From: Oscillospiraceae bacterium
GTDB lineage: Bacteria > Bacillota > Clostridia > Oscillospirales > Oscillospiraceae
Assembly: GCA_024691985.1 (NCBI GenBank)
Contig: JAILNC010000100.1
Coordinates: 1 to 64,000, forward strand
DNA: 64,000 bases
Direction of reading: 5' to 3'
The notes beneath the pieces were generated by a model, which saw only the letters and a program-made list of their open reading frames with translations, was not told where the DNA came from and made no database searches. This document shows positions 1-64,000 of the stretch, piece after piece; within the stretch, counting starts at the first letter, position 1; the number at the start of each line of letters is the position of its first letter. Both the position numbers and the translations under genes were made by a program.

Positions 1-734
1 GGGTTGCCCTTGGGCACGATGCCGCCGGAGGTGACCAGCGCGATGGTGGCCTTCGACAGGTCCTTGACCGCGGGATTGGGGGGAACGCGGTCAAAGGAGG
101 GCATGGGATACTCGGTCACGAAGGGCTTGCCGTTCAGCTTCTTGAGCAGCATGTCCACGGCGCGCTTGGAGCCGCGCTCCTTCTCGAAGAAGTTGACGCG
201 CACGCCGCGGGGGATATAGTTGTCCTCGCAGGAGGCGCCGATCTTCTCGCCGCGGGCCAGCTTGAGCGCCAGCGGGGCGAGCTTGCTCACGGCGTCGCGC
301 ATGCCGGCTGCGCTGTTCTTGGTGGGGACGATGTAGGTCTTGTCCTTGTACAGGTCCACACCGGGGTTCTCAACGTACATGCCGGTGACGGTGGGCAGAC
401 CGAGCTGCTCGCCGACGGCGGCGCAGACAGCGCCGCAGGCCACGCCGTAGCGGCCGGCGTTGAAGGCGGGACCGGCTACCAGGATGTCTGCGCCCTGCTC
501 CTTGACCCAGGCGAGGATCTGCGCGGTGGTCGCGTCGATGTTCTCGTTGAAGTAGGAGTCGCCGCAGACGATGGTGGCGACGATCTCGGCCGCATCGCCG
601 AACTGCGCCATCAGGGCCTGACCGGGGCCGATGACCTCGCCGACGCGGAGCTCGGCCGGGGTGTCGGCCTTTTCCTCGCCGCCGATGCCTGCGAAGAACT
701 GGTTGATATAGTGTACAACTTTGATCTTAGCCAT
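1..734 (-). CDS. grdB: Glycine reductase component B gamma-like subunit (GrdB family), N-terminal part, truncated by window edge
   Basis: Reverse-strand frame open from ATG at 734 to window edge: MAKIKVVHYINQFFAGIGGEEKADTPAELRVGEVIGPGQALMAQFGDAAEIVATIVCGDSYFNEN...; same family as the + strand protein at 14497; missing from ORF track because it has no stop in the window. The Sec codon would lie outside the window. Confidence 0.93.
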   Translation of the reverse strand, partial: MAKIKVVHYINQFFAGIGGEEKADTPAELRVGEVIGPGQALMAQFGDAAEIVATIVCGDSYFNENIDATTAQILAWVKEQGADILVAGPAFNAGRYGVACGAVCAAVGEQLGLPTVTGMYVENPGVDLYKDKTYIVPTKNSAAGMRDAVSKLAPLALKLARGEKIGASCEDNYIPRGVRVNFFEKERGSKRAVDMLLKKLNGKPFVTEYPMPSFDRVPPNPAVKDLSKATIALVTSGGIVPKGN

Positions 735-747
735 CTGTCTTCCCTCC

Positions 748-2028
748 TTATCTGGCGCTGAGGCAGCCGAAGCCGACCTCGTTGGTCGCGCCCGTGATGA
801 CCTGGAGCTCTGCCACGATGGACCCGTCGGGCTGGAGGCTGTTCTCGTTGCCGCCGGCGATCCTCGTCACGTAATCGAGCGTGCCGATGACCTTGTCCAT
901 GGGAGGCAGGGTGATGACCTCGTTGGCGTTGCCGCCGGTGACGCAGGCGTCCGCGGCGGGATCGGAGTCGGCCAGGGACTGGGACTTGCCGTCCTGTCCG
1001 GCGTACTCGTCGGTGATGATGACGGTTTTAACGCCCTTGCCCTCGATCTTCTTGCAGTTCATGATCAGGTCGGTGTCGGGATTGCCGAAGCCCTCCTGCG
1101 AGATGACCGCGCCGTCGAGCCCGAAGAACTCGCACATCTTGGCAGACCAGTCGGAGGAGCGCTGCTTGTCGGCCAGGTACACATTCTCGTTGGTGATGAT
1201 GACGCCGACGAAGTTAAGGGTCTTGCCGTGCTGGGCGAAGAGGTCCTCCACGACCGGGTTGTTGAGATGGTGGTAGGTGGTGTTCTTGTCGCAGGCAGAC
1301 ACGCAGTTGCCCGAGATGATCGCACCGTCCATCAGCTCGGTGGGATAGATGAAGGTCGAGAGGGTCTTCTTGGCGTCCACGCCGTAGACGTAGGTGTCAT
1401 GCAGCAGGCCCTGGCTCTGGAGCATCATGACGTAGCCGACGCGCGGCAGGTCGGGATAGAGCTTGATGCCCTCCGTGATGCTCGGCGTCTCATAGACAAC
1501 GGAGCGGTAGGGGACTGCATTGCGGGCGAGTTCGCCGATGTAGGTCGCGGTCTTCAGACCGGCCATGCGGACAGCCTGCTCATACTCGTGCTGGGCAAGC
1601 CCCTCGATGGGGGTGATGACCAGCACCAGATTGATCAGCCGGGAGAAGGGGGTGTAGTCCGCTCCCGGTCCGCTCATGTCGATGATGCCCTCCTGGAAGC
1701 CGACGATCTTGCCTGCGGTGACAACGCCCATGCCCTCCAGGGCATAGGTCTTGCCGGAGCCGACCGTGTCCACCTTGCTGATGACGCCGGGGAATACGCC
1801 GCCGGGGCCCTCAACCTTGACACGGGGCTGGATCACATCTTTTACGGGCGTGATCCTTGTGCTTTCACCGGGCTTGGCAACGTCGAGCTGAACGTCGGCG
1901 ATCTTCTCGTTTTCGAGGATCATCTTGCGGACGGCCTCCACATCAACCGTGACGACGCCGTCTTCAAATTTCGACTCCGTTCCCAGACGCACATCGGTTA
2001 CTTTCACATACCCGAGTTCGAGTTTCAA
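748..2028 (-). CDS. grdE: Glycine reductase component B alpha/beta proprotein (GrdE)
   Basis: 426 aa, TTG start with upstream AAGGAGAG; sequence VEGPGGVFPGVISKVDTVGSGKTYALEG...SGNCVSACDKNTTYHHLNNPVVEDL matches the GrdE family, including the Cys at the pyruvoyl-forming cleavage region. Confidence 0.95.
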   Translation of the reverse strand: MKLELGYVKVTDVRLGTESKFEDGVVTVDVEAVRKMILENEKIADVQLDVAKPGESTRITPVKDVIQPRVKVEGPGGVFPGVISKVDTVGSGKTYALEGMGVVTAGKIVGFQEGIIDMSGPGADYTPFSRLINLVLVITPIEGLAQHEYEQAVRMAGLKTATYIGELARNAVPYRSVVYETPSITEGIKLYPDLPRVGYVMMLQSQGLLHDTYVYGVDAKKTLSTFIYPTELMDGAIISGNCVSACDKNTTYHHLNNPVVEDLFAQHGKTLNFVGVIITNENVYLADKQRSSDWSAKMCEFFGLDGAVISQEGFGNPDTDLIMNCKKIEGKGVKTVIITDEYAGQDGKSQSLADSDPAADACVTGGNANEVITLPPMDKVIGTLDYVTRIAGGNENSLQPDGSIVAELQVITGATNEVGFGCLSAR

Positions 2029-2049
2029 AACGTCTTCTCTCCTTTCTTT

Positions 2050-2439
2050 TCAGAAGTATCCAAGATCGTTCTCTGCCGATTCGACCGCGCTGTCGATGAG
2101 GGTCAGATCCACGAGCTGGAAGTCCTTCCGTTCCCGTTCCTGCCAGTTGCGGCGCACGGGACCGAATTTGTCCGCTGTGAATATGGCCTTCTCCATCAGC
2201 TCGACCGATTCCCGATCGGCGCGGGCCGCTTCTTTAGAAATCATGATGGATTTATAAAGCGTCTCATTGGGCTTGACACTTCCGGACAGGGGGTGGGACA
2301 AAAGCCGATGGCCCTGATGGCATGCGTCCCGGGTCCTGATCAGTACGTCACGGTAGGAGCCGTCCACAAAGCACACGTCTATCCTGCCCCGATAGGATTC
2401 GCGTACCATGGGATTGTTGCTGATGATGACGACCTTCAT
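2050..2439 (-). CDS. grdX: GrdX family protein
   Basis: 129 aa MKVVIISNNPMVRESYRGRIDVCFVDGSYRDVLIRTRDACHQGHRLLSHPLSGSVKPNETLYKSI, first gene of the grd operon. Confidence 0.88.
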   Translation of the reverse strand: MKVVIISNNPMVRESYRGRIDVCFVDGSYRDVLIRTRDACHQGHRLLSHPLSGSVKPNETLYKSIMISKEAARADRESVELMEKAIFTADKFGPVRRNWQERERKDFQLVDLTLIDSAVESAENDLGYF

Positions 2440-2481
2440 GGGACCATCCTTTCATGCAGACCATGAAACGTAAAGCGCTCG

Positions 2482-2655
2482 AAAAAAATGACAGGGAAAC
2501 GTCCGGAGCCTGCGCCCCTCGCGTCTCCCTGTCAGCCTTGGCCTCCAGAGCCCGGTACTGTCTGCCTTCCTTTTGCCTGAAAGTTTCGAGGCGATGCCTC
2601 TTGCCTCTTCGGCGGCCCCCGCGGGGGCTCTCTCGGGCAGACGATCAACCCGACT
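2482..2655 (-). promoter_or_regulatory. Glycine riboswitch (single aptamer with ghost-like 3' segment) plus intrinsic terminator
   Basis: Minus-strand RNA: GTCTGCCCGAGAGAGCC...GCCGAAGAGGCAAGAGGC...GAAACTTTCAGGCAAAAGGAAGGCAGAC...GGGCTCTGGAGGCC; P1 GTCTGCC/GGCAGAC (2560-2566 with 2636-2642); then TGACAGGGA...TCCCTGTCATTTTTTT terminator (2482-2534). Confidence 0.92.
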
Positions 2656-2720
2656 GTGTGGAATTGTGGTCGTGATGCGTCTTTTTTATACGCAGCCGCG
2701 ACCGGGAAATGTTTTGCGCC

Positions 2721-3023
2721 TTACGGCTGGAAAGCCTGTTCCTCCGTCGCGCCGGCAGGCTTGACGATCTGCTTGACGGCATAGACGACGAAGGTGGCGC
2801 AGGAACCGGTGGATTCGTCCAGAAGCAGCTTCACGGTGTCGCCGTCGCGCTCGAGCACGATCCCGATGATGCCGCCGATGGTGGCGACCTTGTCGCCGAC
2901 CTTGACGGCGTCATGCATGGCCCGGGTCTGCTTGTTCTTCTTCTGACCGGGCACGATGACAAAGAAATACAGTACGGCGAACAGCGCCAGCGCGTAGGCC
3001 AGGACAACGAGAAGCGGTCTCAT
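2721..3023 (-). CDS. yajC: YajC-like preprotein translocase subunit
   Basis: N-terminal TM then FFVIVPGQKKNKQTRAMHDAVKVGDKVATIGGIIGIVLERDGDTVKLLLDE, typical YajC. Confidence 0.85.
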   Translation of the reverse strand: MRPLLVVLAYALALFAVLYFFVIVPGQKKNKQTRAMHDAVKVGDKVATIGGIIGIVLERDGDTVKLLLDESTGSCATFVVYAVKQIVKPAGATEEQAFQP

Positions 3024-3048
3024 AAACAAATCACCTCAGAATCAGAAA

Positions 3049-4230
3049 TCAGCCGTTCAGGAACTTCTCCGCGATGTTGACAAAGGCGGCCGAGCCCTTC
3101 CAGAACACATCCTCGTCCACGTTGAACTTCGGATTGTGGTGGGCGACGTCGGTGCCCTTGGCGTGGTTGGCGGAACTGAGGAACATGAACGCGCCCGGGA
3201 CCTCGGCCAGGTAGTAGGCAAAGTCCTCGCCGCCCATGTTGGGATTCTCCACATGGGTAATGACGAAGTCCTCGCCCAGGATCTCCTTGGCGCAGTCGCC
3301 GGCGAAGGCGGCCATGGCGGGATCGTTGACGACCGGGGGAGCGCCCCAGTCCATCTCATAGTCGACCGTCGCGCCGTAGGCCTCGGCCGTGCACTTGGCG
3401 ATCTCGCCGATGCGCTTGGCCAGCTTCTGACGGACAGCCTCGTCCAGCGCGCGGGTCGTGCCCTCGATCAGCACCTCGCTCGGGATGGCGTTGTAAGCCG
3501 CACCGCCGCGGATGATGCCGATGGTGATGACCACGGGGACGCAGGCGTTGAACTCACGGGCGTTGATGGCCTCGAGTCCGATGACGATGTGCGCCGCGAC
3601 GTTGACCGGGTCGATGCCCTTCTCCGGGGTGGAGCCGTGGCAGCCGACGCCCTTGACCTTGATGACGAAGCGGTCGAAGGAGGCCATGACGGGACCCGGG
3701 CAGACGATGATGGTGCCGGAGGGGATGTCCTTCGAGAGGATAGTGCCGATGTGCGTGCCGAACACCGCGTCGGCGCCCTTGACGCCGCCGTTGGCGACCA
3801 CGATCTGCGCGCCCTTGGACTGCTCCTCGGCGGTCTGGAAGAGGAGACGGATCTCGCCGTTGAGCTCATCCTTGTGGGCGTTGAGGATCTTCGCCGCGCC
3901 CAGCAGCATGGTGGTATGGGTGTCGTGTCCGCAGGCATGCATGCAGCCCTCGTGCTTCGAGGCGTAATCTACGCCGGTGGCCTCGAGGATGGGGAGCGCG
4001 TCCATGTCCGCGCGCAGGGCCACGACCTTGCCTTTTTTGCCCTTATTGATGTACGCGATGATGCTGGAGTCGACGTCGCTCAACTCGTAGGGGATGCCGA
4101 GCGCGTCCAGCTTCGCCAGCACGTAGGCGCGGGTCTCGGGCAGGTCCTTGCCCAGTTCCGGGATCTGGTGGAGCTCACGCCGCATGGCGACAAGCTCGTC
4201 CTGCAGGGCTTCACATTCTTTCCAAAACAT
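3049..4230 (-). CDS. M20 family metallopeptidase / amidohydrolase (hippurate hydrolase-like)
   Basis: 393 aa; ALRADMDALPILE, GCMHACGHDTHTTMLLGAA, TAEEQSKGA, NMGGEDFAYYL motifs of M20D amidohydrolases. Confidence 0.9.
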   Translation of the reverse strand: MFWKECEALQDELVAMRRELHQIPELGKDLPETRAYVLAKLDALGIPYELSDVDSSIIAYINKGKKGKVVALRADMDALPILEATGVDYASKHEGCMHACGHDTHTTMLLGAAKILNAHKDELNGEIRLLFQTAEEQSKGAQIVVANGGVKGADAVFGTHIGTILSKDIPSGTIIVCPGPVMASFDRFVIKVKGVGCHGSTPEKGIDPVNVAAHIVIGLEAINAREFNACVPVVITIGIIRGGAAYNAIPSEVLIEGTTRALDEAVRQKLAKRIGEIAKCTAEAYGATVDYEMDWGAPPVVNDPAMAAFAGDCAKEILGEDFVITHVENPNMGGEDFAYYLAEVPGAFMFLSSANHAKGTDVAHHNPKFNVDEDVFWKGSAAFVNIAEKFLNG

Positions 4231-4252
4231 GATGCAACCCTCTCTTCCGCGA

Positions 4253-4924
4253 TCAGGCCTTTTTCTTCTGCTCGGCGTTGAACATCAGGCGGGCGATGAG
4301 CACCGTGCCGAAAACGGAGAGCACGATGGTGAGCCAGGCGGGAAGCGTGCCGATGAGCTTGCAGACGATCGGGATCAGTGCGCCGAAGACGGCGATCTTG
4401 GGCTTCTTGAGCGCATAGTTGCCGAAGGTGGCGCCGAAGATGGCGGCGGAGGCGTAGAGCTTCAGGCCGTCGTTGATCGCCTGGGGCAGGATCGCCACGA
4501 TGGCGGTGCCGACAAAGGCCGCGGCTGTGGTCGCGATCAGGTTCGTGATGATGGAGCCGCAGATGGCCATGGTGGAGACGACCTCGGCCTGGATGGTGCC
4601 GGGCTCGCTCTCCGTGACGTCCAGCGCGAGCGACGCGCAGGGCATGCGCATGTTGCCGATGTTGCCGGACAGGAAGCTCAGGTAGGTGCCGGCCATGCCG
4701 AGGGAGGCATAGTAGGCGATAGGCTCGACGATGTAGAAGGCGCCGAAGGCGATGGCCGTCAGGGCCCAGGCGCTGAGGATCAGACTCGTCTCGGGCCAGC
4801 AGTCAAACTTGTTGCAGAGATAGAGGACGGGGATAAAAGCGGTAAACGCAGCGAGAATGTTGGTGGGGGAGCCGATGCGGATACAGCTTTTCTTCCAGGT
4901 CGACATGTAGTTGTTGTTTTCCAT
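4253..4924 (-). CDS. Conserved multi-TM membrane protein, partner of DUF5058-like protein
   Basis: 223 aa with several hydrophobic segments; same strand and 21 bp from the neighbouring membrane gene. Confidence 0.65.
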   Translation of the reverse strand: MENNNYMSTWKKSCIRIGSPTNILAAFTAFIPVLYLCNKFDCWPETSLILSAWALTAIAFGAFYIVEPIAYYASLGMAGTYLSFLSGNIGNMRMPCASLALDVTESEPGTIQAEVVSTMAICGSIITNLIATTAAAFVGTAIVAILPQAINDGLKLYASAAIFGATFGNYALKKPKIAVFGALIPIVCKLIGTLPAWLTIVLSVFGTVLIARLMFNAEQKKKA

Positions 4925-4944
4925 TGCAAATCCTCCTTTCCGGA

Positions 4945-5670
4945 TCAGGCCAGGATCAGGGCGCAGGCGATGCCGAAGAGCATCGCGATGCCCAGCGAAT
5001 ACTCAGCCAGCTTCGGATGCTTGGGCACCACCCATCTGCCGAGAGCCATCATGCACAGAGCACCGGAGACGACCGCCACCAGATTCCCCATATTAATGAC
5101 GGGACCGCCGTTGAGGAAGCCCTTGGAGATGATGGAGTTGACGTTCAGGTAGCCGAAGACGCCGATGGAGCAGGCGGCGGACATGACGCCGAGCCAGTGG
5201 GTGTCGCCGCCGGAGAGCTTGTCGCGCAGCTTCTCGAGGCTGGGCGTGGCGACGCCGGTGAGCAGCAGCCAGCCCGCGCCGTTGAGCGCCATGGCGAACC
5301 ACGAGACCGCCATGATCTGCAGCGTGTAGCCCTCGCCGCCGAGGGTGACGCCCGCGGCGGTGGCGCCGTTGGTGGCAGCGGCGAGCTCCGTCGGAGCAGC
5401 GCCGATGATCGAAAGACGCAGCCAGGACATCGGGCCGCCGATGGCGGACATCAGACCCACCATGACGATGAACACGCCGAGGGCGGGGCCGATGGCCGTC
5501 ACGAGACCGACGCGGAAGGCCTTCTTGGGGATCTCGGGGTCGATCTGACATTCCTTGGTCGCCTTGTTGGCCGCACGGATGAACAGCACCGCCTGCAGGG
5601 CGGCGATGATGACCGTGAAGCTGCAGAGGAACCAAATGATCGGGAGATTAGAAATTTGCAAGTAGTCCAT
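4945..5670 (-). CDS. DUF5058-like multi-TM membrane protein
   Basis: Start chosen at MDYLQISNLPIIWFLCSFTVIIAALQAVLFI with upstream GGAGAT; multi-TM; ORF-track start at 5769 is upstream of the likely start. Confidence 0.7.
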   Translation of the reverse strand: MDYLQISNLPIIWFLCSFTVIIAALQAVLFIRAANKATKECQIDPEIPKKAFRVGLVTAIGPALGVFIVMVGLMSAIGGPMSWLRLSIIGAAPTELAAATNGATAAGVTLGGEGYTLQIMAVSWFAMALNGAGWLLLTGVATPSLEKLRDKLSGGDTHWLGVMSAACSIGVFGYLNVNSIISKGFLNGGPVINMGNLVAVVSGALCMMALGRWVVPKHPKLAEYSLGIAMLFGIACALILA

Positions 5671-6007
5671 AAAGGTTGATCTCCTTTCGAGTTTTCTTGG
5701 ACGCCCGCCGACGCCGTACGGCCCTCGACCCCCTGCCGAAGACCATGCAGTCCGGAGAACGCCCTGCATCGGGGCTATTGCACGAAAAAAAGGGGGACGC
5801 GAAAAATGGGGAAATTGATATCATTTTGTTGGTCGGCCTCCTGGGCAGGAGGAGGGTCGGCTAATAAAACAATCAATCATCCCCGGCAGAGATATCATAA
5901 CATTTTGTTCACATCTAAGCAAGGACAAATGACAGTATCTTGACGCACGCGAAATAAAATCGTCTGTTTTTACAAATACCATTCAAAAATTTTAGTTAAA
6001 TGGACGA

Positions 6008-6052
6008 AAGCGCGAAGGCGGAAAACCGGGGGGCTTTCCGCCTTCGCGCTTT
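6008..6052. terminator. Strong inverted repeat at 3' end of minus-strand genes
   Basis: AAGCGCGAAGGCGGAAA/TTTCCGCCTTCGCGCTT; poly-U tract is weak. Confidence 0.6.
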
Positions 6053-6068
6053 GCCGCCGGACGGCAGA

Positions 6069-6359
6069 TCAGCTGAGCGTGACCTTCTCCGCCCGCTCCG
6101 GACGAAACTCGTCCGCCATGTCGTAGATGTTGAAGTGGGTGAAGTCGCGCAGTGTCCGCCCTTTGAGCTCATAGGTGCGGATGAACTTGCTGCCCTGCAG
6201 ATGGGACCAGTGCTCCGTGTCCCAGGTGAGGTAGCCGTCGGCGTCGGTGACGGGCGAGGCCAGGACAAAATCCACCTGGCGGCCGTCCTTCATCAGCGCG
6301 ATCAGAGCGTCCCGATCCGCCTCCAGCTCGTTTTTCCGAACGGTATCATAGACTTTCAT
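6069..6359 (-). CDS. Small hypothetical protein (96 aa)
   Basis: MKVYDTVRKNELEADRDALIALMKDGRQVDFVLASP...; good upstream SD; part of minus-strand cluster. Confidence 0.6.
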   Translation of the reverse strand: MKVYDTVRKNELEADRDALIALMKDGRQVDFVLASPVTDADGYLTWDTEHWSHLQGSKFIRTYELKGRTLRDFTHFNIYDMADEFRPERAEKVTLS

Positions 6360-6385
6360 GCGTTGTGCTCCTTTCTTCTCCTTTG

Positions 6386-6973
6386 TTAATAGACGTCCTC
6401 GCCGGGGCGGACGATGCGGACGATCCACTCTTTGCGGATCTCCCAGATGTTGCCGCACACGTTGAAGACGGTCCAGTTGTCGATGGTGAATACGCGCTTC
6501 CAGCTCTCGCGGATGCGCTCGTCCTCGCCGGGGAACATGCCGCCGTAACGGCCCCGGTAGAGGTCATAGCTGCTGGTGACGCCCAGCTCCTTCAAATGCG
6601 CGGCATAGCGCGCCGCGTCTTCGGCGTCGGCGGGCAGGTACATGCGGTTGAGAACGTAGTCCCATTTGGCCTCGTCAAAGAAGACGATCTGCTCCTTCGG
6701 CACGTCCAGCACATAGACGACCGTGCCCTCGATTGGGCGCAGGCAGTTTTCCGCGCTGATGGAGCACCAGATGGAGGCCTCGGCATACGGCGGGCGGGGG
6801 ACGCGCTTCTCCGCCTGCCGGGTGAACCAGGAGTAGCTCTGCAGATAGTGCTCCGCCATATCCCCGAAGTACTGCCGCACATATTCGCTGCGGCTGAGGA
6901 TGCGTCCGGTGCGCTCCAGCTCCAAGAGGGTCTTGTCATTCTGCCGGGTATAGAGGCGGAAGAGTTCTCCCAT
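6386..6973 (-). CDS. DUF3841-like protein, copy 1
   Basis: MGELFRLYTRQNDKTLLELERTGRILSRSEYVRQYFGDMAEHYLQSYSWFTRQAEKRV...; shares ordered motifs with ORFs at 9655 and 10205. Confidence 0.75.
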   Translation of the reverse strand: MGELFRLYTRQNDKTLLELERTGRILSRSEYVRQYFGDMAEHYLQSYSWFTRQAEKRVPRPPYAEASIWCSISAENCLRPIEGTVVYVLDVPKEQIVFFDEAKWDYVLNRMYLPADAEDAARYAAHLKELGVTSSYDLYRGRYGGMFPGEDERIRESWKRVFTIDNWTVFNVCGNIWEIRKEWIVRIVRPGEDVY

Positions 6974-7005
6974 GGGCGGCTCCTTTCCAGATGATCCGGC
7001 TGCCT

Positions 7006-7707
7006 TCACGCCCGGTTCGCCGGGGAGAAGGGGCAGCGTCTGCCGATGCACTGATTGTTCTGCGCCGAGTGTGTGCAGACGACCGTCGGCTTCTCCATCT
7101 CCACGCCGAGATGCTCTTTTGCGAAGTCGACCGCATGGAGGATGGCGAGATAGGAATCCCGCTTGCAGCAGCGCGGGCCGTCGATCTCCGAGATGGCCGT
7201 GAGCGCACGGGCCGTCATCTTCTGCGCCAGCGCCCATGGCGCCCCGGACAGGGGAGAGGCATAGGTGAGGATGGACACGAACATCCCGGAGCTTATCGCC
7301 GCGCCGCAGGCGCCCCAGTAGCCGCAGGTCCCGCCGGGTACGCCCTTGCCCCGGTTGAGCATCTCGGTGACGGCGCGCTTGAGATCGACGTCCCCGCCCG
7401 CGTTTTTATACGCGGTCAGCAGCGCCGCGCCGACCATGACGTGGTGCTCCGGCCCGTGCATATGGCAGAAGGGGAGGGACATCATCTTTTCCAGGATCGC
7501 GATGGGGTCCTTCGAGTCCTCTGTCATACACAGCGAGAGGATCGTGTCCATGCCCCTTGTGTGGCACTCGTTGCAGACGTAGTGGCCGTTGACGCAGCGG
7601 GTCTTGCTGTTCTCCCGCTTGTGGCAGATCTCGCAGCGCATCGGCTCGTCCTCCTGCAGGTAGACCAGCGGGGCCTTGCAGATCAGGCATTCCTCGTTCA
7701 TTTGCAT
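7006..7707 (-). CDS. DUF5714-like Cys-rich protein
   Basis: 233 aa, N-terminal zinc-ribbon-like CLICKAPL/MRCEICHKR/CVNGHYVCNECH and GTCGYWGACGAAISSG motif. Confidence 0.7.
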   Translation of the reverse strand: MQMNEECLICKAPLVYLQEDEPMRCEICHKRENSKTRCVNGHYVCNECHTRGMDTILSLCMTEDSKDPIAILEKMMSLPFCHMHGPEHHVMVGAALLTAYKNAGGDVDLKRAVTEMLNRGKGVPGGTCGYWGACGAAISSGMFVSILTYASPLSGAPWALAQKMTARALTAISEIDGPRCCKRDSYLAILHAVDFAKEHLGVEMEKPTVVCTHSAQNNQCIGRRCPFSPANRA

Positions 7708-7814
7708 GTCTCTCCTTTCCTTTTCTGCGGCGCCGCGTCATTGACAGAAACGGGGACGCGGCCGTATAATACAGCTAACACATCCATAAAAATCATCGCG
7801 ATGGGAGTTTGACC

Positions 7815-8432
7815 ATGAAAATCGAATGTCTTCCGGTCGGCTGGCTGCGGGCCAACTGCTATGTGCTGTGGGATGAGGAAAGCGGGGAGTGCGCCGTGAT
7901 CGATCCCGGCGGGAACCCGGAGATTATCCTGGGCTTTTTGAAGGAGCACGGCCTGCACTGTGACAGGATCCTGCTCACCCACGCCCACGACGACCACAGC
8001 AAGGGCGTGTACGGCGTGATCGAGGGCACGAGCGCGAAGGTCTGCATGCACCGCGGCGACGTGGGCCTGACCGTGCGGCGCACCGGGCTCTGCTTTCAGG
8101 AGCCGGCGGATACGATCTTCCTTACGGAGGGAGACGAGATCCCGGTCGGCGCGCTGACGGTGCGCGTGCTGGAGACGCCGGGCCACACGCCCGGGGGCCT
8201 CTGTTTCCTCTGCGAAGACGCGCTGTTCAGCGGCGACACGCTCTTCAAGGGCTCGACGGGGCGGGCCGATCTCGGCGGCGACTTTGACACAGAGCTGCGC
8301 TCGCTGAAAAAGCTGGCGCTGCTGGAGGGGGACTACCGCGTCTTTCCCGGTCACTCGTCGCCCACGACGCTGCAGGCCGAGCGGGAGAGCAACCCCTACA
8401 TGCTCCGCGGCATGGAGCTGCCCGACGCTTGA
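7815..8432 (+). CDS. MBL-fold metallo-hydrolase (glyoxalase II-like)
   Basis: LTHAHDDHSKG, HTPGGLCFL, LFSGDTLFKGSTGRAD, FPGHSSPTTL motifs. Confidence 0.92.
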   Translation: MKIECLPVGWLRANCYVLWDEESGECAVIDPGGNPEIILGFLKEHGLHCDRILLTHAHDDHSKGVYGVIEGTSAKVCMHRGDVGLTVRRTGLCFQEPADTIFLTEGDEIPVGALTVRVLETPGHTPGGLCFLCEDALFSGDTLFKGSTGRADLGGDFDTELRSLKKLALLEGDYRVFPGHSSPTTLQAERESNPYMLRGMELPDA

Positions 8433-8440
8433 CGCGAAAT

Positions 8441-8482
8441 AACCGGCTGTACTGCAAGTATACCGCAGCACAGCCGGTTTTT
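8441..8482 (+). terminator. Intrinsic terminator
   Basis: AACCGGCTGT...ACAGCCGGTTTTT after the MBL gene. Confidence 0.8.
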
Positions 8483-8682
8483 CAACGGCGTTGACGGAAG
8501 ACATTTTTTCTTTCTGATTTAAAATTGTATTTGAATAATTGAAGCCCGTAGGTTATAATAGCCTTGCAAAACCAAAAAGCTGATTTGACATTTTTTCAAC
8601 AAACTTGCGTCATATAAAAATCGCGGTCAATCATTCGACCGGACGCGGGCTTCGCTGCACGCTTGTTTAAGGGGTTTTCAGC

Positions 8683-9354
8683 ATGGGCAGAACAAAATAT
8701 TCGGACGAGGAGCGCGATCAGATCCTGGTCTCCTTCATTCGGGCGGCGCGGGAGATCCTGGACGAGGAGGGGATCGAGAACATCTCCATCCGCAAGATCG
8801 CGGGGCTGACGGGGCTCAACAGCGCCACCATGTACCTGTATTTCCCGAATTCCGACGTGCTTGTCACGATGGCCTCCATGAGCTATCTGGAGAAATACTG
8901 CCGGACGCTCGCGGCGGATATGCCGCTGATGAACACCAACTGTTCCGCCTTCCTGCACACCTGGGAGGTGTTCACCCAGTACGCCTTTGCCCAGCCGAAG
9001 ATCTTCTACCATATTTTCTTCAGCCCGCACACCGTACCGCTCAACGAGATCGTCGACGAGTATTACCGCCTGTTCCCCGGGCAGCTGAGCAACATCCAGG
9101 GCAATGTCTACGAAATGCTGCACAGCGGCAGCCTGTCCGAGCGCTGCTGGGCGGTGTTCTGGCCTCTGGCGGAGGAACTCGGCATCGCAAGGGAGGAGGC
9201 CGAGCTGATCAACACCCTGACGCTCTGCTACTTCCGCACGCTGCTGGAGGAGCGCTGCCAGGACGCCGAGAGCATGCTCAAGAGCGCGCAGCTGTCCCAG
9301 AAGATGCACGACGCGCTGGAATTCCTGCTGCGCCAGGGAGAGAAAAAAACCTGA
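8683..9354 (+). CDS. TetR/AcrR family transcriptional regulator
   Basis: ILVSFIRAAREILDEEGIENISIRKIAGLTGLNSATMYLYFPNSDVLV HTH. Confidence 0.88.
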   Translation: MGRTKYSDEERDQILVSFIRAAREILDEEGIENISIRKIAGLTGLNSATMYLYFPNSDVLVTMASMSYLEKYCRTLAADMPLMNTNCSAFLHTWEVFTQYAFAQPKIFYHIFFSPHTVPLNEIVDEYYRLFPGQLSNIQGNVYEMLHSGSLSERCWAVFWPLAEELGIAREEAELINTLTLCYFRTLLEERCQDAESMLKSAQLSQKMHDALEFLLRQGEKKT

Positions 9355-9372
9355 ACCACGCATTTATGAATA

Positions 9373-9401
9373 GAGGCCGCTGCACATTTTGCAGCGGCCT
9401 C
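9373..9401 (+). terminator. Terminator-like hairpin
   Basis: GAGGCCGCTGC-ACATTTT-GCAGCGGCCTC. Confidence 0.7.
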
Positions 9402-9425
9402 ATACTGTAGACAAACCCCGGAACA

Positions 9426-9565
9426 TGTCATCTTGAGCGGAGGCATTCTGACGCGCGAGAAACGTGCGACATTCCAAGCTTTGCTAGCCGGAGTCGAAAG
9501 ATCTAAAAGCTCGGAAATCCTTACGCCTGAGATCTCTCCGCTCGCTTCGCTCGGTCGAGATGACA
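9426..9565. repeat. MITE/REP-like ~140 bp intergenic element with terminal inverted repeats
   Basis: Ends TGTCATCTTGAGCGG... and ...CGGTCGAGATGACA are inverted repeats; internal GAGCGGAGAGATCT-type sequence; no coding potential. Confidence 0.6.
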
Positions 9566-9654
9566 CCGAGTGGGTACTTTGTTTATAGTCTCAGACCGCT
9601 CACAAATGTGAGCGGTCTCTTATGTTACGGCTGTTACGGCGTTCTTATGCAGGC

Positions 9655-10212
9655 TCAGGGGCTCTGTACCTCGACGAGCCACTCTTTCCGCAGCTCCCAG
9701 ACGGCGGCCTGCCGATAGGCCTCCGGACAGTCCGCGCTCTGGAAGAGACGCTTCCAGCTGTCCCGGATCTTCCGCTTCTGCAGGGGATAGAAGGCGGTCG
9801 AAAAGACCTTGTGCGTATTCTCCAGCCCGACGCTCTTAAGTTCGCGCGCGAAGGCGGCCTCGTCCGCCTCGTCCCGGCTCAGGTATTCGAGATTCAGGAT
9901 GCGCTCCCAGAGCCGCCTGTCGAAGAACAGCAGCCGGTCGGCGGGGATGCGGAAGCTCAGCAGCAGCGACTCCGGCCCCATGAAGCACCAGCAGCGGTCC
10001 GCGTACAGCCAGATCGGAGATTCCGCCCCCGCGGGGGGCGGGATGCGCAGGGCCATCTGTTGGCGGAAGAAGGCGTAGGCCTCCTGAAAGCTCCAGGCGG
10101 CGTCGCCGTACTTTTTGTCGACATAGGCGCGCTTGACAACGGAGACGCCGTCGCGCTCGATGCAGTCGAGTACCACCGGCTGCTGCGCGGTGTAGAGCAG
10201 AATCTCATCCAT
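9655..10212 (-). CDS. DUF3841-like protein, copy 2
   Basis: MDEILLYTAQQPVVLDCIERDGVSVVKRAYVDKKYGDAAWSFQEAYAFF...IPADRLLFFDRRLWERILNLEYLSRD...IRDSWKRLFQ...VWELRKEWLVEVQ. Confidence 0.75.
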   Translation of the reverse strand: MDEILLYTAQQPVVLDCIERDGVSVVKRAYVDKKYGDAAWSFQEAYAFFRQQMALRIPPPAGAESPIWLYADRCWCFMGPESLLLSFRIPADRLLFFDRRLWERILNLEYLSRDEADEAAFARELKSVGLENTHKVFSTAFYPLQKRKIRDSWKRLFQSADCPEAYRQAAVWELRKEWLVEVQSP

Positions 10213-10774
10213 AGCGCTCCACCTCCCGGATCCATTCGGGGCGGATCTCCCAGATCGTGCCGACGTTGTTGTCCATGTTATCCGAGGGGGTGAAGACCCG
10301 GTCCCAGCTTTTGACGATCTTCTGCTTGAGGAGGGGGTAAAAGTTCCCCTTCGGTCCGCTGACGAGCGCGGCTTCATTGCCGATGCCGTAGCGCCTGAGC
10401 TCCTCGTTGTGGCGGCGCTCGTCGGCGGGATCGGTGGGCACGTACATGTAGTTGACGCGGTAGCCCCACTTGTCCATGTCTGCTATGACGATGCTCTCCT
10501 TCGGGATCTGCAGCGTGAAGGAGACCGTGCCGGGCGCGGGGGGCAGCTTCTGCGCCTCGGTCAGCGACAGCCAGATCGGCAGATCGTATTCCGCGGGGAT
10601 CTCGATCAGACGTCTGGCCTGCCGGGTGTACCAGCGGTAGAGATCGAGATAGTAGTCCGCGATCTCCCCGTTCTTGGCCCGCACGTACTCCTCCCGCACA
10701 TGGTAGGAGCCGGTTTGCTCGATCTCGTCGAGCACCTCTTTGACCTGACGCGTCCAAGCCAGTACAGTATCCAT
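10205..10774 (-). CDS. DUF3841-like protein, copy 3
   Basis: MDTVLAWTRQVKEVLDEIEQTGSYHVREEYVRAKNGEIADYYLDLYRWYTRQARRL...IPKESIVIADMDKWGYRVNYMYVPTDP...IVKSWDRVFT...IWEIRPEWIREVE; overlaps copy 2 by 8 nt. Confidence 0.75.
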   Translation of the reverse strand: MDTVLAWTRQVKEVLDEIEQTGSYHVREEYVRAKNGEIADYYLDLYRWYTRQARRLIEIPAEYDLPIWLSLTEAQKLPPAPGTVSFTLQIPKESIVIADMDKWGYRVNYMYVPTDPADERRHNEELRRYGIGNEAALVSGPKGNFYPLLKQKIVKSWDRVFTPSDNMDNNVGTIWEIRPEWIREVERYG

Positions 10775-10910
10775 GCGCCTGCGCCTCCTTTCGGACTCTT
10801 TTATGACAGTGTAACAGAAATACGGCGTGTTGTACAGAAAAAAGCGTTTATAAAAAACTGCCCGCAAAAGCGGGCAGTAGGGGGGAAAAAGAGATGTAAT
10901 AACGTCTGCT

Positions 10911-12458
10911 TTATTCTTCGGGCACGGGCTCTTCTTCGGGCTTTGCCTGCACTTCTGCATGTTCGGCCTCGAGCGCCTTGAGCAAGCTCGCCATGGAGCC
11001 GAGCATGATGAAGATGAAGGGGAAGGCCGCGGCGATGGAGATCGTCTGCACCGACTTCATGCCGCCGGACAGGAGCAGCGCGTAGGACAGCGCGGCCTCG
11101 ATGCAGCCCCAGATGAACATGGTCTTGTGGGTGGGCTGCAGCCGGCCCTCCTCGGAGAGCATGCCGAGCACGAAGGTGCCGGAGTTGGCGGAGGTGATGA
11201 AGAAGGTGAACAGCAGGAAGATGGAGACCATCGACAGGATCTTGCCCAGCGGGTAATTGGCGAGGACCTTGAACAGCGTCAGCGTGATGTCGCTGCCCGC
11301 TTCCTGCGCCCAGGACAGCCCCAGGGTCTGGGCCAGATTCAGGCCCATGCCGCCGAAGACGGCGAACCACAGGATGGAGCCGATCGCCGGGACGGCCACC
11401 ACGCCGAGGATGAACTCGCGGATGGTGCGGCCGCGGGAGATGCGGGCGATGAAGATGCCGACGAAGGGAGCCCAGGCGATCCACCATGCCCAGTAGTACA
11501 CGCGCCAGCCGAGCGCCCAGCTGTTGTCGCCAAGCGTGGAGAGCATGAAGGAGTCCTCAAAGAAGTGGTTGATATAGCCGCCGATCCCGCCGACCAGACT
11601 GTTGAGCTGCAGCACCGTCGGCCCGACGATCAGCGCCAGACCCATCAGCGCCACCGCCACGTAGAGGTTGATGTCGCCGATGAGCTTGATGCCCTTGTCG
11701 ATGCCGGAGATGGCCGTCCACAGATAGATCGCGGCGATGACCACGGTCAGGATCAGCCAGGTGATCTTGTTGTTCGGTAGGCCGAAGAGATAGGCAAGGC
11801 CGCCGTTGATCTGCATGATGCCGAGACCGAGGGAGGTGCAGATGCCCGCAATGGTGGCGAAGACCGCCAGGATGTCGATGACCTTGCCGACCGTGCCCTG
11901 GGCTTTCTCCTCGCCGATCAGGGGGATGAAGAGAGAGCTGATGAGGGCGGGCTTGTTCTTGCGGAACTGGAAGAAGGCGAGGCCGAGACCGATGATGGCG
12001 TAGTTCGCCCAGGGGTGGAAGCCCCAGTGCATGAAGGAGGCGCGCATGGCAAAATCGGCGGCCGCCGCGCTGCCGGCCTCGATGCCGGCGGTGGGGGAGA
12101 GGAAGTGCGACATCGGCTCCGCCGCGCCGTAGAAGACCAGACCGACGCCCATGCCGCAGCCGAAGAGCATCGCGAACCACGAGGCGTTGGAGTGCTCGGG
12201 ACGGGAATCGTCCGGACCGAGGCGGATATTGCCGTACTTGCTGAAGGCGATGAAGACGACGAAGAAGACAAAGGCCGTCATGGCCAGCATGTACAGCCAC
12301 GCGAAATTCACGGTGACCGCATCGAAGAGCCAGCTTGCGGCCGCCGCGAGGGAATCGGAAAAGAAGATGCCCCAAACGGCGAGGATGACGCAGATGATCA
12401 GGGACGCCAGATAAACGGTGTTGAGCTTGCCGCTCTTCCCCTTTGCGGAGTTACTCAT
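10911..12458 (-). CDS. BCCT-family betaine/carnitine/choline transporter
   Basis: 516 codons; MLFGCGMGVGLVFYGAAEPMSHFLSP, MHWGFHPWANYAIIGLGLAFFQFRK, WAWWIAWAPFVGIFIARISRGRTIREFILGVV signatures of BCCT. Confidence 0.95.
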   Translation of the reverse strand: MSNSAKGKSGKLNTVYLASLIICVILAVWGIFFSDSLAAAASWLFDAVTVNFAWLYMLAMTAFVFFVVFIAFSKYGNIRLGPDDSRPEHSNASWFAMLFGCGMGVGLVFYGAAEPMSHFLSPTAGIEAGSAAAADFAMRASFMHWGFHPWANYAIIGLGLAFFQFRKNKPALISSLFIPLIGEEKAQGTVGKVIDILAVFATIAGICTSLGLGIMQINGGLAYLFGLPNNKITWLILTVVIAAIYLWTAISGIDKGIKLIGDINLYVAVALMGLALIVGPTVLQLNSLVGGIGGYINHFFEDSFMLSTLGDNSWALGWRVYYWAWWIAWAPFVGIFIARISRGRTIREFILGVVAVPAIGSILWFAVFGGMGLNLAQTLGLSWAQEAGSDITLTLFKVLANYPLGKILSMVSIFLLFTFFITSANSGTFVLGMLSEEGRLQPTHKTMFIWGCIEAALSYALLLSGGMKSVQTISIAAAFPFIFIMLGSMASLLKALEAEHAEVQAKPEEEPVPEE

Positions 12459-12689
12459 TTCTTGCACTGTTCCTTTCTGAAATACTGGCAGGGTCTGCAG
12501 ATCCCGCCGTGCAGCGTTGGTTTTGGAGCAAGCCAAAACAGGCCCCCCTTCAGAAAAGGGGCCTTTCGGAAATGGATATGAACAGCTGCGCCGCATCGAA
12601 AGAGCGTCAGACGGGACGGCCGATCCCTTCTGTGTGCCTGAAAACGCGGCGCTGGAAATGAGGGGGACGCCCTGCGGGGGTGCAGGGCG

Positions 12690-12702
12690 ATAATATAATC
12701 AC
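12690..12702. promoter_or_regulatory. Candidate shared cis element, copy 1 (BCCT upstream)
   Basis: ATAATATAATCAC, identical to copies at 13015 and 17364. Confidence 0.45.
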
Positions 12703-12994
12703 GACCATATTATTATCTGATTTGGGATGTCTGTCAAGGGAAAAACGGGCGTTTCCCCATTTTCGTTTAAGTTAACAATTTCGCATGTTCATTTTCGGAA
12801 TATCTCACAAAAGCACAGGGAAGAGTATCCGAGCGAGAGTATGAAAAATACTTAAAAAAGTGGAATTTATCTTTTGTTTACGAACTGCGCCGCCCGGAAC
12901 GGTCGGGGTAAACCAACGGCGGGCGGAGACTCCGCCGCCCTGTTAAGTTGAAACTTTGTACACTTAAGTGATAGAAATATAAAGAAAAGTTAAA

Positions 12995-13024
12995 TTGACA
13001 AAACCCGCTTCCATATAATATAAT
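12995..13024 (+). promoter_or_regulatory. Sigma-A-type promoter for the grdI/grdH-like unit
   Basis: TTGACA - 18 nt - TATAAT. Confidence 0.8.
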
Positions 13025-13142
13025 CACAATTAGCAAAGACCATGGGCCCGGCCTTTGCTGATCTGCAAAACCCCATTTTCCGGATACCCTGTGTATCCCG
13101 ACGCAAACTGAACGGCATATTTGTGAGAGGAGTAAGTACCGA

Positions 13143-14471
13143 ATGAAACTCAGCATCGGAAACTTATATGTCAGAGACGTGGTCTTCGGGGAAGCTGATT
13201 CCTTCGCGGACGGCGTTCTGACCATCAACAAGCAGGCCGCCATCGACTACCTCATGGGTGAGGATGAGCACATCACCTCGCTGGACATCGTCGTCGCCAG
13301 ACCCGGCGACGACACGCGCATCGTCCCCGTCATCGAGACGATCGAAGCCCGCTGCCGCATGGACGGCCGCGCGCTCTTCCCGGGCGTCACCGGCGAGCTC
13401 GCACCCTGCGGCGACGGTGAGCTCAAAGCCTTCAAGGGCTGCTGCGTCACGGTCGTGGGCGGCACCTGGGGCTCCTTCGGCGACGGCGTGATCGACATGG
13501 GCGGCGAGGGCGCCAAGCACACCTACTGGTCCAAGCTCATCAACATCTGCCTCGTCGGCGAGACGGATGAGGAGTTCGAGCGCTACGAGCAGCAGAAGTG
13601 CAACCATGCGCTGCGCTGGGCCGGCCACCGCTTTGCCGAGTATCTCGGCAGGATCGCGAAGGATCTCGAGCCCGAGGATACCGAGACCTACGTCTTCGAT
13701 CCCGTCCTCAAGAGGAGCGAGGAGCGCAAGGCCCTGCCCAATGTGGCCATCGTCCTGCAGCCCCAGTCCCAGATGGAGGCTCTCGGCTACAACGACCTGA
13801 TCTACGGCTGGGATATGAACAAGTATATCCCCAGCTACGTCAGCCCCACCGAGGTGCTCGACGGCATGATGATCTCCGGTTCCTTCATGCCCGCCTCCTC
13901 CAAGTGGTCCACCTACGAGTTCCAGAACTTCCCGACCATCAAGGAGCTGTTCGCCGAGGACGGCAAGACCCTGAACTTCGTGGGCGTCATCATGTCCAAC
14001 CTCAACGTCGCGCTCGACCAGAAGGAGCGCTCGGCCATCATGGTGCGCAACATCGCCCTGAACCTGGGCGTCGACTACGCCATCGTGACCGAGGAGGGCT
14101 ACGGCAACCCCGACGCCGACTATGTCCGCTGCCAGGTCATCCTGGAGGACGCGGGCATCCCCGTCGTCGGCATCTCCAACGAGTGCACCGGCCGCGACGG
14201 CAAGTCCCAGCCGCTGGTCACCCTCGATGAGAAGCTCAACGCGCTGGTCTCCTCCGGCAACGTGTCCGAGCTGACCGTGCTCCCGGCCTGCAAGACCGTC
14301 ATCGGCTGCCTCGAGGCCATGAACCGCGACGGCATGTCCGGCTCCTGGGGCTATGACGAGGTGCTCGGCAAGTCCGCCAGGGATGACGGCTCCATCATCA
14401 TGGAGGACAACAACTGGTTCTGCGGCGACCATATCTCCGGCTTCTCGGTCAAGACTATGGTCGAAATGTAA
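13143..14471 (+). CDS. grdI: Betaine reductase component B beta-like subunit (GrdI/GrdE family)
   Basis: 442 aa GrdE-family protein; lacks the GrdE Cys (SGSFMPASSKW versus SGNCVSACDKN), as expected for an unprocessed betaine-type subunit; opposite BCCT transporter. Confidence 0.8.
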   Translation: MKLSIGNLYVRDVVFGEADSFADGVLTINKQAAIDYLMGEDEHITSLDIVVARPGDDTRIVPVIETIEARCRMDGRALFPGVTGELAPCGDGELKAFKGCCVTVVGGTWGSFGDGVIDMGGEGAKHTYWSKLINICLVGETDEEFERYEQQKCNHALRWAGHRFAEYLGRIAKDLEPEDTETYVFDPVLKRSEERKALPNVAIVLQPQSQMEALGYNDLIYGWDMNKYIPSYVSPTEVLDGMMISGSFMPASSKWSTYEFQNFPTIKELFAEDGKTLNFVGVIMSNLNVALDQKERSAIMVRNIALNLGVDYAIVTEEGYGNPDADYVRCQVILEDAGIPVVGISNECTGRDGKSQPLVTLDEKLNALVSSGNVSELTVLPACKTVIGCLEAMNRDGMSGSWGYDEVLGKSARDDGSIIMEDNNWFCGDHISGFSVKTMVEM

Positions 14472-14496
14472 TTTTGCAGAAAGGAGAAAAGGACAC

Positions 14497-15816
14497 ATGA
14501 AAAATGTGATTCTGTATCTGAATCAGTTTTTCGGCGGTGTCGGCGGCGAGGATAAAGCCGATCAGGAGCCCTTCATTGTCGAAGGCGCCATCGGTCCCGG
14601 CCTGGCCTACAACGCTGCGCTGAAGGATGCAAAGATCACGCACACGGTCGTCTGCGGTGACAACTTCATGGGCTCGAATACCGACGAAGCCGTCCGCCGC
14701 ATCATGGAAATGCTCAAGGACAAGCCGATGGACTATTTCATCGCGGGTCCCGCGTTCCAGGCCGGCCGCTACACCGTCGCCTGCGGCAACATCTGCAAGG
14801 CGGTCCAGGAGCAGCTCGGCGTCCCTGTGATCACCTCCATGAACGAGGAGACCCCGGGCGTCAACATGTTCAAGAAGGACATGATCATCATGAAGGGCGG
14901 CAACAGCGCCGCCAGGATGAGAAAGGACGTCGGCGCCGTCTGCAAGTACGTCAACAAGGTCCTGGCGGGCGAGCCCGTTCTGGGCGCCGACGCGGAGGGC
15001 TACTTCCCCAGGGGCAACCGCCACGAGCTGTTTCTGGAGGACAAGCGTGAGAACACGGCGGCCTACCGCGGCGTGCAGATGCTCATCAAGAAGATGAACA
15101 AGCAGCCCTACCAGACCGAGCTTGTCATCCCCAAAAAGGATCTCGTCCCGATCGCTCCGGCGATCAAGGATCTGAGCAAGGCCACCATCGCCATGCTCAA
15201 CACCGGCGGCATCGTCCCCGTGGACAACCCCGACCGTATCCAGTCCGCGTCCGCGACCCGCTGGGGCCGCTACGACATCAGCGGCATGGACAGGCTCGAG
15301 GCCGGCGTTTTCAAGACCATCCACGCGGGCTTCGACCCCGCCGCAGCCAACGACGATCCCAACGTCATCATGCCCATCGACGCCATGCGCGCCTATGAGC
15401 GTGAGGGCAAGATCGGGCGGCTGCACCCCTTCTTCTACACCACCGTCGGCACCGGCACCACCGAGGCCGAGGCGCGCCGTATGGCGAAGGAGATCATCCC
15501 ATTCTTACAGGAGGATCATGTCGACGGCGTAATCATGCTGTCCACTTGAGGGACCTGTACGCGTTGCGGTGCAACGATGGTTAAAGAAGTTGAGAGAGCC
15601 GGGTTCCCCATTGTTCAGATGTGCAACCTGATCCCCGTGGCCATGACGGTCGGTTCCAACCGCATGGTCCCCACCATCTCCATCCCGTATCCTCTGGGCG
15701 ATCCCAATACCCCGAAGGATGCGCAGTGGAAGCTGCGTTACCACCGTGTCGGCGTCGCGCTGGATGCGCTGGCCACCGATATCACGGAGCAGACGGTGTT
15801 CAAGGTCAAGATCTGA
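14497..15816 (+). CDS. grdH: Betaine reductase component B alpha-like selenoprotein (GrdH/GrdB family) with in-frame UGA-Sec at codon 351 (15547-15549)
   Basis: ORFs 14353-15549 and 15577-15816 are one frame joined by TGA: ...VIMLST-U-GTCTRCGATMVKEVERAGFPIVQMCNLIPVA; UxxCxxC is the GrdB Sec motif. Confidence 0.95.
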
Positions 15817-15843
15817 TCTGAAAGCTCTTCCATAACGCTTCGG

Positions 15844-15883
15844 AATCCCCCGTGCCGTCGGGTCGGCGGCACGGGGGATTTTT
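15844..15883 (+). terminator. Intrinsic terminator
   Basis: AATCCCCCGTGCCG-TCGGGT-CGGCGGCACGGGGGATTTTT. Confidence 0.85.
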
Positions 15884-16010
15884 ACACTCTCTGTGAGAAC
15901 GTCTCATTTTAGGATTGACAAAGTGTAAACAAACGGCTATACTATATATCAATTAAACTAACCGCGATGATTGAAAACGCCGTGCAGGACTACGGCGGAA
16001 GGAGCGCGCC

Positions 16011-16886
16011 ATGGATAGAACCAAGGTCAGGATCTTTCTGTACGTGATCGATTCCGGCAGTCTGACAAAAGCCGCCGCCGCCTTTGGCTACACGACCTCC
16101 GGCATCAGCCACATGATGTCCACCATGGAGGAGGAGGTCGGCTTCCCGCTTCTGATCCGCAGCCGCAGCGGCGTCGCCCCGACGCCCAATGCCGAGCGCC
16201 TCATCCCCATCCTGCGCTCCCAGCTCAGCTGGGATGAGCAGCTCCAGCAGACCATCAGCGAGATCAGCGGCATGAACAGCGGCTCCATCACCGTCGCCGC
16301 CTATTCCAGCATCGCCAGCCAGTGGCTGCCGACGGTCATCAGCCGCTTCCACCGCGACTACGGCGCTATCGAGATCCACCTGCTGGAGGGGACCTGGCAG
16401 GAGGTCGCGGGCTATCTCGGCGAACACCGGGCGGATATGGGTTTTTACAGCTACCAGCCCTCGATCAAGTACCACTGGGTACCGCTGAAAAACGACCCGA
16501 TGGTGGTCTGCGTACCGCCGCAGCACCCGCTGGCGGAGCACGAGAGCGTGAGGCTTGCGGATCTGAAGGACGAGAGCATCATCCTTCCCGCCTACGGCAT
16601 GGATATGGACGTGCAGAATCTCCTGCGCGGCCACAGCTTCCGCTGCCAGTTCACGACGCTGGAAAATTCCTCCGCCTTCAGCATGGCGGAGCAGGGACTG
16701 GGCCTCGTCATCACCCATGAGCTCAATACGAGAGGGCGCATCAATCGGATGAAGATCCTGCCGCTCGACCCGCCGCAGACCATCAGTCTGGGCGTGGCCT
16801 TCCCCTCCGACACACAGCTCACGCCGGCCGCGTCGAAGCTGATCGAGTATGCGAAAATGATTATCCGCGACTCCTCCGTGTTCTGA
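16011..16886 (+). CDS. LysR family transcriptional regulator
   Basis: FLYVIDSGSLTKAAAAFGYTTSGISHMMSTMEEEVGFPLLIRSRSG HTH, then substrate-binding domain. Confidence 0.93.
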   Translation: MDRTKVRIFLYVIDSGSLTKAAAAFGYTTSGISHMMSTMEEEVGFPLLIRSRSGVAPTPNAERLIPILRSQLSWDEQLQQTISEISGMNSGSITVAAYSSIASQWLPTVISRFHRDYGAIEIHLLEGTWQEVAGYLGEHRADMGFYSYQPSIKYHWVPLKNDPMVVCVPPQHPLAEHESVRLADLKDESIILPAYGMDMDVQNLLRGHSFRCQFTTLENSSAFSMAEQGLGLVITHELNTRGRINRMKILPLDPPQTISLGVAFPSDTQLTPAASKLIEYAKMIIRDSSVF

Positions 16887-17339
16887 TTTTCCAATCCTGT
16901 TTATTATTGAAGGGATCGCAACAATTAAGAACGATCTGTAAACTATTTGTGAAGGCCGAGCTGACCGGGATCCCGGAAAGCCCGGCTTTTTCACGGCTTT
17001 TTCTGCCGATCCGGGCAATGTGCCTCAGGAATTGCCTGATGACATGGGAAAACCGACTTGACAAAAACTTAAGATTATGTTGAAATAATGTCGCTATGCA
17101 GTTGTCTGCTTTCGTACTATTATATAAGAGAAATCCAGTGTCGTATCTTTCATCGCTTTCAACCGCCGCGGTCAGCGTATCACGGCACCCGACGAAAACA
17201 CGACGTCGTCCGCCCTGCGGCGGACGTGTCGGGGCCCGGTTTCCGGCGGGGCGCTGCGGGAGTTTGACCGTGCGGGACAAGGGGTGAGGGGTACACGTTG
17301 GCGGACAGCCTTTTCTTTACGCTTTATCAAGTTTTGTTG

Positions 17340-17368
17340 TTGACAAATCAATGCGGGGGAAATATAAT
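17340..17368 (+). promoter_or_regulatory. Sigma-A-type promoter for trxB-trxA-grdA unit
   Basis: TTGACA - 17 nt - TATAAT. Confidence 0.8.
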
Positions 17369-17451
17369 ATAATCACGGTTACATAAAGCGCTCAGTGAAA
17401 TGGAAGCTGACAGCTTCAACAACAAAACGCCAACAAAAGAGGAGGAAGCAA

Positions 17452-18396
17452 ATGGACAGCAAAATCTACGACGTCATGATTCTCGGCGGCGGTCCCGCCG
17501 GTCTCGCGGCAGGTCTGTATGCGGGACGCTCCAAGCTCTCCGTGCTGATTATCGAGAAGGGCATCGACGGCGGTCAGATCGCCATCACCCACGACATCGA
17601 GAATTATCCCGGACAGCCCAAGGTCGACGGCATGAGCGGTCAGGAGCTCGTCGCTCCCATGACGGCCCAGTGCAAGAAGTTCGGCTGCGAGCGCGTCAGC
17701 GACACCATCACCGCCTGCGACTTCAGCGGCACCATCAAGAAGCTCATCGGCAGCAAGGGCGAGTACCTGGCCAAGTCCGTCATTGTCTGCACCGGCGCGA
17801 TGACCCGGTCCATCGGCTGCAAGAACGAGGCCAAGTATGTCGGCAAGGGCGTGAGCTACTGCGCCGTCTGCGACGCCAACTTCTTCGAAGATTTTGAGAT
17901 CTATGTGGTCGGCGGCAACGGGATCGCGGCGGAAGAATCCCTGTATTTGTCCAAGTATGCGAGGAAGCTCACCATGCTCCACAAGGGCAGCTCCCTTGCG
18001 GTCACCCCCGCGATGAAGCAGGAAATCGAGGAGAACCCCAAGATCAACGTGATGTGCGACGTGGTGGTCGAGGATCTGGGCGGCGACGAGCTGCTCAGCG
18101 AGATCGTCATCCGCAATGTCAAGACCGGCGAGCTCACCACGCTCACGGCGGATGAGGAGGACGGCTTCTTCGGCCTGTTCGGCTTCACCGGCAAGAAGAC
18201 CACCGGCATGTTCGACGGTATCCTGGACATGGAAGGCGGCTACATCAAGACCAACGAGAAGATGGAGACCAACGTGCCCGGCGTCTATGCCGCGGGCGAC
18301 GTCCGCGTCACGCCGCTGCGTCAGGTCGTCACGGCCTGCGCCGACGGCGCCATCGCCGCCATGCAGTGCGGGAAGTATATCAACACCATCAAGTAA
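17452..18396 (+). CDS. trxB: Thioredoxin-disulfide reductase
   Basis: ILGGGPAGLAAGLYAGRSK, YCAVCDANFF active site, GVYAAGDVR; SD AGGAGG before ATG at 17452. Confidence 0.93.
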   Translation: MDSKIYDVMILGGGPAGLAAGLYAGRSKLSVLIIEKGIDGGQIAITHDIENYPGQPKVDGMSGQELVAPMTAQCKKFGCERVSDTITACDFSGTIKKLIGSKGEYLAKSVIVCTGAMTRSIGCKNEAKYVGKGVSYCAVCDANFFEDFEIYVVGGNGIAAEESLYLSKYARKLTMLHKGSSLAVTPAMKQEIEENPKINVMCDVVVEDLGGDELLSEIVIRNVKTGELTTLTADEEDGFFGLFGFTGKKTTGMFDGILDMEGGYIKTNEKMETNVPGVYAAGDVRVTPLRQVVTACADGAIAAMQCGKYINTIK

Positions 18397-18428
18397 TCAC
18401 CTCAAAAAAACAAAAAGGAGAACCTGTC

Positions 18429-18746
18429 ATGCTGGATCTTACGAAAGAAAACTTCGCCGCGGAAGTCCTCGAGGCGGAAGGAAAGGTTTTTGTCGATTTC
18501 TACGGTGACGGCTGCGTCCCCTGCGCCGCCCTCATGCCCTTCGTCCATCAGTACGCCGAGGAGTACGGCGACAAGATGAAGTTCACGTCCCTCAACACCA
18601 CCAAGGCGCGCCGTCTGGCCATCTCCCAGAAGATCCTGGGTCTGCCCGTGATGGCGATCTACGAAAACGGCGCCATGATCGACTCCGTTGTGAAGGAGGA
18701 GGCCACCGCCGACTCCATCTTGGAGATGATCAAGCGTCACATCTGA
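18429..18746 (+). CDS. trxA: Glycine-reductase-associated thioredoxin
   Basis: VFVDFYGDGCVPCAALMPF: GCVPC active site, between trxB and grdA. Confidence 0.92.
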   Translation: MLDLTKENFAAEVLEAEGKVFVDFYGDGCVPCAALMPFVHQYAEEYGDKMKFTSLNTTKARRLAISQKILGLPVMAIYENGAMIDSVVKEEATADSILEMIKRHI

Positions 18747-18803
18747 TCCCCGGTAAAGAGCCGCCCGGCTTTTTATAAACTTCAAAGGAAGGAGGAAAGA
18801 TTC

Positions 18804-19280
18804 ATGAGCATTTTGGCTGGCAAGAAGGTTGTCGCCATCGGCGACCGCGACGGTATTCCCGGCCCCGCCATCGAGGCCTGCGCCGTTACTGCCGGTGCGG
18901 AGGTCGTCTTTTCTTCGACTGAGTGCTTCGTTTGAACTGCCGCAGGTGCAATGGATCTGGAGAATCAGAAGCGTGTGCTGGGCTTTGCCGAACAGTACGG
19001 TCCCGAGAACGTCGTCGTTCTGCTGGGCGCCGCTGAGGGCGAAGCTTCCGGGCTCGCCGCTGAGACGGTCACCGCCGGTGACCCGACCTTCTCCGGTCCG
19101 TTGACAGGGGTCTCGTTGGGACTCACGGTTTTCCATGTTTGCGAACCTCAGGTCAAGGAAGAGTTCGATCAGGCCGTCTACGAGGAACAGGTCGGTATGA
19201 TGGAAATGGTCCTCGACGTTGACGATATCGTCAGCGAGATGACGTCGATCCGCGACGAATTCTGCAAGTATCTGGGCTAA
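18804..19280 (+). CDS. grdA: Glycine/sarcosine/betaine reductase selenoprotein A with UGA-Sec at codon 44 (18933-18935)
   Basis: [100 protein letters not shown]; canonical CFVUT motif. Confidence 0.98.
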
Positions 19281-19337
19281 GCAACTGGTTTATGGGGCGG
19301 CCGTGCGCCGCCCCGCCACAAGCGCAAAGTTCAAATG

Positions 19338-19392
19338 AAAGCCATGATCGAACGGGGTGCAGGCTGTACCCCGGCCGTACCATGGCTTTTTT
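19338..19392 (+). terminator. Terminator/attenuator hairpin between grdA and grdC
   Basis: AAAGCCATG...CATGGCTTTTTT with internal GGGGT/ACCCC pairing. Confidence 0.7.
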
Positions 19393-19453
19393 GATAAGAG
19401 ATTTTCCTGTTTGGGATCTATAAATTTTTGACTGAAAGAGGTTTTGATGCCAT

Positions 19454-20998
19454 ATGAAAAGTGTTATTAAAGGCGCTGGCTACATTCTCTGCCATGTCCC
19501 CGACATGGTCCTGCACAACGGCACGACACAGACGACCGAGATGATCGTCAACCCCGAAGGCGAGTACCTCAAGGCACTCCCCAGCCATCTGCGCAGCTGG
19601 GAAGACGTGCTGGAGTACTGGCCCAACCAGGTCTACATCGGCAACAAGACCCCCGACGAGCTGGCCGCCGTTCCCCAGCCCTTCTATACGACCCCCTGCG
19701 ACGTGAAGGAGCGTTACGGCCACTTCGGCCAGATGATGCCCCAGGAGGAGTTCACCCTCCTCATGCAGGCCAGCGACGTGTTTGACCTTGTCTGGCTGGA
19801 CAAGAACTTCGTCGCTCAGTACAAGGAGCAGTTCGCGGCCAACCCGATGATCGACGAGACCATCGTCGCCCGCATCAAGGACGGCATCGAGATTTCCGAG
19901 ATCGAGCGCCTCGTGAAGGAGGAGCACTCCGAGGGCCTGTACCACAACGGCACCCTCGTCGGCTGCGTCAAGCGCGCCCACGACATCGACGTCAACCTCT
20001 CCGCCCACGTCATGCTCGAGAACATCGTCTCCAAGGCGTCCTCCGTGCTGGCTCTGATCGCGGGCGTACAGAACGCGGGCTATCAGAAAGCCGACATTGA
20101 GTACGTCATCGACTGCTGCGAGGAGGCCTGCGGCGACATGAACCAGCGAGGCGGCTGCAACTTCGCAAAGGCCGCGGCCGAGATCGCCGGCCTCGTCTCC
20201 GCCTCCGGCTCCGACAGCCGCGGCTTCTGCGCCGGCCCCGCCCACGCCCTGGTTGAGGCTGCCGCCCTGGTCGAGGCGGGCGCCTACAAGACCGTCGCCG
20301 TTACGGCCGGCGGCTGCACCGCCAAGCTCGGCATGAACGGCAAGGATCATGTCAAGAAGGGCATGCCCGCATTCGAGGATATGCTGGGCGGCTTCTGCGT
20401 CGTCATCGGCGAGAACGACGGCGTCAGCCCCGAGATCAACCTGGAGATCCTCGGCCGCCACACTGTCGGCACCGGCTCCGCGCCCCAGAACGTCATCAGC
20501 TCCCTCGTCACCGATCCGCTGGACCGCAACGGCCTGAAGGTCACCGACGTGGACAAGTTCTCCCCCGAGATGCAGAACCCCGACATCACCAAGCCCGCCG
20601 GCGCCGGCGACGTGCCCCAGGCCAACTACAAGATGATCGCGGCCCTCGCCGTCAAGCGCGGCGACATCCCGAAGGCCGACATGCCCGCTTTCATCAAGGA
20701 CCACGGCCTGACCGGCTGGGCCCCCACCCAGGGCCACATCCCCTCCGGCGTGCCCTACATCGGCTTTGCGCGTGAGGATATCATGGCCGGCAAGATCAAG
20801 CGCGCCATGATCATCGGCAAGGGCTCCCTGTTCCTCGGCCGCATGACCAACCTCTTCGACGGCATTTCCTTTATCATCCAGGCCAACTCCAGCGCCGAGG
20901 CCGCGGCTGCCGCAGGCGTCAGCGAGGAGGAGGTCAAGAGCATGATCGCCAAGGCGATGAAGGAGTTCGCGGCGACTCTTCTGGCCCAGGCCGAGTGA
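19454..20998 (+). CDS. grdC: Glycine/sarcosine/betaine reductase component C beta subunit
   Basis: 514 aa; order after grdA; KGAGYILCHVPDMVLHNGTTQTTEMIVNPEGEYLKALPSHLRSWEDVLEYWPNQVYIGNKTPDEL typical GrdC. Confidence 0.95.
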   Translation: MKSVIKGAGYILCHVPDMVLHNGTTQTTEMIVNPEGEYLKALPSHLRSWEDVLEYWPNQVYIGNKTPDELAAVPQPFYTTPCDVKERYGHFGQMMPQEEFTLLMQASDVFDLVWLDKNFVAQYKEQFAANPMIDETIVARIKDGIEISEIERLVKEEHSEGLYHNGTLVGCVKRAHDIDVNLSAHVMLENIVSKASSVLALIAGVQNAGYQKADIEYVIDCCEEACGDMNQRGGCNFAKAAAEIAGLVSASGSDSRGFCAGPAHALVEAAALVEAGAYKTVAVTAGGCTAKLGMNGKDHVKKGMPAFEDMLGGFCVVIGENDGVSPEINLEILGRHTVGTGSAPQNVISSLVTDPLDRNGLKVTDVDKFSPEMQNPDITKPAGAGDVPQANYKMIAALAVKRGDIPKADMPAFIKDHGLTGWAPTQGHIPSGVPYIGFAREDIMAGKIKRAMIIGKGSLFLGRMTNLFDGISFIIQANSSAEAAAAAGVSEEEVKSMIAKAMKEFAATLLAQAE

Positions 20999-21009
20999 GG
21001 AGGCGCGGG

Positions 21010-22161
21010 ATGAGTAATCTTCAGAAAACCATCGCCCAGGCCTTTCTGGAAATGGCGGAGGGCCTGGAGAGCGGCTCCTTCGGGAAAAAGCCCAAGATCG
21101 CCCTGACCGGCATGGGCAGCGAGCACGGCGAAGAAAACGCCATGCAGGCCGCCCTCATGGCTGCCAAGCGCGGCGTCGACGTCTACTACATCGGCACCCT
21201 CGAGGCCGAGGGCGTGACCACCGTCCATGTGGAAAATGAGGACGAGGGCCACAAGAAGATGGACGAGCTCGTCGAGAGCGGCGCGGTCGACGGCGCGGTC
21301 ACCATGCACTACCCGTTCCCCATCGGCGTGTCCACCGTCGGCAGGGTCATTACCCCGGCGAAGGGCAAGGAGATGTTCGTGGCCAACACCACCGGCACCT
21401 CCAGCGGCGACAGGATCGAGGGCATGATCAAGAACGCCGTCTACGGCATCATCACCGCCAAAGCCAGCGGCGTGAAGAACCCCACCGTGGGCATCCTGAA
21501 CGTCGACGGTGCGCGCCAGTGCGAGATCGCGCTCAACCAGCTGCGCGACGGAGGCTATGAGTTCGAGTGGGCCAGCTCCGCCAGGGCCGACGGCGGCGCG
21601 GTCATGCGCGGCAACGACGTCCTGCAGGGCAGCCCCGACGTCATGGTCATGGACTCCCTGACCGGCAACGTGCTGATCAAGATGCTCTCCGCCTACACCA
21701 CCGGCGGCAGCTTTGAGGCCACCGGCTACGGCTACGGCCCCGGCATCGGCATGGACTACAACAAGCTGATCCTCATCATCTCCCGCGCCTCCGGCGCGCC
21801 GCTGATCGCCAACGCTCTGGAGTTTGCCGCCCAGCTCGTGCGCGGCAAGGTCTTCGAGGTGGCGAAGGCGGAGTTTGCCAAGGCGGAGAAGGCCGGCTTC
21901 AGCAAGATCCTCGAGGCCCGCAAGGCCTCCGCAAAGTCCGCCGCCCCGGCCGAGGAGGTCAAGGCGCCCCCGGCAGAGCCCTGCCCCGCCGCCATCCTCG
22001 GCGTCGAGGTCATGGATCTGGAGGACGCGGTCAAGGTCCTGTGGAAGGCCGGTATCTACGCCGAGTCCGGCATGGGCTGCACCGGTCCCGTCGTCCTGAT
22101 GAGCGATGCCAACCACGATAAGGCCGTCGAGCTCCTCAGAGCCGCGGGCTATATCGGATAA
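21010..22161 (+). CDS. grdD: Glycine/sarcosine/betaine reductase component C alpha subunit
   Basis: KPKIALTGMGSEHGEENAMQAALMAAKRGVDVYYIGTLEAEGVTTV...GMGCTGPVVLMSDAN; SD GAGGAGG before ATG 21010. Confidence 0.95.
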   Translation: MSNLQKTIAQAFLEMAEGLESGSFGKKPKIALTGMGSEHGEENAMQAALMAAKRGVDVYYIGTLEAEGVTTVHVENEDEGHKKMDELVESGAVDGAVTMHYPFPIGVSTVGRVITPAKGKEMFVANTTGTSSGDRIEGMIKNAVYGIITAKASGVKNPTVGILNVDGARQCEIALNQLRDGGYEFEWASSARADGGAVMRGNDVLQGSPDVMVMDSLTGNVLIKMLSAYTTGGSFEATGYGYGPGIGMDYNKLILIISRASGAPLIANALEFAAQLVRGKVFEVAKAEFAKAEKAGFSKILEARKASAKSAAPAEEVKAPPAEPCPAAILGVEVMDLEDAVKVLWKAGIYAESGMGCTGPVVLMSDANHDKAVELLRAAGYIG

Positions 22162-22367
22162 GCAACAACCGGGCAACACGAAGCAAAACGACCCCGGCGC
22201 CGCGCGTCGGATCAGGCACGGCGCCGGGTCGTCGAATATGGGGTAAACGATGATTAAATCGGCAAGAGCGAATCCCGAGAGAATTTTTGTTCTGACGAAG
22301 TCAGGGCGGAAATTATCCGGGAGGCGACGCAGGCGGTTTGATCGGCGTTTACAAGGGGAGAAGCATC

Positions 22368-23522
22368 ATGCAGACTGTCTATTTGGATAACGGCGCGACC
22401 TCCTTCCCCAAGGCCCCCGGCGTGGGGGAGGCCATGGCGGACTACCTTCTGCACAACGGGGCGAACGTCAACCGCGGCACCTACGGAAAGGCCAGCGCCG
22501 CCGCCATGACCGTCCTTGAGACGCGCCTGCGTCTCAAGGAGCTTTTCCATTTCCCGGGAAAGGAAGCGGAGGTCATCCTCACCCCCGGCCATACCTACGG
22601 CCTGAACCAGATCCTGCTGGGCTTTCTCGGGCCCGGCGACCACGTGATCGTCAGCAGCATGGAGCACAACGCCGTCATGCGCCCGCTCATGGAGCTGCAG
22701 GCGCACGGCGTGGAATTCTCCCGCATCCCGGCGGATCGGGCGGGCCGCACGAAAGCGGCGGAACTGCTGCCTCTCATCCGGGAGAATACGAAGCTCGTGC
22801 TGGTCGACCACGCATCCAACGTCAGCGGGACGATCTTCCCGCTGGAGGAGACGGCGGAACTCTGCCATGCGCGCGGCATCCCGCTGGCGGTCGACGCCGC
22901 CCAGACCGGCGGACACCGCGACGTCGATTTCGGCGCGCTGCATCTGGCGGCGCTCTCCGTGCCCGGCCACAAGGGGCTCCTCGGCCCGCAGGGCATCGGC
23001 GCGCTGCTGCTGGAGGAAGAATTTGCCTCCCGCCTCCGCCCCCTTGTCACCGGCGGCACCGGCTCCGCCTCCGACAGCGAGATCCAGCCGGACTACATGC
23101 CCGACCGCTTTGAATCCGGCACGGTCAATCTGCCCGGCGCCTTCGGTCTGCACAAGTCCCTCGGCTTTATTCTGGAGCAGGGGATCGACAAGCTCAAGGC
23201 CCATGACGAGGCTTTGACCGCGCGTTTTCTCGACGGCGTGCGGGGGCTGCCCCTGCGCGTGGCGGGGCCGGCCGATCCGAAGCAGCAGGTGGGCGTCGTG
23301 TCGCTGGACTTCACAGACGGGGACAACGGCGAGATCGCCTACAGACTGGAGAAGGACTACGGCATCCTGACCCGCTGCGGCCTGCACTGCGCCCCCAACG
23401 CGCACAGGACGCTGGGGACCTTCCCGCAGGGCACGGTGCGCTTTTCCTTTGGTTATGCCACGACCGAAGACGAGATCGACTATGCCGTCCGTGCCATCCG
23501 CACGCTGGCGCTGGAAGCTTGA
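22368..23522 (+). CDS. Class V aminotransferase / cysteine desulfurase (candidate selenium-delivery enzyme)
   Basis: VYLDNGATSFPKAPGV...GHTYGLNQILLGFLGPGDHVIVSSMEHNAVMRPL...SVPGHKGLLGPQGIG...LTRCGLHCAPNAHRTLGT; upstream of selD. Confidence 0.85.
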   Translation: MQTVYLDNGATSFPKAPGVGEAMADYLLHNGANVNRGTYGKASAAAMTVLETRLRLKELFHFPGKEAEVILTPGHTYGLNQILLGFLGPGDHVIVSSMEHNAVMRPLMELQAHGVEFSRIPADRAGRTKAAELLPLIRENTKLVLVDHASNVSGTIFPLEETAELCHARGIPLAVDAAQTGGHRDVDFGALHLAALSVPGHKGLLGPQGIGALLLEEEFASRLRPLVTGGTGSASDSEIQPDYMPDRFESGTVNLPGAFGLHKSLGFILEQGIDKLKAHDEALTARFLDGVRGLPLRVAGPADPKQQVGVVSLDFTDGDNGEIAYRLEKDYGILTRCGLHCAPNAHRTLGTFPQGTVRFSFGYATTEDEIDYAVRAIRTLALEA

Positions 23523-23595
23523 ACACAAATTCGCGAACCCCTTTCCCGGCCGACTGACCGGGAAGCTTTGATACATGACGAGAGGAGGTGTCGAT

Positions 23596-24630
23596 GTGGC
23601 GGAAATGAAACGGCTGACCGAGATGGTCGCCGCGGCCGGCTGAGCGGCCAAGCTCCCGCCGGGAGCGCTCGCGCAGGTTCTGCGCGAAATCCCCAGAATC
23701 CCCAATCAAAACATTCTGGTCGGCTTTGACTCCTCGGACGACGCCTGCATCTACAGGATCAATGACGAGGTCGCCATTGTCCAGACGGTGGACTTTTTCC
23801 CGCCGATGGTGGACGACCCCTATGTGTTCGGACAGATCGCCGCCGCCAACGCGATCTCCGACGTCTACGCCATGGGCGGCACGCCCGTCTTCGCCCTGAA
23901 CCTGCTGTGCTTCCCGAACTGCCTCGGGCTCGAGGTGGCGGGGGAGATCCTCAGAGGCGGCGCGGACAAGGCCATGGAGGCCGGCTGCACCATCGCGGGC
24001 GGCCACTCCATCACCGACGAGGAGCCGAAATACGGCATGTGCGTCACCGGCACGGTCCACCCGAAGGCGATCCTTGCCAACAACACCGCCCGCGAGGGCG
24101 ACGTGCTGGTCATGACCAAGGCGCTCGGCACCGGCATCCTGACCACAGCCTTCAAGGGCGAGATGATCACGGAGGCGGAGCTGCAGCCCGCCATCGACGC
24201 CATGCGCACGCTCAACCGCTACGGGGCGGAAGCTGCGAAAGGCCTGCGCATCCACGCCTGCACGGACATCACGGGCTTCGGCCTGGCCGGACACCTGTGC
24301 GAGATGGCGGAGGGCAGCGGTCTCACCGCCGCGGTCCGGGGCGATCGGATCCCCATTCTGCCGAAGGTCGTGGAGATGGCGCGCATGGGCTTGATCCCGG
24401 GCGGCATGTACCGCAACCGGAAGCACTTCGGAGACAGGCTCGACCTCAGCGGCGTCCCCGTGGAGCTTGCCGACATCATGCTCGACCCGCAGACCTCGGG
24501 CGGTCTGCTCTTCGCCGTGGACGAGCTCGACGCGCAGGAGCTGCTGCGCCGTCTGCGCGACAGCGGCGTGCCCGCCGCAGAGATCGGCGTCCTGTCTGCT
24601 TTTGATGGGGTATACATCCGGGCGGAATAG
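23596..24630 (+). CDS. selD: Selenide,water dikinase (selenophosphate synthase) with UGA-Sec at 23641-23643
   Basis: GTG start after [82 protein letters not shown]; GUxAK is the SelD active site. ORF track starts only at 23788. Confidence 0.95.
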
Positions 24631-24663
24631 CCAACGCACGAATCGACAGACGAGGTGTCAGAC

Positions 24664-26076
24664 ATGAGTTCCAAACTGCTTCGGCAGATCCCGAAAACAG
24701 ATGTCATCCTCTCCCGCGAGGCGCTGAAGGCGGCGCAGGAGCGGTATCCCTACGCCTTTGTGAAGGCCACCGTCCAGGCCTGCCTGGACGAGCTCAGGCG
24801 CAAGGCGCTGGAGGACAGCATTGACAGCATCCCCGGCCTTGCCGAGATCGAAGAGACTGTTCTCCGCTGGCTGGAGGAGGGGCATATCCATCATCTCAAG
24901 CGCGTCATCAACGCCACCGGCGTGGTGCTCCACACCAACCTGGGCCGCGCCCCGCTGGGCGAGGCCGCCGCCGCGCACGTCGCTGCTTTGAGCCGCGGCT
25001 ACTGCAATCTGGAATACGATCTGGAAAAGGGCAGGCGCGGCAGCCGCTATGACCATGTGGAAAAGCTGCTGTGCGAGCTGACCGGCGCCGAGGCCGCCAT
25101 GGTGGTCAACAACAACGCCGGCGCGGTTTTCCTGATGCTCAACACCCTCGCCCGCGGCAAAAAGGTGGCCGTCTCCCGGGGCGAGCTCGTGGAGATCGGC
25201 GGCTCCTTCCGCGTGCCCGAGATCATGTACGAGAGCGGTGCGGAGATGGTAGAGATCGGCTGCACCAACAAGACCCATGTGCGCGACTACGAGCGCGCCA
25301 TGGACGAGCTGGGCGCGGAGGTGCTGCTGAAGGTCTATACCAGCAACTTCGTCATCAGCGGCTTTACCGAGTCCGTCTCCGCCGGGGAGCTGGCGCAGAT
25401 CGCGCATAAGCGCGGCGGTATCGTCCTGCACGATCAGGGCTCTGGCTTCCTCTTCCCGCCCGAGGCCATGGGCCTGCACGCCGGAAGCGTGGTCTGGACG
25501 AGCCTGCGCGAGGGCGCGGACGTCGTCAGCTTCTCGGGCGACAAGCTGCTGGGCAGCGCCCAGTGCGGCGTCATCCTGGGCAAAAAGGAATACGTCGAGC
25601 GCATCAAGAAAAACCAGCTCACGCGCATGCTGCGCATCGACAAGCTCTCGCTCGCGGCGCTGGAGATCGCCCTGCAATACTGCAGGGACCCCAAGCTCGC
25701 CCGCGAGAAGATCCCGGCCCTCGCCATGCTCTCCAAGACGGAGGAGGCCTGCCGCGAGACGGCGGAGCGCCTGCGCTGGCTCATTGCGGAGCGCGCGCCG
25801 GACTGTGAGGTCCGCGTCGTCCCTGTCAAGGACGAGGCGGGCGGCGGCTCCATGGCGGGCGTGCTGCTCGACGGCGCGGCCGTCGCGGTACAGATCCCGG
25901 GTCTCGCGCCGGAGAAGGCCGAGGCGCTGCTGCACGGGATGAGCGTGCCTGTCATCGCCCGCGTCAGCCGCGACGGGCTGCTCTTCTCCGCGCGCACCCT
26001 CTTTGAGGAGGAGCTGGAGGAAGTGGCGGAAGCTGTGCGGACGCTGTACGTATCGGCAGCGGGGAGGCGCGTATGA
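24664..26076 (+). CDS. selA: L-seryl-tRNA(Sec) selenium transferase
   Basis: INATGVVLHTNLGRAPLGEAA, SGDKLLGSAQCGVILGKKEYVERIKKNQLTRMLRIDKLSLAALE. Confidence 0.96.
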   Translation: MSSKLLRQIPKTDVILSREALKAAQERYPYAFVKATVQACLDELRRKALEDSIDSIPGLAEIEETVLRWLEEGHIHHLKRVINATGVVLHTNLGRAPLGEAAAAHVAALSRGYCNLEYDLEKGRRGSRYDHVEKLLCELTGAEAAMVVNNNAGAVFLMLNTLARGKKVAVSRGELVEIGGSFRVPEIMYESGAEMVEIGCTNKTHVRDYERAMDELGAEVLLKVYTSNFVISGFTESVSAGELAQIAHKRGGIVLHDQGSGFLFPPEAMGLHAGSVVWTSLREGADVVSFSGDKLLGSAQCGVILGKKEYVERIKKNQLTRMLRIDKLSLAALEIALQYCRDPKLAREKIPALAMLSKTEEACRETAERLRWLIAERAPDCEVRVVPVKDEAGGGSMAGVLLDGAAVAVQIPGLAPEKAEALLHGMSVPVIARVSRDGLLFSARTLFEEELEEVAEAVRTLYVSAAGRRV

Positions 26077-27989
26077 AGCATATCGTCATCGGGACCGCGG
26101 GTCACATCGACCACGGCAAATCCTGTCTCACGAACGCCCTGACCGAGGGCGCGGCCTCTCACCGGCACATCGACCGGCTCAAGGAGGAGCGGGCGCGCGG
26201 CATCACCATCGAGCTCGGCTTTGCGGAGTTCGTGCTCCCCAACGGCCAGATCGCGAGCATCGTCGACGTTCCCGGCCATGAGAAGCTCATCAAGCACATG
26301 CTCATGGGCGCGGCGGGCATGGACATGGTGCTGCTGGTGGTCGCGGCGGACGAGGGCTTCATGCCCCAGACCAAGGAGCACCTGGAAATCCTGTCCCTGC
26401 TTGGGCTCAAGCACGGCATCGTGGTGCTGACCAAGATCGACATGGCTGACCCCGAGTGGATCGAGATGGTCAAGGAGGACCTGACCGAGCACCTCAAGGG
26501 CAGCTTTCTCGAAAACGCCCCGATCATGCCCGTCTCCGCCTTCACGGGCGAGGGCATCGACGCGCTGAAAAACAAGATCATGGAGATGGTGGCGGGACTG
26601 GAGGAGCATGTCGCGGACAAGCCCTTCCGCCTCCCCGTCGACCGCGTGTTCTCCATCAAGGGCTTCGGCACCGTCGTCACCGGCACCATGATGGACGGCG
26701 AGCTGAGCGTGGGGGAGAACGTTATGATCTATCCCCAGAACATTGCCTCCAAGGCGCGCGAGATCCAGCATCACGAGGTCAAGCAGGAGCACGTCGGCCC
26801 CGGCATGCGTACAGCCGTGAACCTCAGCGGCGTGGACAAGAACGACATCGCCCGCGGCTGCACCGTGGCCAAGCCCGGCTCCATGCAGCTGTCGACCCGC
26901 ATCGCCGTCTCCCTGCAGATGACGAAGGACGCGGCCTTCAGCGTGAAAAACGCCTCGCGCATCCACTTCTATCAGGGCACGCAGGAGCTGGTCGGCAAGA
27001 TCCGCCTGCTCGACTGCAACGCGCTCAACGCGGGCGAGCAGGGCTACGCCATGATCATGTTCAACGAGACGCTGACGGCCCGCAATCTGGACAAGTTCAT
27101 CATCCGCTTCTTCTCGCCAATGGTGACCATCGGCGGCGGGCAGATCCTGGACATGCAGTCCCAGCGCCTCAAGCGCAGCGACCCCAACGTGATCGACCGG
27201 CTCCGGCGTCTGGCCGGCACGCCGACCGAACGCGTGCTGCAGCTCGTGGAGGATGCGGGCTGCGCCCTCCCGCAGGAGCGCGATCTCGCCACCGAGAGCG
27301 GCCTGTCCGCCGGCGAGGTGCACCGCTCCCTCAAGGAGCTGAGCAAGGCCGGGAAGATCGTGAACATACGGGGCGGCTATGTGACGAAGGCCTGTCTGGA
27401 CCGTGTGTGGCTGAACATCGAGCAGCTGCTGAAAACCTTCCATGAGGAGCAGTCGCTGGCCGAGGGCATGCAGCTCGCGGAGCTGCGCGAGCGCGTCTTT
27501 GCCGCCACGCCCAAAACCTCTGACGCCTTCTTTGAATACTTCGAGAAGGCTGGCGGCCTGCGGCGCAGCGGCAGCTTCGTGGCGCACAGCGAGTTTGAGA
27601 GCGCGTTCTCGCCCGAACAGACCGCCATGCAGGAAAAGCTCGGCCAGATGTACAGGGACTTCGGCAAGGAGCCCATGAGCAACGCGGAGCTCGCCGAGCA
27701 GTTTGCCAAGCAGCCCAAGCTCTTCAGGCAGGTCCAGGCCAGGATGCACCAGGACGGGACGCTCATGGCGCTCAACCCCAACGTCTCGGTCACGACGGAG
27801 GCCTACGAGGACGCCCTGCGGATCCTCAATGAGATGTTCGCCCAGAACCCGCAGCTCACCCTCGCCGATTACCGGACGGCCCTGGGGGTCTCCCGCAAGT
27901 ACGCGCTGCTGTTCCTCGATTATTTCGACAGTCAGAAGATCACCAAGAAGGTCGGCGACGTGCGCGTGCTCGTCCCGAAGAAATCCTGA
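26073..27989 (+). CDS. selB: Selenocysteine-specific translation elongation factor
   Basis: GTAGHIDHGKSCLTNAL, DVPGHEKLIKHMLMGAAGMD, winged-helix C-terminus; overlaps selA stop. Confidence 0.97.
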   Translation: MKHIVIGTAGHIDHGKSCLTNALTEGAASHRHIDRLKEERARGITIELGFAEFVLPNGQIASIVDVPGHEKLIKHMLMGAAGMDMVLLVVAADEGFMPQTKEHLEILSLLGLKHGIVVLTKIDMADPEWIEMVKEDLTEHLKGSFLENAPIMPVSAFTGEGIDALKNKIMEMVAGLEEHVADKPFRLPVDRVFSIKGFGTVVTGTMMDGELSVGENVMIYPQNIASKAREIQHHEVKQEHVGPGMRTAVNLSGVDKNDIARGCTVAKPGSMQLSTRIAVSLQMTKDAAFSVKNASRIHFYQGTQELVGKIRLLDCNALNAGEQGYAMIMFNETLTARNLDKFIIRFFSPMVTIGGGQILDMQSQRLKRSDPNVIDRLRRLAGTPTERVLQLVEDAGCALPQERDLATESGLSAGEVHRSLKELSKAGKIVNIRGGYVTKACLDRVWLNIEQLLKTFHEEQSLAEGMQLAELRERVFAATPKTSDAFFEYFEKAGGLRRSGSFVAHSEFESAFSPEQTAMQEKLGQMYRDFGKEPMSNAELAEQFAKQPKLFRQVQARMHQDGTLMALNPNVSVTTEAYEDALRILNEMFAQNPQLTLADYRTALGVSRKYALLFLDYFDSQKITKKVGDVRVLVPKKS

Positions 27990-28081
27990 CAACCAGCCCG
28001 GAGGCGGCGGAAACGCCGGCTCCGGGAAACGAAACCTTGACAAGCGCATAGCGCCCTTTCCGGGGGACTGTGAAATAGCAG

Positions 28082-28110
28082 TTGACTTTTTTGGTGAGCG
28101 AGATTATACT
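28082..28110 (+). promoter_or_regulatory. Promoter for selC
   Basis: TTGACT - 17 nt - TATACT about 37 nt upstream of tRNA 5' end. Confidence 0.75.
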
Positions 28111-28146
28111 ATTTTCAGAGAGTAAGCGTGTTTTCAGGCTGTATAT

Positions 28147-28241
28147 GGGAGTAGAAGGGTGACTGGTGTGCCCTCTGGTCTTCAAAACCAGTATAAGCAG
28201 CAGCCTGCTTGGGTGGGTTCGATTCCCACCTACTCTCGCCA
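28147..28241 (+). tRNA. selC: tRNA-Sec (anticodon TCA), 95 nt including encoded CCA
   Basis: 8-bp acceptor GGGAGTAG/CTACTCTC, CTGGTCTTCAAAACCAG anticodon arm, long variable arm, GGTGGGTTCGATTCCCACC T-arm, GCCA end. Confidence 0.97.
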
Positions 28242-28242
28242 C

Positions 28243-28283
28243 AAACAGGAAATGTGTCTCCGGATGCGTTTCCTGTTTTTTTA
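28243..28283 (+). terminator. Intrinsic terminator after selC
   Basis: AAACAGGAAA...TTTCCTGTTTTTTT. Confidence 0.9.
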
Positions 28284-28447
28284 ACTCCATATGATGAAAT
28301 TCCTTTTGTCCTGTTTCGCGTGCGGCATTGAGGCTGACTTTGCCGGGCGCGTGTAATATGGGAGCTTCGGCGGAATCGGGGACAGGCTGCAATCCCCATC
28401 CAGACGGGGCAATCATCACTTCGGTGAGAAAAGAAAGGATTGTCATT

Positions 28448-29524
28448 ATGGCTAAACTGAAACCTCATCTCTGGGTCATCGTGACCGGTCTCGTGGTCGG
28501 CGCCGCCGCGGTCCTGCTGACCGCGCTCGGCAACCCCGGCAATATGGGCTTCTGCATCGCCTGCTTCATCCGCGACATCGCGGGCGGCGTGAAGATGCAC
28601 ACGGCCCCCGTCGTCCAGTACGTCCGTCCCGAGATCATCGGCATCGTGCTCGGCGCGATGGCCATGGCGCTCATCGGCGGCGAGTTTAAGTCCAAGGGCG
28701 GCTCCGCCCCGGTCAGCCGCTTCGTGCTCGGCTTCTTCGTGATGGTCGGCGCGCTGATGTTCCTCGGCTGCCCGCTGCGTATGGTCATCCGTCTCGGCGG
28801 CGGCGACGGCAACGCGCTCTTCGGCCTGCTGGGCTTCGCGGCCGGCGTCTGGTGCGGCACAATCTTCCTCAACAAGGGCTTCAGCTTCAAGCGCGCCTAC
28901 AACATGCCCAAGCTGGAGGGCTATGCCCTGCCCGCGATCAACGTCGTCCTGTTCGTCCTGCTGGTAGCCGGCGCCGGCGTGCTCGCTTTCTCCGAGAAGG
29001 GGCCCGGCTCCATGCGCGCGCCCGTCATCGCGGCGCTCGTCGCCGGTCTCGTGGTCGGCGCCCTCGCGCAGAAGTCCCGCCTGTGCATGGCGGGCGGCAT
29101 CCGCGACGCCATCCTGCTCAAGGACTTCCACCTGCTCTGGGGCTTCATCGCGATCTTCGCCGCCGTGCTCGTCGGCAATCTGATCCTCGGCAAGTTCAAG
29201 GCGGGCTTTGACGGCCAGCCCGTAGCCTTCAACACCCTCGTCAGCGGCAACTTCCTCTGGGCCTTCCTCGGCATGTTCCTGGTCGGTGTGGCCTCCGTCC
29301 TGCTGGGCGGCTGCCCCCTGCGCCAGCTGATCCTGGCCGGCTCCGGCAGCAGCGACGCCACCGTCGCCGTGCTCGGCATGACCGTCGGCGCCGCCTTCTG
29401 CCACAACTTCGGCTTTGCCTCCTCCGGCGACGGCACCACCGCCAACGGCCACATCGCCGTGATCGTCGGCATCATCGTTACGCTGATCATCGCCTTCACC
29501 AACTGCCAGAAGGCCGACGACTGA
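28448..29524 (+). CDS. yedE: YedE family putative selenium transporter
   Basis: Multi-TM; GNPGNMGFCIACFIRDIAGG, FLGCPLRMVIRLGGGDGNA, GGCPLRQLILAGSG motifs; within selenium cluster. Confidence 0.9.
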   Translation: MAKLKPHLWVIVTGLVVGAAAVLLTALGNPGNMGFCIACFIRDIAGGVKMHTAPVVQYVRPEIIGIVLGAMAMALIGGEFKSKGGSAPVSRFVLGFFVMVGALMFLGCPLRMVIRLGGGDGNALFGLLGFAAGVWCGTIFLNKGFSFKRAYNMPKLEGYALPAINVVLFVLLVAGAGVLAFSEKGPGSMRAPVIAALVAGLVVGALAQKSRLCMAGGIRDAILLKDFHLLWGFIAIFAAVLVGNLILGKFKAGFDGQPVAFNTLVSGNFLWAFLGMFLVGVASVLLGGCPLRQLILAGSGSSDATVAVLGMTVGAAFCHNFGFASSGDGTTANGHIAVIVGIIVTLIIAFTNCQKADD

Positions 29525-29543
29525 GAAAGAGAGGGTACGGAAC

Positions 29544-29750
29544 ATGACAAAGGTCGACGCGAGAGGCTATGCCTGCCCCCAGCCCGTCATCATGACCAAG
29601 AAGGCGCTGGAGAAGAACGGCGCGCCCGTGACCGTGCTGGTCGACGACAATGCGCCGCTGGAAAACGTGACCCGCTATGCGACCAACGCAGGCTTCAAGG
29701 TCTCCCACAAGGACCTCGGCGGCGGGGAATTTGAGATTTCCATCAAGTGA
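29544..29750 (+). CDS. TusA/SirA-like sulfurtransferase (YedF N-terminal domain type)
   Basis: VDARGYACPQPVIMTKKALEKN: CPxP motif. Confidence 0.88.
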   Translation: MTKVDARGYACPQPVIMTKKALEKNGAPVTVLVDDNAPLENVTRYATNAGFKVSHKDLGGGEFEISIK

Positions 29751-29989
29751 TGGAACAGATCGCCACCTTCCACACCCATCTCGGGGCGCTGAGATTCCAG
29801 CGCAGGCTGACGAATCTCGGCCATGAGGCGGCGATGGCGCCGGTGCCCAGGAAGCTCTCCGCTTCCTGCGGCACCTGCGTTCGTTTTGCCGCGCCCTTTG
29901 AAGAGGCGTGGGCCGACGAGGATCTGGACGCCGTCTACCTCGCGGAAGGGAAGAACAGCTATACGCGCGTCTTCCTCAACGGGGACTGA
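29750..29989 (+). CDS. DUF3343 putative Se/S carrier-like protein
   Basis: ATFHTHLGALRFQRRLTNLGHEAAMAPVPRKLSASCGTCVRF; overlaps stop of tusA-like gene. Confidence 0.82.
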   Translation: MEQIATFHTHLGALRFQRRLTNLGHEAAMAPVPRKLSASCGTCVRFAAPFEEAWADEDLDAVYLAEGKNSYTRVFLNGD

Positions 29990-30018
29990 CGGGCTGCGCC
30001 GCCGAAGGGAGAACACAC

Positions 30019-30894
30019 ATGGAATACGAAGGCCAGATCTGCCGCAGTCCCATGGAGCGCGGCAGCTTCATGCTTCCGGTCTCGGTGGGCTGCGCCTATA
30101 ACTGCTGCCGCTTCTGTATGCTGTTCAAGCATCTGCAGTACCGGACGCTACCGATGGAGCAGATCCAGGCGGAGCTGGACCGGGTCGTCGCACTGGGCGG
30201 CAGCCCGCGCCGCGTCTTTCTCGGGGACGGCAGCGCCTTCGCCCTCCCGGCCGCGCGGCTGGAGGAGATCCTGCTGCGCGTGCGCGCGGCCTTTCCAGAC
30301 TGCGAGAGCGTCGCCATGGACGCCACGGCGCGCAGCGTACTGGCAAAGTCGGACGAAGAGCTGCGCCGCCTGGCGGAGCTCGGCGTCACCGATCTCTATC
30401 TCGGGATCGAGTGCGCGCTGGAGGACGTGCTGGCGGCCATGGACAAGGGCAACACCTTCGCCGAGGCGGAGGAGGCCGTCGAGCGGCTGCACCGCGCGGG
30501 CATCGGCTACGACGCCCACATCATGACCGGCATCTGCGGACACGGCAGGGGAGAGGAGAACGCCCGCGCGCTCGCGGCCTTCTTTCAGCGCACGAGACCG
30601 CTGCGCGTCTGCAACTTCTCGCTGTTCCTGCACAAAAGCGCGCCTCTGTACGAGGATGTGCTGGCCGGGCGCTTTGTCCCGGCTGACGAGCGGGAGAACC
30701 TCACGGAGGAGCTGCGGCTGCTGGAGGGGCTGGACGGTCTGACGCTGGAGTACGACGGCCTCCACGACTTCGTCCCCCTGCGCGTGAAGGGCAGGCTCCC
30801 CGCGGATCGGGAGACGCTGTGCCGCCGTCTGGAGGCGGCGATCGCCGCCTATGACGCCGCGCCCGGGACGATCCCGCTGGCGCTGGTGGAATGA
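30019..30894 (+). CDS. Radical SAM protein linked to selenium cluster
   Basis: VSVGCAYNCCRFCMLF (CX4CX2C/CX3CX3C), GGSPRRVFLGDGSAF, TDLYLGIECALEDVLAAMDKGNT. Confidence 0.85.
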   Translation: MEYEGQICRSPMERGSFMLPVSVGCAYNCCRFCMLFKHLQYRTLPMEQIQAELDRVVALGGSPRRVFLGDGSAFALPAARLEEILLRVRAAFPDCESVAMDATARSVLAKSDEELRRLAELGVTDLYLGIECALEDVLAAMDKGNTFAEAEEAVERLHRAGIGYDAHIMTGICGHGRGEENARALAAFFQRTRPLRVCNFSLFLHKSAPLYEDVLAGRFVPADERENLTEELRLLEGLDGLTLEYDGLHDFVPLRVKGRLPADRETLCRRLEAAIAAYDAAPGTIPLALVE

Positions 30895-30906
30895 ACTGAA
30901 AACCAA

Positions 30907-30934
30907 AATCCCTGATGTCATCATCAGGGATTTC
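30907..30934 (+). terminator. Terminator hairpin
   Basis: AATCCCTGATG-TCAT-CATCAGGGATT. Confidence 0.65.
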
Positions 30935-30953
30935 TTAAAACGGAGGAGCTTTC

Positions 30954-32153
30954 ATGCGCATACTGAGCGTGACGGCGCAGCGGCCGGACAGCACCGGCAG
31001 CGGCGTCTACCTGACGGAGCTTGTGCGCGGCTTTGCCCGACTCGGGCAGACGCAGGCGGTACTCTGCGGTCTCGGACCGGAGGACGGGGCGGCCTTCCCC
31101 GAGGGGGTGGGCTGCTTTCCCGTGCGCTATGAGACGGATGAGCTGCCGTATCCCGTACTGGGCATGTCGGATCAGATGCCCTACCGCAGCACCCGCTACT
31201 GCGACATGACGGAGGAGATGACCGCGCAGCTTCGCGCCGCCTTTTCCGTGCAGATCGAAAACGCGCTGCGGACCTTTCGGCCCGACGTGATCCTCTGTCA
31301 TCACCTGTACTATGTGACCGCCCTCGTACGGCAGCTCTGCCCGGAGACGCCGGTCTATGCGCTCTGCCACGGCTCGGACCTGCGGCAGATCCGCAAAAAC
31401 CCCTGGCAGAGGGAGACGATCTGCGAAGAGATCGCGCGGCTCGACGGCATTTTCGCCCTGCACGAAGAGCAAAAGCGCACGATCGTGGAGCTCTATGCCG
31501 TGCCGCCGGAGAGGATCACCGTTATCGGCACCGGCTACAATCGGGAGATCTTTCACCTGACCGATGCGCGGAACGCCCGCGGCGACGGGAAGACACGGCT
31601 GCTCTTCGCGGGGAAGATCGCGGAGAAGAAGGGCGTGTTCAGCCTGCTGCGCGCGATGTCGCGGCTTGACAGACCGGAGCGTTATTCTCTCACGCTCGCC
31701 GGTGGTTACGGCGACGAGGAGGAATATGCGCGTATCCGGGAGGCCGCGAAAGCAGTTCCCTGCGAGCTGCGCTTTCCCGGCAAACTGAGCCAGCCGGAGC
31801 TCGCCGCCGTCATGAACGGGAGCGACGTCTTCATCCTGCCCTCCTTTTACGAGGGGCTGCCGCTGGTGCTGATCGAGGCGATGGCCTGCGGCCTGCGCTG
31901 CGTCTGCACGGACCTGCCCGGCATCCGCCCCTGGCTGGATGCGCAGCTGCCCGGGCACGGGGTCGTCTTCGTCCCGCCGCCGCAGATGGTCAACCAGGAT
32001 GAGGCGCTGCCCGAGAGCCTCCCCGCCTTCGAGCAGGCGCTGGCCGCAGCGATCGAGAGCGCCGGAGCCGCGCCTCTCCCGGATCGGGAGCGCCTGCATG
32101 CGCTCTCCTGGGACGGCCTGTGCGAAAGGCTTCTCCCGCTGCTGAAAGCCTGA
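30954..32153 (+). CDS. Glycosyltransferase family 4
   Basis: GTGYNREIF, RLLFAGKIAEKKGVFSLLRAM, VFILPSFYEGLPLVLIEAMACGLRCVCTDLPGI. Confidence 0.9.
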   Translation: MRILSVTAQRPDSTGSGVYLTELVRGFARLGQTQAVLCGLGPEDGAAFPEGVGCFPVRYETDELPYPVLGMSDQMPYRSTRYCDMTEEMTAQLRAAFSVQIENALRTFRPDVILCHHLYYVTALVRQLCPETPVYALCHGSDLRQIRKNPWQRETICEEIARLDGIFALHEEQKRTIVELYAVPPERITVIGTGYNREIFHLTDARNARGDGKTRLLFAGKIAEKKGVFSLLRAMSRLDRPERYSLTLAGGYGDEEEYARIREAAKAVPCELRFPGKLSQPELAAVMNGSDVFILPSFYEGLPLVLIEAMACGLRCVCTDLPGIRPWLDAQLPGHGVVFVPPPQMVNQDEALPESLPAFEQALAAAIESAGAAPLPDRERLHALSWDGLCERLLPLLKA

Positions 32154-32233
32154 AAACAAAGCTGCGGCTGTCAGCGGGCATGGAGCGCAACAGGCTCCGG
32201 GAGGCCGGAAGTTCGAAGCTTCTCACCCGAAAC

Positions 32234-32268
32234 AAAACCGCCGAAATCATTTTGATTTCGGCGGTTTT
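32234..32268. terminator. Intrinsic terminator
   Basis: AAAACCGCCGAAATC-ATTTT-GATTTCGGCGGTTTT. Confidence 0.85.
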
Positions 32269-32354
32269 CCATACATTTGGACGAAATGCGGCCCGATGTC
32301 ACAGGCCTCAGGCCGCCTTGCCGATGAGCGGCAAAGCGGAAGACTTCAAAAAAC

Positions 32355-32888
32355 TCAGGCGTCGGCCTCGGCGTCAGCCTCGCCCATCTTGCCGTATTGT
32401 GCCTCGTCGGTATCCCGGAAACGGATATCGGCCTCTAAAAACAGATTCAGGATCCTGTGCTTATACCGAAGAGTCGGCAGGGTCTCGATGAACGTCGCGA
32501 TAGCGGCCCACATGGAAAAAGAACCGACCGCAGAGATGATTTCGGCGGTGACCGTATCCACCCGACCCATTGACGAATAGCCGATGACGACAAAGAGCGC
32601 GCCCGGCAGAAGAGCGGCAAGCGCTCTCAGATCGCTGCGGCGTATCTCCCTCTTGTTGCGCCGGAGCAGCTTCTCTACATACGTGCGATAAGTACTGCAG
32701 AAACGCTCCATGTCCGGGAGCTTTGGCGCCTGAAGCTCGATGGCGATGTCTTCGCCGACCCTGTGATCCACAATGTAATCCTGCAGATAAGCAACCAGCT
32801 CAGCGCTGAAGGAGCGGTCGGAGGGATAGAATCTGTCTTAGAGAGCCTCTTCATCTGTGACTCTGATCGGAATGCAGAACTCATTCAT
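32355..32888 (-). pseudogene. Small membrane-associated hypothetical protein interrupted by TAA at codon 17
   Basis: Continuous frame MNEFCIPIRVTDEEAL-*-DRFYPSDRSFSAELVAYLQDYIVDHRVGEDIAIELQAPKLPDMERFCSTYRTYVEKLLRRNKREI...; TAA at 32838-32840. Confidence 0.7.
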
Positions 32889-32943
32889 GGGTGCAGTTCT
32901 CCTTTTTCGGTTTGATGTCCTGTTTTATCTGCCCGCGGCCCTG

Positions 32944-34074
32944 TCATTCATGCGCGTCGGACTGCGCCTGGCGTTTCTCCAGCTTGGAAAGGAAGTAGTC
33001 CTGATAGACAAAGCTCAGGATCGCCGCGGCGGGGATCGAAAGCAGCATGCCCAGGACGCCGAATATCTCTCCAAGCACGATGCCGGCGACCAGGATCAGC
33101 AGGCCGGAGACGCCGAGAGAGCCGGAAAACAGCTTGGGCTTGAGAATGTAGCCGTCCACGAACTGCAGCACGATACAGAAGATGATGAACATCAGCGCAT
33201 GGAGCGGATTGACGAGCAGGAGCACGAACGCGCCGATCACGCCGCCGATGATCGGGCCGAAATTCGGGATCAGATTTGTTACGGCGACGATCACCGAAAT
33301 AAGGCCGATATACTCCATCCCGCACACGAGCATGAAGATCGCATTGACAACGCCGACGATGACGGATTCCAGCAGGCTCTGCTTGAGGTAGCTGATCAGG
33401 ATCGCGTCACAGCGCCGGATGAAGTCCATGATGCCGTCGGCCTTCTCCTTGTGCAGGGTCACGGTCATGAAGCGCCACAAGGCGTTCAGCACACCGGTCT
33501 TGTCAATGAGCAGATAGACCGCGACGATCAGCGCAAGCGCAGTGGTAAGGATCCCTTTGCCGGAGTTTGCCGCCGCGGACAGGATCTTTCCCGCATTTCC
33601 GCGCACGAAAGCGGAGATGGACGTCAAGGCGTTCTGTGACAGCGTCTCGATGTTTTCGGCATTGAGCACAGCTTCCAGCGGGCTGCCCTCCAGCATCCGG
33701 ATCAGAGATACGGCATATTCGTCATAGCTCTCCGAAAAGCGTGAGATGCTCGACACAAGCTGCGGGATCAGTGTCCCGAGCAGAAGGATCACGGCCAGCA
33801 GCGCCGTGAGGATCCCAAGCGTCACGGAGAGATACCAGCGCGTGTTGCCCGCCTTCATCTTGCGCAGTACCTTTTTTTCGTAGAACTTTGCCAACGGATT
33901 GAGAAAATAGGCGAATATGGCGCCCAGGAGAATGGAACTGAAGCTTCTGAGGAAGAAGCCGACAGAAGAAAACACCGTGCTGAGATTCGCCAGAAGCATG
34001 TAAAACGCCACGGCGATACAGGCGATCACCGCGCCGTTAAACCATTTCTTTTCTGACAGCTTGAAATGTTTCAT
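32944..34074 (-). CDS. AI-2E family transporter-like permease
   Basis: Multi-TM; FFLRSFSSILLGAIFAYFLNPL, NLIPNFGPIIGGVIGAF, GSLGVSGLLILVAGIVLGEIFGVLGMLLSIPAAAILSFVYQD. Confidence 0.9.
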   Translation of the reverse strand: MKHFKLSEKKWFNGAVIACIAVAFYMLLANLSTVFSSVGFFLRSFSSILLGAIFAYFLNPLAKFYEKKVLRKMKAGNTRWYLSVTLGILTALLAVILLLGTLIPQLVSSISRFSESYDEYAVSLIRMLEGSPLEAVLNAENIETLSQNALTSISAFVRGNAGKILSAAANSGKGILTTALALIVAVYLLIDKTGVLNALWRFMTVTLHKEKADGIMDFIRRCDAILISYLKQSLLESVIVGVVNAIFMLVCGMEYIGLISVIVAVTNLIPNFGPIIGGVIGAFVLLLVNPLHALMFIIFCIVLQFVDGYILKPKLFSGSLGVSGLLILVAGIVLGEIFGVLGMLLSIPAAAILSFVYQDYFLSKLEKRQAQSDAHE

Positions 34075-35753
34075 GCCATTGCCTCCTGTCCTTCCGGCCG
34101 TACCGGATCCGGTCCGTAATACGCCAGACACAGCATCGTGAGATCGTCAAACTGATCCGCGGTCCCGACGAATCCGTCCACCGCAGCCCGTGCAGTTCTC
34201 AATACCGCCTCGGGGTCCTGTCCGCCCGCGCTGTTCAGAGCCTCCAGGACGCGGTCCGTTCCGAAGAGCCGGCCGTCCTCGTCGTTCGCCTCCGGAAGAC
34301 CGTCGGAATAGACGAACACCATGCTGCCCGGCTCCAGCTTCAGCGCATACTCGCGGTAGGAGATGCCCTCCATGGTCCCCGCCGCCATCCCGTGCGGATC
34401 CTTGACAAGCTCATATCGGCCGCCCGGGCTCTTCAGGATCGGATACTCGTGGCCGGCGTTGACCGCCTGCATCCTGCCGCTGGAGATCTCGAGCACGCCG
34501 AGCCAGACGGTCACGAACATGAGCTCGGAATTGTTGGCGGCGATCTGCTCGTTGAGCTGCTCCATGGCCCGCTTCGGGCCGAGACCCGCCAGTACGCAGT
34601 TGTGCAGCAGCACCATGCACTTCATCATGAAGAGCGCGGCCGGTATCCCCTTGCCCGAGACGTCCGCCATGACCAGACCCAGGTGGTCCTCGTCGATCAG
34701 GAAAAAGTCGTAGAAGTCGCCGCCGACCTCCTTGGCCGGGTCCATCTCGGCATACAGCGCGAATTCCTTCCTGTCGGGGAAGGGCGGGAAGCTGCGCGGG
34801 AGCATGTCCTCCTGGATGCGGGCGGAAAGCGCAAGCTCGGTGCTCAGGCGCTCGCGTTCCGCCGTGATCCTGGTATTCTCGCGCAGATAGTGCTTCAGAT
34901 TCCGGTCCATGTCTTCGACCGAATGGGCCAGCGCTTCCAGCTCGTCGCCGGTGCGCACGTCGGAGACATACTCCTCGTCGCTGTCCAGCTTGCTGACCAG
35001 CTCGTCCGTGTCCTGCTTGAGCGACTGGATCGGGCGGATCATCGTCCGCTCGAGCACCCGGTAATGCAGGATCATCCCGATACAGGTGATGGCGATGATC
35101 GTGATCGCGAGCATCAAATACAGATTCATCTGCGCCTGCCAGATCTCAGCGATCGACACATCGACGCCGACCAGAGCCGGGACCTCGTCGTCCGCGGTAT
35201 GCAGCGGCACAAGAGCTGTGGCGAGCTTTTCGCCGCCGAGCTCACGCACGCCGATATAGAGCTCCTCCGGCGCCTGCAGCTTTTCCCTGTCCAGCGCCTG
35301 CAGCATGATCTCTTTTTCGCCGGAGCGGTAGGGCCGACGCTCGAGAAACTCCGCCTGCGCATCTTGCAGGTCCCCGGATCCCGCGGGCAGATTGTGATAG
35401 ATCTCGCTGATGCAGATCAACTCGTCCTCCGCGGGAACGACCAGATAGATATCCTTGAATTCCCGGTCGTACATGCCTGCGGTCATGAGGCCGCTGCGGA
35501 TGGCGAAATACTCGTCGTCCTCCGTCCCGGTCTCCAGAAACTTTGTCGGCGCGCTGCCGCTGATGTTGTCCGCGATCAGATGGGTATAGGAATAGGTGTT
35601 CTCGGTGTAAAGCTTCAGGTTCCGCTTGTACAGCATCTGACCTGCGATGAAGCTGACCCCCAGGATCAGGAAAAGACCCAGCAGGGCAAGGTGGCTGATG
35701 TTCCGGCCGGCGATCGTGCCCCGCCTGGTTTTGATTTTCTTGTATTCTCTCAT
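34071..35753 (-). CDS. Membrane sensor with HAMP and SpoIIE/PP2C phosphatase domain
   Basis: TM - extracytoplasmic segment - TM - HAMP (RPIQSLKQDTDELVSKLDSDEEYVSDVRTGDELEAL) - LPRSFPPFPDRKEFALYAEMDPAKEVGGDFYDFFLIDEDHLGLVMADVSGKGIPAALFM. Confidence 0.93.
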   Translation of the reverse strand: MREYKKIKTRRGTIAGRNISHLALLGLFLILGVSFIAGQMLYKRNLKLYTENTYSYTHLIADNISGSAPTKFLETGTEDDEYFAIRSGLMTAGMYDREFKDIYLVVPAEDELICISEIYHNLPAGSGDLQDAQAEFLERRPYRSGEKEIMLQALDREKLQAPEELYIGVRELGGEKLATALVPLHTADDEVPALVGVDVSIAEIWQAQMNLYLMLAITIIAITCIGMILHYRVLERTMIRPIQSLKQDTDELVSKLDSDEEYVSDVRTGDELEALAHSVEDMDRNLKHYLRENTRITAERERLSTELALSARIQEDMLPRSFPPFPDRKEFALYAEMDPAKEVGGDFYDFFLIDEDHLGLVMADVSGKGIPAALFMMKCMVLLHNCVLAGLGPKRAMEQLNEQIAANNSELMFVTVWLGVLEISSGRMQAVNAGHEYPILKSPGGRYELVKDPHGMAAGTMEGISYREYALKLEPGSMVFVYSDGLPEANDEDGRLFGTDRVLEALNSAGGQDPEAVLRTARAAVDGFVGTADQFDDLTMLCLAYYGPDPVRPEGQEAMA

Positions 35754-35778
35754 GGCCTGTATCCCGCGTCTTTCCCGT

Positions 35779-36246
35779 TCAGTTTGATGCTTCCTCGCCG
35801 AGGAAGAAACCGCTGATCCGATCCTCCGTGACGAGAACGGATTCCTGATGGAAGCGGGTACGCAGCTCCTGCGCGATCTTCTGCACGAGGTCCCGATCCG
35901 CATCGATCAGTATGAGCACGAGCGAGGTTTCCTCCGTGTATTCCCCGTCCTCGTGATAGTATCCGCCCTCCTCAATGTCAACGGAGAATGCCGCGTGATA
36001 ACTGCGGCAGACGTCCTTCAAAACGTCCAGATACGTCTGCGTATCGTACAGCTGCTCTCTGGTCACCGCGTCGTACAAGCCGATGTAGATGCGGGTCTCC
36101 GTCATCTGCATGCCGCTCGCCGCGTCCTTTTGCTCAAGCAGCGCGGAGAGCTGCCCGGTGAGGGCCTCTTTGGCGAGCCGGCGCTGTTTTTTCAGCTTCT
36201 GCCTCATGGCGTAGTGTATCAGAGCAGCTGCGTATTTCTGCGACAT
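35779..36246 (-). CDS. Hypothetical protein (155 aa), co-directional with SpoIIE phosphatase
   Basis: MSQKYAAALIHYAMRQKLKKQRRLAKEALTGQLSALLEQKD...; 25 bp upstream of phosphatase gene. Confidence 0.65.
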   Translation of the reverse strand: MSQKYAAALIHYAMRQKLKKQRRLAKEALTGQLSALLEQKDAASGMQMTETRIYIGLYDAVTREQLYDTQTYLDVLKDVCRSYHAAFSVDIEEGGYYHEDGEYTEETSLVLILIDADRDLVQKIAQELRTRFHQESVLVTEDRISGFFLGEEASN

Positions 36247-36459
36247 TTTTTCTTCTCACTCCAATTTATTCAAAGCCGGCGGGATCGCGCCGATCCCGCC
36301 CGGAAACGGCTGCGGCGCGGGCAGAATACCAATTTCTGTCTGTATAGTCTACTATAACACCCGCCTTTTTTCAATATAATATTCATTTTCGTCTGCCCGG
36401 GAGTTCCGGCTGCACAGGCAAAAAAGAAATGACAACAATAAATTATTTTATGCAAATTG

Positions 36460-36514
36460 TTGACATAATGTAAATTATGTATTAAGATTGACTCGATTAT
36501 GTAAATTATGTAAT
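36460..36514 (+). promoter_or_regulatory. Promoter with duplicated 14-16 bp operator-like sequence
   Basis: TTGACA-17-TAAGAT; TAATGTAAATTATGTA and TTATGTAAATTATGTA about 31 bp apart. Confidence 0.5.
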
Positions 36515-36618
36515 GTATACCAATGCCGATTTGATTACAGAGACAGAGCACAACACAGAAAAACGGCATAATTGCTTCGTTTTGGTTATGTTTACCATCG
36601 CGAAGGGGAGAAGGCGTC

Positions 36619-37101
36619 ATGAAAAAACCAGAAGGATTCTCGCGCTGCTGCTGGCGGCGCTGATGTTCGTGAGCCTTCTACGCGGTCAGGATCACGGGCA
36701 GCGCCGCGGAGGGCTTCACCGTCACCAACACCCATACGCCGGCGCCGACGCCCAAAATGTACACCATCACCTACGTCCTCAACGGCGGCGTATATGCCGG
36801 CAGCCGGGCAAACATCAGGGAGACCTATCCGGCGGGCACGGTGATCTCGATCCATGAGGCGCCGATCAGAAGAGGATACCGTTTCCTGTACTGGCAGGGC
36901 TCGGCCTATTATCCGGGAGAGTCGTACACGGTCACAGGGGACCATACCTTCACCGCGCAGTGGGAGAGGACGTACGAACCGGACATTTCGCCGCGCACGG
37001 GCGACAACAGCAGACTCGGGCTGTGGACGCTTCTGATGCTCCTCTCGCTGAGCTGCCTGGCCTTTGTCCCTGCGGTATACCGTAAGAAAGGCACGCACTG
37101 A
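36619..37101 (+). pseudogene. Decayed surface protein: signal peptide, Cna_B-like end, InlB-type repeat, C-terminal TM
   Basis: Frames: KTRRILALLLAALMFVSLL / FYAVRITGSAAEGFTVTNTHTPAPTPKMYTITYVLNGGVYAGSRANIRETYP...FTAQWER...GLWTLLMLLSLSCLAFVPAVYRKKGTH; a 6-A tract after ATG and a second shift are needed to join them. Confidence 0.6.
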
Positions 37102-37112
37102 GCAAACAACAA

Positions 37113-37144
37113 GTCAAGACCGTCGGCCAGGCCGGCGGTCTTGA
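37113..37144. terminator. Bidirectional hairpin
   Basis: GTCAAGACCGTCGGCC-AGG-CCGGCGGTCTTGAC. Confidence 0.6.
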
Positions 37145-37194
37145 CAGACTGAAATCTTGCTTCACAAAGCGTTGTTCACGAGGTGGTCGAGCAC

Positions 37195-37728
37195 ATGGCA
37201 GAGACAGTGGAAATCCGAAAATGCAGGGCCGAGGAGGTCGCCCGGACAGGGCGCTTCTATGACAATGTCGTGCGCTGGCTGAACGAGCATGTCAATCATC
37301 CCCGCTGGATCTACGGCGTCTATCCGAGCGAGGGCAGCGTGCGGACGATGGCGGAGGCGGGAGCGCAGTATCTCTGCATCCGGGGAGGATCCATCGTCGG
37401 CGCCTTTGCTCTGAATACCGAGCCGCAGGGCAGCTATCAGAAGGCCGACTGGAGCCGGGCGCTGGCCGACGGCTCGTATATGATCCTTCACGCGCTGGCC
37501 GTCGATCCTCGTCTGCAGAGGCAGGGGCTCGGGGCTGAGGTGATCCGCTTCTGCGCGGACAAAGCGAAAGCGGACGGCTATCAAGCCATCCGCATCGATG
37601 TCGTTCCGACCAACATCCCGGCGAGAAGACTGTTCGAGAAGAACGGATTCAGCTATGTCGGGGACGTCGATCTTGAGCTGCCCATCGGAGACATTCCGGC
37701 GTTCAGCATGTATGAGTTGAATATCTGA
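37195..37728 (+). CDS. GNAT family N-acetyltransferase
   Basis: ILHALAVDPRLQRQGLGAEVIRFCADKAKADGYQAIRIDVVPTNIPARRLFEKNGFSYVG. Confidence 0.93.
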   Translation: MAETVEIRKCRAEEVARTGRFYDNVVRWLNEHVNHPRWIYGVYPSEGSVRTMAEAGAQYLCIRGGSIVGAFALNTEPQGSYQKADWSRALADGSYMILHALAVDPRLQRQGLGAEVIRFCADKAKADGYQAIRIDVVPTNIPARRLFEKNGFSYVGDVDLELPIGDIPAFSMYELNI

Positions 37729-37760
37729 TCCGTCGAGGGACCGAAAACTGTCTGTTTTCC

Positions 37761-37802
37761 GCAAAAGTCCCTGCATGTCCGAAAGACATGCAGGGACTTT
37801 TG
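37761..37802. terminator. Bidirectional terminator
   Basis: GCAAAAGTCCCTGCATGTC-CGAAA-GACATGCAGGGACTTTTGC. Confidence 0.9.
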
Positions 37803-37806
37803 CTTT

Positions 37807-39576
37807 TTAAATTCGGATCGTCAGCACGTTCAGACCGAGGATGTTCTGGTACTGCACGTCCCGCGCGCTCTTGAACACCATGCGGATGCCGATGTTTTTC
37901 GCCGGGTCCTCGCCCGCGGCGAGCATTTGCCGCTCGTGCGGGTCAAAGGGGACGCAGTCGTCCTTGATGCGCAGGATGATATCGTCGTTCTTGTGGACGA
38001 CGCGCACATCGACCGAGTGCGGCTTTTTGTCCTTTGTGAAGCCGTGGTCGATGATGTTGCCGGCCATCTCCTCCATGGACAGACCCGCCAGATAGGCGCG
38101 GTGTGCATCGAGACCGCGGGAGAGGCAGAAGGCCTGAACACGCTCGGCGATGCTGACGACGCCCTCCATGTCCCGTACGCTCAGATCCAGCCGCGCATCC
38201 TCCGGAGCGCCGAAGTCGTCATCAATGACCATGAGCTCCTCCATGTTCCGGGGGAAGCGCTTTTTCCGGATCCAGGCATAGCCGATGATGACCAGCGTCG
38301 TGACGACGCCGTTGAGGACGTTGGCGACGTAGGCACTGTTCAAGCCCATGCTGCGGATCAGCAGGGCGGTGAAGCCCGCCACGCACACCACGCCGTCAAG
38401 CAGACTCAGCAGATGAACCAGGACCTGCTTGTTCGAGGCCTGCCCGTAGCAGGTGAAGTGCATGCAGATGATGCTCAGCGGCATGCACAGCGGCAGGATG
38501 CGAAAGCCCCACACGGTCATCATGAACACGGGCTCGGCGGGATCGTGATAGAAGATGCGTGTCAGCGGCACGGCGCAGAGGATGATCCCCGCGGAGATCG
38601 CATACTGCAGCGGGACGAAGCGCCGGAACATGACGCGCATGACGTCTGTAAGCGTCTGCCGATCCTCCTCGCCGATGCTGACGCTGATCAGCATGCGGGA
38701 CACGGCCAGCATGCCGGTCGGTATCGCCCAGAAGATACGCAGCAGATTGTCCGCCGTGGCGAAGGCCGAGATGGCCACGCTCCCGACGAATATGTCCAGC
38801 ATGCGGTTGACAAGCAGGCCGCGGACGGTCTGATAGACGTTGCTGAGCGCGCCCGGCACGCCGATGCGGAAGATCTCGCCGCTGTCATGCCAGGACAGAT
38901 GGCGGAGACTGAAACGGATGTGCGATTTCCCGGAAGCATAATACTCCGCCTGGACGAGCAGAAAAACCCACATGCCAAGCGACGAGGCCAGCGCGAGGCC
39001 CAGGGCTTCCATATGCAGAAGCTCGACGAACAGATAATTCAGGATCAGATTGACGACGATATAGACCACGCTTGCGATCATGGTCCGCCTTGTCTTGTTC
39101 TCGAGAGAGAGGAACGCAGCAAGGGAGTTGCCGAGCAGCAGGGGGAGCACGCCGAGGGACTGACCGATCAGATAGCGGTTCATCAGCGGGCGCACAGCCT
39201 CGTCTTTGGTCAGAAAGCCAGTCAGATTGAAAAGCCCCATCCCCAGGAAGAGGGCGGCAAAGACGAGACCCGTCAGCGCCGAGACGAGCAGGTTCAGGGA
39301 AAAGACGTTCCGCACCCCATCCTGATCGTTCTCGCCGATATACTTCCCGCACAGGATCACGGAGCCGCCGACCAGAATGAGGCTGAGGGCTGTGATCAGC
39401 ATGTTGAGCGGGCTGTACAGTCCGACCGCGCTCATGGCGTCGACGCCGACGAAGTTGCTGGCGAAGAAGCTGGAAACGATGCCGTTCACCGCGCCGACCG
39501 CGGCCAGAAGGACCTGGATCGGCAGCAGGCGAAACAGCAGCCGGCTGACCATTTTGCAATTGGCGGTCTGATTCAT
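37807..39576 (-). CDS. MATE-family transporter fused to C-terminal RsbW-like HATPase domain
   Basis: 12-TM-like N-terminus; C-terminal GLSMEEMAGNIIDHGFTKDKKPHSVDVRVVHKNDDIILRIKDDCVPFDPHERQML...NIGIRMV: N-box ExxxNxxxHG and D.C.PFDP motifs of HATPase_c_2. Confidence 0.88.
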   Translation of the reverse strand: MNQTANCKMVSRLLFRLLPIQVLLAAVGAVNGIVSSFFASNFVGVDAMSAVGLYSPLNMLITALSLILVGGSVILCGKYIGENDQDGVRNVFSLNLLVSALTGLVFAALFLGMGLFNLTGFLTKDEAVRPLMNRYLIGQSLGVLPLLLGNSLAAFLSLENKTRRTMIASVVYIVVNLILNYLFVELLHMEALGLALASSLGMWVFLLVQAEYYASGKSHIRFSLRHLSWHDSGEIFRIGVPGALSNVYQTVRGLLVNRMLDIFVGSVAISAFATADNLLRIFWAIPTGMLAVSRMLISVSIGEEDRQTLTDVMRVMFRRFVPLQYAISAGIILCAVPLTRIFYHDPAEPVFMMTVWGFRILPLCMPLSIICMHFTCYGQASNKQVLVHLLSLLDGVVCVAGFTALLIRSMGLNSAYVANVLNGVVTTLVIIGYAWIRKKRFPRNMEELMVIDDDFGAPEDARLDLSVRDMEGVVSIAERVQAFCLSRGLDAHRAYLAGLSMEEMAGNIIDHGFTKDKKPHSVDVRVVHKNDDIILRIKDDCVPFDPHERQMLAAGEDPAKNIGIRMVFKSARDVQYQNILGLNVLTIRI

Positions 39577-39611
39577 CTGAATAGCCTCCCGCTTGCGTTT
39601 TTATCCGCAGA

Positions 39612-40823
39612 TCAATAATAAGCCAGGACGGTCAGCAGCGCATAGGCGAGCGTGACGGTCCCGAGGACCAGCGCCTGCGTGCCGCGATGCTCGGTCAGCA
39701 GGCCGACGAACTCGCGTACGGCGGCGTTCGGCCAGAAATACCATCTGGTCGGAGCACCCATGCCGTCGGCCTGCGGCAGTCCGGCCTGGCGGGCCTTCAG
39801 CCCCGCGCGGAACACATGGTAGTTTGTCGTAAAGAACGCGACGCGCGCCTCCGGCGCCTGCTTTCCGATCAGCTCCCCGGAAAAACGCATGTTCTCCTCC
39901 GTGTCGGTGGAGCGGTCCTCCGTCAGGATACGGTCCGCCGGGACGCCCCGGGAGAGCAGATAGTCACGCATGGAGGACGCCTCCGACCGGGACTCGTCCG
40001 GGCCCTGCCCGCCGGAGACGATAAAGCTTGCGTCCCTGCCGTCGGTCTCACGCTGCTCCCGATCGAAGCGCAGGGCGAGGTCCAGACGCCCGCACAGCAG
40101 GGGAGTGGGCGCGCCGTCCTTCTTCAGCCCGCAGCCGAGGACGATCAGATAATCCTTGTCGTGTGCGGCGACCCGCTTGGCGGCGATCCAGTCGGCGGCG
40201 ACGGCGCCGACGATCATGCACTCGAAGTAGAGATAGAAGGCTGCCGTCAGATTGGCCGTGAGGTTGACGAGCAGGATCTCCCGCCGGGAATAGGCGCCGC
40301 GGAAATCCAGATACGCGATGAGGATCTCCCCCGCGATCAGGGCGAGCGCCAGGAGGATCCCCAGAAGATTGACAAAACGCCGCCCCTCATGCCGGATCAG
40401 AGCCAGATTGGAGACCATCAGCGCCGCTGAAAAGCAGAAGAGCAGGGGAGAGGTCAGAAACATATAGTTCTTGGCCGAGTGCACCAGAGAATAGAGCATC
40501 TGCGCGACGCGGTAATCCTCCGGCGCCAGAAAGGCCTGCGCCGCGGCGACGAGGTGCGTGACGGAGATCGAAAGGAGAAACAGGGAAAAACCCGCATAGA
40601 AGATCGTGTTGTAGGAATAGAGATCGCAGCGGAGCTGGCGGAAAAAGGCGGCGGCCAGGAAGGCCGCGGCGGACCCGAAGTACAGCGCGAGGATCAGGTT
40701 CCCCCAGGAGAGCATCGCACGGTAGCCCATCCAGACCAGTCCCGCCAGCGCAAGCAGCGCCGCGGCGGTCAGCAGGGAGAGGGAGAGCGCGATCGGTTTT
40801 GCTTTTATCGTCTTGCCGTTCAA
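39612..40823 (-). CDS. YdcF/SanA/ElyC-like (DUF218) protein with N-terminal multi-TM region
   Basis: YLIVLGCGLKKDGAPTPLLCGRLDLALRF...FIVSGGQGPDESRSEASSMRDYLLSRGVPADRILTEDRSTDTEENMRFS...FFTTNYHVFRA; TTG start. Confidence 0.9.
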   Translation of the reverse strand: MNGKTIKAKPIALSLSLLTAAALLALAGLVWMGYRAMLSWGNLILALYFGSAAAFLAAAFFRQLRCDLYSYNTIFYAGFSLFLLSISVTHLVAAAQAFLAPEDYRVAQMLYSLVHSAKNYMFLTSPLLFCFSAALMVSNLALIRHEGRRFVNLLGILLALALIAGEILIAYLDFRGAYSRREILLVNLTANLTAAFYLYFECMIVGAVAADWIAAKRVAAHDKDYLIVLGCGLKKDGAPTPLLCGRLDLALRFDREQRETDGRDASFIVSGGQGPDESRSEASSMRDYLLSRGVPADRILTEDRSTDTEENMRFSGELIGKQAPEARVAFFTTNYHVFRAGLKARQAGLPQADGMGAPTRWYFWPNAAVREFVGLLTEHRGTQALVLGTVTLAYALLTVLAYY

Positions 40824-40895
40824 TCGTGTCGACCTCGGTTTTCTGCATGGTTTCGCCGAGTGCAGGCCGGATCACCGGCCTGCACTCTCCATCGT

Positions 40896-41201
40896 TTATT
40901 CGGCGGATTCCACGTAAACGGTCTCGCCGAGCTGCCAGACGCGGTATCTCCGCCCTTCGACCGTGAGATCCTGCGGCACGGCGTCCAGAGGTCTCGAAAG
41001 CTCCTGGCGAACGCTGCCCTGGATCATCAGCTTGGTCATGAAGGTGACGAACCAGGAATCACGGCGAAAGCTGTCCCCGAGAAAGACATACTGCTGCCCG
41101 CCGGCGATACGGACCAGCGCGTCGTCGTCGACGGCCTCCATGCGAAAGCTCGCATTGAGCCTGTCGTCACCTGTGGAGTTGGCGGTCATGGAAACAGACA
41201 T
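40896..41201 (-). CDS. Hypothetical 101-aa protein in exporter operon
   Basis: MSVSMTANSTGDDRLNASFRMEAVDDDALVRIAGGQQYVFLGDSFRRDSWFVTFMTKLM...; 12 bp downstream of ABC exporter gene. Confidence 0.65.
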   Translation of the reverse strand: MSVSMTANSTGDDRLNASFRMEAVDDDALVRIAGGQQYVFLGDSFRRDSWFVTFMTKLMIQGSVRQELSRPLDAVPQDLTVEGRRYRVWQLGETVYVESAE

Positions 41202-41213
41202 GATAGCAACCTC

Positions 41214-43502
41214 TTATTCGTTTTCCTGCTTGTTCTCCGCCGGCTCACTTTTTGCCGGCTCATTACCCGCCGGCTCGCTTTCGGTCGGCTCGCTCTCGGC
41301 CACCTCGTTTGCAGCCGGCTCGGTGTCCAGCCTCTGCCTTGCGACGAGCTCGGCAAAGAAACCGTTGTTCGCGATCAGCTCGTCATAGGTGCCGTCCTCC
41401 ATGATATGCCCCTTGTCGAGCACGAGGATGCGGTCACAGTTGCGGATGGTGCTCAGACGGTGCGCGATCACGATGCGCGTGCACTTGAGACCGTCGAGCG
41501 CGTCGGATACCTGCTTCTGCGTCTTGTTGTCAAGCGCGGAGGTGGCCTCGTCAAAAATCAGGATGCGGGGCTTCGGCGCGACCGCGCGGGCGATCATGAG
41601 ACGCTGCTTCTGTCCGCCGGAGATGCCGCCCTGCCCCTCGGACAGGATGGTCTGCATCCCCATCGGCATGGCGCGGATATCGTCGGCAATGCCGGCCAGT
41701 TCCGCCGCCTCCCACGCGTCGTCCAGCGAGAGCTGCGGCGCGGAGATGACGATGTTGGAGTAGATGTCGCCCTGGAAGAGGCTGCCGTCCTGCATCACGA
41801 CGCCGATTTTGCGGCGCAGCGAGCGCAGGTCGAGCTTGGACAGATCGTAGCCGTCGAAGTAGATCGCGCCCTTTTCCGGCGTCTCAAAGCCGAGCAGGAG
41901 GCGTACCAGCGTGGATTTGCCGCAGCCGGTCGTGCCGACGATGGCGACGTACTCGCCGGGCTTGATGCGCAGGCTCATCCCGTCGACCACATAGGGCATG
42001 CTCTCGGTGTAGCGGAAATAGACGTTGGACAGCTCGATGCCGCCCTTGATCGAGGAGACCATGACCTTGTTCTCGGAGGATTCGGGCGCGGTCTTCAAGA
42101 TGGGCTCCGCCATATCGAGAATGGGCTTGATCTGCGCGACGGAGAGGGCCACGCCGGTGAGCGAGGCGAAGGAGGCCATCACAACGCCGTAGGCCGTGTT
42201 GAACGCGATGTACTCGGAGGGAGAGACGTTCGTGCTCACGGCGAGATAGTAGATCAGCAGGTTGCCGGCGAGCGTGATCGCGATGGAGATGGCGGTGTTC
42301 GCCTTGATGAACATCGGCGGGTTGTAGGTCAGCGACGCCGCCTGGGAATATGCGCCGGCCCAGCGGGCGAAGGCGCGCTTTTCGGCGCCGGCGAGCTTGA
42401 TCTTCTGCACGCCGGAGATGAGCGCGAAGCTCAGGCCGTTTTCCTTGGCGCCCTTCTCCATGACCTGCTTGCTGATCTTGATCTGCATCAGGGAGGAGCA
42501 GATGCTGAACGCAAGCGTGACCACGATAATGAGCAGGGCCGGCAGCACCAGCGCGGGCGCATAGCGGAAGATCTGCGTGATGTACAGCAGCGAGGCCAGC
42601 GAGCTCAGCCCCGTGGAAAAGACGTTGCCGAGCAGCAGCGAGCAGAGCTGATTGACCGCTCCGGCGCGGCTGGAGAGCTCGCCGGAGGAATAGCTGCGGA
42701 AGAATCTGGCCGGGAGATTCAGCACGCGCATCATGATCGCGGCCTCCACGGAAAGGGAGGTCTTGATCTCGAGGCGGTTCATCATCATCTCCCGCACCGT
42801 GGTGATCAGCTGCGTGGAGATGATGACCGAGAGCATGAACACAGCTGTGCCGATGAGCAGCATCGTGCTGCCGCTCTCGACGACATAGCCGGTCAGCAGG
42901 CGGTTGATGTTCGTCATGATCATGCCCACGCACGTGGCGAGGAGGGTGAGGATGATCAGCGCGGCAAAGTCCCCGGTGCTCAGACATTCGATGAGATAAA
43001 CGATCAGATCCTTGATGCCCAGCTTTTTCAGCGGCAGCGGACGGTAGAAGCAGACAGCGTCCGGGGCGAACTGCTGCGCATTCTTTTTGTTCAGCGTCGT
43101 CTTTTTCCCCGTGACCGGGTCGCGGAAGCTGTAGCCGATGAAGGACTTCGGCAGCAGGGCGACCGGGACGCCATCCTCCTTGCGGAAGGCGAGCATCGGC
43201 CCATAGGCGTCCTTGTACCAGCCCTCCTCCAGTATCACGTTGCGCCGCATGATGCCGTGCGGACGCAGACTGTATTCCAGCTGCTCGTCGCCGTCGCGGA
43301 TCTCGGCAGGGATCTCGGGGCTTTTGAAATGGTAGTATTTCAGGATCTCGTCGATGGCGTCCTTGGTGATGATGCGATTGTCGTTGAGGAGACCGGCCTC
43401 CTGCTTGCCCAGAACGATCGAAGCCATGCGGTAAATGGAGTCTTCAAAGACCTCCTGGTCGCTTTCCTTGCGCTGGCGAATTTGTTCGTCAAACCAACCC
43501 AT
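41214..43502 (-). CDS. NHLP/NHLM-type bacteriocin-system ABC transporter, permease/ATPase without peptidase domain
   Basis: N-terminal accessory region, ABC TM domain, GTTGCGKSTLVRLLLGFE Walker A, ISGGQKQRLMIARAV, ILIFDEATSALD. Confidence 0.9.
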   Translation of the reverse strand: MGWFDEQIRQRKESDQEVFEDSIYRMASIVLGKQEAGLLNDNRIITKDAIDEILKYYHFKSPEIPAEIRDGDEQLEYSLRPHGIMRRNVILEEGWYKDAYGPMLAFRKEDGVPVALLPKSFIGYSFRDPVTGKKTTLNKKNAQQFAPDAVCFYRPLPLKKLGIKDLIVYLIECLSTGDFAALIILTLLATCVGMIMTNINRLLTGYVVESGSTMLLIGTAVFMLSVIISTQLITTVREMMMNRLEIKTSLSVEAAIMMRVLNLPARFFRSYSSGELSSRAGAVNQLCSLLLGNVFSTGLSSLASLLYITQIFRYAPALVLPALLIIVVTLAFSICSSLMQIKISKQVMEKGAKENGLSFALISGVQKIKLAGAEKRAFARWAGAYSQAASLTYNPPMFIKANTAISIAITLAGNLLIYYLAVSTNVSPSEYIAFNTAYGVVMASFASLTGVALSVAQIKPILDMAEPILKTAPESSENKVMVSSIKGGIELSNVYFRYTESMPYVVDGMSLRIKPGEYVAIVGTTGCGKSTLVRLLLGFETPEKGAIYFDGYDLSKLDLRSLRRKIGVVMQDGSLFQGDIYSNIVISAPQLSLDDAWEAAELAGIADDIRAMPMGMQTILSEGQGGISGGQKQRLMIARAVAPKPRILIFDEATSALDNKTQKQVSDALDGLKCTRIVIAHRLSTIRNCDRILVLDKGHIMEDGTYDELIANNGFFAELVARQRLDTEPAANEVAESEPTESEPAGNEPAKSEPAENKQENE

Positions 43503-43516
43503 ATGTCCGCACCTCC

Positions 43517-45697
43517 TCAGTCGCTCGCGATGAGCTCGGTATAATAGCCGCCCTTGGCGTAGAGCTCATCATGTGTGCCGCGTTCGACCACGACGCCCTT
43601 GTCGAGGACGATGATCTCGTCGCAGTCGCGGATGGTGGAGAGCCGATGCGCGATCACGATGCAGGTGATGCCGCGGTCCTTGACCGCCTTGACCAGCTCG
43701 TATTCCGTTTTGGCGTCCAGCGCGGAGGTCGCCTCGTCCATGATGATGACGGAGGGATCCTGCGCGAGCACGCGGGCGATCTCGAGACGCTGGCGCTGTC
43801 CGCCGGAGAGATCCTTGCCGCCCTCGGAGAGCTTCCCGCCGAAGCCGCCCTCGCGCGCCATGATGTCGTCGTAGATCTGGGCGTCCCGCGCGGCGAGGAT
43901 CATTTCAAAGTCCTCGATGGAATCATCCCACATCTTGATGTTGTTGGCGATGGTATCCTCGAAAAGCGTGATGTCCTGATCCACGACGGCGACTGAGCCG
44001 GTGAAGACGCTGCGGTCGATCTCCGAGATGGACTTTCCGTCAAAGAGGACCTCGCCGCTCCACGGCAGATAGAGACCGGAGATCAGCTTGGAGAGCGTGG
44101 ACTTGCCGCAGCCGGAGGTCCCGACGAAGGCGACGCGGCTGCCGGGCTCCATGTGCATGGAGAAATCCTGGATCAGAGGATCGGCAAGACGGGAGTAACC
44201 GAAAGTCACGTTGTTGAGGTCGATCCGGCCGGAGAGCTTGGAGTAATCCGCGTCCTCCTCCAGCGGGCTGTCCTTGAAATGGGGGTCGGTCGGATACTGC
44301 ATGACGTCCTCTACGCGCTCCATGTCGGTGCGCATCTCCTGGATCGTCTGTCCCGCGGAAATAAGCATCGACGCGGGGGACATGAAGGAGCTCAGAAAGC
44401 CCTGGAAGATCACGATCGAGCCCAGCGTGAACTTGCCCCGCATCGTCAGCCAGACGCCCAGCACCATCACGGCGGAGTTGGCGATGGTGGAAAGCACGGG
44501 CGGGATCGAGCCGAGATACTGGTTGAGACGGAAGTAGCGCACGTTCTGCGCGTTCACGGAGGCCTGATAGCCCGCCCACTTCTGGAAGTAGCCGTTCTCC
44601 GCGCCGCTGGACTTGATGGTCTCGACCATCTGGATGCCGGAGACCTGGGCGGCGGCAAGCTTGCCCTCGTCGCGCATCTGCACGCGGGTGATGTTGACGC
44701 GTTTGGCGGAGATCAGTCTGGATACCAGCAGGTTCAGCACGACCGTCACGACGCCGACGAGCGTCAGCAGAACGCTGTAACGCAGCATGATGAAAAGATA
44801 GAAGAACATCATGATGGTGTTGAGCAGGAGAGGCGTCAGGGTGTTGACCAGCACGCTCGCGATCGAGGCATTGGTGGACTGACGCAGCAGGATGTCGCCC
44901 GCCATGCGCTGCGAGAAGAACTCCATCGGCATCTGCAGAATCTTCCACATGTAGCTGCTGCTGCCGACGATGGCCATCTTGCCGTTGATCTTCAGCGCGT
45001 ACACGGCCTGTATCCATGCCGTGACGATCTGAATGATCCCCAGCAGGGCGAGCAGTCCGATAAAGGGCAGCAGAAGCTCCCGGTTCTCGCCCGTCAGCAG
45101 ACGGTCCATGAAGAAGCCGGTGAAGACGGGATTGATGATGCCGAAGAGATAGCTGATCACGGTCGTGACCAGCACGAAGGCCACCGCGGCCCCGGCGCCG
45201 ACAAGCCGTTTGCGCGCAAATTCCAGCGTGCTCTTCGGCTTCCCGCCGGGGACAAAGTTTTCTCCCGGAACGATGGACAGACAGATGCCGGTGAAGGAAC
45301 GGTCAAATTCCTCCATCGTGACCTTGACCTCGCCGCGCGCCGGGTCGTTGAGATAGGCGTACTTGCCCTTGAAGCCGTCGAGAACGACAAAGTGATTGAA
45401 ATTCCAGTGAATGATGCAGGGGAAGGAGATCTTCTCACGCAGGGCGTCGATCTCGCAGCGAAAGCCCTGCGCCTCAAAGCCGTAGCTGCGCGCCGCGACG
45501 AGCACGTTGCGGGCGTTGGAGCCGTCTCTGGATACGCCGCAGTCGAGACGCACCTGCTCGAGCGGCACCCACTTCCCGTAATAGGCCATGACCATGGCCA
45601 GAGAGGCCGCCCCGCATTCGAGCGCCTCCATCTGCATGACGACCGGGACCTTGGCTACGCCATGGCTGACCGGCTGTTTAATCTTCTTTTGACCCAT
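43517..45697 (-). CDS. NHLP-type peptidase-containing ABC exporter (C39 peptidase/permease/ATPase)
   Basis: C39: MQMEALECGAASLAMVMAYYGKWVPLEQVRLDCGVSRDGSNA...INWNHFVVLDGF-type IIHWNFNHFVVLDGFKGKYAYLNDPARG (Cys, His, Asp all present); GTSGCGKSTLSKLISGLY; LSGGQRQRLEIARVLAQDPSVIIMDEATSALD. Confidence 0.94.
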   Translation of the reverse strand: MGQKKIKQPVSHGVAKVPVVMQMEALECGAASLAMVMAYYGKWVPLEQVRLDCGVSRDGSNARNVLVAARSYGFEAQGFRCEIDALREKISFPCIIHWNFNHFVVLDGFKGKYAYLNDPARGEVKVTMEEFDRSFTGICLSIVPGENFVPGGKPKSTLEFARKRLVGAGAAVAFVLVTTVISYLFGIINPVFTGFFMDRLLTGENRELLLPFIGLLALLGIIQIVTAWIQAVYALKINGKMAIVGSSSYMWKILQMPMEFFSQRMAGDILLRQSTNASIASVLVNTLTPLLLNTIMMFFYLFIMLRYSVLLTLVGVVTVVLNLLVSRLISAKRVNITRVQMRDEGKLAAAQVSGIQMVETIKSSGAENGYFQKWAGYQASVNAQNVRYFRLNQYLGSIPPVLSTIANSAVMVLGVWLTMRGKFTLGSIVIFQGFLSSFMSPASMLISAGQTIQEMRTDMERVEDVMQYPTDPHFKDSPLEEDADYSKLSGRIDLNNVTFGYSRLADPLIQDFSMHMEPGSRVAFVGTSGCGKSTLSKLISGLYLPWSGEVLFDGKSISEIDRSVFTGSVAVVDQDITLFEDTIANNIKMWDDSIEDFEMILAARDAQIYDDIMAREGGFGGKLSEGGKDLSGGQRQRLEIARVLAQDPSVIIMDEATSALDAKTEYELVKAVKDRGITCIVIAHRLSTIRDCDEIIVLDKGVVVERGTHDELYAKGGYYTELIASD

Positions 45698-45707
45698 CGC
45701 AAAGCCC

Positions 45708-46127
45708 TCATCGGAAGAGCAGACTCAAAACCTGGGTCTGCTTGTAGACCACCCGGGCGGGATAGGTCCCGCTTGCCATCGTGGTACGCGCGGTCGCAAA
45801 GACCCGGCCGTCCTCCGTCGTTCCGACACTGGCGATCAGGGTGGAGACGTTGCCGACTTCGACCAGCATCCCGGCTTCCACGTTTTTTGCATGCTGTGCG
45901 TCGTCAAAATACACGACCATTTTTCCTCCCGATACCTCGGCGGTACCGGCGGCGTAGCTTTCGATATGGGCAAACGAACCCCAGACCAGCAAGCCGACCA
46001 GCAGCAGGATGATCGCCCCCATCACGATCCAGACGGTAGGATTGGTTACGCGCAGATAATCTGTGAGCTGTTCGGGGGATGAGATGCGATCCAGGCTGTC
46101 TTTCCGGAAAAGGGATTGTTGATCCAT
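45708..46127 (-). CDS. Short HlyD-like NHLP secretion accessory protein
   Basis: MDQQSLFRKDSLDRISSPEQLTDYLRVTNPTVWIVMGAIILLLVGLLVWGSFAHIESYAAGTAEVSGGKMVVYF... Confidence 0.8.
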   Translation of the reverse strand: MDQQSLFRKDSLDRISSPEQLTDYLRVTNPTVWIVMGAIILLLVGLLVWGSFAHIESYAAGTAEVSGGKMVVYFDDAQHAKNVEAGMLVEVGNVSTLIASVGTTEDGRVFATARTTMASGTYPARVVYKQTQVLSLLFR

Positions 46128-46388
46128 AATCGTGTCCTCCTGTATGATTGGTTGCGCTGGGCATGAAAGCAAAAATCAAATCACTTTATATTATAAATGT
46201 TTAAACGTGTAAAATCAAGATGCGCGTTTGTGACGATATGTCATAAGTTCCGACAGGGAGCGGCAAAATAATTCATAGATTATACAAGAAATATCGAGAA
46301 TATATTGGACATTTATTGGACACAAGCTGGTAGGATAAAGCAGGAAAGAAAAAGCGGAGCCGTACACGGAAGAAACGGAGAGGATCAT

Positions 46389-46988
46389 ATGCTCACATTG
46401 GAATCCTTCGGTCAGCGTATACGAAGCCTGCGGATCGAATTGAATCTTACGCAGCAGGAGCTCGCGGATCAGATGTTCGTCTCGCGCAAGACGATCGGAA
46501 ACTGGGAATCCGGCAACAGGCTCCCGGATATCAGCATGCTCTCCCGTCTGGCCAGGCATCTCGGCGTGGAGACCTATGAGCTGCTCGACGCCATGTATGA
46601 CGGCGAAGAGGATTCGCCGATCGTCATCGTGGTGGAGAAGGAGCAAAGCATCCTGAACAGCTTCGTCCAGCTGATCAGCGACACTTTGCAGGATGCGCAG
46701 GTCTTCGGCTTCGACACCTTCACCGAGGCGCACCGCTTTGCCAACGAGAACCGCGTGGCGATCGCCTTCATCGATGTGGAGCTGCATGAGGACAGCGGCT
46801 TTATTCTGGCAAAGCTCCTGCAGAGCATTTCGCCGCGCACCAACATTGTCTTTCTGACCAGAAATTTCAGCCAGGCCGACGCCGCCTGGGAGATCCACCC
46901 CAGCGGATGCGTCGAGATGCCGCTGACGGCGGAGAAGATCCGCCAGGAGACCGCCAATCTGCGCTACCCGGTCCGGAATCTGAAATAA
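46389..46988 (+). CDS. HTH_XRE - response-regulator-receiver-like fusion protein
   Basis: IRSLRIELNLTQQELADQMFVSRKTIGNWESGNRLPDISMLSRLARHLGV then IVIVVEKEQSILNSFVQLISDTLQDAQVFGFDTFTEAHRFANENRVAIAFIDVELHEDSGFILAKLLQSISPRTNIVFLTRN. Confidence 0.85.
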   Translation: MLTLESFGQRIRSLRIELNLTQQELADQMFVSRKTIGNWESGNRLPDISMLSRLARHLGVETYELLDAMYDGEEDSPIVIVVEKEQSILNSFVQLISDTLQDAQVFGFDTFTEAHRFANENRVAIAFIDVELHEDSGFILAKLLQSISPRTNIVFLTRNFSQADAAWEIHPSGCVEMPLTAEKIRQETANLRYPVRNLK

Positions 46989-46997
46989 GAGAGATAA

Positions 46998-47030
46998 GCA
47001 AAGGCTCCTGCCAAAAGCAGGAGCCTTTGC
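46998..47030. terminator. Bidirectional terminator
   Basis: GCAAAGGCTCCTGC-CAAAA-GCAGGAGCCTTTGC. Confidence 0.88.
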
Positions 47031-47046
47031 CGTTGTGTGTCTGCGA

Positions 47047-47310
47047 TCAGCGGAGCGTGCGGGGGTAGATGGTCAGCTTCTGGCCGGCGTAGATGACGTT
47101 GGGATTGGCGATGTTGTTCCACTGCTGGATCTCGCCGACGGTCACGCCGAAGCGAATGGCGATACCGGACAGAACGTCGCCGCTGGCAACATGGTACATG
47201 ATGTAGCTGCCGTAGTTGTCGTATCTGCCTCTCGCATACTGCTGCCAGGGGCCGTAGCCGCCCTGAACACCCTCGAGTTCCTGATCATTGACCTTGACTT
47301 CGTCAGACAT
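47047..47310 (-). CDS. Double-glycine leader peptide fused to LysM domain
   Basis: MSDEVKVNDQELEGVQGG|YGPWQQYARGRYDNYGSYIMYHVASGDVLSGIAIRFGVTVGEIQQWNNIANPNVIYAGQKLTIYPRTLR; SD GGAGG at correct spacing. Confidence 0.88.
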   Translation of the reverse strand: MSDEVKVNDQELEGVQGGYGPWQQYARGRYDNYGSYIMYHVASGDVLSGIAIRFGVTVGEIQQWNNIANPNVIYAGQKLTIYPRTLR

Positions 47311-47441
47311 TGTAAAATCCTCCATTAAAATAGATTTTTGTATTTACAGAACGGAGACCCGGCCGTGCCTGCGGCCTCCGAAGCTGCTGCATTGTTTGCC
47401 GGCGCGCCTGCGCGCCGGACCCGGGACGGAAACGATGCCGT

Positions 47442-47648
47442 TCAGAATCTGATGAACAGCGTGCGGTTGGGCTGGAGTGCGTCCGACTCCTTGATGTTGT
47501 TCCATCGGCAGAGCTGTTCCACCGAGCAGTGGAATCTGTCAGCGATCGTCTGAAGCGTATCGTTGGGCTGGATGGCATAGGGGATCTTGGTGCCGCCGGT
47601 GACATTGCCCATCGACTCGTCGTTGAGTGCTTCCTTGACAGTTGCCAT
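47442..47648 (-). CDS. Double-glycine leader peptide fused to LysM domain
   Basis: MATVKEALNDESMGNVTGG|TKIPYAIQPNDTLQTIADRFHCSVEQLCRWNNIKESDALQPNRTLFIRF; SD GGAGG. Confidence 0.87.
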   Translation of the reverse strand: MATVKEALNDESMGNVTGGTKIPYAIQPNDTLQTIADRFHCSVEQLCRWNNIKESDALQPNRTLFIRF

Positions 47649-47735
47649 ATTGTGTTCCTCCAATCTTGCGGCTCGGGCTGGCTTTGCATGACCTCCCGCG
47701 GGGCGCCGCAGGAGGAGCATACAGACGCTGCGTCC

Positions 47736-48068
47736 TTACTTCATCAGCATGCCGTTGACGATGTCCTGAACCATCTGGGCATCGTAGCCGGCGTTGCGCA
47801 GATTGATGATGCGGGCCTGATCGTTGCCGTACTTGCCGTCGATGACGTCGCGGGCGACGCTGTCGTAGCCCTTCGCCAGACCGTTGACCAGGTGCTGAAC
47901 GGCCCAGTAGTCGTAGCCGGCCGCGGCCAGACGTCTCTTGCGGTCCTCGCCGTCGCCGTACTTGCCGTTCATAACATCGAGAGCGGCGAGATAGTTGCGG
48001 GTGGCGCCGCCGGAAACGGAGCTGAGCTCCTCATCGGACATCTGTTCGCTCTTGAAGAATTCGCTCAT
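47736..48068 (-). CDS. Double-glycine leader peptide fused to two CW_7 (Cpl-7-like) repeats
   Basis: MSEFFKSEQMSDEELSSVSGG|ATRNYLAALDVMNGKYGDGEDRKRRLAAAGYDYWAVQHLVNGLAKGYDSVARDVIDGKYGNDQARIINLRNAGYDAQMVQDIVNGMLMK; SD AGGAGG. Confidence 0.88.
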   Translation of the reverse strand: MSEFFKSEQMSDEELSSVSGGATRNYLAALDVMNGKYGDGEDRKRRLAAAGYDYWAVQHLVNGLAKGYDSVARDVIDGKYGNDQARIINLRNAGYDAQMVQDIVNGMLMK

Positions 48069-48165
48069 CGTTTGTACCTCCTGAAATTACTTTGTAGTTT
48101 ATTGTACGATCTCTGTCGTCGATCGTATTGTAGCACAGGCAAAATCCGAATTGCAATAGGATGCG

Positions 48166-48200
48166 AAACAGGTTACCCATTCCGGATGGGAAACCTGTTT
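48166..48200. repeat. 35-bp near-perfect palindrome upstream of leader-peptide genes
   Basis: AAACAGGTT-A-CCCAT-TCCGG-ATGGG-A-AACCTGTTT, followed on + strand by CCCATTTTTT. Confidence 0.75.
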
Positions 48201-48349
48201 CCCATTTTTTGAAAACCGGACTCGGTTATGGGGGGGGTTCCGGCCCGGAGAGCAGGATCCGGCCCGGGAAAGGAAAAAAGATCGTTTTCATTTCAGTAAA
48301 TATGTGGTATAAAATAGTATCGGCATTTATGGTACAGGAGCGGGGGAAG

Positions 48350-49153
48350 ATGAGAGCAATTTGTGTGGATGATGAGAGCGCCCGGGCGGAAGAGGCAGTC
48401 GCCCTGTGCCTGTCGCTGCCGCAGATCGACGACGCGGTGGGCTTTACCCGGCCGCTGGAGGCGCTTTCCTGGCTTGAGGAGCATAGCGCGGATCTGGCGC
48501 TGCTCGATATCCGCATGCCGGAGATGGACGGGCTCGCGCTCGCGGCGGAGATCAGACGCCTCCGGCCGGACATGGCGCTTATCTTTCTTACCGCGCATGC
48601 GGAATACGCGGTGGAGGCCTTCGCGCTGCACGTCTCGGGCTATCTGCTCAAGCCGCTTGACAGGGAACGCCTGGCGGCGGAGGTCGAATATGTCCGATCC
48701 GCCGCGGCGAAAACGCCCGCCGCGCGCGTGACGGCGAAGACCTTCGGGAATTTCGATCTGCTGGTCGACGGACAGCCCGTCCGTTTTGAGACGGCAAAGT
48801 GTAAGGAGCTGCTGGCCTATCTGGTGGACAGACAGGGCAGCTGTGTGACAAGGGCGGAGGCTGTCTCCGTGCTGTGGGAGGACCGCCCCTACGACAGGGG
48901 CATGCAGAAGCAGATGGACGTCTATATCCGGCGGCTGCGCAGCACGCTGCGTACATACGGGATCGAAGACATCTTCGAGCTGCAGAGGGGGACCATGCGC
49001 ATCCTGCCGGAGAAGATCGACTGCGATGCGTGGCGCTTCTTCGACGGCGACGGCGAGGTCATCCGCCGCTACCGGGGCGAATACATGAACGGCTATTCCT
49101 GGGCGAGCCTGATGGAGAGCGAGCTGTTCTGGAAGGTCGCAAACCGGGAATGA
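48350..49153 (+). CDS. Response regulator with SARP-like/Trans_reg_C DNA-binding domain
   Basis: RAICVDDESARAEEAVALC...LALLDIRMPEMDGLALAAEI...LKPLDRERL; then TFGNFDLLVDGQPVRFETAKCKELLAYLVDRQGSCVTRAEAVSVLWED. Confidence 0.9.
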   Translation: MRAICVDDESARAEEAVALCLSLPQIDDAVGFTRPLEALSWLEEHSADLALLDIRMPEMDGLALAAEIRRLRPDMALIFLTAHAEYAVEAFALHVSGYLLKPLDRERLAAEVEYVRSAAAKTPAARVTAKTFGNFDLLVDGQPVRFETAKCKELLAYLVDRQGSCVTRAEAVSVLWEDRPYDRGMQKQMDVYIRRLRSTLRTYGIEDIFELQRGTMRILPEKIDCDAWRFFDGDGEVIRRYRGEYMNGYSWASLMESELFWKVANRE

Positions 49154-49181
49154 TGCAGGACGGGAAAGAGGAGAATGCAGC

Positions 49182-50018
49182 ATGGAAAATGCTATGAAGC
49201 CTGAAAGCGAGTTTAAAAGATGCGACCGGAGATTCCACCCCGAGGACATGGCGGTGGAGGCGGGCGGCGTGAAGATCGGCGCGGGCCACTTCGCGATGAT
49301 CGCGGGCCCCTGCTCGGTGGAGTCGGAGGAGCAGATCGTCTCGGTCGCGAAGGCGGTCAAGGCGGCGGGCGCGCAGCTCCTGCGCGGCGGCGCGTTCAAG
49401 CCCCGCACCTCTCCCTATGATTTCGCGGGACTCAAGGCCGAGGGGCTGGCGCTTTTAAAGCTCGCGCGGCAGGAGACCGGTCTGCCCGTCGTGTCGGAGC
49501 TTATGAATATCAACGATCTGCCGCTGTTCGCGGATATCGACGTCATCCAGATCGGCGCGCGCAACATGCAGAACTTCGATCTGCTGCGCGAGCTCGGCCG
49601 GGCCGACAGGCCCATCCTGCTCAAGCGCGGGCTGGCCAACACGCTCAGAGAGCTTCTGATGAGCGCGGAGTATATCATGGCCAGCGGCAACGAGCGCGTC
49701 ATCCTCTGTGAGCGCGGCATCCGCACCTTCTCCGACTGTACGCGATACACCCTGGATCTCTCCGCCGTGCCCATGCTCCACGAGCTGACCCAGCTGCCGG
49801 TCATCGTCGACCCCAGCCACGCCACCGGCATTGCGCGCCTCGTGCCGCCGATGGCCCTGGCGGCCGCGGCCTGCGGGGCGGACGGCCTGATCGTGGAGGT
49901 CCACAACGATCCCGACAATGCCCTGTGCGACGGCGCACAGAGCCTGCGTCCGGAGGACTTCGCCGCGCTTGCCGAAAAGGTGCGCGCCGTTCGGGAGATC
50001 GTGACATGCGCACCGTGA
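49182..50018 (+). CDS. aroF: 3-deoxy-7-phosphoheptulonate synthase
   Basis: FAMIAGPCSVESEEQIVSVAKAVKAAGAQLLRGGAFKPRTSPYDFAGL...QIGARNMQNFDLL...VIVDPSHATG. Confidence 0.95.
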   Translation: MENAMKPESEFKRCDRRFHPEDMAVEAGGVKIGAGHFAMIAGPCSVESEEQIVSVAKAVKAAGAQLLRGGAFKPRTSPYDFAGLKAEGLALLKLARQETGLPVVSELMNINDLPLFADIDVIQIGARNMQNFDLLRELGRADRPILLKRGLANTLRELLMSAEYIMASGNERVILCERGIRTFSDCTRYTLDLSAVPMLHELTQLPVIVDPSHATGIARLVPPMALAAAACGADGLIVEVHNDPDNALCDGAQSLRPEDFAALAEKVRAVREIVTCAP

Positions 50019-51058
50019 CCGTAACAGCCCCGTCCGGACAGTATCCGGTCAGGATCGGGGCGGGGCTGCTCCCTTCGCTGGGCGCGGAAGTGCGCGCCCG
50101 CACCGGGGCGAGCCGCTGCGCGATGGTTTCCGGCGAAAACGTCTTCCCGCTCTACGGCGCGGCGGCGCTGCACAGTCTGGAGAGCGCCGGACTGGAGACG
50201 GCCGCTCTGGTCTTCCCCGCGGGGGAGAACACCAAGAGCCTGCCATGCTACGGCAAGCTGCTGGAATTTCTCGCCGAAAAGCGTTTTACGCGCAGCGACT
50301 GCGTGATCGCCATGGGAGGCGGCGTGACCGGCGATCTCGCCGGCTTCGCGGCGGCGACCTATCAGCGCGGCCTCGCCTTCGTGCAGGTGCCCACGACGCT
50401 TCTGGCGGCCGTGGACGCCTCCGTGGGCGGGAAGACGGCCGTCAATCTGCCCGCAGGCAAGAATCAGGTCGGCGCCTTCTATCAGCCTGCGCTGGTGCTC
50501 TGCGATACCGATACCCTCTCTACGCTGCCGGCGCGCGAGCTGAACGCCGGGTATGCGGAAGTCATCAAATATGCCGTTCTTGGCGACGCGCTGCTTTTCG
50601 CGGTTCTGGAAAGCCACGGGGGCGAGCTCTCCGCCGTGATCGAGAGCTGCGTCAGACAGAAGGCACGGCTTGTGGCGGAGGATGAGCGGGACCTCGGCCA
50701 ACGGCGTCTGCTGAACCTCGGGCATACCTTCGGCCATGCCGTGGAGATCCACAGCGGCGGCAGCCTTTTGCACGGCGAGGCCGTCGCCGTCGGCATGGCG
50801 ATGATCTGCCGCGCGGCGCGAAAGCGCGGCCTGCTGTCGGAGAGAGACTGCGCCGCGGTGCTCTCACTTCTGCGGGAGTATTCTCTTCCGACTGAGACGG
50901 GATTTTCCGCAGAAGAGCTCTATGACGCGCTTCTGCTCGATAAAAAGTTCTATGGCGGGAAGCTGCATCTGGTCGTCCCGCGCGGCATCGGCAGATGTGA
51001 GATCCTTCCCGTAACGCCCGCCGAACTGCGGGACTGGCTGGAGGACGGACTGACATGA
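50006..51058 (+). CDS. aroB: 3-dehydroquinate synthase
   Basis: VIAMGGGVTGDLAGFAAATYQRGLAFVQVPTTLLAAVDASVGGKTAVNLPAGKNQVGAFYQP...LNLGHTFGHAVE. Confidence 0.96.
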   Translation: MRTVTVTAPSGQYPVRIGAGLLPSLGAEVRARTGASRCAMVSGENVFPLYGAAALHSLESAGLETAALVFPAGENTKSLPCYGKLLEFLAEKRFTRSDCVIAMGGGVTGDLAGFAAATYQRGLAFVQVPTTLLAAVDASVGGKTAVNLPAGKNQVGAFYQPALVLCDTDTLSTLPARELNAGYAEVIKYAVLGDALLFAVLESHGGELSAVIESCVRQKARLVAEDERDLGQRRLLNLGHTFGHAVEIHSGGSLLHGEAVAVGMAMICRAARKRGLLSERDCAAVLSLLREYSLPTETGFSAEELYDALLLDKKFYGGKLHLVVPRGIGRCEILPVTPAELRDWLEDGLT

Positions 51059-52323
51059 ATGACAGGCCGGATCAAAACAGCATCGTCCTCCTGCCCGGTC
51101 AGCGCGCGGGCACGGTCCGCATCCCCTCCTCCAAGTCCGCCGTACACAGACTGCTGATCTGCGCGGCGCTCGGGGAAGGGGAGACGACGATCGCGCTTGA
51201 CGGTCTGTCAAGCGACGTTCTCGCCACCGCGGCCTGTCTTGAGGCGCTGGAGGCCGGAGTAGAGATACGGCAGGACGGCGTCAACGTCACCCCTGTCAAA
51301 CAGGCCGGGCGCGATGTGCTCCTGCCCTGTGGGGAGAGCGGTTCGACCCTGCGCTTTCTTTTGCCTGTCGCCGGCGCGCTGGGCGCGTCCGGCTGCTTCC
51401 GGATGGAGGGACGGCTCCCGGAGCGCCCCATGCAGGCCTTCACGGAACAGCTTTGCGCGCACGGCATGCACATCCGGCGGGAGGGGCTGCTGCTGCATTT
51501 TGACGGCAGGCTCGAGGCCGGGACTTTCAACCTGCCGGGCGATGTGTCCTCACAGTACTTTTCCGGCCTGCTGCTGGCGCTGCCCCTGCTCGCAGGGGAC
51601 AGCCGCATCCGCGCGGAGAGCGCTGTCGAATCCGCGGACTATATCCGCATGACCGAGCAGGCGCTTGTCCTGTCCGGCGTTCACATTGAAAAGCCGGACG
51701 ATCTGACCTGGCAGATCGCGGGCGGACAGCGCTTCTCGCTTCCCGCCTCACTGCGGGCGGAGGGAGACTGGTCAGGCGCAGCCTTCTTCCTGTGCATGGG
51801 CGCGCTCTCGGAGCTTGGCGTCACGGCGGAGGGACTGGACAGGAACTCTGCGCAGGGCGACCGCGCTGTGCTCTCCATATTGGAGCGCATCGGCGCCGAA
51901 GTCACGTGGGAGGGGGAGAATGTGCGCGTTCGCCGCGGGCGGCTCTCTCCGACCGTGATCGACGCCTCCGCCGTTCCGGATCTGATCCCGGCGCTGTCGC
52001 TGCTCGCCTGCGGGGCGGTCGGCGACACGGAGATCGTCAACGCCGCGCGGCTGCGGCACAAGGAATCCGACCGTCTGAAGAGCACGGCGAAGCTGATCCG
52101 CGATCTCGGCGGACGCGCGGACGAGCGGCCGGACGGCCTTGTGATCCACGGCAGCGGCGCCCTAAGCGGAGGCAGGGCGGATCCCTGCCATGACCACCGC
52201 ATCGCCATGAGCGCCGCCGTGGCCGCCTGTCTCTGCAGCGAGAGCGTCACCGTCGCTGACGCAGACTGTGTAGAAAAATCCTATCCCGCTTTCTGGGATG
52301 ATCTTGGGAGGTGCGCACCTTGA
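51055..52323 (+). CDS. aroA: 3-phosphoshikimate 1-carboxyvinyltransferase
   Basis: IPSSKSAVHRLLICAALGEGET, GESGSTLRFLLPVAGALG, RHKESDRLKS, DHRIAMSAAVAA. Confidence 0.96.
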   Translation: MNDRPDQNSIVLLPGQRAGTVRIPSSKSAVHRLLICAALGEGETTIALDGLSSDVLATAACLEALEAGVEIRQDGVNVTPVKQAGRDVLLPCGESGSTLRFLLPVAGALGASGCFRMEGRLPERPMQAFTEQLCAHGMHIRREGLLLHFDGRLEAGTFNLPGDVSSQYFSGLLLALPLLAGDSRIRAESAVESADYIRMTEQALVLSGVHIEKPDDLTWQIAGGQRFSLPASLRAEGDWSGAAFFLCMGALSELGVTAEGLDRNSAQGDRAVLSILERIGAEVTWEGENVRVRRGRLSPTVIDASAVPDLIPALSLLACGAVGDTEIVNAARLRHKESDRLKSTAKLIRDLGGRADERPDGLVIHGSGALSGGRADPCHDHRIAMSAAVAACLCSESVTVADADCVEKSYPAFWDDLGRCAP

Positions 52324-53390
52324 GCAGTACGTTTACGGGCATGAGCCTGCGCCTGAGCCTCTTCGGGCAGAGCCATTCCGAGGCGGTCGGCATGACGCTG
52401 GACGGGCTGCCCGCAGGTATCCCGGTCGATCCGGACGCGCTGCAGCGCTTTCTGGACCGCCGCGCGCCGGGCGGAAGCCCCTGGTCCACCGCGCGCAGAG
52501 AGGAGGACAGACCGGAATTCCTCTGCGGCTTGAAGGACGGCTTCACCTGCGGCGCGCCGCTGACCGCCGTCATACGCAACCGGGATACAAGGCCCGAAGA
52601 CTATGAAAAGCTCCGGACCCTGCCACGGCCCGGCCATGCCGATTACACGGCGGCGGTCAAATTTCACGGCTTTCAGGATATCGCGGGCGGCGGCCATTTC
52701 TCGGGACGCCTGACCGCACCGCTCTGCGTCGCGGGCGGCGTGCTGCTGCAGGCGCTGGCGCAGCGCGGGATACAGATCGAGGCCCGCATTGCCGCTATTG
52801 CGGGCATCCGGGACGACAGCCCCTTTACGGCCTCCGTCGCGGAGAAGGCCTTTCCCGCAGTGGACGATGAGGCCGGGCTGCGGATGCAGCAGACCATCCT
52901 GCATGCGAAGGAGGAGGGCGACTCTGTCGGCGGCGTGATCGAGTGCGTCGTCCGCGGCCTGCCCGCCGGACTCGGCAGCCCGCTCTTCGACGGGCTTGAA
53001 AACCAGATCGCCCGCGTCGTCTTCGCCGTGCCTGCCGTCAAGGGGATCGAATTCGGCTCCGGTTTCTCCGGCGCTGCAATGCGCGGCAGCGAGAACAACG
53101 ACCCCTTCTGCGTCCGGGAGGAGAGGATCGAGACGCTCACGAACAACGCCGGGGGCATCCTCGGCGGTATCTCCGACGGCATGCCCGTCGTCTTTCGTGT
53201 CGCCGTCAAGCCCACGCCCTCCATCGCCAAAGCGCAGCAGAGCGTGGAGCTGGACACTCTGGAATCGACGGAGCTTCGCGTCGTCGGCAGGCACGACCCC
53301 TGCATCGTGCCCCGTGCGGTCCCGGTGATCGAGGCCGCCGCAGCCCTGGCGATCTGCGATGTCATACTGGGGGAATCGAAATGGAACTGA
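52320..53390 (+). CDS. aroC: Chorismate synthase
   Basis: SLRLSLFGQSHSEAVGMTLDGLPAGIPVD, RPGHADYTAAVKF, GGGHFSGRLTAPLCVAGG; probable TTG start. Confidence 0.95.
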   Translation: MSSTFTGMSLRLSLFGQSHSEAVGMTLDGLPAGIPVDPDALQRFLDRRAPGGSPWSTARREEDRPEFLCGLKDGFTCGAPLTAVIRNRDTRPEDYEKLRTLPRPGHADYTAAVKFHGFQDIAGGGHFSGRLTAPLCVAGGVLLQALAQRGIQIEARIAAIAGIRDDSPFTASVAEKAFPAVDDEAGLRMQQTILHAKEEGDSVGGVIECVVRGLPAGLGSPLFDGLENQIARVVFAVPAVKGIEFGSGFSGAAMRGSENNDPFCVREERIETLTNNAGGILGGISDGMPVVFRVAVKPTPSIAKAQQSVELDTLESTELRVVGRHDPCIVPRAVPVIEAAAALAICDVILGESKWN

Positions 53391-53680
53391 ACGACTGCCG
53401 CGCCCGGCTCGACCGGATCGACGGCGAGATCCTCGCGCTCTTTGTGGAGCGGATGGAGTACGTCGCCGAGATCGCGGCCTGGAAGCGGGAGCACGGTATG
53501 CCCGTACTCGATCGGGAGCGGGAGCGGGAAAAGCTCGACGCCCTGAAAGCACAGACCCCGGAGGCGCTTAAAGAATATTCGGCCGCGCTGTTTTCCGAGA
53601 TCATGGAGCTCTCCCGCGCTTATCAGGACCGGCTGCTGCAGCCGGACGCTCAGGGAACGGACGTTAAACTTTCGAGGTGA
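53381..53680 (+). CDS. Chorismate mutase (AroQ class)
   Basis: LNDCRARLDRIDGEILALFVERMEYVAEIAAWKREHGMPVLDREREREKLDAL. Confidence 0.9.
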   Translation: MELNDCRARLDRIDGEILALFVERMEYVAEIAAWKREHGMPVLDREREREKLDALKAQTPEALKEYSAALFSEIMELSRAYQDRLLQPDAQGTDVKLSR

Positions 53681-54906
53681 TTGCCATGCGCTGCGGTCTG
53701 CTCGGCGAAAAGCTCGGCCACAGCTACTCTCCGCTTATCCATGCGGAGCTGGCCGACTATGAATATCTGCCCTATGAGAAAGCGCCCGACGAGCTGGAGT
53801 CCTTCGTCCGCTCGGGGGACTGGCACGGCCTGAACGTGACCATCCCGTACAAAAAGACGGTAATCCCGTTTTGCGGCGAACTCTCCGGGACCGCTGCGGC
53901 CATCGGCAGCGTAAATACGCTGCTGCGCCGCCCGGACGGAACGATCTACGGGGACAATACGGACGCCTTCGGCTTTGAGACGCTGTTGAAGCAGACGCTC
54001 CCCGGCTCCATCGCGGGAAAGAAGGCGCTGGTGCTCGGCACGGGCGGCGCCTCTGCCACAGTGTGCGCGGTGCTGCGAAAGCACGGCGCGCAGATCACGG
54101 CGATCTCGCGCAGCGGCGAGAACAACTATCAAAACCTTGATCGCCACGCGGACGCGGCGCTGCTGGTCAACACCACCCCGCTCGGCATGTACCCGCAAAA
54201 CGGCGTCAGCCCGGTGGAGCTTTCCGCATTCCCAAGGCTTGAATGCGTGCTGGACGTGGTCTACAACCCCGCCCGCACGGCGCTGCTGCTGCAGGCGGAG
54301 GAGCGGGGCGTCCCTTGCGCCGGAGGACTGACGATGCTCGTCGCGCAGGCAAAGCGCAGCGCCGAGCTCTTCCTGGGCCGCAGCCTGCCGGAGGGAGAGA
54401 CCGCGCGCATCACGGCGCTGCTCTCCCGCTCGATGCGCAATATCATCCTCATCGGTATGCCCGGCTGCGGGAAATCCACGGTCGGCAGCTGCCTTTCCGA
54501 GAGTCTGGGCCGCCCCTTCCTCGAGGCGGACAGGGAGCTTGAAAAAGCGGCCGGACGCACGATCCCCGAAATCTTCGCCGACGAGGGCGAGGCGGGCTTC
54601 CGCCTGCGCGAGACCGAGATCCTGCGCGAGCTCGGCAAACGTTCCGGGACTGTGATCGCTACGGGCGGCGGCTGCGTCACCCGGGCGGAGAACTATCCGC
54701 TTCTGCATCAGAACGGGACCATCGTCTGGCTCACGCGGGAGCTTTCGAAGCTGGCGCGGGAAGGGAGACCCCTTTCGCAAAACGCCGATCTCGGCGGGAT
54801 GTACGCCGTGCGCGCGCCGCTGTATGCGCGCTTTGCCGACTGCTCGGTCGAAAACCGCGGCACGCCGGAAGAGACGGCGGCCGCGATCTTGGAGGTGCTG
54901 GAATGA
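53677..54906 (+). CDS. Bifunctional shikimate dehydrogenase - shikimate kinase fusion
   Basis: AroE part MRCGLLGEKLGHSYSPLIHAEL...NVTIPYKKTVIPF...VLGTGGASATVCAVL; AroK part IILIGMPGCGKSTVGSCLSESLGRPFLEADRELEKAAGRTIPEIFADEGEAGFRLRETEIL, one uninterrupted frame. Confidence 0.94.
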   Translation: MIAMRCGLLGEKLGHSYSPLIHAELADYEYLPYEKAPDELESFVRSGDWHGLNVTIPYKKTVIPFCGELSGTAAAIGSVNTLLRRPDGTIYGDNTDAFGFETLLKQTLPGSIAGKKALVLGTGGASATVCAVLRKHGAQITAISRSGENNYQNLDRHADAALLVNTTPLGMYPQNGVSPVELSAFPRLECVLDVVYNPARTALLLQAEERGVPCAGGLTMLVAQAKRSAELFLGRSLPEGETARITALLSRSMRNIILIGMPGCGKSTVGSCLSESLGRPFLEADRELEKAAGRTIPEIFADEGEAGFRLRETEILRELGKRSGTVIATGGGCVTRAENYPLLHQNGTIVWLTRELSKLAREGRPLSQNADLGGMYAVRAPLYARFADCSVENRGTPEETAAAILEVLE

Positions 54907-55343
54907 AGCTTTTGATCATCAACGGGCCGAACATCAATCTGCTCGGCCTGCGGGAGCCGGAGATCTACGGCAGGCAGGACTATCGCGCCCTCGAGCGCTT
55001 CATCCTCGACGCCTGCCGCGAGGCCGGCGCGGAGGCGGAGCTCTTTCAGTCCAATCACGAGGGGGCCATCGTCGACGCGATACAGGCGGCTTACGGGAGA
55101 TTCGACGGCATCGTGATCAACCCCGCCGCTTATACCCACACCAGCATCGCCATCCTCGACGCCCTCAGGGCGGTGCGGCTGCCCGCCGTCGAGGTGCACC
55201 TGACGGACATCACAAAGCGCGAGAGCTTCCGTCGGATCTCCTATGCGGGCATGGCCTGCATAAAGTGCTTCGCGGGTCTCGGCTTCGAGGGCTACCGGCA
55301 GGCCGTGCTGTTTCTCGCGGACTATTTGAGAGCGCGGCCGTGA
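54903..55343 (+). CDS. aroQ: Type II 3-dehydroquinate dehydratase
   Basis: LLIINGPNINLLGLREPEIYG, QSNHEGAIVDAIQAA, INPAAYTHTSIAILDAL. Confidence 0.96.
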   Translation: MKLLIINGPNINLLGLREPEIYGRQDYRALERFILDACREAGAEAELFQSNHEGAIVDAIQAAYGRFDGIVINPAAYTHTSIAILDALRAVRLPAVEVHLTDITKRESFRRISYAGMACIKCFAGLGFEGYRQAVLFLADYLRARP

Positions 55344-55352
55344 AGATGAAAC

Positions 55353-55395
55353 AAAAAAAGCATCCGTCTCCCCACAGGGAGACGGATGCTTTTTT
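55353..55395. terminator. Bidirectional terminator
   Basis: AAAAAAGCATCCGTCTCCC-CACA-GGGAGACGGATGCTTTTTT. Confidence 0.9.
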
Positions 55396-55411
55396 GATGC
55401 CAAGCGTTCTG

Positions 55412-55711
55412 TTATTCGATCGTCAGAATATCGCTGAAGCCGGTGACCTCAAAGATCTCCTGGATCGTGTCGTTGACGTTGATCAGCTTCATGGAGCCCT
55501 GCTTGTTCATGATCTTCTGAGCGGAGAGCAGAACACGCAGACCGGCGGAAGAGATATACTCCAGCTTGGCAAAGTCGAGCACGACCTCCTTCATGCCGTT
55601 GAGACTCTCCTTCAGCTCTGCCTCCAGCTTGGGGGCGGTCGTCGTGTCCAGACGTCCCTCGAGAGCGACAGTCAGGGTCGTGGCTTCGGCCGTTTTGTTG
55701 ATGTTCAGCAT
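55412..55711 (-). CDS. STAS-domain anti-sigma factor antagonist
   Basis: LEGRLDTTTAPKLEAELKESLNGMKEVVLDFAKLEYISSAGLRVLLSAQKIMNKQG: SSAGLR phosphorylation motif. Confidence 0.94.
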   Translation of the reverse strand: MLNINKTAEATTLTVALEGRLDTTTAPKLEAELKESLNGMKEVVLDFAKLEYISSAGLRVLLSAQKIMNKQGSMKLINVNDTIQEIFEVTGFSDILTIE

Positions 55712-56081
55712 GCGTTTTCCCTCCGTTATATGTATTTCTCTGCGTTTCAAATGTAACTGTGTCTGGAAATCTTCGTCTTCTCCAAGCACTGACACGAATA
55801 TTATAGTAGAAATGTTTCCGCAATGCAAGACCTAAAAGGAATCAAAGCGCAGCGGATCGAAAGATTTGTGCATTTTTTCTGTGCCGAGTATCAAAAGCGG
55901 GGGAAGAAAGACCGCCCCGGCACGGCGCATATGCTTTTTCGTGGACATTTCGGAGAGAGTATGGCATAATAGCTGCGGCGATACTACGTTCGGAAAAAAG
56001 AGCTTGAGTCTTCTGCCGGAATACGGTATAGTTTACGGGAAAACGGCAGGCGAAAAGCGTTTCGTCGGGGGAAGGGACAGC

Positions 56082-57125
56082 ATGAAGAAAGCATTGATCA
56101 CAGGCGTCACGGGACAGGACGGCTCCTATCTGTCCGAGTTTCTTTTGGAAAAGGGCTATGAGGTCCACGGCGTCGTTCGCCGCAGCAGCGTGGATTATCG
56201 GGAGCGCATCGCGCATCTGGAGGGGCATCCGCGCTTTTTCCTCCACTACGGCGATCTGGCGGACTCCATGAGTCTCGTGCGGGTGATCGGCACGGTCCGG
56301 CCCGATGAGATCTACAACCTGGCCGCGCAGAGCCATGTGCAGGTCAGCTTCGACGTGCCCGAATACTGCGCCGACGTCGACGCGGTCGGCGTGCTGCGCG
56401 TTCTGGAGGCGGTGCGTGTCTGCGGTCTGGCTGAGACCTGCCGCATCTATCAGGCCTCGACCTCCGAGCTCTTCGGCAAGGTGGAGGAGGTGCCGCAGTC
56501 CGAGACCACGCCCTTCCACCCCTACAGTCCCTATGCCGTCGCCAAGCAGTACGGCTACTGGATCACCCGCGAATACCGCGAGGCCTACCATATGTTCTGC
56601 TGCTCGGGCATCCTGTTCAACCACGAGTCCGAGCGCCGCGGGGAGACCTTCGTCACGCGCAAGATCACGCTGGCCGCCGCCCGCATCGCGCACGGCCTGC
56701 AGGAAAAGTTATATCTGGGCAATCTCTCCAGCCTGCGCGACTGGGGCTATGCAAAAGACTATGTCGCGTGCATGTGGCTTATTCTGCAAAACGACAGGCC
56801 CGACGATTATGTCATCGCCACCGGCGAGCAGCACTCCGTGCGCGAGTTTGCCACTCTGGCCTTTCATTATGCCGGGATCGAGCTGGAATGGCAGGGCGAG
56901 GGCGCGGACGAGAAGGGCGTCGACAGGGCCACCGGCCGCGTGCTGGTGGAGGTCTCGCCCAAATTCTACCGCCCGACCGACGTCGTGAACCTTTTGGGCG
57001 ACCCGTCCAAGGCGAAGCGGGAGCTCGGCTGGGATCCGACCGCGACCCCGTTTGAGGAGCTGGTGCGCCGCATGGTCGCGCACGATATGGAAAAAGCCGC
57101 GGCCGAGCGCGCACAGAAGGGCTGA
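56082..57125 (+). CDS. gmd: GDP-mannose 4,6-dehydratase
   Basis: [69 protein letters not shown]. Confidence 0.95.
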
Positions 57126-57140
57126 CGGAGGGGAAAAGCG

Positions 57141-57641
57141 ATGCTGAACGTGGAAGCGACGAGTCTGGAGGGCGTGTATCTCATCAAGCCCTCCGTGCAT
57201 ACGGATAAACGCGGCACCTTTTATGAGACATACAACGAGAAGGAATACAAGGCCGCGGGCTTGACGGCGGACTTCATCCAGGACGATGTGTCGACCTCGG
57301 TCAAGGGCGTGCTCAAGGGCATGCACGGCGACCCCGGGACGTACAAGCTGGTGCAGGTGACCTATGGCAGCGTCTATGCTGTGATCCTCAACTGCGACGA
57401 GAACTCACCGGATTTCGGCAGGTGGGAGTCCTTCATCCTCTCCGCCGAGAACCGGCATCAGCTCTACATCCCGCCCATGTACGGCAACGGCTACTACGTG
57501 CTGTCGGACATGGCGGTTTATACCTACAAGCAGTCCACCTATTACGGGGACTACAAGCAGTTTTCCTATAAGTACAACGACCCGCGCTTCGGCATCCGCT
57601 GGCCCGCGGAGCCGGAAATCACCTCCGAAAGGGACGGCTGA
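57141..57641 (+). CDS. dTDP-4-dehydrorhamnose 3,5-epimerase-like (RfbC family)
   Basis: GVYLIKPSVHTDKRGTFYETYNEKEY...FIQDDVSTSVKGVLKGMHGDPGTYKLVQVTYGSVYAVILNC. Confidence 0.85.
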   Translation: MLNVEATSLEGVYLIKPSVHTDKRGTFYETYNEKEYKAAGLTADFIQDDVSTSVKGVLKGMHGDPGTYKLVQVTYGSVYAVILNCDENSPDFGRWESFILSAENRHQLYIPPMYGNGYYVLSDMAVYTYKQSTYYGDYKQFSYKYNDPRFGIRWPAEPEITSERDG

Positions 57642-57642
57642 G

Positions 57643-58047
57643 ATGGAACTGGTTCAGGTGCTGCAGACCGACTTTGAGCACAGCGACGAGCGAGGCAGGC
57701 TGACGCAGCTTGTACATGAGGGCTTTCGGCAGATCAACGTTCTGACGACAAAGCGGGGCGTGACGCGCGGCGGGCACTTTCACAAAGTCTCGCGGGAGGC
57801 CTTCTACATCGTCTCCGGCAGCGTCGAGGTCGCGCTGAAAACGGCGGAGTGCTCCGAGCGCGCCGTCTTTCATGCGGGCGATTTCTTTTCGATCGGGCCC
57901 TATGTCTCGCACAGTATGTTCTTTCCGGAGGACTGCGTCATGGTCCAGATGTACGACAGACCGGTCGAGCAGCCGAACGGCGAAAAAGATATCTACAGCG
58001 AAGCGCTCCTGTTCGGGGAGCGGAAGGGGGAAGCGTCATGCACATGA
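57643..58047 (+). CDS. Cupin-fold sugar-nucleotide protein (WxcM/FdtA-like or related)
   Basis: SDERGRLTQLVHEGFRQINVLTTKRGVTRGGHFHKVSREAFYIVSGSVEVAL...SIGPYVSHSMFF. Confidence 0.7.
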   Translation: MELVQVLQTDFEHSDERGRLTQLVHEGFRQINVLTTKRGVTRGGHFHKVSREAFYIVSGSVEVALKTAECSERAVFHAGDFFSIGPYVSHSMFFPEDCVMVQMYDRPVEQPNGEKDIYSEALLFGERKGEASCT

Positions 58048-59351
58048 TCCTGCTCTCCGGCGGCTCGGGCAAGCGGCTCTGGCCGCTGTCCAACGAGACG
58101 CGCTCCAAGCAGTTCATCAAGATATTCCGCCATGGGGACGACTACGAGTCCATGGTCCAGCGTGTCTACCGCCAGATCAGGACGGCGATCCCGGAGGCGG
58201 AGGTCACGATCGCGACCAGCAAGTCGCAGGTCTCCGCTCTCCACAACCAGCTCGGCAGCGACGTGGGCATCAGCATTGAGCCCTGCCGCAGGGACACCTT
58301 CCCGGCCATCGCGCTGGCGACGGCCTATCTGCACGACGTGCTGGGCGTGGGGGAGGACGAGGCCGTCGTCGTCTGCCCGGTCGACCCCTATGTTGACGAG
58401 AGCTACTTTTCCTGCCTCAAGCGCCTGTACGAGCGCGCACAGGCGGGGGAGAGCAATCTGGTCCTGATGGGCATCGAGCCGACCTACCCCTCCGCCAAGT
58501 ACGGCTACATCATCCCGGACGCGGCCGAAGACGGCAGGGAGAGCTATACCTTCCGGGAGAAGCCCACGGAGGAGGTCGCCAAAAACTATATCGCGCAGGG
58601 CGCGCTCTGGAACGGCGGCGTGTTCGCTTACAGGCTGCGCTATGTGCTGGAGAAAAGCCGGGAGCTTCTGGGCAGTGCAGACTATGCGGAGCTGTACGCC
58701 CGCTATGATACCCTCCGGCGCATCAGCTTCGACTACGCCGTGGCCGAGCGGGAGAAGAGCATCGAGGTGCTGCGCTACGCCGGGACCTGGAAGGACCTCG
58801 GCACCTGGAACACGTTGACCGAGGCGATGCAGGAGCAGACGGTCGGCGAGGTCATGCTCAGCGACAACTGCGAAAACGTCCATGCGATCAACGAGCTCGG
58901 CGTGCCGATCCTCGTGATGGGCGGCAAAAACCTCGTGGTCTCGGCCTCGCCCTCGGGCATCCTGGTGACCGACAAGGAGCAGAGCTCCTATATCAAGCCC
59001 CTGGTCGACGCCATCGACCAGCAGGTCATGTTCGCGGAAAAGAGCTGGGGCTCCTTCCTGGTCCTCGATGTGGAGGAGAACAGCCTGACCATCAAGGTCA
59101 CGCTCAATCCCGGACACAGGATGAATTACCACAGCCACGATAAGCGGGACGAGGTCTGGACCGTGATCTCCGGGACAGGCCGCACCATCGTCGACGGGAT
59201 GGAGCAGCCCATCCGGGCCGGGGACGTCGTCACGATGCAGGCCGGCTGCAAGCATACGGTCATCGCCGACACGAAGCTGAAGATCATCGAAGTCCAGCTC
59301 GGCGCGGAGATCAGCGTGGCGGACAAGCACAAGTATGAGTTTCCCGAATAA
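58038..59351 (+). CDS. manC: Mannose-1-phosphate guanylyltransferase (with C-terminal cupin)
   Basis: ILLSGGSGKRLWPLSNETRSKQF, EKPTEEVAKNYI, LNPGHRMNYHSHDKRDEVWTVISG. Confidence 0.94.
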   Translation: MHMILLSGGSGKRLWPLSNETRSKQFIKIFRHGDDYESMVQRVYRQIRTAIPEAEVTIATSKSQVSALHNQLGSDVGISIEPCRRDTFPAIALATAYLHDVLGVGEDEAVVVCPVDPYVDESYFSCLKRLYERAQAGESNLVLMGIEPTYPSAKYGYIIPDAAEDGRESYTFREKPTEEVAKNYIAQGALWNGGVFAYRLRYVLEKSRELLGSADYAELYARYDTLRRISFDYAVAEREKSIEVLRYAGTWKDLGTWNTLTEAMQEQTVGEVMLSDNCENVHAINELGVPILVMGGKNLVVSASPSGILVTDKEQSSYIKPLVDAIDQQVMFAEKSWGSFLVLDVEENSLTIKVTLNPGHRMNYHSHDKRDEVWTVISGTGRTIVDGMEQPIRAGDVVTMQAGCKHTVIADTKLKIIEVQLGAEISVADKHKYEFPE

Positions 59352-59362
59352 GAGGGACGGCC

Positions 59363-60349
59363 ATGGCTTCTAACAAACCGTTTCTGCTTGCCCCCGCCGC
59401 AAAGGACTATCTCTGGGGCGGGAGCAGACTCAATGACGACTTTGCAAAGGGGATCGCGCTCAGCCCCCTGGCGGAGACCTGGGAGTGCTCGACGCATCCC
59501 GACGGCCAGTCGCGCGTGGCCGCCACCGGGGAGACCCTGGGGGAGCTGCTGGCCGCGCACCCCGCGTACCTCGGCACGCATCCGCTCGCCGCGACCGGCG
59601 GGAGGCCGGAGCTGCCGATCCTGATCAAGCTGATCGACGCCAGCCACGATCTCTCCGTGCAGGTCCATCCGGACGACGACTACGCGCGCGCGCATGAGAA
59701 CAGCCTCGGCAAGACCGAGATGTGGTACGTGCTGGCAGCGAAGAAAAACGCGGAGGTCATCTACGGCTTCTGCCGCGACATGGAGCCGGACGATGTGCGC
59801 GCGGCGCTGAAAAACGGGACCATCGGCAACTGTCTGAACCACGTCCCCGTCTTCAAGGACGATATCTTCTATGTGGAGGCCGGGACTGTCCACGCGATCG
59901 GCGCTGGCGTGCTGCTGGCCGAGATCCAGGAAAACTCCAACATCACATACCGCCTGTACGACTACGGGCGGCTGGACAAAGACGGAAAGACGCGGCCGCT
60001 CCATGTGGAAAAGGCGCTGGAGACGGCGAAGCTCAGCGCGTCGAACACGCCCCGCCAGCCGATGCGCATGCTGCGCTACCGCAGGGGCTGCGCCAGCGAG
60101 CTGCTGACGCGCTGCAAGTATTTCCAGGTGGAGCGCCTGCTGCTGAATACCGAGCTCCACCGCGCCCTTACAGCCTACCAGACCGCTGGCAACAGCTTTC
60201 ACGCGCTGCTGTGTACCGAGGGCTGCGGCGTCCTGTTCGGGGAGGGCGTGATGCTGAACTTCTTCAAGGGCGACTGTATTTTCGTCCCGGCGGACAGCAT
60301 CCCGCTCAAGCTGCACGGCAGGGCGCAGCTTCTCGACGTGAGCTGCTGA
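59363..60349 (+). CDS. manA: Mannose-6-phosphate isomerase class I
   Basis: YLWGGSRLNDDF, LPILIKLIDASHDLSVQVHPDDDYARAHE, GKTEMWYVLAAK. Confidence 0.94.
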   Translation: MASNKPFLLAPAAKDYLWGGSRLNDDFAKGIALSPLAETWECSTHPDGQSRVAATGETLGELLAAHPAYLGTHPLAATGGRPELPILIKLIDASHDLSVQVHPDDDYARAHENSLGKTEMWYVLAAKKNAEVIYGFCRDMEPDDVRAALKNGTIGNCLNHVPVFKDDIFYVEAGTVHAIGAGVLLAEIQENSNITYRLYDYGRLDKDGKTRPLHVEKALETAKLSASNTPRQPMRMLRYRRGCASELLTRCKYFQVERLLLNTELHRALTAYQTAGNSFHALLCTEGCGVLFGEGVMLNFFKGDCIFVPADSIPLKLHGRAQLLDVSC

Positions 60350-60362
60350 AGGGGAAGAAGGC

Positions 60363-62027
60363 ATGGATTACAGGGAAGAATACAAGAGATGGCTCGAGCA
60401 TGTACAGGATGCGCAGCTGCATGCGGAGCTTCTGCACATGGGCGATGCGGAATGCCGGGACGCCTTTTACCGGGAGCTCAGCTTCGGGACCGGCGGCCTG
60501 CGCGGTACGCTCGGCGCGGGGACGAACCGCATGAACACCTATGTGGTCGCGAAGGCTTCCCAGGGTCTTGCGGACTGGCTCGGCAGCGGGGCGGGCGTCG
60601 TCATCGGCTATGACAGCAGGCTCAAGTCCGACCTGTTCGCCCGGACCGCGGCGGCCGTGTTCGCCGCAAACGGCCTGCATGTGTACCTGTTTGAAGAGCT
60701 TCTGCCGGTCCCGACGGTCTCATACGCGGTACGGCGCCTCGGCGCCGACGCGGGCGTGATGATCACGGCCAGCCACAACCCCTGCCAATACAACGGATAC
60801 AAGGTGTACGGAGCCGACGGCTGCCAGATCACCTCCGACGCGGCTGCGCAGATCCTGCGGGAGATCCGGAAGCTGGACGTCTTTGCGGACGTACGCAGCG
60901 CGGACTTTGAGGCCGCGCTGGCCGACGGCAGGATCAGCCTGATCGGGGAGGACCTGCTGACGGCTTACCTTGCGGAGGTCAAGGCGCAGAGCGTCCTGTT
61001 CGGGGACGAAGCCGACCGGGACGTCGCCATCGTGTACAGCCCGCTGAACGGGACAGGGCTCAAGCCCGTGACCCGGGTGCTGGCGGAATCCGGCTTTACG
61101 AATGTCACTGTGGTCGCGGAGCAGGCGGAGCCGGACGGCACCTTCCCGACCTGCCCCGCCCCGAACCCCGAGGTGCGCGAGGCCATGGAGATCGGTCTGC
61201 AGTACTGCGGGCGTCTGAACGCGGACCTGCTGCTGGCCACGGACCCGGACTGCGACCGCTGCGGTATCGCGGTGCGCGACGGGGACGTGTATCGGCTGCT
61301 CTCCGGCAACGAGACCGGACTTCTGCTGTTGGACTACATTTGCAGTCAGAAGATAAAACACGGCGCCATGCCGCCGCATCCGGTCTTTCTCAAGACCATC
61401 GTGACGACGCAGTTGGCCGAGAAGCTCGCCGCCTGTTACGGAGTCAAGACGCGCAATGTCCTGACGGGCTTCAAGTACATCGGCGAAGCGATCGGCAGGC
61501 TGGAACAGGCGGGGAGAGCCGGGGATTTTGTCTGCGCCTTTGAGGAATCCTACGGCTATCTGACCGGGCCCTATGTCCGGGACAAGGACGGCGTGGACGC
61601 GGCGCTGATGATCTGCGAGATGTTTGCCGTGTATAAGCGCCGCGGCCTGACGCTGCCGGAGCGCCTGCGCCAGCTTTACACGCAGTTCGGCTTCTGCCTG
61701 GATACGCTCCATTCCTACGCTTTCGAGGGCCCGGACGGCATGGACAGGATGACCGCGATCATGGCGCGCTTTCGCACCGGGATCGCAGAGCTCTGCGGGC
61801 AGCCTGTCGTGAAGATCACGGACTACGCGCCCGGGCTTGACGGTCTGCCGCCGGCGGACGTTCTGAAGCTCGAGACGGCGGATTTGAGCGCGGTCATACG
61901 CCCCTCCGGGACCGAACCGAAGCTGAAGCTCTACCTCTCCGTCAGCGCCCCGGACCCGGGCACGGCGCGAGAGCTGGAGGCGGCGCTTACGAAAGAACTC
62001 GAAGCCCTGATACTGCAAAAGCTCTGA
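60363..62027 (+). CDS. Phosphoglucomutase/phosphomannomutase
   Basis: FGTGGLRGTLGAGTNRMNTY, VMITASHNPCQYNGYKVYG, LLATDPDCDRCGIAV, IRPSGTEPKLKLYL. Confidence 0.95.
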   Translation: MDYREEYKRWLEHVQDAQLHAELLHMGDAECRDAFYRELSFGTGGLRGTLGAGTNRMNTYVVAKASQGLADWLGSGAGVVIGYDSRLKSDLFARTAAAVFAANGLHVYLFEELLPVPTVSYAVRRLGADAGVMITASHNPCQYNGYKVYGADGCQITSDAAAQILREIRKLDVFADVRSADFEAALADGRISLIGEDLLTAYLAEVKAQSVLFGDEADRDVAIVYSPLNGTGLKPVTRVLAESGFTNVTVVAEQAEPDGTFPTCPAPNPEVREAMEIGLQYCGRLNADLLLATDPDCDRCGIAVRDGDVYRLLSGNETGLLLLDYICSQKIKHGAMPPHPVFLKTIVTTQLAEKLAACYGVKTRNVLTGFKYIGEAIGRLEQAGRAGDFVCAFEESYGYLTGPYVRDKDGVDAALMICEMFAVYKRRGLTLPERLRQLYTQFGFCLDTLHSYAFEGPDGMDRMTAIMARFRTGIAELCGQPVVKITDYAPGLDGLPPADVLKLETADLSAVIRPSGTEPKLKLYLSVSAPDPGTARELEAALTKELEALILQKL

Positions 62028-62053
62028 GGCCAAAAGGCCTCGGAGCTTTTTGG
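62019..62053 (+). terminator. Intrinsic terminator
   Basis: AAAGCTCTGAGGCC-AAAA-GGCCTCGGAGCTTTTT. Confidence 0.88.
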
Positions 62054-62121
62054 CGCCGCTCTTGAATGTTCCGTGCCCGTATGATAGAATACTGAAAAAA
62101 AGCAGAAGGGAACACGATCCG

Positions 62122-62793
62122 ATGAATATTCTGTTCGCTGTCGCACACCCGGACGACGAGGCCCTCGGCGCGGGGGCGACGATCCGCAGGCTGGTTTCCG
62201 AAGGCCACCGCGTGGCGGTCGCCACCATGGTGGGCCACGCCGAGGCGAGGACGAATCTCTCTCCGACCTTGTCGGACGATCAGGCCCGCGCCCTTGCGAT
62301 CCTCGGAGTCCACAAGACGTACTCCGCGGATTTTCCGAATATCCGGATGAACACCGTCCCGCATCTTGAGCTCGTGCAGTTTCTCGAATCGGTCATCGCG
62401 GACTGGGGGGCGGAGTGCATTTTCACCCATCACCCGGCCGACACGAACAACGATCACGTCATGACCAGCTATGCCGCGCAGGCGGCCTCCCGCCTCTTCC
62501 AGCGCAGGGACAGCGTTCCGCCGCTCAAGCAGTTTTCGTACATGGAGGTACTCTCCAGTACGGAGTGGTCGCTGGACTCCTCCTCCAACCGCTTTACGCC
62601 CAACTACTTCGTCGAGATCGGCGAGGAGGGGCTGGAAGTCAAGCTCCGTGCGCTGGAGGCTTACACCGGGGTCATGCGCCCCTATCCGCATCCGCGCTCT
62701 CGGGAGGCGATCACCGGGCTTGCCGCTTATCGCGGGGCGCAGGGCGGCTGCAGATATGCGGAGGCCTTTGAACAGGTCTTCGCCAGATCGTGA
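62122..62793 (+). CDS. PIG-L (LmbE-like) family deacetylase
   Basis: FAVAHPDDEALGAGATIRRL and FTHHPADTNNDHVMTSYAA. Confidence 0.92.
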   Translation: MNILFAVAHPDDEALGAGATIRRLVSEGHRVAVATMVGHAEARTNLSPTLSDDQARALAILGVHKTYSADFPNIRMNTVPHLELVQFLESVIADWGAECIFTHHPADTNNDHVMTSYAAQAASRLFQRRDSVPPLKQFSYMEVLSSTEWSLDSSSNRFTPNYFVEIGEEGLEVKLRALEAYTGVMRPYPHPRSREAITGLAAYRGAQGGCRYAEAFEQVFARS

Positions 62794-62805
62794 GGAAAGA
62801 CACAG

Positions 62806-63477
62806 ATGAAAGCTGATCTGGCATACCGCTTTCTCAAGCGCCTGTTCGACCTGGCCGCCTCCGGCGCGGCGCTCGTCCTCCTGCTCCCGCTCTGGCTTGT
62901 TGCGATCCTGGGGATCGAGCTCTCGGACCCCGGCCCGGTCTTCTATATGGCGGACAGAGTGGGCAAGGACGACAGGCATTTCAAGATGTTCAAATTCCGC
63001 TCCATGCGCGTGGCGAAGGACGAGGACGAGCGCAGCCTCCGCCCGAACTACAGCCGCATCTTTCCCTTCGGCGGCTTTATGCGGGACACCAAGATCGACG
63101 AGCTCCCGCAGCTTCTGAACATCTTCCTCGGGGATATGAGCATCATCGGCCCGCGCCCGGCGAGCGCGGACCAGGTCTCGATCACGCGGGCGGGGAAATA
63201 CGCCGCGGCGAGCAGCGTACAGCCGGGGCTCAGCGGCCCGTCGGCGCTGTACGACTATATTTACGGCGACGACATCACCGACGAGGAGACCTATGAAAAG
63301 CTGGTCCTGCCCACGCGGCTGAATCTGGATCTCTACTATCTGAAGGCGCGCAGCATCGGCTACGATCTGAAAATGATCTGGTGGACCCTGCTCTCGATTC
63401 TGGCGCACGGAAAGCGGGAGGCGATTTTGCAGGAGCTGATTGCATCCGCGGCGTCTGTAGAGGAGGAGGGAACATGA
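62806..63477 (+). CDS. Polyprenyl-phosphate sugar-1-phosphate transferase (bacterial sugar transferase)
   Basis: KRLFDLAASGAALVLLLPLWLVAIL, GPVFYMADRVGKDDRHFKMFKFRSMR, KIDELPQLLNIFLGDMSIIGPRPA. Confidence 0.95.
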   Translation: MKADLAYRFLKRLFDLAASGAALVLLLPLWLVAILGIELSDPGPVFYMADRVGKDDRHFKMFKFRSMRVAKDEDERSLRPNYSRIFPFGGFMRDTKIDELPQLLNIFLGDMSIIGPRPASADQVSITRAGKYAAASSVQPGLSGPSALYDYIYGDDITDEETYEKLVLPTRLNLDLYYLKARSIGYDLKMIWWTLLSILAHGKREAILQELIASAASVEEEGT

Positions 63478-64000
63478 ACGGGAAGCTGCGCGTCGTCGTC
63501 ATGACGCAAAACGACAGATTCTTTATCCCGAAAAACATCGAGAAGGCCGCTGCGGTCTGCGACATGCTCGAGATCGTCGAGGTCGATTCCAAGTACTCGC
63601 TGGATAATCAGAAGGCGAACTACCTCAAATGGTTCGGGCCGGTGCAGTGCGCGAAGATGGGCTTTGTGACCGTCGGACGGGAGGCGGAAAAGTATCTGGA
63701 CCGCCTGTGCGGCTACAGGCTCTTTCACGGGCATTGCTCGGTGCGGGATGTGGCGAAGGCCAACGGCATCCCCTTCCGCGTCATCACCAAGAGCAACGAC
63801 CCGGCCTTCGTGCAGCATATCCGCGAGCTGAACACCGACCTCATCATCTCTTATTCCGCGCCGCAGATTATCAAGGAGGAGCTGCTGCACACGCCGAAAT
63901 ACGGCATCATCAACGTGCACGGTTCTCTGCTGCCGGACTTTCGCGGGACGCTGCCGTCCTTCTGGTACCTCTACTGCGATGAAAAAACCGGCGGCGCGAC
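63474..64000 (+). CDS. Formyltransferase-family protein (Fmt/PurN-like), truncated by window edge
   Basis: Open frame from ATG 63474: MNGKLRVVVMTQNDRFFIPKNIEKAAAVCDMLEIVEVDSKY...NTDLIISYSAPQIIKEELLHTPKYGIINVHGSLLPDFRGTLPSFWYLYCDEKTGGA. Confidence 0.85.
   Translation, partial: MNGKLRVVVMTQNDRFFIPKNIEKAAAVCDMLEIVEVDSKYSLDNQKANYLKWFGPVQCAKMGFVTVGREAEKYLDRLCGYRLFHGHCSVRDVAKANGIPFRVITKSNDPAFVQHIRELNTDLIISYSAPQIIKEELLHTPKYGIINVHGSLLPDFRGTLPSFWYLYCDEKTGGA

Follow-up and report, generated by a model that had tools for sequence, protein, structure and literature searches.

Domains of the SpoIIAB/RsbW type are ATP-binding switches that usually act in the control of sporulation and stress genes, and partner switching is known mainly from the control of sigma factors, with a few enzyme outputs. 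What role such a domain might have at the end of a membrane transporter is the question raised by a gene in a 64,000 nucleotide stretch (the window) of contig JAILNC010000100.1 from an Oscillospiraceae bacterium (assembly GCA_024691985.1). A sequence-only reading of the window had described the gene product as a complete MATE-like transporter with a C-terminal RsbW-like ATPase, and had pointed out that, together with a SpoIIE phosphatase and a STAS antagonist encoded in the same window, it supplies all three parts of a partner switch, with the kinase embedded in the transporter. In the open-access literature we found no description of a MATE-HATPase fusion or of a transporter with a kinase side. 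Here we report on the fold, the spread, the gene neighbourhoods and the motif conservation of this fusion, which lead us to favour, with moderate confidence, the view that it serves a STAS/SpoIIE partner-switch module as its membrane arm, with the transporter and not a sigma factor as the output.

Domain structure of the fusion protein

The gene is a single open reading frame of 589 codons with an ATG start on the minus strand (Table 1). Pfam recognised MatE, split over two stretches (E=7.7e-23), and HATPase_c_2 (PF13581) at residues 473-588 (E=1.6e-8), the latter with 35.1 bits and hence above the curated Pfam cut-off of 27.4 bits. The AlphaFold model of the whole fusion, for which 70 homologues were used as input, shows 12 long helices followed by a linker and an alpha/beta domain. 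The family profile aligns to DinF-BH across residues 9-438, and the best Foldseek match of the membrane part was PfMATE (6fhz; TM-score 0.84 by target). The window protein resembles DinF-BH and PfMATE over its membrane part but differs from them in the added HATPase domain and in having Ser35 in place of the aspartate of the first transmembrane helix (TM1). This aspartate is present in DinF-BH and in 23/23 plain control MATEs compared to 19/98 fusions with intact HATPase motifs (p=1.3e-13, relatedness uncontrolled); it is lost in the window's clade, and Ser or Thr occupies the position in 78 of the 98. Since the aspartate is replaced, canonical cation coupling via that residue is not expected, and the protein may still transport or may act as a facilitator, a flippase or a sensor. 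The MATE domain of the fusions is strongly conserved alongside the HATPase, with many near-invariant columns.

For the isolated HATPase domain (model pLDDT 86.8), 17 of the first 18 Foldseek matches were anti-sigma kinases (SpoIIAB, UsfX and RsbW; best matches 1tid, 1th8, 1l0o, 8ih8 and 6m37) and the remaining one was a response regulator. When searched against the PDB the family profile of the domain matched SpoIIAB and RsbW weakly, and the single sequence gave no useful match. The two-part architecture read from the sequence is consequently borne out by Pfam, profile and Foldseek results, and the RsbW-like identity of the C-terminal part by both Pfam and the modelled fold; its boundary, previously given as the last ~140 residues, is corrected to approximately residue 456. 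Both ATPase motifs named earlier are present, i.e. E503-M-A-G-N507-I-I-D-H-G (N box) and D539-D-C-V-P-F-D-P (G1-like box), with the ATP-site residues E503, N507 and D539 in place. They are not of the standard form throughout: the G1 box reads DxC and not DxG, the glycine being replaced by Cys541, and the first glycine of G2 is Asn (KNIGIR), both being features of the window clade, which retains the second G2 glycine, Gly563.

Table 1. Positions in the window of the fusion gene, its domains and motifs, and neighbouring genes of interest
Feature	Position	Strand	Basis
MATE-HATPase_c_2 fusion gene	37807..39576	-	ORF, Pfam, AlphaFold model (mean pLDDT 85.9)
Ribosome-binding site GGGAGG of the fusion gene	39585..39590	-	Sequence
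12-helix MATE domain, residues 9-438	38263..39552	-	Profile against PDB (DinF-BH, PfMATE closest), Foldseek
Ser35, which replaces the TM1 aspartate (D40 of DinF-BH)	39472..39474	-	Alignment
HATPase_c_2 (SpoIIAB/RsbW-like) domain, residues 456-589	37810..38211	-	Pfam, Foldseek
N box EEMAGNIIDHGF, residues 502-513	38038..38073	-	Alignment motif
G1-like box DDCVPFDP, residues 539-546	37939..37962	-	Alignment motif
G2-like box G-I-R, residues 563-565	37882..37890	-	Alignment motif
DUF218 membrane protein gene, 35 bp upstream of the fusion	39612..40823	-	Pfam; near the fusion in 10/123 loci
SpoIIE (PPM) phosphatase with N-terminal sensor region; candidate STAS phosphatase	34071..35753	-	Pfam (E=1.2e-45)
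STAS protein, 99 aa from ATG, YISSAGLR phosphosite; candidate partner	55412..55711	-	Pfam, identity

Gene surroundings in the window's genome

In the window the fusion follows DUF218, and after it come a GNAT gene on the opposite strand, a small gene and SpoIIE, with SpoIIE 1.9 kb and the STAS gene 15.8 kb from the fusion. The phosphatase had been read as a HAMP-SpoIIE protein; SpoIIE is confirmed, and it matches the SiaA model weakly, while HAMP was detected only below threshold. The STAS antagonist is likewise supported by Pfam, and its product shows 69-77% identity to STAS proteins adjoining fusions in other genomes. All three partner-switch parts claimed for the window are therefore real genes, but because of the distance to the STAS gene and the GNAT gene lying between SpoIIE and the fusion they are not organised as a single operon here. 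Beyond DUF218, upstream of the fusion, an NHLM-type ABC exporter pair, one member having a C39 peptidase, is encoded at 41214-45697 (-); the same ABC cluster is present in 8/123 fusion loci, the basal L158 among them.

In the genome assembly, which measures 2.39 Mb and is 79% complete, HATPase_c_2 has six matches: two SpoIIAB proteins, one STAS-APH-HATPase protein, the window protein, a second MATE-HATPase fusion and one histidine kinase. The second fusion, on contig C12, is 26% identical overall to the window protein, and with a third, degenerate copy on C30 the genome has three MATE-HATPase fusions. Both SpoIIAB genes are accompanied by spoIIAA and sigF; the two spoIIAA-spoIIAB-sigF operons, L001 (G000:C53) and L002 (G000:C66), are similar but distinct, each is located 3' of a valS-like gene, and they represent either paralogues or a strain mixture in the bin. 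The STAS-APH-HATPase_c_2 gene (L003, G000:C104:4660-6267) is a triple fusion in which the antagonist and kinase domains flank an aminoglycoside-phosphotransferase-like kinase, and it adjoins a phosphoribosyltransferase-like gene and a second SpoIIE gene. Given this second set on C104, the pairing of the fusion with the SpoIIE of the window is putative. In the nearest relative (L147; 78% identity in the HATPase domain) such a set lies within the fusion's own cluster, where SpoIIE, STAS-APH-HATPase, DUF218, the fusion and a dipeptidase gene make up one 10-kb same-strand cluster.

Distribution and phylogeny of the fusion

Scanning public genomes yielded 327 relatives, of which the best 80 loci were retained; in all 80 (a few are cut at contig ends), MATE and HATPase with the same motifs were found together. 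These loci are mostly from rumen or gut Bacillota MAGs but include the isolates Butyrivibrio proteoclasticus P6B7, B. hungatei DSM 14810 and [Clostridium] aminophilum DSM 10710. The occurrence of the same fusion in many other genomes, cultured isolates included, rules out chance or an assembly or frameshift artefact as its origin. A profile of the fused HATPase matched 22/399 sampled genomes of the phylum and 29/391 sampled genomes of the class (~7%), a few of the matches in each case not being MATE fusions.

The tree built from 107 HATPase domains places every MATE-fused domain, represented by 74 sequences, in one clade (support 99/86) that requires one change, and a one-off fusion is thereby rejected; the sampled unfused domains are mostly from the same neighbourhoods, so the single origin holds within this sample. 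One fusion of the window clade (L103) is found in the uncultured Treponema MAG RUG239, reflecting horizontal transfer or mis-binning, and at L165:9120-10798 the fusion is split across two overlapping frames of one strand, probably by a frameshift.

Partner-switch genes in the fusion neighbourhoods

Neighbours were counted at 123 non-redundant fusion loci with flanks of up to ~10 kb, some of them cut at the ends of MAG contigs, and on the basis of our own gene calls. General ABC transporter ATPases aside, the commonest neighbour families were partner-switch proteins, led by SpoIIE (46 loci by clustering and 51 by profile) and including STAS (34 and 35), STAS-APH (24 and 21) and solo RsbW-like HATPases (16 and 15). 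These genes are on the same strand as the fusion in 45/49, 39/40, 23/24 and 15/16 cases, respectively. Of the 69 loci counted as well flanked (5 kb or more on each side), 44 have a neighbour of one of these four types and 25 have none, compared to 0/20 plain MATE genes (Fisher p=1.2e-7); the controls, most with ~9 kb on each side, are from the window's own family only, whereas the fusions span a wider range. STAS and SpoIIE genes are accordingly found beside the fusion far more often than beside plain MATE genes, and the survey of fusion frequency and neighbourhood that had been proposed with the sequence-only reading revealed a conserved family with partner-switch genes often nearby. The phosphosite serine is kept in all neighbouring STAS proteins, i.e. 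44/44 single-domain STAS and 21/21 STAS-APH. Sigma-like genes were found at only 3/123 loci, none of them beside the window gene.

The layouts vary in complexity. Minimal ones are L154 (RsbW-like, STAS, fusion, SpoIIE), whose fused domain is degenerate, and L158 (STAS, fusion, SpoIIE), which has no separate kinase. More extended ones are L060 from Butyrivibrio proteoclasticus (STAS-APH-HATPase, fusion, SpoIIE, STAS, PHP), L052 (STAS, lipoprotein-like, SpoIIE-HATPase, STAS-APH, D-Ala-D-Ala dipeptidase, fusion) and L036 (four STAS genes, SpoIIE, RsbW-like, fusion, DUF218).

Other features of these loci were also recorded. Apart from the APH-type kinase (21 loci), STAS is fused to an NRPS condensation domain at two MATE-HATPase loci (L162:2855-4444 and L166:6287-7888) and to a GH3-type synthetase at a third (L086:10479-12518). 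An orphan family of ~175-190 aa that has no Pfam match alternates with STAS genes in L036:2496-4798 and L037, with further members in L051, L072, L218, L220 and L237; its 177-aa proteins in L036 and L037 looked at first like degenerate HATPases, but Pfam recognised nothing in them and profile comparison gave divergent hhalign probabilities of 60% and 4%. At L228, L232, L234, L236 and L238 the fusion is located directly 3' of large NRPS-type genes, without SpoIIE or STAS nearby.

Loss of a catalytic residue in fused domains

HATPase domains collected from the fusion loci (126 MATE-fused and 42 unfused) were surveyed for their motifs. The N-box Asn and the G1 Asp are kept in all 42 domains not fused to MATE, one of which has Asp for the N-box Glu. 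Among the MATE-fused domains the motifs are kept in 107/126 and the N-box Asn is lost in 19/126, with at least 4-6 changes of its state on the trees. The window protein belongs to the intact group, and its clade keeps the ATP-site motifs almost perfectly. Degenerate motifs in relatives had been named earlier as a result that would speak against a kinase, and the outcome is divided between an intact window clade and other fusion lineages that are degenerate. The pattern suggests that the fused domain may have outlived its catalysis in several lineages, and loss among MATE-fused domains only is what would be expected if STAS docking, and not catalysis, were their shared function. A link between degenerate fusions and a nearby solo kinase (raw counts 10/19 against 3/26, Fisher p=0.006) was rejected, as it fails a control for relatedness and is also absent once all HATPases are counted.

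Discussion

In the reading that we favour, the switch in the window's lineage probably controls or reads the transporter instead of genes. A signal would reach a SpoIIE phosphatase through a sensor region of the phosphatase itself and lead it to dephosphorylate the STAS protein, which in its unphosphorylated form would bind the SpoIIAB/RsbW-type domain on the transporter; this putative binding, and the subsequent release, may shift the state of the tethered MATE domain and in this way alter transport. In the window clade the HATPase probably phosphorylates STAS on the conserved serine with ATP and so resets the switch, and in lineages with a dead fused domain a separate RsbW-like kinase would phosphorylate STAS instead. 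Phosphorylation and the direction of signalling are, like the binding and the effect on transport, putative. Consistent with this scheme are the anti-sigma-kinase fold, the partner-switch neighbours encoded nearly always on the same strand and missing at the 20 control genes, the invariant STAS serine, the near absence of sigma-like genes, the loss of the N-box Asn among fused domains against 0/42 other HATPases, and minimal layouts such as L154 and L158. Against it count the 25 well-flanked loci without a partner-switch neighbour, the dispersed arrangement of fusion, SpoIIE and STAS in the window, the narrower origin of the controls, and the almost perfect ATP-site motifs of the window clade, which would suit a sensor kinase too. 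Membership of the fusion in the module is thus supported, and the transporter is probably its output rather than a proven sensor.

A sensor role is the essence of the earlier proposal, according to which a substrate that is sensed or transported by the MATE part determines how actively the HATPase phosphorylates a free STAS protein acting elsewhere in the cell. The motifs of the window clade, the layout of L158 without a separate kinase and the Ser or Thr that mostly replaces the TM1 aspartate, as might befit a transporter turned sensor, agree with it, but 19 fusions from other lineages lack the catalytic Asn, another intact HATPase is present in 11/28 loci with an intact fusion, and the loci link the fusion neither to a downstream sigma factor (3/123 have sigma-like genes) nor to a transcription output; we regard this proposal as rather doubtful. 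Of the kinase-in-transporter idea, the domain identity and the STAS/SpoIIE linkage stand, while for the substrate-sensing kinase a role as target fits at least equally well, given that the Asn loss is confined to MATE-fused domains and that many loci have other intact HATPases. The scarcity of sigma-like neighbours also speaks against a membrane-tethered anti-sigma factor, where the HATPase would hold a sigma factor at the membrane until STAS binding frees it, with MATE as the anchor. The fold and sequence family are indeed those of anti-sigma factors, but the MATE domain is conserved beyond the needs of an anchor and SigF of the window's genome is already paired with its own SpoIIAB, which leaves this a very improbable explanation. 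It could also be argued that the HATPase serves the transporter as a regulatory or structural part that binds nucleotides but no STAS partner, or as an ATP-driven aid to transport, and that the linkage reflects co-regulated stress genes; the loss of the ion-coupling TM1 aspartate of plain MATEs and the well-flanked loci without partner-switch neighbours would fit. We consider it quite improbable, as the neighbours are the specific partners of this domain type, on the same strand and absent at plain MATE loci, and no GHKL domain is known to power transport.

The STAS-enzyme fusions at these loci (APH-type kinase, NRPS condensation domain and GH3-type synthetase) bring up a further and unlikely variant, in which STAS and HATPase would be a phosphorylation-controlled plug and socket that joins biosynthetic enzymes to their exporter. 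Here SpoIIE would strip the phosphate such that a STAS-tagged enzyme docks on the HATPase end of the transporter, docking would link the transport of a compound to its synthesis or phosphorylation, and phosphorylation of STAS would undock the enzyme.

Returning to the transporter as output of the switch, known systems offer partial parallels. The Bacillus SpoIIAB/SpoIIAA/SpoIIE and RsbW/RsbV/RsbU switches share with the fusion and its relatives' loci the HATPase_c_2 fold, the N box, the STAS serine and SpoIIE-type phosphatases nearby; in contrast, here the HATPase is joined to a 12-helix transporter, a sigma gene is almost never near, and the window clade has the Cys and Asn substitutions in G1 and G2. 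In SiaA/SiaB/SiaC/SiaD of Pseudomonas aeruginosa, a kinase/phosphatase-controlled phosphoprotein acts on an enzyme and not on a sigma factor (PMC8457831, PMC7647112), a precedent for a non-sigma output to which the weak SiaA match of the window SpoIIE may be added, but that system acts on a diguanylate cyclase and has its kinase as a protein of its own. SLC26/SulP transporters also have a partner-switch-type domain on their cytoplasmic end, but this C-terminal domain is STAS (PMC8256260), whereas the window transporter bears the opposite partner, the HATPase.

If the favoured reading is true, partner switching would extend to the direct post-translational control of membrane transport, by way of a STAS/SpoIIE-linked transporter-kinase fusion that is spread among many gut and rumen Bacillota. 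Natural variants without the catalytic Asn may make it possible to separate docking from catalysis, and the predictions are testable in cultured strains, e.g. Butyrivibrio hungatei and [Clostridium] aminophilum. The fusion would, moreover, open a way into a large group of MATE proteins that are so far unstudied.
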